IMG/VR virus record: IMGVR_UViG_3300010293_000019
Span: 1 to 36,078 of that record
Reading direction: 5' to 3' (one strand)
DNA: 36,078 nt
Origin: a virus
Shown here: piece after piece, positions 1-36,078 of the stretch
Layout of the letters: each line of letters opens with the position of its first letter
Position numbering within the stretch: the stretch's first letter is position 1
Notes under the pieces: model-generated
What the model saw: the letters and a program-made list of their open reading frames with translations, nothing else
What the model was told of the DNA's origin: nothing
The model's database searches: none
Translations under genes and position numbers: made by a program

Positions 1-167
1 GGATCTTCTGACTCAAGGAATAGAAGTTGAGCAATAACAAGATTGGCAGACACTTCATTAACATCTGTAGTTAGCATAACAATGCGGTCTTTAAGCAAAC
101 GAGACCAAACATCCATTGCTCTTTCACCATTTTGTGTTTTTTCGATTATCATCGGTACTAAAGTCAT
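1..167 (-). CDS. clpP: ATP-dependent Clp protease proteolytic subunit, N-terminal part (cut by window edge)
   Basis: Only the first 55 codons are in the window. Read on the minus strand, the peptide starts MTLVPMIIE, continues with [17 protein letters not shown] and ends [15 protein letters not shown]. This is the characteristic N-terminus of ClpP: the axial-loop segment, the 'GER..D..SRLL..RI' helix and the 'N.I.AQLLFLE' helix. ClpP forms the tetradecameric serine protease chamber that works with ClpA or ClpX. The catalytic Ser, His and Asp lie beyond the left edge, so activity cannot be judged. The start is supported by a GGAAG ribosome site about 5 nt upstream. A homing endonuclease gene runs divergently from it. 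The window also encodes ClpS, the adaptor for ClpAP. Confidence 0.88.
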
Positions 168-197
168 TTTTCTTCCGTCCTTTAAATGAGTGGATTG

Positions 198-205
198 CAT
201 AAATA
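198..205 (+). promoter_or_regulatory. T4-type late promoter octamer (CATAAATA)
   Basis: CATAAATA lies 21 nt before the ATG of the GIY-YIG endonuclease gene, with an AAGGGGG ribosome site between them. It is one base from the T4 late consensus TATAAATA. The assignment rests on the motif recurring at many gene starts in this window. Confidence 0.5.
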
Positions 206-226
206 ATTATAACAAGGGGGTATTAA

Positions 227-1069
227 ATGTGCAAGTCAGGTGTTTACCAAATAATTCTTAGAGAAGACGGGCGGTCATATATTGGGAGTGCAGTTGATAT
301 CCTAGCAAGATGGCAAGCACACAAAAATAATGCATTAAACGAAAAATTAAAAGTGAAACAAGTTGTTTCCCGAGCACTTAGGAAACACGGGTTAGAAAAT
401 TTCGACTGGAAGGTGTTAGAATATTGTTCTAAAGAAACACTAATCGAGAGAGAACAGCATTATTTAGACACCATACGACCTTTTGCCGACGAAGGCAATG
501 GATTTAATGTTAGAAAAATAGCAAAGTCGAATAAAGGAATAATTCGATCAGTTGAAGCTCGAGAAAAACAGAGTAAGACAATGCTTGGGGTTCCGAAAAC
601 AGAAGAACACAAAAGGAACATGTCTTTAAATTGGCATAAAAACAGGGGAGAAGAATATTACCAACAACTTAGCGAAAAGGTATCCGGAGATAAAAATCCA
701 GCAAAAAGAAAAGAGGTTAGAGAAAAAATTTCCAAAGCAAATACCGGAAGAACTTGGAAGAACGACGTAGAAAGGGTAAAGAGACACTCTGCCCAAAGAA
801 AGGGCAAAACTTACTCCGACGAAGCAAAAGCAAATATGAAACTCGCTCAACAAAAAAATAAAACACGAACACCGGAAGCAAAAGAAAAATTTTATCTAGC
901 ACAAAGAAAACTATACGAAATTACTTCTCCTGAAGGAGAAGTATTTCAAATATACAGTAGAGAATTAAAACAATTTTGTAAAGAAAAAGGGTTCCAATAT
1001 ACTAATTTAATCGGAACTGCAACAACCGGAAAACCGTATAAAAAAGGATGGTTAGCTAAGAGGCTCTAA
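227..1069 (+). CDS. GIY-YIG homing endonuclease (Seg-like) with NUMOD3-type repeats
   Basis: Freestanding homing endonuclease of 280 aa. The catalytic domain occupies roughly residues 1-95: G5-V-Y7 and Y18-I-G20 form the GIY/YIG pair, R28 is in the helix that follows, E77 (in REQHYLD) fits the metal-binding Glu, and N95 ends the core. Residues 110-230 are Lys/Glu-rich with repeated 'S..T...H..N' and 'KAN.G..' segments typical of NUMOD3 DNA-binding motifs. The last 50 residues (ITSPEGEVFQIYS to GWLAKRL) look like the C-terminal DNA-recognition module of Seg-type enzymes. The gene is on the plus strand, between clpP and the SprT gene and opposite to both, as expected for a mobile gene. Its end overlaps the SprT gene by 4 nt, tail to tail. 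Confidence 0.9.
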   Translation: MCKSGVYQIILREDGRSYIGSAVDILARWQAHKNNALNEKLKVKQVVSRALRKHGLENFDWKVLEYCSKETLIEREQHYLDTIRPFADEGNGFNVRKIAKSNKGIIRSVEAREKQSKTMLGVPKTEEHKRNMSLNWHKNRGEEYYQQLSEKVSGDKNPAKRKEVREKISKANTGRTWKNDVERVKRHSAQRKGKTYSDEAKANMKLAQQKNKTRTPEAKEKFYLAQRKLYEITSPEGEVFQIYSRELKQFCKEKGFQYTNLIGTATTGKPYKKGWLAKRL

Positions 1070-1551
1070 ATCTTTAACATCTGTTGATACTTAAACCACT
1101 TAACGTCGTCATAGTAAACTTTAAGTGGTATCCCTATTTCTGCTAACTTATTTTTGTACAAGTAAAACGTCTTACCATGACTTAGTAATGGTTCTTTTTT
1201 ATGTGTTCTTCGATGCGGCCCCTGCACCACCCATTGATGTTGATGTGCCATTTCATGTGCTAATACTATAACAAACCATTGCACACAATAAAAGCCCCGA
1301 TTTAATCGAAGTTTGCAGTATAAGTTATCTTCGTCGAACCCAATACACAGTCCCCAATGCTTTGGCAATAATGAACGGAAGTTAATACATGGACGAGTTA
1401 GATGTCCGCCAAAAACGCACTCGTTTAATAAATCAAATACATGAGATGTAAATTCTTTAGTTGGAACATACGACAATCTGCGTTGAACAGTTTTACTTGG
1501 TAACGGGGTTGCCAAGATTTCAAGGAGTTGTTCTTTCGCTGTAAGAGTCAC
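1066..1551 (-). CDS. SprT-like zinc metalloprotease
   Basis: The 161-aa protein contains an HEMAH zincin motif (H99, E100, H103) in a hydrophobic helix (VIVLAHEMAHQHQW) and a later His in SHGKTF (about H125) that would be the third zinc ligand. This layout fits the SprT/Spartan family, whose eukaryotic member cleaves DNA-protein crosslinks; the role of phage members is not established. The N-terminal 35 residues look helical, and 'N..FGG.L..P.I.F' before the motif is typical of the family. A second HExxH protein is encoded at 25.3-25.9 kb. Confidence 0.82.
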   Translation of the reverse strand: MTLTAKEQLLEILATPLPSKTVQRRLSYVPTKEFTSHVFDLLNECVFGGHLTRPCINFRSLLPKHWGLCIGFDEDNLYCKLRLNRGFYCVQWFVIVLAHEMAHQHQWVVQGPHRRTHKKEPLLSHGKTFYLYKNKLAEIGIPLKVYYDDVKWFKYQQMLKI

Positions 1552-1581
1552 ACTGTATTTAGTGACTGCTACAGTTACGTT

Positions 1582-1824
1582 TTATTCAGGCACCGAACCT
1601 AAAACTAATGTAGAATACTTAATCGATAACTCTTTAAACAGTTTTTGGTAATGGGTCATTTCAGCCGCGAGATCACCTAACTGTTTCACGAACTCGTTAT
1701 TTGCATCGGGAGTGCGGAGATTCCATTCGTTCGAATAGCGTAACCGCAGAGCCTCATATTCTTTTTGTGATTCTCCGAGAGCTGCGGTTATTTGTAGTAT
1801 TTCTTGTTCAAGTTCTTGTTGCAT
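1582..1824 (-). CDS. Small coiled-coil protein of unknown function
   Basis: This 80-aa acidic protein is almost entirely predicted helix, with heptad-like spacing of Leu/Ile in its first 30 residues (LEQEILQITAALG) and again near residues 50-70. No signal peptide or known motif is visible. It sits 8 nt downstream of the LPP20-like lipoprotein gene and is probably co-transcribed with it. Function not recognised. Confidence 0.6.
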   Translation of the reverse strand: MQQELEQEILQITAALGESQKEYEALRLRYSNEWNLRTPDANNEFVKQLGDLAAEMTHYQKLFKELSIKYSTLVLGSVPE

Positions 1825-1832
1825 TGCAATAT

Positions 1833-2501
1833 TTAGTTCTCTTCCTTGGAATCCAAGTTAAGAGGCTTAGATTCGGGACTTGCTTCTATCCCCTTAATTA
1901 CAATGCCGCCTACGTCTACCGGTGCAACTTCTTTCGCCTTACGGGCTTCTTCCTTACGTTGGTTTAGTTCAGCCTCAAGCTTTCGCTCTCGAGCAGTCGG
2001 GCCGTCGTAGGTGTTAGTTGCAGCAACAGCTCGCTCGATATTAGGAGCTGGGTAACGAATCTGCACATACACACGGAAACTGCCGGCTTCAGAGTAAGCA
2101 ACCTTTTGAACCACGGTTCCCCGCGACAGTTGGATTTCGTTTACTAACTTGCGTACAAGGACTTCGGTATTTTCGTTGTATGCTCCGTTGACATCTTGCT
2201 TGTGAACCTTGGTGTAAGCATCAACGTCTGCCCGGATGTACTCTGCAATCTTAGCTTGAGCATCCATTGTGGCCTTTTTCACAGCCATTGACAGGTCTCG
2301 GCTAACAGCCGTGCCTGCGGTAAACATATGGTCTGCGGTGGCCGGGGTACCATTCATGTACCAGGACGGGGCAGTATCAAGAACTGCCTTGGCTTCTGCT
2401 GTTCGCATTGCTTGTACCGGATCAACCTTGGGCGCCGGATTAGAAGCGCAGGCAGTCATCATAACAGCAGCAACAGCAACAGCAATCAGTTTGGTTTTCA
2501 T
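1833..2501 (-). CDS. LPP20-like lipoprotein
   Basis: The 222-aa product begins with a lipoprotein signal: MKTK, a hydrophobic stretch, then the lipobox MTAC with Cys18 as the likely lipidated residue. The mature part has PSWYMNG, then a helix rich in Ala/Lys (AVKKATMDAQAKIAEYI) and a beta segment (YSEAGSFRVYVQIRYP). This order resembles the LPP20 lipoprotein domain of proteobacteria. The last 50 residues are charged and probably unstructured. It should sit in the inner or outer membrane facing the periplasm. Asn and Pro follow the +2 Ala-Ser, so no clear inner-membrane retention signal (Asp at +2) is seen. It has its own sigma70-type promoter. Confidence 0.75.
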   Translation of the reverse strand: MKTKLIAVAVAAVMMTACASNPAPKVDPVQAMRTAEAKAVLDTAPSWYMNGTPATADHMFTAGTAVSRDLSMAVKKATMDAQAKIAEYIRADVDAYTKVHKQDVNGAYNENTEVLVRKLVNEIQLSRGTVVQKVAYSEAGSFRVYVQIRYPAPNIERAVAATNTYDGPTARERKLEAELNQRKEEARKAKEVAPVDVGGIVIKGIEASPESKPLNLDSKEEN

Positions 2502-2535
2502 TTTGGTCTCCTTATGACCTTTTTACGATGTTAGT

Positions 2536-2564
2536 ATTATACGATAATTTAAATATCTTGTCAA
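2536..2564 (-). promoter_or_regulatory. Sigma70-type promoter for the LPP20-like gene
   Basis: On the minus strand the -35 is TTGACA (2559-2564) and the -10 is TATAAT (2536-2541), separated by 17 bp; both are exact consensus. It lies 35 nt before the ATG. It belongs to a family of near-identical promoters in this window that share GGTTGAC and a purine-rich initial transcript. Confidence 0.85.
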
Positions 2565-2575
2565 CCATTATTTTC

Positions 2576-3154
2576 TTAGAACTTATCTACAACCGTCCAC
2601 GTATCAAGTCCAGGCCGACCTGTTTTGCAAACAATTCCTTGCCACTGATACAAGTCTTTGTCGGACACGCTCGTTTCAACAAACCACTGGCAGAATGTGC
2701 CCTTATACTTGAACGGTTGCTTGTTCGGGTGGATACTAACATCCGAAATTTGAATCTCTTCGCCGATTTGCACCGGGCGAGTTTTCGGGGGTTCAGTTTC
2801 GTTGCACACCATTTCGCTGGTGCTGTCAACTAAGCTTCCGTACACTCGATTTATTAGCTCTGCTTTGCCTTGCTCAATTGCAAGAGCGCATCCATCATCG
2901 TCTGATACCGATGTAGAGAACGTATATTCGCCGACACCATTGTGCCACTGCTTCTTGTCGTCAAGTGCCTTAAATGTAGCAATGCACTTCTTCTGCTTGT
3001 TAAGCGTAGGAGTGATCCAATACTTAATATCACTAACCAGGCTCAACGTTCCAGTAACCTTGCTTCCTGTGGTTGAACGGAAGAAGCACTCAGCTGACAT
3101 AGCTGACGTTGATGTTGCCAGCATTGCAGCAATGATTAGAGTAGAGGTTTTCAT
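2576..3154 (-). CDS. Sec-secreted periplasmic protein of unknown function
   Basis: The 192-aa product has a classical signal peptide (MKTSTLIIAAMLATSTSAMSA, then Glu-Cys), with a likely cut after residue 21. The mature protein holds six cysteines (in AECFF, KKCIA, DGCAL, MVCNE, FCQWF and IVCKT), an even number consistent with disulfides formed in the periplasm. A Trp-rich C-terminal half suggests a beta fold. Its start overlaps the end of the following small lipoprotein gene (3151) by 4 nt, so the two are probably translated together. No family recognised. Confidence 0.7.
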   Translation of the reverse strand: MKTSTLIIAAMLATSTSAMSAECFFRSTTGSKVTGTLSLVSDIKYWITPTLNKQKKCIATFKALDDKKQWHNGVGEYTFSTSVSDDDGCALAIEQGKAELINRVYGSLVDSTSEMVCNETEPPKTRPVQIGEEIQISDVSIHPNKQPFKYKGTFCQWFVETSVSDKDLYQWQGIVCKTGRPGLDTWTVVDKF

Positions 3155-3447
3155 GGGCAGTAAGTCCTAATATCCCACAGCAAGGAACGGGCCACTGCAT
3201 CGTGACTTCGGTTCTTAATACGCTCGGTCTCAGCATACGTTCCGTTGAGCACGTTAAGGAGACCGTTAAACCCAGCAGCTATACGATCAGGCTGAGTTGA
3301 CAATTGACCTTCAAGGAACCGGATCTGTGCTTCTTTGTTTGCACAGTCAATCTTGTAGTAATTAAGGTCATTGAAGTCCATCCGCTTGGTAGTTGCACAG
3401 CCGGTAGCTAAGGCCGCGAGCATCAGGATGAGGATGGACTTTTTCAT
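3151..3447 (-). CDS. Small lipoprotein
   Basis: The 98-aa protein starts MKKS, has a hydrophobic core, and carries the lipobox LATGC (Cys17), so it is most likely exported and lipidated. The remainder is helical and polar, with a Cys at residue 35 and another near the C-terminus. It lies directly upstream of the secreted protein and downstream of the 56-aa protein; the three form one unit behind the promoter at 3665-3693. Function unknown. Short lipoproteins of other phages can block superinfection, but nothing here proves that. Confidence 0.72.
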   Translation of the reverse strand: MKKSILILMLAALATGCATTKRMDFNDLNYYKIDCANKEAQIRFLEGQLSTQPDRIAAGFNGLLNVLNGTYAETERIKNRSHDAVARSLLWDIRTYCP

Positions 3448-3457
3448 GACTTACTCC

Positions 3458-3628
3458 TTAACCCTTGCGGGGCTTTGCAACAGCAGCAACCGCCTTACGG
3501 GCTTCGTCTTCGGTGACGCCCAAGGTCGCAGCAATCATTCGAGCAGCCCGAGCAGTGCGGAACTGGAGGTGGAAAACAGCCTCAGTTGCCAGGGCTTCGA
3601 GTTCTGCGGACATAGTGCTTTTTGCCAT
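3458..3628 (-). CDS. Small helical basic protein, 56 aa
   Basis: The start is taken at MAKSTMSAELE because AAGGAG lies 7 nt before this ATG; an upstream in-frame ATG lacks such a site. The protein is Ala-rich with a helix-turn-helix-like pattern (RAARMIAATLGVTEDEARKAVAAVA): 'LGVT.DEARKAV' resembles the recognition half of small DNA-binding proteins. No firm family. It is the first gene after the sigma70-type promoter at 3665-3693. Confidence 0.62.
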   Translation of the reverse strand: MAKSTMSAELEALATEAVFHLQFRTARAARMIAATLGVTEDEARKAVAAVAKPRKG

Positions 3629-3664
3629 TTTGCTTCTCCTTGTTAAGTTACTTACTATGAACAA

Positions 3665-3693
3665 ATTATACCAGAATTTGGATTAAAAGTCAA
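3665..3693 (-). promoter_or_regulatory. Sigma70-type promoter for the 3.6-2.6 kb operon
   Basis: The -35 is TTGACT (3688-3693) and the -10 is TATAAT (3665-3670), with a 17-bp spacer. The upstream flank ATTTTGG is shared with the promoters at 9299, 10609 and 22908. It should drive the 56-aa gene, the small lipoprotein and the secreted protein. Confidence 0.85.
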
Positions 3694-3767
3694 CCAAAAT
3701 TTACAGTCGTTTACAGCAATTCTGCGTATCAATACGCACAAAACTGGGCTAAAATTAAAGGAATTTT

Positions 3768-3834
3768 GTAAGTCATTGATTCTAAAGAAGGTGTTTAAAT
3801 CAGTAACGATTGTAAGTCATTGATTTTAAACACC
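3768..3834. repeat. Two copies of the GTAAGTCATTGATT repeat with a hairpin
   Basis: The motif GTAAGTCATTGATT occurs at 3768-3781 and again at 3812-3825. Bases 3790-3802 and 3821-3834 are near-perfect inverted repeats (GGTGTTTAAATCA against the complement of TGATTTTAAACACC). The hairpin sits between the stop of the gene at 3844 and the promoter at 3665. On the minus strand it is followed by TTCTTT, so it may act as a weak terminator for the upstream operon. Confidence 0.55.
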
Positions 3835-3843
3835 CCTTTATAG

Positions 3844-4053
3844 TTAAGCCGTTTTAAACCCAAGGCTGTTTGCTTCAATGTCCTTCTTTTGCACCATGTG
3901 ATCCGGGTGCAAAATCCACTTAGTGCCCATCCGTTCGATTGCCGCTTTTCGCTTTGTTTCCAAATCAGCCTTTAGACGAGCAGTTTCGGCTTCGATCCAA
4001 TCCTCGTTAGCCTTCTTTTTACTAGTAACTTCTTTAAACAGTTTTACGAACAT
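3844..4053 (-). CDS. Charged helical protein, 69 aa, overlapping the omega gene
   Basis: The start is MFVKLFKEV, chosen because AAAGGAGCAAAGCG precedes it. The N-terminal 45 residues are a highly charged helix (KANEDWIEAETARLKADLETKRKAAIE); the tail contains HPDHMVQKKD. The first 20 nt overlap the end of the omega gene in another frame, which implies coupled translation. Function not recognised; the tight link to the omega gene may hint at a transcription role, but that is inference only. Confidence 0.6.
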   Translation of the reverse strand: MFVKLFKEVTSKKKANEDWIEAETARLKADLETKRKAAIERMGTKWILHPDHMVQKKDIEANSLGFKTA

Positions 4054-4288
4054 CGCGCTTTGCTCCTTTAGTAAGATATTCACGTCCAACTTTGCCTGCT
4101 GCAATCTCACGCAAGGCAATAGTCATATTATGGTCGCCGCCTGGATTAACTAACGGCTGCTCCCCTTTTTGCAGTTCCCGCATACGGTTCGACGCAATTA
4201 GAACTAGCTCGAACTGACTAGGAACATTCTTTACACAGTCTCCTGCGCTAAACGGGGTAATCCTTGCTACTTTACGCTCATCGATCAT
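4034..4288 (-). CDS. rpoZ: RNA polymerase omega subunit homologue
   Basis: The 84-aa protein matches bacterial omega through its conserved core: ARIT near residue 8, DCVKNVPSQFELVLIASNRMREL at about 17-39 (E. coli has the equivalent V.[23 protein letters not shown]), a loop with PLVNPGGDHN, then TIALREIAAGKV at 55-66 (E. coli TVIALREIEEGLI). Omega binds the beta-prime C-terminus and helps assemble or stabilise RNA polymerase. AAGGAG-ATAAC-ATG gives a strong start. A phage copy could replace host omega in infected-cell polymerase. Its ribosome site lies inside the 3' end of the upstream HNH gene. Confidence 0.85.
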   Translation of the reverse strand: MIDERKVARITPFSAGDCVKNVPSQFELVLIASNRMRELQKGEQPLVNPGGDHNMTIALREIAAGKVGREYLTKGAKRDVRKTV

Positions 4289-4289
4289 G

Positions 4290-4577
4290 TTATCTCCTTC
4301 GTTTGTTGTATCTTACATTGCTCTCGTCGCTACCGGAATAGTAGTCGATCGGTTTTTTTGCCACCCACTTTATAAACTTTTGGATTTCTTCGTGTTCAAG
4401 TACTGCCGTAAATATTATACTTTCTAATTCTTTGTTTGTAAAGGTACGATGCAATTTTTCATGACATATATTATGTAACTCAATTACCTCTTTACCCCCG
4501 CGCGATTTCGGTACGATATGATGTTTAGAGATACCAGTTGATCCCAATGGTCTACCACAAACTAAACAAATCATCAT
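4290..4577 (-). CDS. HNH endonuclease, small freestanding
   Basis: The 95-aa protein has the full HNH signature: a CxxC knuckle (C4, C7), the HHIVPKSRGG motif (H19-H20), N36 and the NICHEKLH segment with C38-H39 and H43, giving a zinc-bound beta-beta-alpha-metal fold. The short basic tail ends NKRRR. Unlike the other HNH genes of the window it is co-directional with its neighbours. It sits just before the omega gene, whose ribosome site overlaps its stop codon. It may be a homing endonuclease or a resident nuclease. Confidence 0.85.
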   Translation of the reverse strand: MMICLVCGRPLGSTGISKHHIVPKSRGGKEVIELHNICHEKLHRTFTNKELESIIFTAVLEHEEIQKFIKWVAKKPIDYYSGSDESNVRYNKRRR

Positions 4578-4699
4578 CTAATTCCAAGAATAGATAAATC
4601 TCTTTTCGTGTTTGTGATACACCGTTGCCTTTGTGCAGCACAAAGGTGATTAGCGCATGGACCGTTTTCTTTTTTCCCTTTTCTTAGATAAAGGGACAT
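4574..4699 (-). CDS. Possible small Cys/His protein with an uncertain start
   Basis: An open frame of 41 codons starts at ATG 4697-4699 (GGAAG just upstream) and ends TGA at 4574-4576, overlapping the HNH start in an ATGATGA arrangement. The frame stays open upstream to a strong AAGGAG site beside the stop of the 4764 gene, but that site faces only an ATT codon (4754-4756) in this frame. From ATT the product would be 60 aa: a Lys/Glu helix, then a cluster GPCANHLCAAQRQRC. The product could be real with an infC-like ATT start, or be decaying. Confidence 0.35.
   Translation of the reverse strand: MSLYLRKGKKENGPCANHLCAAQRQRCITNTKRDLSILGIR
4628..4646. repeat. 19-bp perfect inverted repeat
   Basis: CCTTTGTGC and GCACAAAGG flank a single A. 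It would form a very tight hairpin in RNA or serve as a dyad protein-binding site. No T-run follows on either strand, so it is not a standard terminator. It lies within the small uncertain ORF. Confidence 0.5.
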
Positions 4700-4763
4700 T
4701 TCTTCCTTCTTTTTAGAAATTTTCTCTTTAAGTTTTTCAAGTTTCGTTGCTACAATATTCTCC

Positions 4764-5069
4764 TTACAGCGGCATTACAACAATCTTACCACCCTTAACA
4801 TACACATCATAAGTGTAGTCACCTTCATCACTGGGAGCAGTCATATACAGATCGCCTGGCCTGGTCTTAAAGTTAGCAATCGTTTGAGCTGCAAGATCAC
4901 CTACGCCGTTCACTTGGTTAGTAGAGTCAAGTCCGAGTCCGCCGACCATTTTCTTGTCGCTGTAGAACGCTTTGAGCTTCTCACCAAACGTGTTGCCGTC
5001 GTAGTGTTTATAGAAAGCACAAAGCGGTTCGCCATTCTCGACAAAACGGACTACACAATTCGTAGACAT
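4764..5069 (-). CDS. Conserved phage-type protein of unknown function
   Basis: The 101-aa product begins MSTNCVVRFVENGEPLCAFY and continues KHYDGNTFGEKLKAFY. This start, with 'Y.H.DG', resembles a family of small uncharacterised phage and bacterial proteins. The C-terminus is beta-rich (YTYDVYVKGGKIVVMPL). The start codon overlaps an upstream stop as TAATG, which supports it and also suggests that the frame ending there is translated. Confidence 0.6.
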   Translation of the reverse strand: MSTNCVVRFVENGEPLCAFYKHYDGNTFGEKLKAFYSDKKMVGGLGLDSTNQVNGVGDLAAQTIANFKTRPGDLYMTAPSDEGDYTYDVYVKGGKIVVMPL

Positions 5070-5176
5070 TACATCACTCCCATCTTCTCAATCAAGTCAC
5101 GGTTCTTGCGCCACTGCGGATTGTCGTTATGTTGAACGCTGTCTAGCACAAAGGTTTGGAACCGTTTGTAAAGTCC
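5069..5176 (-). other. Open frame likely translated after a frameshift or left from an indel
   Basis: This stretch is open for 35 codons on the minus strand without a good start. It reads GLYKRFQTFVLDSVQHND, then NPQWRKNRDLIEKMGVM, and its TAA overlaps the next gene's ATG as TAATG. The gene at 5143-5352 ends in a neighbouring frame and overlaps its first 34 nt. The peptide looks like real coding sequence (amphipathic, Trp/Arg/Lys pattern) and would extend that gene's product if the ribosome, or a sequencing error, shifted frame near 5160-5176. No classical slippery heptamer is visible. Confidence 0.35.
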
Positions 5177-5352
5177 TTAGGCCATTCATTGCGGAACAGG
5201 TTTAACAGTTTCTTGCTGGCTTCTGCGCCGTCCGGTCCGAACTTACGGATTTGGACGGAGTAATAAGTAGCTAAGGCAGTCAGTTGCTCATCTGTTACTT
5301 CGCCCAACGTGCCTTCACTGTTTGCTTTGAGCAGGTCTACAATTTCACTCAT
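5143..5352 (-). CDS. Small acidic protein, 69 aa, unknown function
   Basis: The start is MSEIVDLLKAN, with AAGGAGAATAG directly before the ATG. The first 50 residues are helical (VTDEQLTALATYYSVQIRK, then ASKKLLNLFRNEW); the tail TNGSKPLC may be an artefact of a frame change, because the neighbouring frame continues in a more protein-like way (see 5069-5176). The identical leader TTTAAGGAGAATAGAATG precedes the gene upstream. Not recognised. Confidence 0.6.
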   Translation of the reverse strand: MSEIVDLLKANSEGTLGEVTDEQLTALATYYSVQIRKFGPDGAEASKKLLNLFRNEWPKDFTNGSKPLC

Positions 5353-5362
5353 TCTATTCTCC

Positions 5363-5599
5363 TTAAACAGCAGCCTCAGGAAAAACAAAATATTCAAGCC
5401 CTTTATCAGTCGGCACAACCGAATAGACATACTTAACAGTATTGCTTCGGTTGTGCCCAGTCGCGATTCGCGATACAAGGGTCACTGTTACCAAACCTTT
5501 CTTTTGCAATTTGTATGCCAACTGCAAAGTGCGGCCGCCAGACAAAGATGCATCTCCAGACCAACGATGAGCAATTTCTTGAGAAATGTACGATACCAT
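5363..5599 (-). CDS. Small protein, possibly winged-helix
   Basis: The 78-aa protein has a helix, then SLSGGRTLQLAYKLQKKGLV, then beta strands (TVTLVSRIATG and KYVYSVVPTDKGLEYFVFP). A helix followed by 'L..KGLV.V' and a beta hairpin is the usual look of a winged-helix DNA-binding domain, but the match is weak. The start is set by AAGGAGAATAGA before ATG. It lies in the operon that starts at the promoter at 6047-6075. Confidence 0.55.
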   Translation of the reverse strand: MVSYISQEIAHRWSGDASLSGGRTLQLAYKLQKKGLVTVTLVSRIATGHNRSNTVKYVYSVVPTDKGLEYFVFPEAAV

Positions 5600-5609
5600 T
5601 CTATTCTCC

Positions 5610-6014
5610 TTAAACAGCGGGTTGGGGAGCAGCCAACTTCAGCCAGTTCGCAGCGTAGTTCTTCGGAACATCAAACTCTGCCATAATCTTGCGGATCGCA
5701 TCCAGCTTGTCCAGAGCAAGCAAACCGTTCTGCGGAATCCAGGACATTGCGCGGATACGCTTTTCCGTAGTAGAAGTGCGACCACCGGACTTAACAGCAG
5801 CAGCCTTCTTCACCGGCTTGGCAACCGCCTTCTGCGTCTTAGCAGCAGACTTCACCGCATTCTTGGCAGCAGCCTTAGCGATCTTGGCAGCAGCCTTTTC
5901 CGGAGCCTTCTCTTGCAGCTTCGCCAGGGCTTGCAGTTCCTTAACCTTGGCGCGAATCTGCGAACCCGTCATAGCGGACCAGTTAATAAATTGACCGTTA
6001 AGAACGTTTGCCAT
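5610..6014 (-). CDS. Histone-H1-like Ala/Lys-rich protein
   Basis: The 134-aa protein has three parts. Residues 1-35 are a helical start (FINWSAMTGSQIRAKVKEL). Residues 36-80 are a low-complexity Ala/Lys stretch (KAAAKIAKAAAKNAVKSAAK, then KPVKKAA). Residues 85-130 are a folded tail (TEKRIRAMSWIPQNG and FDVPKNYAANWLKLA). The middle resembles histone H1 tails and bacterial H1-like nucleoid proteins such as AlgP. A role in binding DNA or RNA is likely from charge alone. The coding strand is visibly richer in G+C than the average here. It is the first gene behind the promoter at 6047-6075. Confidence 0.65.
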   Translation of the reverse strand: MANVLNGQFINWSAMTGSQIRAKVKELQALAKLQEKAPEKAAAKIAKAAAKNAVKSAAKTQKAVAKPVKKAAAVKSGGRTSTTEKRIRAMSWIPQNGLLALDKLDAIRKIMAEFDVPKNYAANWLKLAAPQPAV

Positions 6015-6046
6015 TTGTTGCTCCTGTGTTGTTAGCGTATGATGCT

Positions 6047-6075
6047 ATTATACCGGAAATTACCATTTAGGTCAA
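6047..6075 (-). promoter_or_regulatory. Sigma70-type promoter for the 6.0-3.8 kb operon
   Basis: The -35 is TTGACC (6070-6075) and the -10 TATAAT (6047-6052), with a 17-bp spacer and the family flank ATTTCGG upstream. It should drive the H1-like gene and the run of small genes down to the omega gene. Confidence 0.82.
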
Positions 6076-6099
6076 CCGAAATCTACATTTTTCTGCAGG

Positions 6100-6256
6100 C
6101 CTATATAAATCAATGACTTACATTTCAACGCTTTTTTGCTGTGTGCTTTGACCTTCGGAACACCCCTAAAATTGCTGTAAACGGATCGTTTTTGCTAAGT
6201 CATTGATTTTAAACAGAATAGTGTTTTACTGCATTCCTATATAAATCAATGACTTA
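6100..6256. repeat. 21-bp direct repeat plus inverted copy in an intergenic region
   Basis: An identical 21-bp sequence (beginning CCTATATAAATC, ending GACTTA) occurs at 6100-6120 and 6236-6256. Between them, 6194-6209 is a perfect 16-bp inverted copy of 6243-6258. All contain the GTAAGTCATTGATT-type motif seen elsewhere. The second copy runs to the stop codon of the gene at 6254. The 240-bp gap otherwise holds only the promoter at 6047-6075. Confidence 0.75.
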
Positions 6257-6529
6257 GCTTCTTTGCTGCTTCGAAAGTAAAGTAAAGAGCTTTTTGGGAT
6301 CAACAACTTCGTGCAGTTGCTTAACGTTTTTCTCAACTACCTCGAACTCAACAAACTCCCAAAACTGTACTTCGGCACGCTCGTGGTCGTGATAAGAATT
6401 CATCTTAGTTGTAATAAGCGTCCGCAGCTTCCCTAGCGTGTCATACACTTTGCCCGACTTGTTCCACCGACCGTCAGCTAGGCGAAACATTTCTGGATTT
6501 TTCTTGCTGCGAATTTTGTAGTAAATCAT
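6254..6529 (-). CDS. Conserved phage-type protein of unknown function
   Basis: The 91-aa protein begins MIYYKIRSKKNPEMFRLADG and continues KVYDTLGKLRTLITTKM. This pattern ('YYKI..K..PE......W...GK.YDTLGKLR..I') resembles small uncharacterised proteins found in large T4-like phages. It is mixed alpha/beta with a charged C-terminus. Its start overlaps the stop of the upstream gene (ATGA, 4 nt), so the two are coupled. Confidence 0.6.
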   Translation of the reverse strand: MIYYKIRSKKNPEMFRLADGRWNKSGKVYDTLGKLRTLITTKMNSYHDHERAEVQFWEFVEFEVVEKNVKQLHEVVDPKKLFTLLSKQQRS

Positions 6530-6789
6530 TGGTCGGCTTCACCTAGCATGATGAGCTTGGTGTGTAGGTAAAAGTTTTCTGCGAGTGTTTTGATAAGAAT
6601 TGCCAGCATAATTTCTTCGGTACTATTCTTGTCAACTACACACCATTCTGTGCTGTACTTTTCCCAAATCGAATTTCCAATAAACTCGACTGCATCGTCT
6701 GTGTTTAGATTAACCCTCTCGAATGGAACTGGATCCGCCTCCTCTAAAACTTCTTTAACCAGTTCCATTACATTTGCTCTACTTGTCAT
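6526..6789 (-). CDS. Hypothetical acidic helical protein, 87 aa
   Basis: The product MTSRANVMELVKEVLEEADPV... is acidic and mostly helical, with one aromatic patch (SIWEKYSTEWCVVD) and a hydrophobic helix (IMLAILIKTLAENFYL) that is too polar at its ends to be a membrane span. No family recognised. It overlaps the next gene by 4 nt and follows the large lipoprotein gene by 15 nt. Confidence 0.55.
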   Translation of the reverse strand: MTSRANVMELVKEVLEEADPVPFERVNLNTDDAVEFIGNSIWEKYSTEWCVVDKNSTEEIMLAILIKTLAENFYLHTKLIMLGEADQ

Positions 6790-6804
6790 ACAATTTCCTT
6801 TTGT

Positions 6805-9243
6805 TTAGAACCGCATCTCAAACTTTACACCAACTGCAAAATCCTTGTTCGTAGTTGCAATTGCATTAAACGACAGCTTCTTATGCTTTGCAAGAGTTTC
6901 GGTGTGCTGCATACGAACATAACCAACAGTCGGGTTAGATACAGACGCAGTTGTATTAGTGTATTGTGCCTTGCCGTTGACGTCAACCGAAGTCGGGATC
7001 GACAAGTCCACCTTACCGCTAATCACCTTAGGAAACACACCTGCAAACACCTTAGTAGTCTTATCGGAGTAACCAGCTTCTGCCCAAACACTTTGGATCG
7101 GTGACACGTTAGTAACCAAACCCTTGCGGATCTCAGTAGTTGAGTTAATCCACCCTGCCTTAGCTTCAAATACATCGTGCTTGGCACTTACTGACACCTC
7201 AAACATCTGCGACTTCTTAACTTCGCCCCAGCTACCTGACATGTTGATAAACGGGCTGTATGGCATGTTAGAGAACTGCACGTTAGCCCGGACGCTGTCA
7301 CTAAGCTTGATGTTAGTCAACCCGTAACCGGTAACCTCTTGCTTGTCGTCGGACGCAATCTTTAGCACACCGTAATCAGTACCAAGGTATGCGCTACGAA
7401 TGTTCTTAAGATCGCCAATGCTGCGAGTGTCGTCGGTGGGCGCATCAGACAACCGTGATGCCCAGAAGTTTGTTGACGTTTGGTTAGTGCTGCCAAAGTC
7501 CATCGTCCAGTCTCGACCAACTTGGTCAAACACTTTCATGTCCTTAACTGCACCAGCTACATTAACACCGCTAATCGAACCAGTGAGTGTTTGGGCTGAG
7601 CCATCAATTGTGATAATCTTCATCTCGCCAATCGGCTTAAACAACTTATCAACGTCAAGCATCTGGATGCTGCTCATGTTAAGCCAAGCAATCGACGACT
7701 TCGCAAGTGTTTCGTTGACTTGTGCAGGAGACATCCACGGCCAAGCCTGCTTGAGTGCATCCACGGTGGCTTGTGCAGTTACTACACCCGTATCCCCAAG
7801 CTTCGACACGTACAAGGTCTTACGCAAGTCTCCGTTTTCAACACCTCGTGTAGTTGTAACAATATACAGTTGGTCATCTGGACCGCGAACGAACGCAACT
7901 TGATTGTCTGAACCACCAAACTGATTGTGGATCTTTTTTTCGATGATATCTACTTGCTGCTGAAAAGCTTTGATAATTTCTGCGTAGCTTGCCATGTACT
8001 TGTGTTCAGCAGTGTGAATCAGCACCTGCGTACCTTCGCTAGTCGGCGCAACAATGTCCATCAGTCCGTCGTTGTTCACGTCAACCAATACTGGGTGCAT
8101 AGTTGTTAGCGTAGAGGTATTGTAGTTAAACAACGTCGTGTCGGTTACGTCAACAAACACGCCGCCGCCATCGTTACGCAAAAACTGGATTTCACTGTGC
8201 TTCGGCCACTCGTTGTTAGTAAATTCTGGACGGCTAAAAATAATTGCGTCGGTTAGCCCTGCATTGTCAAAGTTATATGCAAGCGATGCAACATCATGCG
8301 GGCCAGTAAAGTTATAACTTGCCCACTTCGGCAGCATAAACCTGCGAGTCGGAAGGTCTGTAATCTTAGTCATTACCAGATTGTTGCTTCCGTCGACCGA
8401 CCAGCTAAACAGTGCATTTGGGCGAGAGATACTTTGGGTATTTGCATGGCCAACTTCTGTGATAATTACCGACGTTTGGCCGTTGCCCATAAAGTCGGCG
8501 CCGATCGCTGATGTGCCTGCTGTATTTGCATTGCTCGAATACACTTGGAAATTAGACGCAGCATTACCAAACATAATCATGCTCTTCATGTTTGTTTGCA
8601 TAAACATGTCGTCAAGGCCGTCGTTGTTCATATCACGGACGAAACCGCCTGCTACTTCTGCGTTGATCGGAATCTCAACTTTAGTAAAACTGGTTCCGTT
8701 GCTAATGAACATCTGACCTTTTGAGTTGGTCGAGTTGTTAGTATCTGAGTAATCTGAGTAGGGAGGCATAAAGACGCTAATCTTGCCGTTACCGGTAAAG
8801 TCGCCGAAGTATGGACCTTGTTCGCTACCGTAGACATTATTGTCACCCAAAGGGAACCATTCGGCGTTTTTGTTAACGAGCACGCCGTTTTCCCAACCGA
8901 ACACGTTAAGGTAGTATTCGCCCCACCGCCCGAGAGAATCTTTGGTCGTTGGCCAAAGTCTGCCAGTAACAATAACTTCGTCGAGGCCGTCACCGTTTAG
9001 GTCTTTTGCGACCGGCCACGTTGACCCAACTGTAGTGTTTTGCGGTACTGCTTGGATTTGGTCTACTGTAGCGTTAAATGCTGGGCCGCGTACCGGACGA
9101 TGGAACGGAACATCGCGAAGCGCCTGCGAAGCTTGCACGGTCGCTGGTATAGTTGGACCGGTAGTTGCAACACAGCCTGTCAAGAACATTGCAGCAACTG
9201 ACATGCTAATAGCGGTTTTTACGAACTTAGTTTTGCGTGACAT
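6805..9243 (-). CDS. Large FG-GAP/VCBS-repeat lipoprotein with outer-membrane beta-signal
   Basis: The 812-aa protein starts with a lipoprotein signal (hydrophobic stretch then LTGC, Cys24). It then carries FG-GAP/VCBS-type calcium-binding repeats, seen as DLNGDGLDEVIV, DFTGNGKISVF, DMNNDGLDDMF, DFMGNGQTSV and DVNNDGLMDIV, spread over about residues 80-410; these build beta-propellers in integrins and bacterial surface proteins. The last 170 residues show alternating polar/nonpolar strands and end VGVKFEMRF, with a terminal Phe like the beta-signal read by the BAM complex. The expected place is the outer membrane, with the propeller anchored by lipid and barrel. It is the largest gene in the window apart from none of the virion genes around it, and it has its own strong promoter. 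It may alter the surface of the infected cell. Confidence 0.8.
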   Translation of the reverse strand: MSRKTKFVKTAISMSVAAMFLTGCVATTGPTIPATVQASQALRDVPFHRPVRGPAFNATVDQIQAVPQNTTVGSTWPVAKDLNGDGLDEVIVTGRLWPTTKDSLGRWGEYYLNVFGWENGVLVNKNAEWFPLGDNNVYGSEQGPYFGDFTGNGKISVFMPPYSDYSDTNNSTNSKGQMFISNGTSFTKVEIPINAEVAGGFVRDMNNDGLDDMFMQTNMKSMIMFGNAASNFQVYSSNANTAGTSAIGADFMGNGQTSVIITEVGHANTQSISRPNALFSWSVDGSNNLVMTKITDLPTRRFMLPKWASYNFTGPHDVASLAYNFDNAGLTDAIIFSRPEFTNNEWPKHSEIQFLRNDGGGVFVDVTDTTLFNYNTSTLTTMHPVLVDVNNDGLMDIVAPTSEGTQVLIHTAEHKYMASYAEIIKAFQQQVDIIEKKIHNQFGGSDNQVAFVRGPDDQLYIVTTTRGVENGDLRKTLYVSKLGDTGVVTAQATVDALKQAWPWMSPAQVNETLAKSSIAWLNMSSIQMLDVDKLFKPIGEMKIITIDGSAQTLTGSISGVNVAGAVKDMKVFDQVGRDWTMDFGSTNQTSTNFWASRLSDAPTDDTRSIGDLKNIRSAYLGTDYGVLKIASDDKQEVTGYGLTNIKLSDSVRANVQFSNMPYSPFINMSGSWGEVKKSQMFEVSVSAKHDVFEAKAGWINSTTEIRKGLVTNVSPIQSVWAEAGYSDKTTKVFAGVFPKVISGKVDLSIPTSVDVNGKAQYTNTTASVSNPTVGYVRMQHTETLAKHKKLSFNAIATTNKDFAVGVKFEMRF

Positions 9244-9275
9244 TTTAAGTCGCCTTACTTGTTTATGATGTGCAG

Positions 9276-9304
9276 ATTATACAACCAAAAAGGTTGCAAG
9301 TCAA
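9276..9304 (-). promoter_or_regulatory. Sigma70-type promoter for the FG-GAP lipoprotein
   Basis: The -35 is TTGACT (9299-9304) and the -10 TATAAT (9276-9281), with a 17-bp spacer and ATTTTGG just upstream. It starts 33 nt before the ATG of the large lipoprotein gene and immediately after the small lipoprotein gene. Confidence 0.85.
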
Positions 9305-9317
9305 CCAAAATTAGTGA

Positions 9318-9479
9318 TTATTTTTCTTCTTTATCTCGGAACGGATATGTTGCTACGTCGTATGTCGTTGTGACCACTGCTTTCGTTGCGTAGATTGTAG
9401 TGCTTGCTGCAACATCAACTACCGCAGTGGCACAGCCGCTAAGGGCTGCAACCACTGCTACCAAAATCACTGTTTTCAT
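9318..9479 (-). CDS. Small lipoprotein, 53 aa
   Basis: This short gene encodes MKTVILVAVVAALSGCATAV and continues to a DKEEK end. The lipobox LSGC places the lipidated Cys at residue 16, and the mature peptide is only about 38 residues, Thr/Ala/Val-rich. AGGA lies about 10 nt before the ATG. Its start is divergent from the HNH gene at 9518. The size and the lipobox recall entericidin-like or phage exclusion lipoproteins, but no specific family is recognised. Confidence 0.72.
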   Translation of the reverse strand: MKTVILVAVVAALSGCATAVVDVAASTTIYATKAVVTTTYDVATYPFRDKEEK

Positions 9480-9504
9480 TTTGTACCATCCTACATCAAA
9501 GTGG

Positions 9505-9512
9505 GATAAATA
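9505..9512 (+). promoter_or_regulatory. T4-type late promoter octamer (GATAAATA)
   Basis: GATAAATA ends 5 nt before the ATG of the HNH gene. If it works as in T4, transcription would start at or near the A of the ATG, so the message would be nearly leaderless. Confidence 0.5.
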
Positions 9513-9517
9513 GAAAT

Positions 9518-10186
9518 ATGTTCAAACAAAACAAATATCATAATTGGTACTATAACATCATCGAACGTGCAAAGTCAAGAACTATTTTCGGCTATACCGA
9601 ACGTCACCACATTATACCAAAATCGTTAGGCGGCAGTAACAACGCGGATAACATAGTATCATTGACTGCCCGTGAGCATTTTATCTGTCACCTCTTACTC
9701 ATTAAGATAGTCGATGATGCTGTTAAACATAAGATGGTGTATGCTGCTTGGCAGCAATCTCGCCCAAGTAAAAATAAAGAGGTTAAAGTTACAGGGCGCA
9801 TTTATGAGATGCTGCGGCACCAGCTATCAGAATCATACACTGGACAGAAACGTGCTCCTTTTAATGTAGAATGGCGCCAAAAGATGAGCGCGAGAGCGCA
9901 AGGCGAAAAGAACAATATGTTTGGGAAAAACCATACCGAAGAGTCAATAGCTCTGATGCGTAAAAACAGGAAAGGGTTAACCGCTGGCGCTAACAATCCG
10001 TTCTTCGGAAAAACTCATAGCGAAGAATTTAGAAAAAGAAAAGCGGAACATAATAAGTCCCGCCCTAAAGTGTTTTGTCCTTATTGTCAACGGTATTTTG
10101 ATGTTGGTATGGCGAACCGTTGGCATTTAGATAAGTGTAAGTTCAAGCCTCAAGAACATACGGGCGATTCCATTTCCCAACATTAA
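9518..10186 (+). CDS. HNH homing endonuclease with NUMOD3 repeats and a terminal zinc finger
   Basis: The 222-aa protein has an N-terminal HNH domain: HHIIPKSLGGSNNADNIV gives H30-H31 and the Asn, and AREHFICH gives H54 and H58. Two NUMOD3 DNA-binding motifs follow (NNMFGKNHTEES near 135 and NNPFFGKTHSEEF near 165). A C-terminal CPYC...H...C segment (about residues 187-207) looks like a small zinc finger. It lies on the plus strand between minus-strand genes, as a mobile element would. Its last 44 bp overlap the 3' end of the gene at 10143 on the other strand. Confidence 0.9.
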   Translation: MFKQNKYHNWYYNIIERAKSRTIFGYTERHHIIPKSLGGSNNADNIVSLTAREHFICHLLLIKIVDDAVKHKMVYAAWQQSRPSKNKEVKVTGRIYEMLRHQLSESYTGQKRAPFNVEWRQKMSARAQGEKNNMFGKNHTEESIALMRKNRKGLTAGANNPFFGKTHSEEFRKRKAEHNKSRPKVFCPYCQRYFDVGMANRWHLDKCKFKPQEHTGDSISQH

Positions 10187-10553
10187 TGTCAGTATACCAA
10201 CCAACTGAGTGGTAATCAGTCATCAAGTCCGAATCATCAAAGTTACCAACCGACATTGCATCGTACAGTTCAGTGAGGAACTTCTGAACCTTGCCAGTGT
10301 AATGGTCTTTAATCCAATACTGGTTCACATCCAGGCTGGTTGTAGCCTTGTTGATATGCTTATTGCCCGTCGGGTCGCGTTGAGCAACGGTTGCGTTATA
10401 GTTGCCAATAATGTCCAGGACGCCGGACTTGATATTGACTACCAACGTGCTGTGGTTGCTGACCGCAACAGAGCCTTTCATCTTGTACTTCTTGAGAACA
10501 GCCTTAATGCTCGGGGCCAGTTTAGCTTTTTTGGTTTGATCCATATACGCCAT
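10143..10553 (-). CDS. Conserved protein, resembles LPD29-type domain
   Basis: The 136-aa protein has a helix-strand start (IKAVLKKYKMKGSVAVSNHSTLVVNIKSG), a central helix (KVQKFLTELYDAMSVG) and the end SVGWYTDINVGKWNRPY. 'K....G...VS.HS....V.I..G' followed by a D-rich 'N.DDSD.MTDY...G.Y' is typical of a small domain found in phages and polyvalent proteins (LPD29-like). The biochemical role is unknown. CAGGAGCAAACAA precedes the ATG. The 3' end overlaps the HNH gene by 44 bp. Confidence 0.6.
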   Translation of the reverse strand: MAYMDQTKKAKLAPSIKAVLKKYKMKGSVAVSNHSTLVVNIKSGVLDIIGNYNATVAQRDPTGNKHINKATTSLDVNQYWIKDHYTGKVQKFLTELYDAMSVGNFDDSDLMTDYHSVGWYTDINVGKWNRPYVLEA

Positions 10554-10585
10554 TTGTTTGCTCCTGGTTGTTTAACTATGAACAG

Positions 10586-10614
10586 ATTATACCTGAAGTT
10601 GGATTAAATGTCAA
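10586..10614 (-). promoter_or_regulatory. Sigma70-type promoter for the LPD29-like gene
   Basis: The -35 is TTGACA (10609-10614) and the -10 TATAAT (10586-10591), with a 17-bp spacer. About 30 bp are nearly identical to the promoter at 3665-3693, including TTAATCCAA in the spacer and CTGTTCATAGT after the -10. A GTAAGTCATTGATT copy lies just upstream at 10623-10636. Confidence 0.87.
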
Positions 10615-10627
10615 CCAAAATTGTAAG

Positions 10628-10954
10628 TCATTGATTCTTAACACATCTTGTCAAGATTGGTTTCATACTAGTGTTATCTAGAACAAAACTATATTTAGGT
10701 GTTTGAATGTAAACGAGTTTCGACACTGCACCTTCATACCGAAGTGCGCCGGACGTTGTAAATTCGTTGTGCAAGATGCGATCACGACCTTCCCAGTTTA
10801 TCACCACTTTGTGCGGTTTGGTGGGATGCTGTTTAACCAGCAGCTGAGTCTGATTATAGTTTTTTGCTATGTCGCAAGTAAAAACACCTTGCTTTAGCGG
10901 TTGCGCCGCATGAGCATAGCCAATAAAAAACGCTAATATAAGCACCTTTTTCAT
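10628..10954 (-). CDS. Sec-secreted small protein of unknown function
   Basis: The 108-aa protein has a short signal peptide (MKKVLILAFFIGYAHAA, cut after AHA). The mature part has two cysteines, one near the start (FTCDIAKNY) and one near the end (LTRCVKNQ), which could form a disulfide, and is beta-rich between them. It resembles no family known to me. Its promoter's -10 lies only 9 nt before the ATG, so the leader would be a few nucleotides at most. Confidence 0.65.
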   Translation of the reverse strand: MKKVLILAFFIGYAHAAQPLKQGVFTCDIAKNYNQTQLLVKQHPTKPHKVVINWEGRDRILHNEFTTSGALRYEGAVSKLVYIQTPKYSFVLDNTSMKPILTRCVKNQ

Positions 10955-10963
10955 AGTGCTAGT

Positions 10964-10992
10964 ATATTAGCGTATTTTGGGTTTTATGTCAA
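10964..10992 (-). promoter_or_regulatory. Sigma70-type promoter close to a start codon
   Basis: The -35 is TTGACA (10987-10992) and the -10 TAATAT (10964-10969), with a 17-bp spacer and the family flank ATTTCGG. The ATG of the secreted protein gene is at 10954, only 9 nt beyond the -10. Confidence 0.75.
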
Positions 10993-10999
10993 CCGAAAT

Positions 11000-11212
11000 T
11001 TAAGCGGTAATTTTCCACTGCTTTTTGAACTGGCTAACTGACTCATCAAACTTTTCAGCAAAAGTGGTTGCAATATTTAATTGTGCATTGGTCATAATTG
11101 AGTATGCATCTTTAATTTCAACTTGAGGAATCATTGTGCTGATTGTGGTTGCAGTCTTACGAGCCTGCTCAACGACTTCTACTGCGGTTGGGAATTTAAA
11201 ATTTGTGTTCAT
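11000..11212 (-). CDS. Small helical protein, 70 aa, phasin-like look
   Basis: The protein MNTNFKFPTAVEVVEQARKT... is entirely helical, with an amphipathic pattern and 'NAQLNIATTFAEKFDESVSQFKKQW'-like segments that loosely recall phasins. The family call is weak. AAGGAGACTATT precedes the ATG. It has a 100-nt leader holding a hairpin element that also occurs in front of hsp20, and both a sigma70-like and a late promoter upstream, which suggests a product needed in quantity or throughout infection. Confidence 0.6.
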   Translation of the reverse strand: MNTNFKFPTAVEVVEQARKTATTISTMIPQVEIKDAYSIMTNAQLNIATTFAEKFDESVSQFKKQWKITA

Positions 11213-11244
11213 AATAGTCTCCTTAAAAGTAAGCGAACATTTCT

Positions 11245-11272
11245 GTAAGGCCCGCCCTATGCAGCACCTTAC
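11245..11272 (-). ncRNA. Conserved leader hairpin, copy A
   Basis: On the minus strand GTAAGG (11272-11267) pairs perfectly with CCTTAC (11250-11245) around a 16-nt loop TGCTGCATAGGGCGGG. The same loop, except its first base, and a covarying stem occur at 18417-18445 before hsp20. It lies between the promoter and the ribosome site of the 70-aa gene. I do not recognise it as a known riboswitch or thermometer. Confidence 0.65.
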
Positions 11273-11276
11273 TTTC

Positions 11277-11313
11277 TATTTATCATTATACTTGTGCACC
11301 GCAACATTTTCAA
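11277..11313 (-). promoter_or_regulatory. Overlapping late-type and sigma70-type promoters
   Basis: Minus strand: TTGAAA (11308-11313), a 17-bp spacer, TATAAT (11285-11290) fit sigma70. Directly after it GATAAATA (11277-11284) fits the T4-type late octamer. Either would place the conserved hairpin at the very 5' end of the transcript. Confidence 0.6.
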
Positions 11314-11320
11314 CTTCTTC

Positions 11321-12439
11321 TTAACCAATTTTCCCGAATTCCGCCCATCTGTTACCGTCGAGTGAAATCCATCCAACAGACTGTCCGATTTCTGGTGATT
11401 CATTAAACACTAATGTACCTTTTTTAGCCTTTTCTGTTGGCATGGTAGCCGAACTGCTTATCTCAACTTTACCAACAGTTAATTTTTTAATAAGGGTGCC
11501 GCCGTCAGAATCTAAAACTATGTTATCTTTATTACCGCTACTTAACACTAACGACTGTTTCCTTGGGGCTGAAATAATAGCAACATCTTGACGTCTTTTA
11601 CCAATGGAAATTTCTACTTCTTCGTCCCATATTGTTAAAGCGGAACTCGGTTCTAACGTGTTAATCCCGACTCGTTTGTTGCCCACGTACACAGTATTAT
11701 ATAGTAAGGTCTCGCCTTTGACTTGCAGTTGTCTTAATTCGCCGACTGTTTGTAAGTTCGACTCAGTAACAAACATTCCTAACCGGTTGCCAGAAACAAT
11801 CTCTTTACCGTTAACAGTAAGCTCTTTAACATGCAGACCTTCTTGCTCAATCTTGTCGAACATCTCGTTGCGGTATGCATTAAAGAACTCAGGAGTTATA
11901 GTTTTAGTAACTGCGCTGATTGCATATTCAGTAATTTGCTTAAAGAATGGAGTGTCAGCAGTTGTTTGTCCTTTAATAATAATGTCACCATCGATTGTTA
12001 CAGGCCCTTTAATCTCTAACTCTGTTGCTATAATTTTGTTTTCTACTACTACTCCATTATCTAAAATAGTCAACTGGCAAGATTTTGCACTATCTTGAAT
12101 ACCAACGCTTTGGAAATTCTTATGAACCCCACCTTTAACATTATCTCCGCTAATAAAAAATGTTGTTAAATCAATTGCAGCACCACTAATTGTTCCGTGA
12201 CCAAAATTTGGTGTACCTTTAATTTGATTTTGTATTGACTGTAATATTGCATCTTTAAGTAACGGTTGAACTTTTTCAGAGATATGATATTTTATTGTTT
12301 GTAATAAGTCTATCTTTTGCAATTCTTGAGAAATAGCAAAGATTACCTCCTCGGTAATTTTTTCTTCTAACATTGTTAGAAAAGTGTTGGATAAACTCTT
12401 AGAAAAAGAGTCCGACAGCGATTGAAGTTTTTGGTCCAT
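11321..12439 (-). CDS. Tail fibre / structural adhesin protein
   Basis: The 372-aa protein starts with an amphipathic helical region (residues 1-75, coiled-coil-like). Beta-rich, triple-stranded-fibre-like repeats follow: VTIDGDIIIKGQTT, LHVKELTVNGKEI, LRQLQVKGETLLYNTVYVGNKRVGINTLEP. The phrase 'RVGINTLEPSSALTIWD' is the common 'VGIGT..P...L.V' fibre motif, and 'GTLVFNE...GWISLDGNRWAEFG' is a typical fibre C-terminal knob segment. It is probably a distal or accessory tail fibre of the virion. It lies directly downstream of the sugar-modification genes and has a late-type octamer at 12457. Confidence 0.75.
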   Translation of the reverse strand: MDQKLQSLSDSFSKSLSNTFLTMLEEKITEEVIFAISQELQKIDLLQTIKYHISEKVQPLLKDAILQSIQNQIKGTPNFGHGTISGAAIDLTTFFISGDNVKGGVHKNFQSVGIQDSAKSCQLTILDNGVVVENKIIATELEIKGPVTIDGDIIIKGQTTADTPFFKQITEYAISAVTKTITPEFFNAYRNEMFDKIEQEGLHVKELTVNGKEIVSGNRLGMFVTESNLQTVGELRQLQVKGETLLYNTVYVGNKRVGINTLEPSSALTIWDEEVEISIGKRRQDVAIISAPRKQSLVLSSGNKDNIVLDSDGGTLIKKLTVGKVEISSSATMPTEKAKKGTLVFNESPEIGQSVGWISLDGNRWAEFGKIG

Positions 12440-12456
12440 AATATACTCTGTTTAAG

Positions 12457-12464
12457 TATTTATT
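12457..12464 (-). promoter_or_regulatory. T4-type late promoter octamer (AATAAATA)
   Basis: AATAAATA on the minus strand, 17 nt before the tail fibre ATG. It overlaps the stop codon of the amidinotransferase gene (GAA-TAA-ATA). Confidence 0.5.
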
Positions 12465-13371
12465 CTCTTACTAAGTCCAGTGTTACACAATGAAATCCAC
12501 CGCCTAGCGTTCTTGAGTGTCGTAGTTCAAGAGGGATACACCGGAACCCTCTTTTCTCTAACATTCGAATAATGTCAGTTTGCTTTTTGTCGATAATAAC
12601 TGTTTCTTCATCGACACTTAACATATTTAGGGCGATCCACTTACTTGCATACGGATACTGATAAAAATCCTGTGCAACAACGTCATTGATATAAATTTTT
12701 TCCCAATCTCTAAAAGTCATTGGGCAATTACCTTCATTGACCCTACTACCATTGAGCAATACTAACCCTTCTCTTAACGGAGTAATAGTGCTATCGATAT
12801 GTACACCAGAATAAAAATTACAAGACTCAATATTAATGTGTGGAAATTGATCCCGCAACCAATACAATGCTTTAGCATTTCCACTATCGCTTAACAGATA
12901 AAGCCAAGTATCGCCTAACCTGCAAATATTAGCAGCATCTAATACCATATCATCATACTTAGGCATTTCGTGTACTTTTTTCGCACGATCTACAACGTCG
13001 CACAAAGAAGTAATTTCCATATTACGGCACGGGTACATCATGCTAACATCAACAATATCTTCACCGGCGACTAGCAATCGATCTCGAGGACAATAATTAT
13101 ACATTCCGTCCAGATTCTGATAATTTTGATGCCACGGACGATGAACTATAACATCCAACTCCTTTAGTGTATTACTTAAAATCTCGAGGTCTTCGTTAGC
13201 TTCGTCTATTATGTACTGTGGAACCGGCCCAGAAGGAACAGGAGTTTCTTTCCAGCTTGTTTTTTCGGATTCTTTCTTAAAAACTTTATCATAGCGGGGC
13301 CAATTTGCATACGAGGCTGACCCTACTACAATCTCTTTCAACTTTCCCCATTCATTATTGCTAGATAACAT
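12460..13371 (-). CDS. GATM-family amidinotransferase
   Basis: The 303-aa protein matches the glycine/inosamine amidinotransferase family, which moves the amidino group of arginine to an amine. All three catalytic elements are visible: D145 in LDAANICRLGDTW (human GATM FDAADFVRAG), H191 in SGVHIDSTITPL (MHIDAT) and the nucleophile C295 in LGGGFHCVTLDL (LGGGFHCWTCD). 'SKWIALNMLSVDE' matches the family too. The N-terminal NEWGKLKEIVVG is the usual first propeller blade. The start overlaps the upstream stop as TAATG, coupling it to the nucleotide-sugar dehydrogenase. The acceptor is unknown; an amino sugar fits the neighbours. Confidence 0.88.
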   Translation of the reverse strand: MLSSNNEWGKLKEIVVGSASYANWPRYDKVFKKESEKTSWKETPVPSGPVPQYIIDEANEDLEILSNTLKELDVIVHRPWHQNYQNLDGMYNYCPRDRLLVAGEDIVDVSMMYPCRNMEITSLCDVVDRAKKVHEMPKYDDMVLDAANICRLGDTWLYLLSDSGNAKALYWLRDQFPHINIESCNFYSGVHIDSTITPLREGLVLLNGSRVNEGNCPMTFRDWEKIYINDVVAQDFYQYPYASKWIALNMLSVDEETVIIDKKQTDIIRMLEKRGFRCIPLELRHSRTLGGGFHCVTLDLVRE

Positions 13372-14603
13372 TACTTACCTCGTGTATTTCCGTAATGAAC
13401 AAGGGTCACTCCTGGGAATTGATTTTGTGTACTTCTGCGCCACGGGTCAACCACTACACTACCGGGTAAAATATCAGAGTATATTTCTACTTTTTGTTCA
13501 CCTGTGTATCCGTATGTAATTTGTGCATTGTGCGCCAACAACACCACACCTTTAACAGAAACGGGAACTGTTTTTTCAGTTAATGGATCTAGGTATGTTA
13601 CATTCTTTCCTGATTCCTCAACGTAATAGCCAATTAAAGTGCTGTACGACCCATCTAAGAAATTAACATTCGGTTTATACGCCTTGCCGTGAATATAGAT
13701 AGGTAGATTGTAAAAATCTGATTTTTCTACTAGGAAATCAGCTAAGTTCTTAGCTTGTATTTCACGAGCATTAATAATAGTGTCAAACAAATCATACCCT
13801 AAATCTAATTTCTCTGCAAGGTAACGTAATGCAATATTATCCCTTGGATGACATGGTCCAGCATCTCCCATTCCAGCGACCATGTACTTCGGACTCATAA
13901 TACGAATATCACTATTTGCTAATGCGTTAGTCACAACATCAACATTGATATTCCCATTACGCATTGCTACGTCTTGAATCATATTCACAATGCCAACCTT
14001 AGCTGATATAAAGGTATTGTAAAAGATCTTAATGGACTCTGCCTCATCCCATGTTCCAACTACATAACGTGGGTTGTTCTGCATAATTGGTTTATAGAAA
14101 TCTATAAGTATCTTAGCATCACCAGTCTCATTGCCATCCTCGGTACCAATAATTACCATCTCTGGATTGACCATATCCCATTCCACCGACCCCATCGCAA
14201 TCAAATACGGATTGTAAATAAATCTTGCATTTGTTATGCAATCTCGTAGTTGATCCCGTGTTGTTCCAGGAAGCACGGTTGATATCAACACGACTAACTG
14301 ATCTTTAGTTACATACTTGTTTACTTCAGTCAAACAATCTTTAACTATTGCGTAGTCAAAGTCCTTTTTCTCTAAATGAGAGATAGGCGCACTACCGTCA
14401 AATTTAGGATCATGGGGTGTCTGTACTGCTATAAATATCAAGTCACGACCAGTAACTGCTTCTTGCACAGTTGGCTTAACAATTACTGAATTACTGTCGC
14501 GTGGTGCAACATCATAACCAAATACTTCGTACTTCTCTGCTATAACTTGAGCACAAGCTAAACCCAATTTTCCCAACCCAATAAACCCAATCTGATATGT
14601 CAT
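13371..14603 (-). CDS. UDP-glucose/GDP-mannose dehydrogenase family enzyme
   Basis: The 410-aa protein has an N-terminal Rossmann motif (GFIGLGKLGLACA, residues 6-18), 'AVQTPHD' and the LISTVLPGTT loop of the UDP-glucose dehydrogenase family. Catalytic residues are in place: K192 and N196 in ESIKIFYNTFIS and C251 with D255 in GPCHPRDNIAL (standard GG.CFPKD). The C-terminal UDP-binding domain is present (GKAYKPNVNFLDGS). Known enzymes oxidise the 6-hydroxyl of a nucleotide sugar to a uronic acid using two NAD. GPCHPRD departs from the common F-P-K, so the substrate may differ. A ribosome site AAGGAAG and a late-type octamer lie upstream. Confidence 0.87.
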   Translation of the reverse strand: MTYQIGFIGLGKLGLACAQVIAEKYEVFGYDVAPRDSNSVIVKPTVQEAVTGRDLIFIAVQTPHDPKFDGSAPISHLEKKDFDYAIVKDCLTEVNKYVTKDQLVVLISTVLPGTTRDQLRDCITNARFIYNPYLIAMGSVEWDMVNPEMVIIGTEDGNETGDAKILIDFYKPIMQNNPRYVVGTWDEAESIKIFYNTFISAKVGIVNMIQDVAMRNGNINVDVVTNALANSDIRIMSPKYMVAGMGDAGPCHPRDNIALRYLAEKLDLGYDLFDTIINAREIQAKNLADFLVEKSDFYNLPIYIHGKAYKPNVNFLDGSYSTLIGYYVEESGKNVTYLDPLTEKTVPVSVKGVVLLAHNAQITYGYTGEQKVEIYSDILPGSVVVDPWRRSTQNQFPGVTLVHYGNTRGK

Positions 14604-14628
14604 ATCTTCCTTTTTGTTAACTTGTGAA

Positions 14629-14636
14629 TATTTATT
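14629..14636 (-). promoter_or_regulatory. T4-type late promoter octamer (AATAAATA)
   Basis: AATAAATA on the minus strand, 25 nt before the ATG of the nucleotide-sugar dehydrogenase, leaving room for the AAGGAAG ribosome site. It probably drives the dehydrogenase, amidinotransferase and tail fibre together. Confidence 0.6.
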
Positions 14637-14668
14637 GCTACACCTACTACCTTTAATTAATTTATACT

Positions 14669-15826
14669 ATGATACAAACCGAAGAATTATACCGTGTTAT
14701 TTCTAAAAATGTTACTGATTTATTAGGAATACCACATAGTTATTTTTCTCCATTTGGAACAACTAAAGAAGAAAACTTATACAAATCATATGATGGGTAC
14801 CATCATCTTTTAAAAAAAGTTTTCAACTTGTTGTACACATCGTCAATATTGTATTACGACCAAGAACCTATTTTGCCTGATAACGATTTACCTTCTGTTT
14901 CCAAGCATATAACCTCTCATCTAAGTAAACATATAATATTCGCAAACTCTGAACACTCGACGTTTAAAAACTCCCTGGTAAAGTATTACGATTTTCAGGA
15001 CTGGTATTACTTCTTTCACGGTATAGCATCGCTTGACTGGTTTAGGTCGTATCAACATATCCAACCCACACTACCATTCCAGTATGCAAATCGGAAAACG
15101 TTTTCATGCTTAAATCATTTAGTTACTGCTGATCGGTCATATCGATTAGCATTAGTGTCTGATCTCATTGATCGTAAACTACTCCCGCACGGGCATGTAT
15201 CTATGTCATTGATGAATAACGGGGTAACATGGGAAGACGAAATAAACCGCAACAAAACAAAACTATCAGAGGATCAAAAGAAGAGAATATCAAAAGTGTT
15301 ATCTAATATGTCTACTCCGTTAACAGTCGACGTCGAACCTAGAGGAACGTTAAGTGCATCGATTTCTGACTCTATATTCCAGTCAGACTGGAATATAGTT
15401 CCCGAAACAATTTTTTATTATGAAAAATTACATTTAACCGAAAAGATTTTTAAACCGATTGTTGCAGGTCGCCCATTTATTTTAGCTGGAGCAGCCAACA
15501 ATTTACACTATTTAAAATCATACGGGTTTAAAACTTTCTCAGACTATATCAACGAAACCTATGATTCCGAATCAGATAACGAAAAACGGTTAGGATTAAT
15601 AGTTGACGAAGTTGAAAAAATATGTAACATGTCTAAAAAACACCAACAAGAAATCATGTTAGATTTACAAGATATTGTACATTTTAATCATTCTTGGTTT
15701 TACTATGACTTTAAGCACATTATTGTCGACGAGATGCTCAAAAATCTTAAAACATGTTTAGACAATTTAGACATTCCACATGATAGCCTAAACTGGAGAA
15801 CAATTTATAAATTACTAACTCAGTAA
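14669..15826 (+). CDS. Glycosyltransferase-like protein
   Basis: The 385-aa protein has the sugar-nucleotide-binding signature of GT-B enzymes near residues 250-285: VPETIFYYEKLHLTEKIFKP, then VAGRPFILAGA. This 'TEK.F.P...G.PFI..G' is typical of fucosyltransferase/exostosin-like families found in T4-like phages. 'YDQEPIL' near residue 63 is also common in these phage proteins. It is one of few plus-strand genes and is divergent from the dehydrogenase. It could transfer the modified sugar to a virion protein, a host glycan or DNA; the sequence does not tell. Its last 12 bp overlap the convergent gene at 15815. Confidence 0.72.
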   Translation: MIQTEELYRVISKNVTDLLGIPHSYFSPFGTTKEENLYKSYDGYHHLLKKVFNLLYTSSILYYDQEPILPDNDLPSVSKHITSHLSKHIIFANSEHSTFKNSLVKYYDFQDWYYFFHGIASLDWFRSYQHIQPTLPFQYANRKTFSCLNHLVTADRSYRLALVSDLIDRKLLPHGHVSMSLMNNGVTWEDEINRNKTKLSEDQKKRISKVLSNMSTPLTVDVEPRGTLSASISDSIFQSDWNIVPETIFYYEKLHLTEKIFKPIVAGRPFILAGAANNLHYLKSYGFKTFSDYINETYDSESDNEKRLGLIVDEVEKICNMSKKHQQEIMLDLQDIVHFNHSWFYYDFKHIIVDEMLKNLKTCLDNLDIPHDSLNWRTIYKLLTQ

Positions 15827-16126
15827 TGCCATTCGTTTAATAACTTCGTCGTAATAGCTATCTACTGCACCACCAAATTTTCCTCGTAAATGTGTGATAG
15901 CTTCTAGCATTTTCTCTGAGTTACCTGCTGCAATTTGTTCGATAAGGTAGGCGTGCATACGCTTATTCTCTTCAAGGAACTGTATTTCCCCTAACGACAT
16001 ATCTTCAGCAGCAACTACACAATACACAGTAACCGGTGTACCTTTGTAGTCCATTGTATCTAATTCTAGCACAGTAAACCTGTCCTTCATTTGTTCAGCA
16101 GCATCTTTACCAAAAATTAATTGCAT
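15815..16126 (-). CDS. Hypothetical phage protein, 103 aa
   Basis: The protein MQLIFGKDAAEQMKDRFTVLELDTMDY... begins with a beta-alpha unit (FTVLELDTM, then VTVYCVVAAED) and continues as helices (EIQFLEENKRMHAYLIEQI and KMLEAITHLRGKFG). Similar short proteins are known in T4-like phages without an assigned role. Its start overlaps the HD-domain gene by 10 nt, so it is translated with it. Confidence 0.62.
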   Translation of the reverse strand: MQLIFGKDAAEQMKDRFTVLELDTMDYKGTPVTVYCVVAAEDMSLGEIQFLEENKRMHAYLIEQIAAGNSEKMLEAITHLRGKFGGAVDSYYDEVIKRMALLS

Positions 16127-16779
16127 AGTGATTTCACCCGTGTGTAATACTCGTTAAATGTTTTCTTAAAAAGTTTGTATGCATCAAGGCTTGGAAGAGG
16201 AGTTTGGAATTTTTGCAAATCCTCTAGTGATACATCCGGAAGCCCTTCCCAGTGTTTCCCCCTTGATTGCATAAATGCATGGGCTTCAATTTTCTGAGCT
16301 AGTTTGTCAGCATATTTAATTAGCTTTTCTTCTTGGTCGTCGACTGAGTATAAGTTAAATGCACTTAGCACAGTAGTTGATAACCTATCTTCGATTTGCT
16401 TAATGATAGGTCTAAGTTCAGGTATCCTCTTAATCGGTGATGGTAAGTCACCGATATAAATCTCCGCAGCATCATGCAGCAATGCCTTAAGAACAATTCG
16501 GTCCCGACTGTCTGGATCTACCATCCACATATCCCAAGCCTGGTAAGATATATTAATCTTGTCAAGTGTATCTGCACCACTATGAAGAAGTTCTTCAACT
16601 TTTTTTGCAACAAACACAGAATGTTGTGCTACATTATATGCCGTGATAGTTATAGTATGTCCGCAAAACCTAGGCATTCGAGAAAGTGCCCATGCAATAT
16701 CTTCAATATCGATTTGATCAACTTGTGGGTTTGATAAATCCACAAGTTTTCCAGTAACAGTTTCAAGTATAGTATTCAT
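16117..16779 (-). CDS. HD-domain nucleotide phosphohydrolase (YfbR-like)
   Basis: The 220-aa protein has the metal-binding set of HD phosphohydrolases: H53 in NVAQHSVFVA, H102-D103 in LLHDAAEIYIGDLPSPIK, and a later Asp in IKYADKLAQKIEA. 'RFCGHT....YNVAQHS' and 'HDAAE.YIGD.PSP.K' are signature segments of the YfbR/5'-deoxynucleotidase-like group. E. coli YfbR dephosphorylates deoxynucleoside monophosphates, and a related phage group cleaves dATP. The exact substrate cannot be read here. It fits with the phage's ribonucleotide reductase in managing nucleotide pools. Confidence 0.8.
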   Translation of the reverse strand: MNTILETVTGKLVDLSNPQVDQIDIEDIAWALSRMPRFCGHTITITAYNVAQHSVFVAKKVEELLHSGADTLDKINISYQAWDMWMVDPDSRDRIVLKALLHDAAEIYIGDLPSPIKRIPELRPIIKQIEDRLSTTVLSAFNLYSVDDQEEKLIKYADKLAQKIEAHAFMQSRGKHWEGLPDVSLEDLQKFQTPLPSLDAYKLFKKTFNEYYTRVKSLCN

Positions 16780-16781
16780 AA

Positions 16782-16979
16782 TATAAGTATTTAATCTCTA
16801 ACCCAGACATTGTTATACCTCATGAAAAAAGAATAATTGAAGTTAAGTCTACATTTACTGTAACTATCGACAAAAATTTACAGTTAAAAGAACAAGCATG
16901 TAAAGATCAAGGGTGGATATTTAATCTATGGGTGTTTAACGATAAAGGCAATTTAGTCTCAAGCGACCATGCTGCATGA
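16782..16979 (+). pseudogene. C-terminal remnant of a PD-(D/E)XK homing endonuclease
   Basis: A plus-strand frame open from 16782 to TGA at 16977-16979 has no start codon or ribosome site. It reads NPDIVIPHEKRIIEVKSTFT, then KEQACKDQGWIFNLWVFNDKGN. This is the characteristic end of phage homing endonucleases of the Vsr/PD-(D/E)XK fold ('PDI.IP....IIEVKST.T....LK.QA....G..F..W.....G'). The catalytic D and E-V-K are intact, but the N-terminal half is missing and its place is taken by the HD gene on the other strand. It fills the 216-bp gap between two minus-strand genes. Confidence 0.72.
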
Positions 16980-16995
16980 CAAGGTTGGATGTTTC

Positions 16996-17544
16996 TCATG
17001 ATGTTGGCTCGTATACTTGTTTTGTGATATTAAAGTGTTTATAAATTGCCTGCACCGACTTAGCCTGAGTGTATGCGTCAACTAACGCATTATGGGCTCC
17101 TTTGTCTCGAATCCTAAGATCAGGTTTTAGTTTAAACAAGGTGCGTGAGTCGCTAATCTGCCAATATTGCCACGGTGCAGGAATTCCTAATTGTCTGTAT
17201 AGACTCTCAATGATCGGAATGTCAAACACAGGACCTTGCGCCCAAATATCTTTCACTCCAACAACGAAACGATTTACCTCTTTAGTAAAATCGAGAATCG
17301 AAATTCGATTGTCTTCCGCAAATGCTTCTTCACGTGTCTCTGCTGGTTGAGTTAACCACCAATCCATTGTACCTTGATCAATGTTACGGCCAAGTACTGT
17401 TTGCTCATCAACATTAATACGGAAATAAATCCCTGGCCCCGGTTCGTCGTCTGAGTATGGGTCAAACTTAATTGCACCAAATGTTAAAAGAACGGCGTCG
17501 GTGCCTGTACCAGCAGTTTCGATGTCTAACATGCACGATGTCAT
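16996..17544 (-). CDS. 3'-5' exonuclease, DEDDh family
   Basis: The 182-aa protein carries the five catalytic residues of DEDDh exonucleases: D7 and E9 in MLDIETAG, D108 in GPVFDIPI, and H151 and D156 in AHNALVDAYTQ. 'NIDQGTMDWWLTQP' between motifs I and II is typical of the DexA/RNase AS-like subgroup common in T4-like phages. It would degrade DNA or RNA from the 3' end. The domain fills the whole protein. It lies 23 nt downstream of clpS. Confidence 0.85.
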   Translation of the reverse strand: MTSCMLDIETAGTGTDAVLLTFGAIKFDPYSDDEPGPGIYFRINVDEQTVLGRNIDQGTMDWWLTQPAETREEAFAEDNRISILDFTKEVNRFVVGVKDIWAQGPVFDIPIIESLYRQLGIPAPWQYWQISDSRTLFKLKPDLRIRDKGAHNALVDAYTQAKSVQAIYKHFNITKQVYEPTS

Positions 17545-17567
17545 TTTTTCTCGATATCAGAAAATTA

Positions 17568-17879
17568 CTACTCGGCGATTTCCAATCGGACGGTTAGCGG
17601 AAACCCGTTATTCCTAGCAAGAACTGTAACTTCGACGCCTTTTTGTTCAGCAATTTCGTAAGGCAAAACTGCAACAACAGCAGACCCTTCCTCATGGATG
17701 ATCATCATAATCTCTTCAGCTTCTGCTCGAGACAACTCAAACACTGCCACTAACGACTCGACCACAAATTCCATAGTAGTTACGTTGTCGTTAACATAGA
17801 TTACCTTGTACATCGAAGGCGGCTTGACATTAATATTTTGTTGAATTTTTACTTTTTCGATTGGTTCAGCGTGAGGCAT
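17568..17879 (-). CDS. clpS: ClpS, N-degron adaptor of the ClpAP protease
   Basis: The 103-aa protein aligns with bacterial ClpS through MYKVIYVNDNVTTMEFVVE (E. coli YKVILVNDDYTPMEFVI), IIHEEGSAVVAVLPYEIAE and LARNNGFPLTVRLE. The N-end-binding pocket residues are kept: N30, D31, T34, M36 and H62 match E. coli N34, D35, T38, M40 and H66 at a constant offset of four. The N-terminal arm (residues 1-22) that enters ClpA is present. ClpS delivers proteins with Leu, Phe, Tyr or Trp at the N-terminus to ClpAP. AAAGGA precedes the ATG. The phage also carries clpP at the left edge. Confidence 0.92.
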   Translation of the reverse strand: MPHAEPIEKVKIQQNINVKPPSMYKVIYVNDNVTTMEFVVESLVAVFELSRAEAEEIMMIIHEEGSAVVAVLPYEIAEQKGVEVTVLARNNGFPLTVRLEIAE

Positions 17880-17890
17880 TATATGTCCTT

Positions 17891-17924
17891 TAAAAATGTG
17901 CTAGAGCACACTGCCCTAGCACAT
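17891..17924 (-). terminator. Hairpin terminator between hsp20 and clpS
   Basis: On the minus strand ATGTGCTAG (17924-17916) pairs perfectly with CTAGCACAT (17904-17896) around an 11-nt loop, followed by TTTT. This is a plausible rho-independent terminator after hsp20 or an attenuator limiting read-through into clpS. An alternative fold inside the loop (GTGCTCTAGCAC) is possible. Confidence 0.65.
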
Positions 17925-17937
17925 GTACTACATTATA

Positions 17938-18387
17938 TCACTTTAAGAAGCTAATAGCAACCTTGCGTGGCTTTTCTTCGTCCGGAATAATGTGCTTGAT
18001 ATTAACTGTGAGGATACCGTTTTTAACTGTAGCACCTTGCACTTCGAAATTTTCTGCAAGTGGGATGTTACGAACGAAATTACGCAGCCCAATTCCTTTG
18101 TACAAGTACTCTCCGGTCTCGTCATCCTCTTTTGCTTCAGTAACGGTATGCTGCCCAGTAACAGTTAGAACCCCTTTAACAATCTCAACGTCTAGTTCGG
18201 ACTCGTCAAAACCAGCGACTGCAAACTCAATTGCATAATCGGTGTCGTTGTACTTAACTACGTTGTGTGGGGGATATTTTTGTTCTGATGTTACGCTATT
18301 TGCATAACGCATTAGTTCGTCAAACTGACGATCAAAACCGATTGCTACACGGTGAAGCGATGGTAAATCAATTGAAAATGCTCTCAT
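17938..18387 (-). CDS. hsp20: Small heat-shock protein, IbpA-like (Hsp20)
   Basis: The start is MRAFSIDLPSLHRVAIGFDR, preceded by TTAAGGAG. The 149-aa protein follows the IbpA/IbpB layout: N-terminal 'F....LHR.AIGFDR.FDEL', an alpha-crystallin domain at about 35-130 (PPHNVVKYNDTDYAIEFAVAG, VKGVLTVTGQH, YKGIGLRNFVRNIPLAENFEV) ending with GILTVNIKHIIPDEEKPRKV. Such proteins hold unfolding proteins in an ATP-independent way, in host cytoplasm. The leader holds the conserved hairpin at 18417-18445 and a perfect late octamer. Hsp20 genes are well known in T4-like phages. Confidence 0.93.
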   Translation of the reverse strand: MRAFSIDLPSLHRVAIGFDRQFDELMRYANSVTSEQKYPPHNVVKYNDTDYAIEFAVAGFDESELDVEIVKGVLTVTGQHTVTEAKEDDETGEYLYKGIGLRNFVRNIPLAENFEVQGATVKNGILTVNIKHIIPDEEKPRKVAISFLK

Positions 18388-18416
18388 TTGTTTTCTCCTT
18401 AAAATAAGCAAGTTAT

Positions 18417-18445
18417 GTAAGACCCGCCCTATGCAGCGTCATTAC
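18417..18445 (-). ncRNA. Conserved leader hairpin, copy B
   Basis: On the minus strand GTAA(T)GA pairs with TCTTAC with one bulged T, around the loop CGCTGCATAGGGCGGG. Fifteen of sixteen loop bases equal those of copy A (11245-11272), and the closing pair changes from G-C in copy A to A-U here, a covarying change. It is placed between the late octamer and the hsp20 ribosome site, as in copy A. Confidence 0.68.
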
Positions 18446-18450
18446 AATAA

Positions 18451-18458
18451 TATTTATA
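18451..18458 (-). promoter_or_regulatory. T4-type late promoter octamer, perfect (TATAAATA)
   Basis: Exact TATAAATA on the minus strand, about 64 nt before the hsp20 ATG and 6 nt before the conserved hairpin, which would begin right at the transcript's 5' end. Confidence 0.7.
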
Positions 18459-18490
18459 CTTGAATTCTTAGAAAATTACAAATGTTTTGG

Positions 18491-18727
18491 TTAATAAAGT
18501 TTTTTTGGAAACGACTGTTCAGCAAGTTGCTTCTGCCAACGCTTCTTTGCAGCAGCAGCCTTCTTCTTGCGCTCAGTAGTCGGTTTTGTATAGCACTCTC
18601 TATCACGTAGCTCTTGAAGCTTACCCGATTCCATAATCTTTTTCTTAAAGTTACGGAGTGCTTTTCCTACGTTGCCGTCGTTACCGACCCAAACAGTTGA
18701 TCCAGCAGGAGAATATACGTTTTTCAT
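18491..18727 (-). CDS. rpsU: Ribosomal protein bS21 homologue
   Basis: The 78-aa protein matches bS21: GKALRNFKKKIMESGKLQEL (E. coli [21 protein letters not shown]) then RDRECYTKPTTERKKKAAAAKKR ([23 protein letters not shown]). The family is about 70 aa, so it is full length, with a short extra C-terminal tail (WQKQLAEQSF). bS21 joins the 30S subunit next to the anti-Shine-Dalgarno region and can be exchanged, so a phage copy could steer ribosomes to phage messages. A late-type octamer ends 5 nt before its ATG, and no ribosome site is visible. Confidence 0.93.
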   Translation of the reverse strand: MKNVYSPAGSTVWVGNDGNVGKALRNFKKKIMESGKLQELRDRECYTKPTTERKKKAAAAKKRWQKQLAEQSFPKKLY

Positions 18728-18731
18728 AAGT

Positions 18732-19106
18732 TTATTTATCGTTGATAAAGTAATCTGTTAATTTTCTAAGTTGATTCTTTTGATTCTTTAAAGAGGATTT
18801 TGGCCCGTAAAAGAATGCTTTATCTTTTTCTGCCCACTTGTCTTTAATGGAAGAAATAACCGTAGATGCAGTGTTGATAATTATTGCAGTTGCACGACGT
18901 TCTGCATCGTGCAGCCAAGGAAGGTTGTCCATCTCTGAACTGTACAAATACACATTATATGCTTTGTCGCTCGTTTTACAAAACGCAGCAACATGCTCTA
19001 CATCAATCCAGTCAGCATCAATAACCAAAACAGTTGCGTTATTAATATCTTCTGAGTCAGACGAAATAAAATCAGGAGGTGTAATAAAATTTGAGTGATC
19101 AGCCAT
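18732..19106 (-). CDS. Conserved T4-like phage protein of unknown function
   Basis: The start is taken at MADHSNFITPPDF (19104-19106), overlapping the upstream gene by 8 nt. The 124-aa protein has a doubly wound alpha/beta look: ATVLVIDADWIDVEHVAAFC, YNVYLYSSEMDNLPWLHDA, ATAIIINTASTVISSIKDKW, then KAFFYGPKSSL. A Rossmann-like or receiver-like fold is possible. Similar proteins occur next to the coiled-coil membrane protein in T4-like phages as far as I recall; no function is assigned. Its final codons Asp-Lys-stop form the late octamer for bS21. Confidence 0.65.
   Translation of the reverse strand: MADHSNFITPPDFISSDSEDINNATVLVIDADWIDVEHVAAFCKTSDKAYNVYLYSSEMDNLPWLHDAERRATAIIINTASTVISSIKDKWAEKDKAFFYGPKSSLKNQKNQLRKLTDYFINDK
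18733..18740 (-). promoter_or_regulatory. T4-type late promoter octamer (GATAAATA) in a stop codon
   Basis: GATAAATA on the minus strand, made by the codons GAT-AAA-TAA ending the upstream gene. It ends 5 nt before the bS21 ATG, so a transcript starting here would be nearly leaderless. Confidence 0.5.
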
Positions 19107-20757
19107 TGGTTTTACTAAGGAATGTTTGGATCTCTTCTCTTTCAAGATCACTTAGCTCGTCAATATCGTACTCGCCAGTTGATATCTTTTCTATTAACAT
19201 TTGTATATACTGTTCATTATAAGTGTAGCTGGTTGTGTTCTCTTTATCAACCTCAATCCACTTATCGCCATTCCATTTATATAACTTAGAAGGATAAAAA
19301 TCTGTCCTTAAGAACAAGTCACCGATTGTTGGGTTAATCGGAAATTCAGTACCAAAATTTGACGACGGTTTACTTGGCAGTTCGTCTATTACATAGTCAC
19401 CTGGTCTTTCGAGTGGTACTGCGTCTGGCTCTTCTGCAAAGATTTCATCAAACTTGTCGTTAAGTGCATCTAAGTCAGCTATTGCTTTTTCTACGTAGTC
19501 TTGTTCTTCTTTAGAAATATACACAGGGACTTCAACTACCTTCTCAACTTCTTTAATTACTTCAACCGGTGGTGTTGATTTAATAGTCTCGATTTGATCT
19601 GTTAACGTAGCCACTTCGTTTACTAATAGATTTCTGTCTCTAACTGCTTGGAAGTATGCACTCTGTACTTCGTCAAGGTCAAACAGTAATCTGTTGTTAA
19701 TTTCTAAAGAATCTTTTTCTTCTTGTATTAGTTGTGCAAGTTCTGTTTCTATGTTTCTTAACTGTACTTGTAACTGGTCGTGTTCTTGGTCGGCTGCATT
19801 TAAATTTGCAACCATATTTTTAAGTTCTTCTTCTAGTAAGTCAAGATCCTGCCCATCTTGCTCAATGAGCGGTAATTCGGGAACAATAGCTTCTTGTGCT
19901 TGTTTTTCTAGCAACGCTACCTCTTTCTCTAATTCAAGAATTCGATTTTTCTGGGCAATGTCCTCTTCTTTTTTCTGATGGACTACTCGCTTTGCTTTTG
20001 CTTCCTTAGCCCAGTCAATTGAGTAGATTGCTGCTAGGATTAACACGATAGCAAGAGGATCAAACACAGAAACAATAATAATAATTACCCATCTAACTGC
20101 CGATTCGAGTAACGTGTGGTCAGCAGACTCGCCATAAATTAATGCAGCGATATACTTAATTGGTCCAACTTCTGCTTCTACTTGCCTTACTTGTGCAGCA
20201 ATAGGTGCTCGTTCTTCTTGTATTTGTACAATTATTTTCTGAGCTTGATTGATGTCGTCCTGCAATCTTGATCGCTCACGTGCTTGACTTCTTCTTAGGT
20301 CAGACGCTTTTGTTGCACCTTTCTCGTCTGTTGTACGGGACATGAGCTGGTCAACAGACGCATCCATTTGTGTTAATGCTTTTCTTGCAGTTTCGATGTT
20401 ATCTCGTTGGGTTTGGATCTTTTCGTCGTACAATTGAATCTTAGATTGTACATCACCAGACACTAATGTTTGGTCAGCGTGACTCTTCGACAAAAATCCA
20501 AAAATCCCCATGCTAGTAATAAACATGAGGACCCCTACTGCACCGATAAGATACCATTTAATTGCAATAGTAGCTTCTTTCCAGTGGTAGTGCAGCCACA
20601 CAGTTGCACAAATTTTACCTGCTTCTAAGGCAGAACCCATTATAACAATGGGCCAGAAAGATGCTGCGAAAATCGCAGTTAAACCAACAATGCTATAGTA
20701 AGCAGCAATACCAGAAATAGTGAGTGCTACTAAAAGAGTGATTATACCTAAGAACAT
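19099..20757 (-). CDS. Coiled-coil inner-membrane protein, conserved in T4-like phages
   Basis: The 552-aa protein starts with three or four membrane spans (about residues 1-25, 28-50, 67-90), then a long coiled coil (105-200), another span pair (VRWVIIIIVSVFDPLAIVLILAAIYSI, about 220-247), and a second coiled coil (255-400). The C-terminal region has a fibre-like segment (DLFLRTDFYPSKLYKWNGDKWIEVD). The N-terminal 'IVGL.AIFA...P.IIMGSALEAGK' and 'ITSMGIFGFLSKSH' are familiar from uncharacterised membrane proteins of T4-like marine phages. It may organise the host membrane during infection. A strong ribosome site opens a five-codon mini-ORF just before the true ATG. Confidence 0.75.
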   Translation of the reverse strand: MFLGIITLLVALTISGIAAYYSIVGLTAIFAASFWPIVIMGSALEAGKICATVWLHYHWKEATIAIKWYLIGAVGVLMFITSMGIFGFLSKSHADQTLVSGDVQSKIQLYDEKIQTQRDNIETARKALTQMDASVDQLMSRTTDEKGATKASDLRRSQARERSRLQDDINQAQKIIVQIQEERAPIAAQVRQVEAEVGPIKYIAALIYGESADHTLLESAVRWVIIIIVSVFDPLAIVLILAAIYSIDWAKEAKAKRVVHQKKEEDIAQKNRILELEKEVALLEKQAQEAIVPELPLIEQDGQDLDLLEEELKNMVANLNAADQEHDQLQVQLRNIETELAQLIQEEKDSLEINNRLLFDLDEVQSAYFQAVRDRNLLVNEVATLTDQIETIKSTPPVEVIKEVEKVVEVPVYISKEEQDYVEKAIADLDALNDKFDEIFAEEPDAVPLERPGDYVIDELPSKPSSNFGTEFPINPTIGDLFLRTDFYPSKLYKWNGDKWIEVDKENTTSYTYNEQYIQMLIEKISTGEYDIDELSDLEREEIQTFLSKTNG

Positions 20758-20795
20758 CGTTTATTTACCGCTGTTCATCTCCTAGTTTTCTGTAT

Positions 20796-21176
20796 TTAGA
20801 ATCTATCCTCGATTGCGCTTTTTAGCAATGCTGCACTATTTCTGGCAGAATCAAGCTTTACCTTTAAATCAGATACAACCGATTCGTGATAGTATGCTGC
20901 GGTTAACTTAAAATTTTCATACCTGGCCATAGTTAGCTCACGTGGGAATCCAGTTTCAAAATCCCCTACATAATCTGCTCCACCAGACACACCGGTTATA
21001 ACGTGGCCACCAAGAGTTCCGTCATTATCTTCGTGCAACAAACACCCAGAATCATCAATCTGACTTTTTTGCGTAGTTAACCTGTTTATTTCTGTTTCAA
21101 GTTCGTTTATCTTCTCATCTAGCATATTACAGTAGGCCAACAGGTGATACACTAGATTGTCTTTTACATCTGTCAT
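20796..21176 (-). CDS. Hypothetical protein, coiled-coil start
   Basis: The 126-aa protein has helical ends (LAYCNMLDEKINELETEINRL near the start; SDLKVKLDSARNSAALLKSAI at the end) and a Gly-rich middle (DGTLGGHVITGVSGGADYVG). GAGGATGATTAA before the ATG supplies the ribosome site and contains the stop of the upstream gene. No family recognised. Confidence 0.6.
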   Translation of the reverse strand: MTDVKDNLVYHLLAYCNMLDEKINELETEINRLTTQKSQIDDSGCLLHEDNDGTLGGHVITGVSGGADYVGDFETGFPRELTMARYENFKLTAAYYHESVVSDLKVKLDSARNSAALLKSAIEDRF

Positions 21177-21629
21177 TTAATCATCCTCAACGTAAAAATC
21201 TTCAACTGTAATATTAACACGTCTAGGATTTTGTCCGTTAGAGAAACGGTACAACTCATCTAATTCTTTAATAAAAGTATGGCCTACATCCATACTAACG
21301 TAGTCATGTCCTTGCATCCCTTGCTCTGAATAGTCCAAATCGTCAGCAGCTTCTTTTGAAAGGCCGTTAAGGCAAAGATTTACCCGAAATTCTTCCATCC
21401 AAAGTTTATCGGTATAGATAAGCCCGTCTTTCTGGGTATTCCAGGTTGTCATCGGAAAGTATGCTTTGAGCTCTCCCCAAGTATCTTCGCCCCACCGTGT
21501 AATAGCTACTTTAAGGTCAATTACCGGAACCGTTTTCTTTTTGCGGCTCCACAACCCTTTACCGTCAGTCCTGCACGTGAATAGATTTTTATTTGTCAAC
21601 CCACACCTTACCTTCCTTAACATCTTCAA
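21177..21629 (-). CDS. Hypothetical phage protein, about 140-150 aa
   Basis: Clear coding sequence with TWGELKAYFPMTTWNTQKDG, LIYTDKLWMEEFRVNL and a central SEQGMQGHDYVSMDVGHTF. 'SEQGMQG..YVSMDVG' looks like a conserved core. The start is unsure: the first ATG (21627-21629) has no ribosome site and lies inside the upstream gene; a TTG at 21594-21596 with AAGGTG just before it is an alternative giving 139 aa. Function not recognised. Confidence 0.6.
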   Translation of the reverse strand: MKMLRKVRCGLTNKNLFTCRTDGKGLWSRKKKTVPVIDLKVAITRWGEDTWGELKAYFPMTTWNTQKDGLIYTDKLWMEEFRVNLCLNGLSKEAADDLDYSEQGMQGHDYVSMDVGHTFIKELDELYRFSNGQNPRRVNITVEDFYVEDD

Positions 21630-21768
21630 GCAACTTGCGAAACATATCGATCTCTTTCCGCTTAATCACTGTGGGCTGTTTGATAGAAACAACGTTTTTA
21701 GATTCGGCAATAGCCCGTTTTACACGAGCTTCGGCTATGCTAATAACTTCGCATTCTGATCTGCCCAT
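21589..21768 (-). CDS. Small basic helical protein, about 59 aa
   Basis: The start is placed at MGRSECEVISIAEARV (21766-21768), right after the upstream stop, with AGG nearby; an ATG 24 nt further upstream is also possible. The protein is helical and basic (ARVKRAIAESKNVVSI, then KRKEIDMFRKLLEDVKEGKVW). No motif recognised. Confidence 0.5.
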   Translation of the reverse strand: MGRSECEVISIAEARVKRAIAESKNVVSIKQPTVIKRKEIDMFRKLLEDVKEGKVWVDK

Positions 21769-21770
21769 TT

Positions 21771-21998
21771 TCAACCTGCGACTTTCATCCATTTGCCGTT
21801 CTCTTGCATTTCATACTTTTGTCCGAGACCGGTGCCGAGTTTGCCAACACCGTGCTCACAGAACGACTTTTCAGTCATGTTTGCCCACGGACCCATCTTG
21901 GTCTTGGCATCATACATTACACCGCCAACGGACAGATCATACGGGTCATCAAAATCATCAAATCTACCGAGCGGCGATAGCCAATAAATTTGTTTCAT
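21771..21998 (-). CDS. Small conserved phage protein, 75 aa
   Basis: The protein MKQIYWLSPLGRFDDFDDPY... contains YDAKTKMGPWANMTEKSFCE, then HGVGKLGTGLGQKYEMQENG. The phrase 'D..TKMGPWA.M....H..G.GLGTG.GQ.YE' is known to me from small phage proteins that usually carry CxxC pairs here; in this copy only one Cys is kept, so metal binding is doubtful. CGGGAG precedes the ATG. Confidence 0.65.
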   Translation of the reverse strand: MKQIYWLSPLGRFDDFDDPYDLSVGGVMYDAKTKMGPWANMTEKSFCEHGVGKLGTGLGQKYEMQENGKWMKVAG

Positions 21999-22225
21999 TA
22001 TGCAGTCTCCCGAACAATTTCATAATCACGTGCTTCGATGTATTTCTTTGCACGATGATTCACACCATATACCTTGCGACCGGCATTGTAGGTGAAGGTC
22101 GTTTTGTTGATGATTGTATCCAACACCTCATCTTCGGTCATGTCAGCACCGAAGAAGTATGTCATTGCATAGAATCGCTTACCATTGGTTCCAGTGCGAA
22201 CACCCAACAACACATTGACTGACAT
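21998..22225 (-). CDS. Hypothetical protein, 75 aa
   Basis: MSVNVLLGVRTGTNGKRFYAMTY... is a compact alpha/beta protein with an acidic helix (DMTEDEVLDTIINKT) and a basic tail (VNHRAKKYIEARDYEIVRE). CAGGGAGTAATA gives the ribosome site. Its stop overlaps the start of the next gene by 1 nt. Not recognised. Confidence 0.58.
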   Translation of the reverse strand: MSVNVLLGVRTGTNGKRFYAMTYFFGADMTEDEVLDTIINKTTFTYNAGRKVYGVNHRAKKYIEARDYEIVRETA

Positions 22226-22227
22226 TA

Positions 22228-22458
22228 TTACTCCCTGGGCACAATATTGTTGATCACGAAGCGAGCACCATTCGGTTTGAAATTCTCACCGGGCTCGAAA
22301 ATATTCTCCACAGTGCTACCAGTAACGATGTATCCCGGTGCATCGATGGAACCAATCGTATCAGACACGTAGAAGCCACGATCCATATCGATGCCAAACA
22401 ACCAACCAGCACCAGTCGTTGCATTCATGTTGCCATTATTGCGATATTCGGTTTTCAT
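22228..22458 (-). CDS. Hypothetical protein, 76 aa
   Basis: MKTEYRNNGNMNATTGAGWL... is polar and beta-rich, with 'GIDMDRGFYVSDTIG' and 'GARFVINNIVPRE' at the end. AAGGAGGCTGCATA is an almost ideal ribosome site. It overlaps the upstream gene by 1 nt. Not recognised. Confidence 0.58.
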   Translation of the reverse strand: MKTEYRNNGNMNATTGAGWLFGIDMDRGFYVSDTIGSIDAPGYIVTGSTVENIFEPGENFKPNGARFVINNIVPRE

Positions 22459-22853
22459 TATGCAGCCTCCTTCTCGTAGAAGTCCTTGAAGTAACCATAC
22501 GGAACGCCCAGGTTGAAGCAGTAGTAATCCCAGTCGCCGTTGCTGTCAGAACCGTCGAACATCCAACGCACTATCGTTTCGCGGGACTTGTTCATGCTCT
22601 TGCACAGAGCAGCAACCGTCTCTTCGAACTTGGCGATGTTTTCCTGCTCAGTTGCGGCCTCGGCAGCAAACACTTGCTCGGCTTCGCGGCCAAGGGATTC
22701 AAGCATCTGCTCCATTTCGGCTTCAGGGTAACCTGGCTCGCCGCCTTCAGCGTAAATCCAACGCGGGCGGATGCCATGCACTTCTTTGTAGAAGTCGTAA
22801 TACTCGCAGTGGAGTTGCTCGTTGCGGCTCAGTCCATTCCAAGTCTTAAACAT
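22458..22853 (-). CDS. Conserved phage protein, 131 aa, unknown function
   Basis: The protein has LSRNEQLHCEYYDFYKEVHG and RPRWIYAEGGEPGYPEAEME, an acidic helical middle (residues 45-85), and the tail WDYYCFNLGVPYGYFKDFYEK. The first segment ('LS..E..H..YSD.YKE..G.RPRW') is common in uncharacterised proteins of large phages. It is the first gene behind the sigma70-type promoter at 22886-22913. The coding strand is visibly richer in G+C than the flanks. Confidence 0.65.
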   Translation of the reverse strand: MFKTWNGLSRNEQLHCEYYDFYKEVHGIRPRWIYAEGGEPGYPEAEMEQMLESLGREAEQVFAAEAATEQENIAKFEETVAALCKSMNKSRETIVRWMFDGSDSNGDWDYYCFNLGVPYGYFKDFYEKEAA

Positions 22854-22885
22854 AACTAACTCCTAATGCATTTACGATAGTTAGT

Positions 22886-22913
22886 ATTATACGCTTTTTT
22901 GGTTAAAAGTCAA
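22886..22913 (-). promoter_or_regulatory. Sigma70-type promoter for the 22.9-20.8 kb operon
   Basis: The -35 is TTGACT (22908-22913) and the -10 TATAAT (22886-22891), with a 16-bp spacer, ATTTTGG upstream and TACTAACTATCGTAA after the -10, almost as in the promoter at 2536-2564. Confidence 0.83.
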
Positions 22914-22920
22914 CCAAAAT

Positions 22921-23286
22921 TTAGGCCGCTGTAAGTTGTTGATTTTGAATAGGATGTCTAAAGTCAAAGTCCTTAGCAACTACCTTTAAGGAGTAATGTC
23001 GCTGATTGATTAAGGTTTGAACATACTCATACAACGTTTCTATGCTTACATTCTCGTTTAACCATTCGGTTTTCCAGTCCCCAACGAACCACAGGTTATC
23101 AACGTATTGCTGCTTAATTGTGCGTTCAACCGCTTTAGCATGAGTTCGCAAACCGCCAAACAGGTACACAAACTTAACGATACCGCCGGCATGAGAACAA
23201 TACTGTTTATTACGTTCCCACGGGTGTTGAGTAATTCCAAATCCTGCGCGGCCACCTAGTGATTCGATGAGGTACAAGTAATACAT
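22921..23286 (-). CDS. GIY-YIG-like domain protein, divergent
   Basis: The 121-aa protein begins MYYLYLIESLGGRAGFGITQ, then HPWERNKQYCSHAGG, which follows the GIY-YIG fold outline (Y-L-Y strand, G-F-G-I-T strand, Arg-containing helix). AKAVERTIKQQYVD fits the helix with the catalytic Glu. The central G-I-Y and Y-I-G are changed to Y-L-Y and G-F-G, so the activity is uncertain. It is co-directional with its neighbours and lacks NUMOD repeats, so it looks resident rather than mobile. The start lies 5 nt after the upstream stop. Confidence 0.5.
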   Translation of the reverse strand: MYYLYLIESLGGRAGFGITQHPWERNKQYCSHAGGIVKFVYLFGGLRTHAKAVERTIKQQYVDNLWFVGDWKTEWLNENVSIETLYEYVQTLINQRHYSLKVVAKDFDFRHPIQNQQLTAA

Positions 23287-23288
23287 GA

Positions 23289-24431
23289 TTATGCCAATGC
23301 AAGAATGTCGGTGTCGAAAAACTTAGTCAAGTCACCAAACCGATCCACAAGAGTCGGAGCAACTTTTTCTTTTCCGCCAAACAGTTGGTACAGTTGCACA
23401 AGCGAACAGGCATAAGCATCGTCATTCCAAGCACCAACATAACCATACTGCTTTTTATGCCAGTTTCGGTGGGCTTCAGTTACACTTTCCTGGAATTGAT
23501 GCAGGTTACCAAACAGGCTTTGCACCAATCCTGCAAGCTCTTCAAGGAATACAGGAGTTACATCAATCTTAGCAGACTTAAACTCACGGCACAGATCACG
23601 GAAAATAAAGAACAGCGACACATGGACACTCTCATAATGGAAATACTTGTGATGCCAGGCACACGCTTCTTTAATTTCGTTAGGTGACAGAGAGTTAAAT
23701 GTAGCAATGTTACTAAACGTCCCGGGATACTTAGCCAGTGCTGACTTTTCTTCGATCGGGAAGCACTCGTACTTTTCAGCAATTTTAACTTTCTTTTCAA
23801 CTTCAACGTCGTCTGCGTCGGTTGTGTCGTTGTCAATGCGAACAATAAACACTGAGTTACGCAGTTGTTGGTATTGACTTTGCTTTTTCTTGCCGCGACC
23901 ATTTAGAATACTAAACGCACGCCGGGCAAAAGCTAGATTGTCTGTTTCGATGTACTGGACCGGAAACTCAAAATCTTTCCACGACGTGTTAGCAGGAAAC
24001 AGGCCTGCATCAATCAGCGCCGCAATAGTAGACGCAGTGTGTTGGCCATCTATGCTAACGTAATTTCCTTGAGAGGTCTTAATGCATTGCAAGGTTTGCA
24101 GCAACGCAGGGTCAAAATGGGTTGGGTGTGCAATTTTAGTAGCACAATGTTTGTCATCTAAGATACGTTGGATGTCCTCGTCGATCAAAATGTCTCCAAG
24201 TTTCACCATGGCTACTTTTGGTAAACGAAGCAAATCCACCAGCAGGCCGCCGTCTCGCCAGGCTTTTACAGTTTTGAGCCAGGCTGCACTTTTATTCAGA
24301 GTATTTACTCGATCTTGCAAAGTAACAGTCTTACCGCTGCCCCGTTTCAGTGGGTTAATTTTGACCATCGGGTTCGGAACTTTAACTACAGGTTTGTATT
24401 TGAATTTGAATGCAGTAGAACGAGCAGCCAT
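23289..24431 (-). CDS. ParB-like (DGQH motif) nuclease-fold protein
   Basis: The 380-aa protein has KLGDILIDEDIQR at about residues 77-89, then YVSIDGQHTASTIAAL (D128-G-Q-H131). This pair (a 'V.L.DI..D...QR' strand-helix and a '.IDGQH...A' motif) is the ParB/sulfiredoxin-like fold seen in phage and DGQHR proteins. The C-terminal 200 residues are helical with many aromatics and unique. Related domains bind or hydrolyse nucleotides; the role here is unknown. TTAAGGAGAAGTAA gives a strong start and a sigma70-type promoter lies upstream. Confidence 0.68.
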   Translation of the reverse strand: MAARSTAFKFKYKPVVKVPNPMVKINPLKRGSGKTVTLQDRVNTLNKSAAWLKTVKAWRDGGLLVDLLRLPKVAMVKLGDILIDEDIQRILDDKHCATKIAHPTHFDPALLQTLQCIKTSQGNYVSIDGQHTASTIAALIDAGLFPANTSWKDFEFPVQYIETDNLAFARRAFSILNGRGKKKQSQYQQLRNSVFIVRIDNDTTDADDVEVEKKVKIAEKYECFPIEEKSALAKYPGTFSNIATFNSLSPNEIKEACAWHHKYFHYESVHVSLFFIFRDLCREFKSAKIDVTPVFLEELAGLVQSLFGNLHQFQESVTEAHRNWHKKQYGYVGAWNDDAYACSLVQLYQLFGGKEKVAPTLVDRFGDLTKFFDTDILALA

Positions 24432-24463
24432 TTACTTCTCCTTAATAGTTAAATAATAACGTT

Positions 24464-24493
24464 ATTGTATTACCAAAAAGGTTTACTTGTCAA
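24464..24493 (-). promoter_or_regulatory. Sigma70-type promoter for the ParB-like gene
   Basis: The -35 is TTGACA (24488-24493) and the -10 TACAAT (24464-24469), with an 18-bp spacer; it is the weakest member of the family. Upstream is a degenerate copy of the repeat (TTAATCAATGGGTTAC). Confidence 0.68.
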
Positions 24494-24515
24494 GAGTTTT
24501 TGTAACCCATTGATT

Positions 24516-24523
24516 AATAAATA
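24516..24523 (+). promoter_or_regulatory. T4-type late promoter octamer (AATAAATA)
   Basis: AATAAATA on the plus strand ends 6 nt before the ATG of the P-loop kinase gene; no ribosome site fits between them. Confidence 0.5.
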
Positions 24524-24529
24524 CATATT

Positions 24530-24991
24530 ATGCGATTAAAAGACTTTACACCAACATTTACCCTTGTTATGGGCGGAGCAGGATCTGGGAAGAACTATTA
24601 TATCGAAAACACACCTGGTTTGTCAAGTGCCTGGCTCGTGGATGTGGATGCCGTAAAGATTGGCACTGACTTAGATAGTGCTATAAAAATGATCAAACCG
24701 ATGCTAGAGGAGGCCTTCCAATCTGGCATTAATGTTGCACATCCAACAACAGGCAGCAACTTAAAAGGTCAAATAAACAAAATTGCTTTAGCAAAAAAGT
24801 ACAACTACCGTATCCATCTTATCCTAATTGATACTAATCCAGAGCAAGCGGCTCAACAGGTGCAACGTCGTGTTGATGCAGGTGGACATAACGTAGAAGC
24901 TGACAAAATTCTCTCTTCTAATCTAAGAGCAAGAGAGAATTTTGAGCAATTAAAACAATACGCAGACGAATCTAAAATAGTTTCTAATTAG
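24530..24991 (+). CDS. P-loop kinase / zeta-toxin-like ATPase
   Basis: The 153-aa protein has a Walker A motif GGAGSGKN (residues 15-22) right after a hydrophobic strand, 'WLVDVDAVKIG' as a Walker-B-like or substrate-binding strand, 'INVAHPTTGS' as a third strand and 'HLILIDTNPEQAAQQVQRRV' with the lid-like Arg helix. This is the outline of small P-loop kinases such as polynucleotide kinase or zeta toxin. The substrate is unknown. It is one of the few plus-strand genes, divergent from the ParB-like gene. Confidence 0.72.
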   Translation: MRLKDFTPTFTLVMGGAGSGKNYYIENTPGLSSAWLVDVDAVKIGTDLDSAIKMIKPMLEEAFQSGINVAHPTTGSNLKGQINKIALAKKYNYRIHLILIDTNPEQAAQQVQRRVDAGGHNVEADKILSSNLRARENFEQLKQYADESKIVSN

Positions 24992-25065
24992 ACTGCCAAA
25001 TAAGCACTGACTCTAGGTCATATTGTACAGTGCTCCGCTCTTACGTTTATTAGCAGTGTTATCGA

Positions 25066-25284
25066 TTAGTGTACGGAGTGAACCTTTACCATGTGCGGGT
25101 CTTCTATACCAAACATCGAAAATATACTTTTAACTTTATCAGGAATGTCCATCATATCATGCGGGACAAATACCGATTTTAACTCGCCATCTGGACTAAG
25201 AACAAACCCGTAATCTTGGTCAGTTAGCTCATCCTCGTAAGCATCATGTAAATCGAAATCTTCTTGCTCTTCAACGTAAGACAT
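25066..25284 (-). CDS. Conserved acidic phage protein, 72 aa
   Basis: The start is MSYVEEQEDFDLHDAYEDEL, with CAGGAGCACGATC before the ATG. The strongly acidic head is followed by DYGFVLSPDGELKSVFVPHD and KVKSIFSMFGIEDPH. 'YGF.L.PDGELKS.F.P' is, as far as I know, a recurring phrase in small proteins of T4-like phages. Its start overlaps the end of the next upstream gene by 14 nt. Role unknown. Confidence 0.62.
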   Translation of the reverse strand: MSYVEEQEDFDLHDAYEDELTDQDYGFVLSPDGELKSVFVPHDMMDIPDKVKSIFSMFGIEDPHMVKVHSVH

Positions 25285-25915
25285 GATCGTGCTCCTGTAG
25301 TTTATTAAAGTATTTACTCGAATGCTCAAATAATTCGTTTAGTATTTTATGATCATACCCAAACGTTCTTGCATAATGCTTATATACTGAATTATCGCAA
25401 ATTTCTTTGTTTAAATTATGCAAGTCTTTAATGTATAAGTCAACTGCAATCTCAATTGCGTGTGCTTCTATTTCGTCACAACAGCCAAGATATACTTGCT
25501 CACTCGTGTCTCCTTTAAAAACTGGAGGACGTCTAAATTTCCTATTTCGATACTGATGTTGATGCGTCTTTTCGTGATATACTGTTTCGTATAAATCAAG
25601 CAGAACAAGCTCAATGTCTAAATTCCTGGTCTCAATTATCTTTTGGTTAAGTGAGTAAACTACATCGATGTCGATGCACGGAAACATTTGTTTATCATCT
25701 TCTGGATCATATGCTCCGCTAAACACAATCATATTGTCGTCAACTTTCGATGATCGAACAGTCTTAAACTTCAAATCAAAATCTGAGAGTAGTATAGATA
25801 TAAATTTAGTAAAAGATGCAGGATTTGGGAAGCGAGGAACTGCTTCGACTTTCTCCTTTAACAACATAAATTGCCCACGGACACTCATGTTTTTATTTAA
25901 AGGGGAAAAGGTCAT
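25271..25915 (-). CDS. Zincin-like (HExxH) protein
   Basis: The 214-aa protein has LYETVYHEKTHQHQYRNR with H114-E115-K-T-H118, and downstream CCDEIEAHAIEIAVD with Glu/His that could complete the zinc site. The layout is that of a small metallopeptidase related to SprT or to capsid/tail maturation proteases, but no specific family is clear. It is the second HExxH protein in this window. It lies directly after the PAAR spike gene and shares its operon. Confidence 0.65.
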   Translation of the reverse strand: MTFSPLNKNMSVRGQFMLLKEKVEAVPRFPNPASFTKFISILLSDFDLKFKTVRSSKVDDNMIVFSGAYDPEDDKQMFPCIDIDVVYSLNQKIIETRNLDIELVLLDLYETVYHEKTHQHQYRNRKFRRPPVFKGDTSEQVYLGCCDEIEAHAIEIAVDLYIKDLHNLNKEICDNSVYKHYARTFGYDHKILNELFEHSSKYFNKLQEHDHVLR

Positions 25916-25916
25916 C

Positions 25917-26891
25917 TTAATAGTATAACTTTAATCCTGGCTCGTATCCACCGCGGAACATAGTCATTACTTTGCCACGTTGGTTTGCTGCAATTCTGTT
26001 ATAACTGATATGCAACCAAATAGTGTTTCCGTGTTCAAAAATAATTTGGTCGAAGGGTAGATGGTCAACGCACCATTTTGCAATCGGCATATATCCAGAA
26101 GGTGCCAAGCCAGGCCATTGCAAATCGACTGCCATCCCTTTTTCGTGTTGTGACTTTCCAGAGGTAACTGTACGGAAACCAGAGTTGATACGAATGTTAG
26201 GGTATTTAAGTAATAATGGTTCTAAAATATTTTCTGCAACTGCTTTCAAGTTACACACAATATCAGGCAGCGTAAAACCAGCTTGGTCACGAACCTTGTG
26301 TTTGAATAAGGTTTGCGAACTTAATGACCCCAATGTAAAGTTCGGGGTTAGGATTAGTGAGTCTGATATAACAATTTCACCGCCGAAGCAAGTTGTAGAA
26401 ATTGTTGTTTTTTCAGTCTCAACCACTGGTTCTTCGACTGGTACCGGAGATGGTGCAGGCGCATTATCCGGGGGGAAGGTTGACGGGACATAGATAATTG
26501 TTTCGGGGTCATCTAACGGTGCTTCGCGACCAGCTTCTTTTCGTATCTCAAAAGTGGCTTCTTCTGAGTATTCTGGAGGTAACACCCCAACAAAGTCCCC
26601 AACAAAAACGTTTGGGGAACCGGCAGCGGATACGTCACCGCACGAAATTGCATCGCCAATTCGATGCAACGGTTGGCCATTAACTATAACCGTCGACGAG
26701 CCAATAGATGCTTTTGGAGTTTCGATATGTTCCGGCGACGATGGGCAAGCATGGTTTGCATAAGTGTCGCCAACACGAACCTGCGGTTGACCGTTAGTAA
26801 TTACGTCCGGCGAACCTTGTGTTGGAAGTTGTGGTGGAAAGCACGAATGCCCGCCAGTTGCATCTACCCCTTTTCTTGTTGCTGCCGGCAT
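25917..26891 (-). CDS. Tail spike tip: PAAR domain fused to a peptidase M15-type cell-wall hydrolase
   Basis: The 324-aa protein starts with a PAAR domain (about residues 1-100), with the usual 'G.P.V..NG.PV.R.GD' repeats: GSPDVITNGQPQVRVGD, SSTVIVNGQPLHRIGD and GSPNVFVGD, plus zinc-binding His and Cys (H15, C17, H47, C49, C84). A Pro/Glu-rich linker (130-165) leads to a peptidase M15/DD-carboxypeptidase domain: INSGFRTVTSGKSQHEKGMA with H249, D256 in VDLQ and H294 in WLHIS as the zinc set. It should form the sharp tip of the tail tube and cut peptidoglycan during entry. The stop-start overlap with the upstream gene is TAATG. Confidence 0.85.
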   Translation of the reverse strand: MPAATRKGVDATGGHSCFPPQLPTQGSPDVITNGQPQVRVGDTYANHACPSSPEHIETPKASIGSSTVIVNGQPLHRIGDAISCGDVSAAGSPNVFVGDFVGVLPPEYSEEATFEIRKEAGREAPLDDPETIIYVPSTFPPDNAPAPSPVPVEEPVVETEKTTISTTCFGGEIVISDSLILTPNFTLGSLSSQTLFKHKVRDQAGFTLPDIVCNLKAVAENILEPLLLKYPNIRINSGFRTVTSGKSQHEKGMAVDLQWPGLAPSGYMPIAKWCVDHLPFDQIIFEHGNTIWLHISYNRIAANQRGKVMTMFRGGYEPGLKLYY

Positions 26892-27373
26892 TAAAATTTG
26901 CCTTTCTTTACGTTTTCAACTAGTTTGGTGTTAGCTATGTCACGATCAAAGTTAACAATAATTTCATACTGATGTGTTCCATGATGCCTAAAATTTATAG
27001 TAATAAACACACTTTTAGTAGTTATAGACGGAGCAACATATTTAAACAACGAGTTAAAATCCTCTGCTATATCTTCAAATTCAAGCACCATCTGGGGACT
27101 GTTAGTCGCATCCAGATATTCCAACATTTTTTCAAATACACCGGTGATCGGACCGTTAATAGTAAACGTGTTGTCCGAAAAAACAACCTCTGCAAAATTA
27201 GTCTGTACAGAAACAATAATAACCGGAAGAACAGTAGGTGATTCCCATCCTTCTTCCGGCAACAGATCTGGCGGCGCAGTATCGGTGTCGTCTGTGCAAA
27301 CTACTGTCTGAGTAAAATCTTGTGACTCATTTACTGTGATAGTGCCAGATTCTGGAGAAAATGTTATCCCCAC
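26891..27373 (-). CDS. Probable baseplate/spike-associated protein
   Basis: The 160-aa protein is beta-rich (TVLPVIIVSVQTNFAEVVFS and KSVFITINFRHHGTHQYEIIV) and acidic, ends KKGKF, and overlaps the PAAR gene by 1 nt. Its placement suggests a structural or chaperone role at the tail tip, which is inference. No known domain recognised. Confidence 0.6.
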   Translation of the reverse strand: MGITFSPESGTITVNESQDFTQTVVCTDDTDTAPPDLLPEEGWESPTVLPVIIVSVQTNFAEVVFSDNTFTINGPITGVFEKMLEYLDATNSPQMVLEFEDIAEDFNSLFKYVAPSITTKSVFITINFRHHGTHQYEIIVNFDRDIANTKLVENVKKGKF

Positions 27374-27377
27374 TATT

Positions 27378-27677
27378 TTACCTAACTAGTTGAATACCAG
27401 ATGTTGTTTCGAGGTATCCTTTCTCAACATCTTCTCGGGGATAACCATACATCATAATGTTAGATCTACGAATAGGAATGGGTTTGTCTAAATTGGCAGC
27501 AAATAACGATTGCACCATTGCCATACCTTGTGGGCTTGGTATAAGAGTTAACGGCTTAGAAACCGTTACCTCATCGGCATTTACATCTACTACCTTAGCA
27601 ATCATTTCATCGCCGTTTACTAACTTAAAACACATCACGGCCTCAATATCAATTGTCGTTGATTTATTCAACAGCAT
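27378..27677 (-). CDS. Sm-like domain protein
   Basis: The 99-aa protein has CFKLVNGDEMIAKVVDVNAD and EVTVSKPLTLIP, a pattern of five short strands ('..L.NGDE.IAKV.......V...P..L') found in uncharacterised phage proteins with an Sm/Hfq-like barrel. Whether it binds RNA is not known. AAAGGAAAATTAC gives the ribosome site; the first 14 nt overlap the glutaredoxin gene's end. Confidence 0.65.
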   Translation of the reverse strand: MLLNKSTTIDIEAVMCFKLVNGDEMIAKVVDVNADEVTVSKPLTLIPSPQGMAMVQSLFAANLDKPIPIRRSNIMMYGYPREDVEKGYLETTSGIQLVR

Positions 27678-27918
27678 GTAATTTTCCTTTAAGTTCGTCT
27701 TCTGTTAATTTTGCTAACCCTTGATAGCCACCCTCGACCAACAAAGTTTCTCCTATATACAATTGTGGTACAGATCTATGACCTTGTGCTACTAGGAACT
27801 CTTTAGCAGCAAGATCTAAGTCTACTCGCACTTCTTCAAACTGGAGGCCCTTCATCTTTAAGTACGCTTTTGCTTTATCACAAAAAGGGCAGTTTGCCTT
27901 GCTAAAAATCCTAATCAT
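27664..27918 (-). CDS. Glutaredoxin
   Basis: The 84-aa protein is a full-length glutaredoxin: active-site C10-P-F-C13 after the first strand, SVPQLYIG with the cis-Pro (about residues 49-56), and GGYQGLAKL near the end for glutathione binding. It probably reduces the phage ribonucleotide reductase, encoded directly upstream, in the manner of T4 NrdC. CCGGAGATTTAAA precedes the ATG. Confidence 0.92.
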   Translation of the reverse strand: MIRIFSKANCPFCDKAKAYLKMKGLQFEEVRVDLDLAAKEFLVAQGHRSVPQLYIGETLLVEGGYQGLAKLTEDELKGKLHAVE

Positions 27919-27919
27919 T

Positions 27920-29020
27920 TTAAATCTCCGGTAAATCTTCGTAACTAATTTCAGATGTCATAACCCCAATAACATACGATGTTGACTCTGATTCTTGTAA
28001 TGCTGTTTGCTTTTTATCTGTTGAGACATGCTTGTTAAACCATGGAATCGGAGTTGTCTTTGGAGCAGGTTCCATATACTTAATACCAATTTCCTTCAAT
28101 TTGGTTAACGCCATGTAATCAACAAAATCTCGCAGGATGTTTGCGTTAAGACCAATAACCGGCCCTTTTTGGAACAGGTAGTCTGCCCATTCTTTTTCCT
28201 CACGGATAACGTCCATGTATAATCCATACACTTCGTCTTTTGTTTCTTCTTTTATAATCCCATAGTCCGGATCTTCCTTAACCATATTGTTAAGGATATA
28301 CGCAGTCCATTCAGTGTGCAGTAACTCATCTTGTAAAATAAGACTAATGATATTACCATTGCCCATAAAGATTTTGTTCTCTACCATTGCAAGAGAAGTA
28401 GCAAACGATACCATAAAACGTAATGCTTCTAGTGCATAGCTGGCATGCATTGCCATCCAAATTGCTTTCTTATGTTCGTAGATAGGAACATCAATCCCAA
28501 CCTCTCGTTTACAATTTAGCACATACAAATTGTCGTAGTATTTCCCAACTGTTGACGCCATTTTAACAATGGCTTCATTGTCGTGGATTTTGTTAAACTC
28601 GTCCTTAGGTACATTATAGATATTACGGATGATGTGACTATAAGAACGGCTGTGTATGCATGATTCGAAAAAGCCCCATGTTAAAACAAGTGCTTCGAGT
28701 TCTGGTAGACTTACTACAGGCAAGAAAATTTGTGTTGGTGCTCGACCTTGCAACGAGTCTAGTGCTGTCTGTCGTAACAGGTTGCTAGTAAAGATGTGCT
28801 TTACTGCATCGCTTGCTTCTTTAAAATCTGCTGCATCTTTTGTAAGGTTGATTTCCTCTGGTTGCCAAAAGAACCCTCGTGCAGTAGTCTCCATTGCTGA
28901 CAACTTAGGATGACGAAATTCTTCAAACCGTTGAACTGTTACAGGACCTTCTGGGTCCAGGAACATCCTACGCTTTAGGTAGTTTGTTGGCTTCTTAAAA
29001 TCGTATTGTGATAAACTCAT
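27920..29020 (-). CDS. nrdB: Ribonucleotide reductase class Ia, beta subunit
   Basis: The 366-aa protein aligns over its length with E. coli NrdB. The diiron ligands and radical Tyr are present: D88 (LDSLQGR), E119 and H123 (FFESCIHSRSY), Y127, E198 (ALEALRF), E232 and H235 (QDELLH). One residue more than in E. coli separates the E and H in FESCIH (E. coli SETIH). C-terminal residues SYVIGVMTSEISYEDLPEI end like NrdB's alpha-binding tail. It makes deoxyribonucleotides with the split NrdA encoded upstream. GAAGGCGG precedes the ATG. Confidence 0.95.
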   Translation of the reverse strand: MSLSQYDFKKPTNYLKRRMFLDPEGPVTVQRFEEFRHPKLSAMETTARGFFWQPEEINLTKDAADFKEASDAVKHIFTSNLLRQTALDSLQGRAPTQIFLPVVSLPELEALVLTWGFFESCIHSRSYSHIIRNIYNVPKDEFNKIHDNEAIVKMASTVGKYYDNLYVLNCKREVGIDVPIYEHKKAIWMAMHASYALEALRFMVSFATSLAMVENKIFMGNGNIISLILQDELLHTEWTAYILNNMVKEDPDYGIIKEETKDEVYGLYMDVIREEKEWADYLFQKGPVIGLNANILRDFVDYMALTKLKEIGIKYMEPAPKTTPIPWFNKHVSTDKKQTALQESESTSYVIGVMTSEISYEDLPEI

Positions 29021-29241
29021 AGTGCCGCCTTCTGATACATGTCTAATTCGTCCTTATGCACCCATTCTTCATAACTTCCCTTATTGCTCATCCTTAAATA
29101 ACGAAAGTCGCTAAAGTCAAATTTTCCATTGTTCCTGACGATTTGAACATGACAAGAATAATTTTGACCAAATGCATCAACTGCATTTTCTTCTCTTTTG
29201 TTTCTAACTAATACAAATTCTGTTTCGGGTAAAGTGTTCAT
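29017..29241 (-). CDS. Hypothetical protein, 74 aa
   Basis: MNTLPETEFVLVRNKREENA... is a small alpha/beta protein with 'YSCHVQIVRNNGKFDFSDFR' and 'YEEWVHKDELDMYQKAAL'. It overlaps nrdB by 4 nt and the upstream HNH gene by 4 nt, so it lies in the reductase operon. No function known. Confidence 0.58.
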   Translation of the reverse strand: MNTLPETEFVLVRNKREENAVDAFGQNYSCHVQIVRNNGKFDFSDFRYLRMSNKGSYEEWVHKDELDMYQKAAL

Positions 29242-29990
29242 TTTAATTTATTTCTTGCGTGATATTCTTTCATTTTTAAACTGTGCTGTGCATTCTGTTC
29301 GGGTGTTCTTTTTGGTCGATGCGCCATCGATTTTTTTAAGTTTTCAATATGTTCTTTTGTTTTTTTCTTTCCTTTTAAAGGATGCACCGGTTTTACATAA
29401 GGAGAAATTCTTTCACTAAATGTATGCCGAAGCTGCTTCCCTTTGCAAAACCCAAATTTGCCTTCAGCGGTGTATTTAACATTAGATGGATTAGTTTTTA
29501 ACTCTAAGGCGCACTCTGTTAATGTAGAATACTCTTTAAAAAATGACCCATCTAAGTTATAAGCATACACTTTTACTCCTACTGCGTCAACCATTGCCTT
29601 TTTTGCTGACTCAGATATTTGTTTTTTCTTCTCTTCTGTGTGTTTTTTACCTAACATCCCTTTCGGATGACCATTTTCTTCTAACCACTGTTTTCTATAC
29701 TCTGAACATCTTCTTCTTAACCATCCAAAGAGCTTGTTGTTAACTCGGTTTAACGAATTATGGGTTGTCATTATTGCAACCGCATTTGCTAGAGGAGGAC
29801 TAGTTGGATACATTTTCACTAACAGTTGATGTGCTAAAAAATGTTCTTCCGGAGTTAAAAGCGCAATGTTACTTAAATCGTTTGTTCCACCTAAGCATCT
29901 CGGTATAATATGGTGTTTTTCTGTATACCCCGAGAGTACCCTAGTTTTACTTCTCTCAATTAGTAACGTGTAATGTTTCTTGTAATCCAT
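29238..29990 (-). CDS. HNH homing endonuclease with NUMOD repeats
   Basis: The 250-aa protein has the HNH core KHHIIPRCLGGTNDLSNIAL (H26-H27, N41), then TPEEHFLAHQLL (H50, H54). A NUMOD3 segment follows (GMLGKKHTEEKKKQIS, about 110), then a NUMOD1-type module (VYAYNLDGSFFKEYSTLTEC, about 140-180, with 'NPSNVKY..EGK'), then a second basic repeat (LKGKKKTKEHIENLKKS). It lies on the same strand as its neighbours, between nrdB and the second half of nrdA; a perfect late octamer precedes it. Confidence 0.92.
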   Translation of the reverse strand: MDYKKHYTLLIERSKTRVLSGYTEKHHIIPRCLGGTNDLSNIALLTPEEHFLAHQLLVKMYPTSPPLANAVAIMTTHNSLNRVNNKLFGWLRRRCSEYRKQWLEENGHPKGMLGKKHTEEKKKQISESAKKAMVDAVGVKVYAYNLDGSFFKEYSTLTECALELKTNPSNVKYTAEGKFGFCKGKQLRHTFSERISPYVKPVHPLKGKKKTKEHIENLKKSMAHRPKRTPEQNAQHSLKMKEYHARNKLK

Positions 29991-29998
29991 AGTAATAT

Positions 29999-30006
29999 TA
30001 TTTATA
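29999..30006 (-). promoter_or_regulatory. T4-type late promoter octamer, perfect (TATAAATA)
   Basis: Exact TATAAATA on the minus strand, ending 8 nt before the HNH gene's ATG. A second octamer (AATAAATA, 30026-30033) is nearby. The 45-bp gap holds nothing else. Confidence 0.6.
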
Positions 30007-30035
30007 TAATAAACAATAGTATTACTATTTATTAA

Positions 30036-31010
30036 TCATAACTTGCACGATTCGCAGGAGTCATTATCCATCTGCTCAATGTTAGTTGAACTAACCGTCG
30101 ACTCTTCGCTTACTACTTTAGCACCTTTTTTATTTATGAGTGAGTAATAAATCGTTTTTCCTCCCCAATAATGGAAAAGCATTAAGTTTTTTGCAATTAA
30201 TGTTGATGGTATTTTTTTCTCTGGAAAGAACACCGGATTGTAAAACGTATTAGTCGAAATAGATTGGTCTACGTATGCTGCTAACACCGCAGCAGTTTTA
30301 AGATACTCTGCACAGTCTTTTTGGTCCCACATCAATTGGTACTTGTTCTTTAATTTTTGGTATTCTGGAACCACTTGTACCAGTGACCCTGCTTTCGATT
30401 CTTTAACCGAAATTAAGGACATTGGCATCTCAATACCGTTTGTTGAGTTAATAACAACTGAACTCGATTCAACTGGGGCAATTGCCATCGTAGTCGCATT
30501 GCGAACTCCAAACTCTTTCATCTTCTCACGAAGACCTTCCCAATCCAAATCTGAGTCTGTAGTAAAGTCTACTAAGTCGTTAACCCCTTTAGCTCTACGC
30601 TCCCATGGGAAAATCCCTTGTCCGTACCGTGTTTTGCTGCTATCTAAGCAAGCACCTCGTTCTTTAGCAAGTTCTACGTTAGCTTCAGTTAAGTAAAACG
30701 CTTGATGTTCCATCCATGTCTTTACTTCAGCAAGTGCTTCTTTCTCACCGTACTTCAAATTACGTTTAGCGTGCCAGTATGCAAGGTTAGTAACCCCGAT
30801 ACCTAACGGACGGATTTCATCATTACTTAACTTAGATTGAATGCTAAGGAAGTCTTGGTAGTCTAATATGTTATTCAAACTGCGATGTAGCACACGGCAA
30901 ACACGACGCATGTCGTCTGGGTGTCTGAACATCCCCCAATTAATACTACCTAAGGTGCATAACGCTATTTTTGGCACATCACGAGTGCATTCTTTTTTAA
31001 TTATCTTCAT
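30036..31010 (-). CDS. nrdA-b: Ribonucleotide reductase alpha subunit, C-terminal part (split gene)
   Basis: The 324-aa protein equals the C-terminal part of class Ia NrdA, from E. coli residue about 458. C18 in KIALCTLGSINWG is the partner of the redox-active Cys pair (E. coli C462). NATTMAIAPVESSS and NGIEMP follow; Y288-Y289 in KTIYYS are the radical-transfer tyrosines; CESC at the C-terminus (C319, C322) passes electrons. The first 13 residues (MKIIKKECTRDVP) are a new N-terminal tail. The N-terminal part lies 1.1 kb upstream, beyond an opposite-strand endonuclease. Both parts must associate to act. Confidence 0.95.
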   Translation of the reverse strand: MKIIKKECTRDVPKIALCTLGSINWGMFRHPDDMRRVCRVLHRSLNNILDYQDFLSIQSKLSNDEIRPLGIGVTNLAYWHAKRNLKYGEKEALAEVKTWMEHQAFYLTEANVELAKERGACLDSSKTRYGQGIFPWERRAKGVNDLVDFTTDSDLDWEGLREKMKEFGVRNATTMAIAPVESSSVVINSTNGIEMPMSLISVKESKAGSLVQVVPEYQKLKNKYQLMWDQKDCAEYLKTAAVLAAYVDQSISTNTFYNPVFFPEKKIPSTLIAKNLMLFHYWGGKTIYYSLINKKGAKVVSEESTVSSTNIEQMDNDSCESCKL

Positions 31011-31025
31011 TCTTGTACCATTTCA

Positions 31026-31041
31026 TATAAATATATTTATA
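31026..31041. promoter_or_regulatory. Palindromic divergent late promoter
   Basis: The 16-bp perfect palindrome TATAAATATATTTATA holds one exact late octamer per strand: plus 31026-31033, minus 31034-31041. The endonuclease ATG lies 24 nt downstream on the plus strand, and the nrdA-b ATG 23 nt downstream on the minus strand. Confidence 0.75.
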
Positions 31042-31057
31042 CATCTTAGGGTGCACA

Positions 31058-32149
31058 ATGCATAAAATTAATACTGGTTCTGTTTACTGGCGACGCTACA
31101 TTAAATTTATACAGTCTCGGTCTAATAGAATCGTTCCAACAAATTCTATTATAGAAATTCATCATATTATCCCTAAATGTGCCGGTGGCGACAATTCTGC
31201 AACTAATTTGATCGAACTTACCGTTCGTGAACATTTTATTGCACACTGGATGTTGTCTAAAGTTGGCCTTAACGATGTTTGGTATAAACTCAGGTTTGCA
31301 TTTGGCTGTATGAGTGTTTCTAGTCAGTCTAACTCTTACAGAAAACTTCTTACCTCGACACAATTTGAACAATCTAAAAAGGTTAGAAAAGAGACGTTGG
31401 TGCAATGGAACTCGCTCGTTTCTTCTAAAGTTAAAGGAACATCCTGGTATGTCGACGAGGACGGCACTAGATATAGGTGTCATCAAACATCCCCTAGAGT
31501 AAAAGAATTCAATTTGACCTTAGAGTCGCCGGCAAAGGGAAAGAAATGGTTTACAGATGGCATTAAATTTTTTATGCTGTACGAATCTGACCCCATTATT
31601 TCCTCGTTGGGGTTAACTCCGGGCAGTCCAGGAAAAAATAGGTCAAAACAATATTCACCCGAATCACTAAAATCATTATCAGAAAACCGAGCAGGGCGAT
31701 TATGGTTTAACAACGGCATTAGATCGTTTAAACTCAAACCGACTGATTCAAAAATAAATGACCTAAAGTTAGTTCCAGGGCGGTTATTGTCCGCTGATAG
31801 CTTATCTAGGATAAAAAACGGTGCTTCTTGGGCTAGATCCTTAGAAGATAACATAAAAAATTCATCGAGACAAAAAGGAAAACTGAGATTCAACGACGGG
31901 GTAAGAAACTTTACACTATTACCCAATGATCCTTTGATTAATAAACTATCATTACATCCTGGTGTTATACTCTCTCCCGAAGGCAAATCGCAATTATCAT
32001 TCTGCTCTGGACACAAGGATGTTTCATACATCACAGGTAAAAAGTGGTTCAATGATGGCATAAAAAATTATAGGTTACCTGAATCCGAAGGAAGAACTTT
32101 AAATTTAACTCCGGGCAAAATTCGAGTAGTCAAACCAGCAAATCCTTAA
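31058..32149 (+). CDS. HNH homing endonuclease with five tandem WFxDG repeats, inserted in nrdA
   Basis: The 363-aa protein has an N-terminal HNH domain (IHHIIPKCAGGDNSATNLIE with H35-H36 and N50; REHFIAHWML with H59 and H63). Five repeats of about 32-45 residues follow, each beginning near 'GKKWFNDGIKNFRL': WYVDEDGTRYRC, WFTDGIKFFML, WFNNGIRSFKL, RFNDGVRNFTL and WFNDGIKNYRL. In repeats two to five 'L.L.PG' closes the unit. They probably form an extended DNA-reading array. The gene lies on the strand opposite to nrdA and splits it; its 3' end overlaps the first nrdA part by 20 bp. Confidence 0.9.
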   Translation: MHKINTGSVYWRRYIKFIQSRSNRIVPTNSIIEIHHIIPKCAGGDNSATNLIELTVREHFIAHWMLSKVGLNDVWYKLRFAFGCMSVSSQSNSYRKLLTSTQFEQSKKVRKETLVQWNSLVSSKVKGTSWYVDEDGTRYRCHQTSPRVKEFNLTLESPAKGKKWFTDGIKFFMLYESDPIISSLGLTPGSPGKNRSKQYSPESLKSLSENRAGRLWFNNGIRSFKLKPTDSKINDLKLVPGRLLSADSLSRIKNGASWARSLEDNIKNSSRQKGKLRFNDGVRNFTLLPNDPLINKLSLHPGVILSPEGKSQLSFCSGHKDVSYITGKKWFNDGIKNYRLPESEGRTLNLTPGKIRVVKPANP

Positions 32150-33653
32150 TATCGTCGTCTTCTGTTAATTCCCTAACTTTCTTTTTTTCTCCGTTAAAAA
32201 GTAAAACTTTATGCTGGCCAGGCAATACAATTTCTTGGCCGTCGTCTAATAACAAGGTAAACTCGCCTTCGTCATCTAGCGATCTAAATGGCTTTGTAGG
32301 AAGCAAGATCTCTTCACACAGATTGCTCTGGTAAATTGTATGAACTGTAGGATCGAAAGGACCTTGGTTCATCGCATTGTCGATAAAGGTTAGATATATG
32401 CGTCCCGTGTCGGACCGTTCCTTTAAAATGCCGCTCTTAAACACCTCCTCAGCTGGCATAGTTTTTGTGCGTAGGTCCTTGCGTTTCTCATAACGAACAT
32501 ACAACTCTTCAAACAATGCTGTATTCTGATAAAATGCTTCATACAAATCTGGAACCTCGTTCGGGTCAAAGAAAGTAATGTTTTCTTTATTTTTAAATCT
32601 TCGCCAGAACATTGCGTTAAGCACAACCCCGTAATCCATGTGCCGGACTCGGGTCTCTTCTGTGCCTTGGTTATTCTTAAGGACAATTAAGTCGTCAAAT
32701 TGATAATGCCAAATTGGGTAAAAAACTGTAGCACTTGCGTTACGAATTCCGCCTTGCGAACAAGACCGTAAATCTCCGAACCATTTCTTTAAAAAAGGTA
32801 TCATACCTGTATGCATGACTTCACCGCCTCGAATCGAGGCACCTAAGGGTCGTAAACGACCAATTTCAAGGCCGATTCCGGCTCGTTTCGAGGCATATTT
32901 GGCCATCATTTCACCTGCTGCGAATATAGAGTCCAGATTATCATCTGCCTTAATTAAAACGCAAGAACTGAACTGCTTTGTCGGTGTGCCTAATCCAGCG
33001 AGAACAGGTGTTGCTAAGGTAAACATACCGTCCGACGCACATTGATAGTAATCTTTAATATACTTCATGCGAGCCGACTGTGGCTCTTCCATATGGAATA
33101 CCGTTGCTGCTGCTACAATATATCGAACTTGAGGAGTTTCGTAGATTTCTTTAGTTGCACGATTTCGAACAAGATACTTTTCAATTAATTGTTCAATGGC
33201 TGCATAAGTGTAGTTTTCGTCTTTGTCGTGTTCAACAAAGGTTTCCATCTTATCCCATTCTTCTTCTGTGTACCAAGTAAGAAGCTCTGGGGTATATAAA
33301 CCAGTAGCAACATTCTTTTTAATGATCTCGTATAAACGAGGCGGTTTGTAATCACCGTAAACATCCTTACGCAACATAGATAATCGTTGCTTCCCTGCTA
33401 CAAACTGATAATTTACATGGCCTAATTCTGGATTAGACTCAACGTCTATTAAGTCTACTATAGCCCGTAATGTAATTTCGTCGATTTCTTTAGTAGTGAT
33501 ACCGTTAAAGAAGTGTGGTTGCGCTTTAATTTCAATCATTGACTGACTGACGTCGGCGATCCCCTTACACACTTTTGCAACTTGGGCTTGCCACTTAACT
33601 AAGTCAAGAGGTGCGTGTACACCGTCCCTCTTGATAACTTGAATGTTACTCAT
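32130..33653 (-). CDS. nrdA-a: Ribonucleotide reductase alpha subunit, N-terminal part (split gene)
   Basis: The 507-aa protein starts with an ATP-cone domain (IQVIKRDGVHAPLDLVKW, residues 1-95), which normally senses ATP/dATP. The catalytic barrel follows: C231 in FSSCVL (E. coli C225), then N444, C446 and E448 in SNLCEEI (E. coli N437, C439, E441). Family similarity stops at LPTKPFRSLDDEGE near residue 464. The last 43 residues are new: LLLDDGQEIVLPGQHKVLLF, then NGEKKKVRELTEDDDI, which resembles an intein/Hint segment. The redox pair of the active site is thus divided over two proteins (C231 here, C18 of the second part). Confidence 0.95.
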   Translation of the reverse strand: MSNIQVIKRDGVHAPLDLVKWQAQVAKVCKGIADVSQSMIEIKAQPHFFNGITTKEIDEITLRAIVDLIDVESNPELGHVNYQFVAGKQRLSMLRKDVYGDYKPPRLYEIIKKNVATGLYTPELLTWYTEEEWDKMETFVEHDKDENYTYAAIEQLIEKYLVRNRATKEIYETPQVRYIVAAATVFHMEEPQSARMKYIKDYYQCASDGMFTLATPVLAGLGTPTKQFSSCVLIKADDNLDSIFAAGEMMAKYASKRAGIGLEIGRLRPLGASIRGGEVMHTGMIPFLKKWFGDLRSCSQGGIRNASATVFYPIWHYQFDDLIVLKNNQGTEETRVRHMDYGVVLNAMFWRRFKNKENITFFDPNEVPDLYEAFYQNTALFEELYVRYEKRKDLRTKTMPAEEVFKSGILKERSDTGRIYLTFIDNAMNQGPFDPTVHTIYQSNLCEEILLPTKPFRSLDDEGEFTLLLDDGQEIVLPGQHKVLLFNGEKKKVRELTEDDDIKDLLV

Positions 33654-33665
33654 TAATACCTCTTA

Positions 33666-34103
33666 TTATTCGATTTTTAAGTCTTGCTTGGAAAATTCTT
33701 TTACTAACTTTAGCGATTGCTCTATGCGTTGTGTATTTACAATCTCACGATCGGTGTGATTTAAAATGTGTTCGTTATTAACAATAACTAATCCGTACTC
33801 ATATCCAATATCATCTTTGTATACTGAGAAGGAAACGGTATTGCTATTTTTAAAATCACTGTAATATAGAGTATAAAACATCCCTAACCCTTTTGCAAGA
33901 TTGCAATACTGATTTTCGTGGATTAATGTCCATGGGTCAGGCCAGGAACTAATGTCATTAATATCCAAATAGTAAGGAACAAATGGAACATCTGCCCATT
34001 TCTGTGCAACGTCATCTAGTACATCAACGACATTGTTACCCGACAGGCTTTTTCTAAAAGCCTTCCACGCAGTTAAGCGTTCTTCTGGCTGTCCAGCCCA
34101 CAT
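33666..34103 (-). CDS. Conserved phage protein of unknown function
   Basis: The 145-aa protein has AWKAFRKSLSGNNVVDVLDD, then VPYYLDINDISSWPDPWTLI and an ENQYCNLAKGLGMFYTLYYS segment. 'PYY.D......WP.PW.L....YC..A...GM.YT.YY' is a recurring pattern in phage proteins without known role. It lies between nrdA-a and the tailspike gene, ending 12 nt before the former's start. Its own ATG directly follows the tailspike stop. Confidence 0.65.
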   Translation of the reverse strand: MWAGQPEERLTAWKAFRKSLSGNNVVDVLDDVAQKWADVPFVPYYLDINDISSWPDPWTLIHENQYCNLAKGLGMFYTLYYSDFKNSNTVSFSVYKDDIGYEYGLVIVNNEHILNHTDREIVNTQRIEQSLKLVKEFSKQDLKIE

Positions 34104-34104
34104 A

Positions 34105-35673
34105 TTACTTTAAAATGTGCAATGTATAGTTAAAAACAGGTGCTTCGTTGGTTAATGTTGAAGTGTAGTTCAATGATACATATCCGCCGTCTTCGATCGG
34201 AATAAGGGTAACCCCTACATCAGACATTTCGGTGTACTCGTCATCGTATACTACATCAAAGCCGACCTTAGTAATTCTTAACGTACCAACCCTCGACGTA
34301 TTACCTCTTGTAATGGTATACTGGAACACCGCATTGGTTGATACCTTAGGAGTATCGATATACAGCATAGAAAGAACATTATCGTCTAACGTTACTTCAG
34401 TTCCTGCATACTGTGTTTTTGTTCCTAACACTAACTCAGCATTCTTACCTAAAGAAGCACTTTGTTTTCTATTTAGGTTAATAGATGGGACTACTTCTTC
34501 AGCAACGTCGGTTCTTGCAAAACCATCAGCAATACTAAAACAATTGCTGTTTGCAAAATCCACCGCTGCTGTTGCAGGTACTACACCAAGTAACGGGTCT
34601 GCTTGGGTACCAGTCATTGTATTACCAACGTCTGCGAAATAGTTATGTGAACTAACAACACTTGTTGAGTTGCCTACTCCAATGATGCCGTGTGCTGATA
34701 CTAAGTCGAAATAACTTTGGGTTACGCTAATATGCGATCCGTTAGTAATACGAACGCCCTGATATAACTCAGTTAGTTTTGCTTTGTTAATAGTAATTGA
34801 TGTTGAGTTATCCTCGACTATTGCACCATATGCTAAATTAGAAAATACACATTCGTCGATTACTACGTTTTTAGTAGTAAACGCCGACGATTTAAGTCTA
34901 ATACCTGCAATTGCTGACCCTGCAACTAACGGCATTACAAGAGGACCAACAAAGCCAACTCGTCTTAATAGAATGCTGTTAAGTGAGTCGATACTTAAAA
35001 TATCTCTCTCACTCATATGAATCATAGTTAAATCCGTTACTTCGTTGTACTGAGACGATGTAGTGCCGTTAATACCGTTGTTGATTCCGAACTGGCCATT
35101 GGCGTCAACGTTTCGCATAACTGATTGAGCTAATGGGCTAGTTGCACGAATTATTGTAGCATCTTTCCCTTCGCCTCTGATTGTAACAAATGGTAATAAA
35201 TTAATAACACCAGAAGTAATATAATGCCCTGTTGGGAAAAACAAGGTGCGGCGAACTAAAGGTTGTGACCCAATTAAATTTGACTTATATAGATTAGCAA
35301 TTGCACGATTAATTGCTGCGGTGTCGTCTGTGATACCGTCACCGACTGCACCAAAGTCTCTAACCGACACATAGTCGTCTAATTTGTCACCTAATGCTCT
35401 CGAAATAGAAGAAAGAGCAGTTGCTCCTGTTTGAACGGTGTATGTGCCGCGTTCGCCCTTGTATGTATATGTACCGCGAAGTGCAAAGATGTCGCTATAC
35501 TCAGTTAGGATCTCAGTGTTACCTAAATTAGGTGCACCTTCTTCAATTGTTCCGTTGCCGATAAAAAGTTGTTTGGTATCTAAGCACCAACCTAACTCAG
35601 CAGTTGCTAATTGAGGTAAATTTTCATGGTAACCATGACGGTGCATTATTCGGCTGATCTGCGTTATTGCCAT
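34105..35673 (-). CDS. Tailspike / tail fibre with pectate-lyase-like beta-helix
   Basis: The 522-aa protein has three parts. Residues 1-50 hold a phage tail attachment motif (TAELGWCLDTKQLFIGNG), as in Mtd-type and hyaluronidase-type fibres. Residues 100-400 form a right-handed beta-helix of the pectate-lyase-3 type, opened by VSVRDFGAVGDGITDDTAAI and followed by many 'I.N...I.I..C.F...' turns. Residues 400-522 form a beta-rich C-terminus probably for trimerisation. It likely binds or cleaves a host polysaccharide; catalytic residues cannot be assigned from sequence. AAAAGGAAAACAAA precedes the ATG and a late octamer lies upstream. Confidence 0.85.
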   Translation of the reverse strand: MAITQISRIMHRHGYHENLPQLATAELGWCLDTKQLFIGNGTIEEGAPNLGNTEILTEYSDIFALRGTYTYKGERGTYTVQTGATALSSISRALGDKLDDYVSVRDFGAVGDGITDDTAAINRAIANLYKSNLIGSQPLVRRTLFFPTGHYITSGVINLLPFVTIRGEGKDATIIRATSPLAQSVMRNVDANGQFGINNGINGTTSSQYNEVTDLTMIHMSERDILSIDSLNSILLRRVGFVGPLVMPLVAGSAIAGIRLKSSAFTTKNVVIDECVFSNLAYGAIVEDNSTSITINKAKLTELYQGVRITNGSHISVTQSYFDLVSAHGIIGVGNSTSVVSSHNYFADVGNTMTGTQADPLLGVVPATAAVDFANSNCFSIADGFARTDVAEEVVPSINLNRKQSASLGKNAELVLGTKTQYAGTEVTLDDNVLSMLYIDTPKVSTNAVFQYTITRGNTSRVGTLRITKVGFDVVYDDEYTEMSDVGVTLIPIEDGGYVSLNYTSTLTNEAPVFNYTLHILK

Positions 35674-35699
35674 TTTGTTTTCCTTTTGCCTTCTACCTG

Positions 35700-35816
35700 T
35701 TATTTATCGATTTTATCGAACCAAACACGCTTCCCGTCAATCAACTTCCATGTTTTACCTTTACATGCTACATTAGGATGACCTATTTTTCTTTTATCAA
35801 TAATTGGTCCAGGCAT
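35700..35816 (-). CDS. Small basic protein, 38 aa
   Basis: A short gene encodes MPGPIIDKRKIGHPNVACKG, then KTWKLIDGKRVWFDKIDK. The pattern 'GK.W.L..GKRVW' looks like a tiny beta hairpin DNA-binding or virion peptide. The ATG follows directly after the upstream stop (TAAATG), so translation by coupling is likely; no good ribosome site is present. Not recognised. Confidence 0.5.
   Translation of the reverse strand: MPGPIIDKRKIGHPNVACKGKTWKLIDGKRVWFDKIDK
35701..35708 (-). promoter_or_regulatory. T4-type late promoter octamer (GATAAATA) in a stop codon
   Basis: GATAAATA on the minus strand, formed by GAT-AAA-TAA at the end of the 38-aa ORF, 27 nt before the tailspike ATG with AAAAGGAAAA between them. 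Confidence 0.6.
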
Positions 35817-36078
35817 TTAACCGGTAATTTTGTAAAATTGCTCCACACGAGTAAGCCATTTTTCTAAATATTCATCAAACATGTTGGGTGTTAAATCAAA
35901 TTGTTGATATTGTAAGTCTTTAGTACACATGAAAATATGTCCCTCTTTAATGTCAGTTCCATGCACTTCATTATGAGCCAATGCATACGCAACCAACTGT
36001 AGTAGGTAATCTTCGATATACTCCTTTTTCTTAAGTCGATTCGATTGTTTGTGGTCACAAATTGACGGCTTTCCTTTA
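35817..36078 (-). CDS. PD-(D/E)XK exonuclease (RecB/MGME1-like), C-terminal part
   Basis: Only the last 86 codons are in the window; the gene enters from the right edge. The sequence GKPSICDHKQSNRLKKKEYI, then EDYLLQLVAYALAHNEVHGT carries the D-x-K of motif III (DHK) and the Gln/Tyr helix (LQLVAYA) typical of RecB-family nucleases, in the subgroup often named for mitochondrial genome maintenance exonuclease 1. Such phage enzymes act in recombination or DNA degradation. The N-terminal part, and so the other catalytic residues, cannot be seen. Confidence 0.78.
   Translation of the reverse strand, partial: KGKPSICDHKQSNRLKKKEYIEDYLLQLVAYALAHNEVHGTDIKEGHIFMCTKDLQYQQFDLTPNMFDEYLEKWLTRVEQFYKITG

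Follow-up and report, generated by a model that had tools for sequence, protein, structure and literature searches.

A phage gene for a putatively lipid-anchored, autotransporter-like outer-membrane protein with an FG-GAP propeller

Background

Known phage changes to the host surface are mostly caused by small lipoproteins or glycan-modifying enzymes. The DNA described here (IMG/VR record IMGVR_UViG_3300010293_000019; its whole stretch of 36,078 nucleotides is called the window) encodes an 812-aa protein that had been read, from the sequence alone, as an FG-GAP lipoprotein with a C-terminal barrel-like region, and thus as a protein of the cell surface. This raises the questions of where such a protein would be placed and what a phage would use it for. 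To judge from its gene content, the window is phage DNA: its contigs encode tailspike-like, PAAR/endolysin and virion proteins, exonucleases and replication proteins, and they contain a split gene for ribonucleotide reductase. The same virus is represented by a second, 61-kb IMG/VR contig, with 99.99% identity over the 19 kb that the two have in common.

Results

Layout of the gene and protein

The open reading frame had been placed at 6805-9243, and these coordinates are exact; it starts with ATG and is read from 9243 to 6805, on the minus strand (Table 1). A basic n-region is followed by the lipobox that the sequence-only reading had noted, L21-T22-G23-C24, in which Cys24 would be the lipidated residue. 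This cysteine is invariant across 35 aligned relatives, and none of the 58 full-length phage FG-GAP proteins lacks it (the lipobox rule finds 56, and the other two read LYGC); in most relatives it is followed by a long poly-Gly spacer.

The protein matches Pfam FG-GAP_3 (E=1.9e-14), and the FG-GAP families PF13517 and PF01839 score above their curated cut-offs (54.4 bits versus 26.9 and 23.5 versus 22.1, respectively); an FG-GAP match is present in all nine members of one alignment of relatives. Five FG-GAP-like calcium repeats had been counted: the assignment to FG-GAP stands and the count is only approximate, as there are six loops, three canonical (DxNxDGxxD, at residues 81, 204 and 388) and three degenerate. 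PDB profile matches of the propeller are fungal lectins (AAL2, E=6.5e-7). A full-length structure model has medium confidence (pLDDT 72.9, pTM 0.54); Foldseek matched its propeller to AAL2/PVL lectins (E 1.5e-7) and KICSTOR propellers. DDB1-like Foldseek matches of the same model were set aside, being propeller-fold matches with an rmsd above 30.

Table 1. Features of the FG-GAP gene and of the rest of the window
Feature	Position	Strand	Basis
Whole gene: 812-aa FG-GAP lipoprotein, predicted C-terminal outer-membrane barrel	6805..9243	minus	ORF, Pfam, alignment, models
Lipoprotein signal peptide, residues 1-24	9172..9243	minus	lipobox LTGC at 9172-9183; conserved Cys
FG-GAP beta-propeller passenger, residues about 72-420	7984..9030	minus	Pfam; PDB profile matches to fungal lectins; Foldseek
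Canonical calcium loop DLNGDGLDE, residues 81-89	8977..9003	minus	
Canonical calcium loop DMNNDGLDD, residues 204-212	8608..8634	minus	
Canonical calcium loop DVNNDGLMD, residues 388-396	8056..8082	minus	
Remnant homologous to the C-terminal tail of the S8 subtilisin domain and the turn that follows, residues 494-545	7609..7764	minus	segment profile
Linker preceding the barrel, residues 546-620	7384..7608	minus	
Predicted C-terminal outer-membrane beta-barrel, ~12-13 strands, residues 621-812, ending M-R-F	6808..7383	minus	models and Foldseek
Sigma-70-type promoter TTGACT-17-TATAAT	9276..9304 (TTGACT side at 9304)	minus	near-consensus
Probable 53-aa lipoprotein directly upstream of the FG-GAP gene	9318-9479	minus	lipobox-like signal
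Probable 222-aa lipoprotein, weakly LPP20-like	1833-2501	minus	lipobox-like signal
Probable 98-aa lipoprotein	3151-3447	minus	lipobox-like signal
NUMOD3/HNH ORF	9518-10186		
UDP-sugar/GDP-mannose dehydrogenase-like gene	13371-14603	minus	best homologues ~60% identical, near family gene in over 20 related loci
Ribonucleotide reductase large-subunit gene in two ORFs (30036-31010 and 32130-33653)	29238-33653		intervening plus-strand ORF resembles homing endonuclease
Tailspike-like protein	34105-35673	minus	Mtd_N and pectate-lyase-like domains

The C-terminal domain

The C-terminal region, noted earlier as barrel-like and ending in Phe, is a predicted beta-barrel with the terminus FEMRF. A model of this domain, for which 74 sequences were used, reached a pLDDT of 91.3 and a pTM of 0.85, and its 50 best PDB matches in Foldseek are all outer-membrane barrels, including the autotransporters EspP, Hbp and EstA; with E-values of 2e-3 to 4e-2 these matches are modest and do not point to one barrel type. 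A predicted structure without a barrel would have spoken against the sequence-only reading, and the model withstood this check. The strand number of about 12-13 comes from a model that is not resolved into a closed barrel. An exact F/W/Y ending is found in 50 of 87 distinct C-domains, compared with a background of 10.7%. The Autotransporter domain PF03797 did not match family members at E up to 10, or bacterial relatives at E up to 1. Predicted viral structures (BFVD/UniProt) contained two clear matches to the C-domain, both phage proteins: the C-domains of A0A6J5L9S5 and A0A6J5TBB6 superpose on that of the query with TM scores of 0.85 and 0.70 (query-normalised), respectively.

Relatives in phages

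No relative was identified by tblastn in named phage and plasmid records, or by a genome scan with a 3-row alignment. A first motif-pattern search found full-length relatives at 31% identity, from which alignments were grown to 12 and then 43 loci; a later motif pattern, checked on known loci, picked out 109 viral stretches together with six MAG contigs from betaproteobacteria. After removal of duplicates there are about 100 distinct loci, nearly all in viral contigs, and the copy number is one in each of 17 phage records. The gene for the T4-type capsid protein Gp23 was found in 11 of the 22 records tested, all 11 with sizes of 157-344 kb; the window's own contigs, which are fragmentary, yielded no Gp23 gene. 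A run of diverse proteins starting with MRAxEF or similar was observed on the near-identical 61-kb contig (L007:2073-11470 and L005:2226-3770); such starts are perhaps a shared targeting or prohead leader.

Relatives with an S8 protease

An FG-GAP domain is present in 138 of the 171 ORFs that bear the C-domain; because loci overlap, this number does not tell how many phages there are. Of the C-domain ORFs without FG-GAP, twelve have an S8 subtilisin with catalytic motifs instead, and Pfam confirms S8 in the five phage proteins scanned. Homology with these S8 and barrel proteins begins 25-37 residues inside the Pfam S8 domain. The 812-aa protein itself has no Pfam S8 domain, the C-terminal tail of S8 being the only part left: a profile of residues 494-545, built exclusively from FG-GAP proteins, matches all ten S8 and barrel proteins at the end of the Peptidase_S8 domain (iE 7.6e-6 to 4.4e-8). 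Burkholderiales S8 proteins align along the entire C-domain (profile-profile E=3.4e-16) and several of them carry a lipobox and poly-Gly; the C-terminal module is common to phage and chromosomal S8 proteases.

When a phylogenetic tree is constructed, the FG-GAP forms and the S8 forms are split by one branch (support 99.9), which fits a single exchange of the passenger; this single switch is taken from the tree without distant S8 outgroups, as long branches intrude when these are included. From the S8 remnant in the FG-GAP proteins we infer that the S8 form is ancestral. By sequence, the protein thus resembles a lipidated S8 autotransporter in which, on one occasion, a propeller took the place of the protease. 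The lipobox is missing from several S8 relatives and from four chromosomal FG-GAP forms, indicating that lipidation is dispensable for the module. That subtilisin-type autotransporter-like proteins have the barrel module too, that it belongs to a large family in many jumbo T4-type phages and that passengers are exchanged had all escaped the sequence-only reading.

Chromosomal homologues

A search for homologues in host genomes, suggested at the outset, identified them in betaproteobacterial chromosomes (MAGs). FG-GAP forms are present in four MAGs, and in the three with surroundings read they lie in the same chromosomal region near ychF; a fifth MAG, G045, also has an FG-GAP gene beside ychF. 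In the tree, the bacterial forms are nested inside the phage diversity, and monophyly of the five is rejected (p-AU 3e-59). As the bacterial forms are polyphyletic and lie within the phage diversity, at least two transfers of the gene between phages and bacteria, in either direction, are probable. The hosts are probably freshwater betaproteobacteria. Lipidation was considered as a divider of phage and chromosomal forms and dropped, because one chromosomal form (L199/L228) has a lipobox too.

The chromosomal FG-GAP and barrel genes near ychF (L195, L197, L198 and L228) belong to two lineages that are separated in the tree, which suggests that the site is a hot spot or that the gene was replaced repeatedly. 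One MAG (L181/L198), labelled Candidatus Methylopumilus, shares its gene order with Alcaligenaceae MAGs, and its label or binning may be wrong.

Promoter and neighbouring genes

The strong promoter that had been ascribed to the gene is present as TTGACT-17-TATAAT. Ten sites in the window have at least 11 of 12 promoter matches, all on the minus strand, with 0.85 expected per strand. Within ~160 bases upstream of family genes, such a promoter is found for 38 of 66, compared with about 0.5 expected. This conservation argues for transcription by the host polymerase, and the gene is probably transcribed from a host-type sigma-70 promoter early in infection.

Genes commonly found near the family gene in relatives encode a PTPS/QueD-like protein (70 loci), FkbM-like methyltransferases (55), sugar-nucleotide epimerases (54), GTP cyclohydrolase I (52), HIT (40) and a QueE-like radical-SAM protein (36); the only common neighbour also present in the window is the UDP-sugar dehydrogenase (22 loci). 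Together, the conserved cysteine, the promoter and the neighbouring genes make it more likely that the protein acts on the infected cell's envelope. The window also has a gene for a 303-aa protein (12460-13371, minus strand) whose match to dimethylargininase is weak (E=1.5e-5, below the cut-off); such an enzyme would be odd for a phage.

Discussion

The earlier interpretation as a cell-surface protein is supported across the phage relatives by the conserved lipidation signal, the predicted barrel and the early-type promoter. On computational evidence, from sequence and models taken together, the gene probably encodes a lipid-anchored, autotransporter-like outer-membrane protein with the propeller outside the cell. 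Following early transcription from the host-type sigma-70 promoter, the protein would be exported by Sec and lipidated at Cys24, the barrel would insert into the outer membrane, and the propeller would be displayed outside, tethered by both lipid and barrel. There it may bind a cell-surface ligand in a lectin-like manner, as its sequence and fold suggest: among solved structures, those nearest to it in sequence are fungal lectins that bind sugar. By masking or occupying surface glycans or receptors, the propeller could spare the infected cell from reinfection, so that progeny are not wasted on it. Such surface masking or superinfection exclusion is our leading, if tentative, conjecture on purpose and is drawn by analogy with the phage T5 lipoprotein Llp.

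The same architecture and location would also serve adhesion, with the propeller sticking infected cells to each other, to surfaces or to glycans and thereby aiding phage spread or persistence. The lectins among the nearest solved structures fit this, autotransporter adhesins are known to be held at the surface by lipidation (PMC9289746), and homologues at a resident chromosomal locus point to an ordinary role at the bacterial surface; the benefit to a lytic phage is however hardly obvious, and we consider adhesion unlikely. It is rather improbable that the propeller is lipid-tethered in the periplasm beneath the outer-membrane barrel, jamming or scaffolding envelope machinery: in relatives the module is joined to S8 proteases, with passenger, linker and barrel ordered as in subtilase autotransporters, and a long poly-Gly spacer follows the cysteine in most relatives, even though Llp of T5 sets a precedent by acting from the periplasmic side (PMC9586334) and the Pfam autotransporter model does not recognise the barrel. 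That the protein belongs to the virion, say as a decoration or in receptor binding, is very improbable, as it is hard to see what a virion would gain from a lipobox and an outer-membrane barrel, the promoter is of the sigma-70 type and no PHROG structural family matches the 812-aa protein, although FG-GAP propellers can bind sugars and the window also has a tailspike-like gene.

Returning to the lipid-anchored protein with an external propeller, the ~100 related genes, mostly from large phages, suggest a widespread and undescribed way for phages to refit the host surface. Quite possibly, a dedicated class of lipid-anchored, autotransporter-like proteins is common to lytic jumbo phages; its members would have exchangeable passengers, either a protease or a lectin-like propeller, would be made early to refit the outer surface and would constitute an undescribed effector route to the cell exterior. 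If a gene for an 800-aa surface-display protein is indeed common in jumbo phages, lytic phages invest heavily in the outside of a doomed cell. The pair of protease and propeller offers a direct handle, as the two passengers predict surface cleavage and surface binding, respectively.

Comparison with known systems

A limited search of the open-access literature found no paper describing a phage-encoded FG-GAP, subtilase or lipidated autotransporter. Phage proteins with either passenger are already in UniProt, as are others under the name autotransporter beta-domain protein, thus phage-encoded barrels as such are not new. The two uncultured phage proteins with similar C-domains are annotated as a repeat domain in Vibrio, Colwellia, Bradyrhizobium and Shewanella (A0A6J5L9S5) and as peptidase S8/S53 (A0A6J5TBB6), with no functional description in their UniProt/BFVD entries; their superpositions confirm both passenger types in phages. 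AAL2 and PVL share the propeller fold and FG-GAP-like loops with the window protein, a likeness at the level of fold and profile, and are soluble eukaryotic lectins.

Llp of the lytic phage T5 is an early outer-membrane lipoprotein for superinfection exclusion that blocks the phage's own receptor (PMC9586334); it resembles the window protein, which would likewise be an early outer-membrane lipoprotein of a lytic phage, but is small and has neither barrel nor propeller, and no sequence relation is claimed. The nearest system are the lipidated surface subtilase autotransporters NalP and SphB1 (Group 15, type Va; PMC9289746), which by description, rather than by alignment, have the same succession of N-terminal lipid anchor, passenger, linker and C-terminal barrel. 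The likeness extends to the relatives of the barrel module, which carry S8 proteases, some with lipobox and poly-Gly. In contrast to NalP and SphB1, the window protein has an FG-GAP propeller instead of the protease, its barrel is not matched by PF03797 and it is encoded by a phage. Because the Pfam autotransporter model is unmatched and the protease is absent, we classify the protein as one that would work like an autotransporter rather than as a member of that family.
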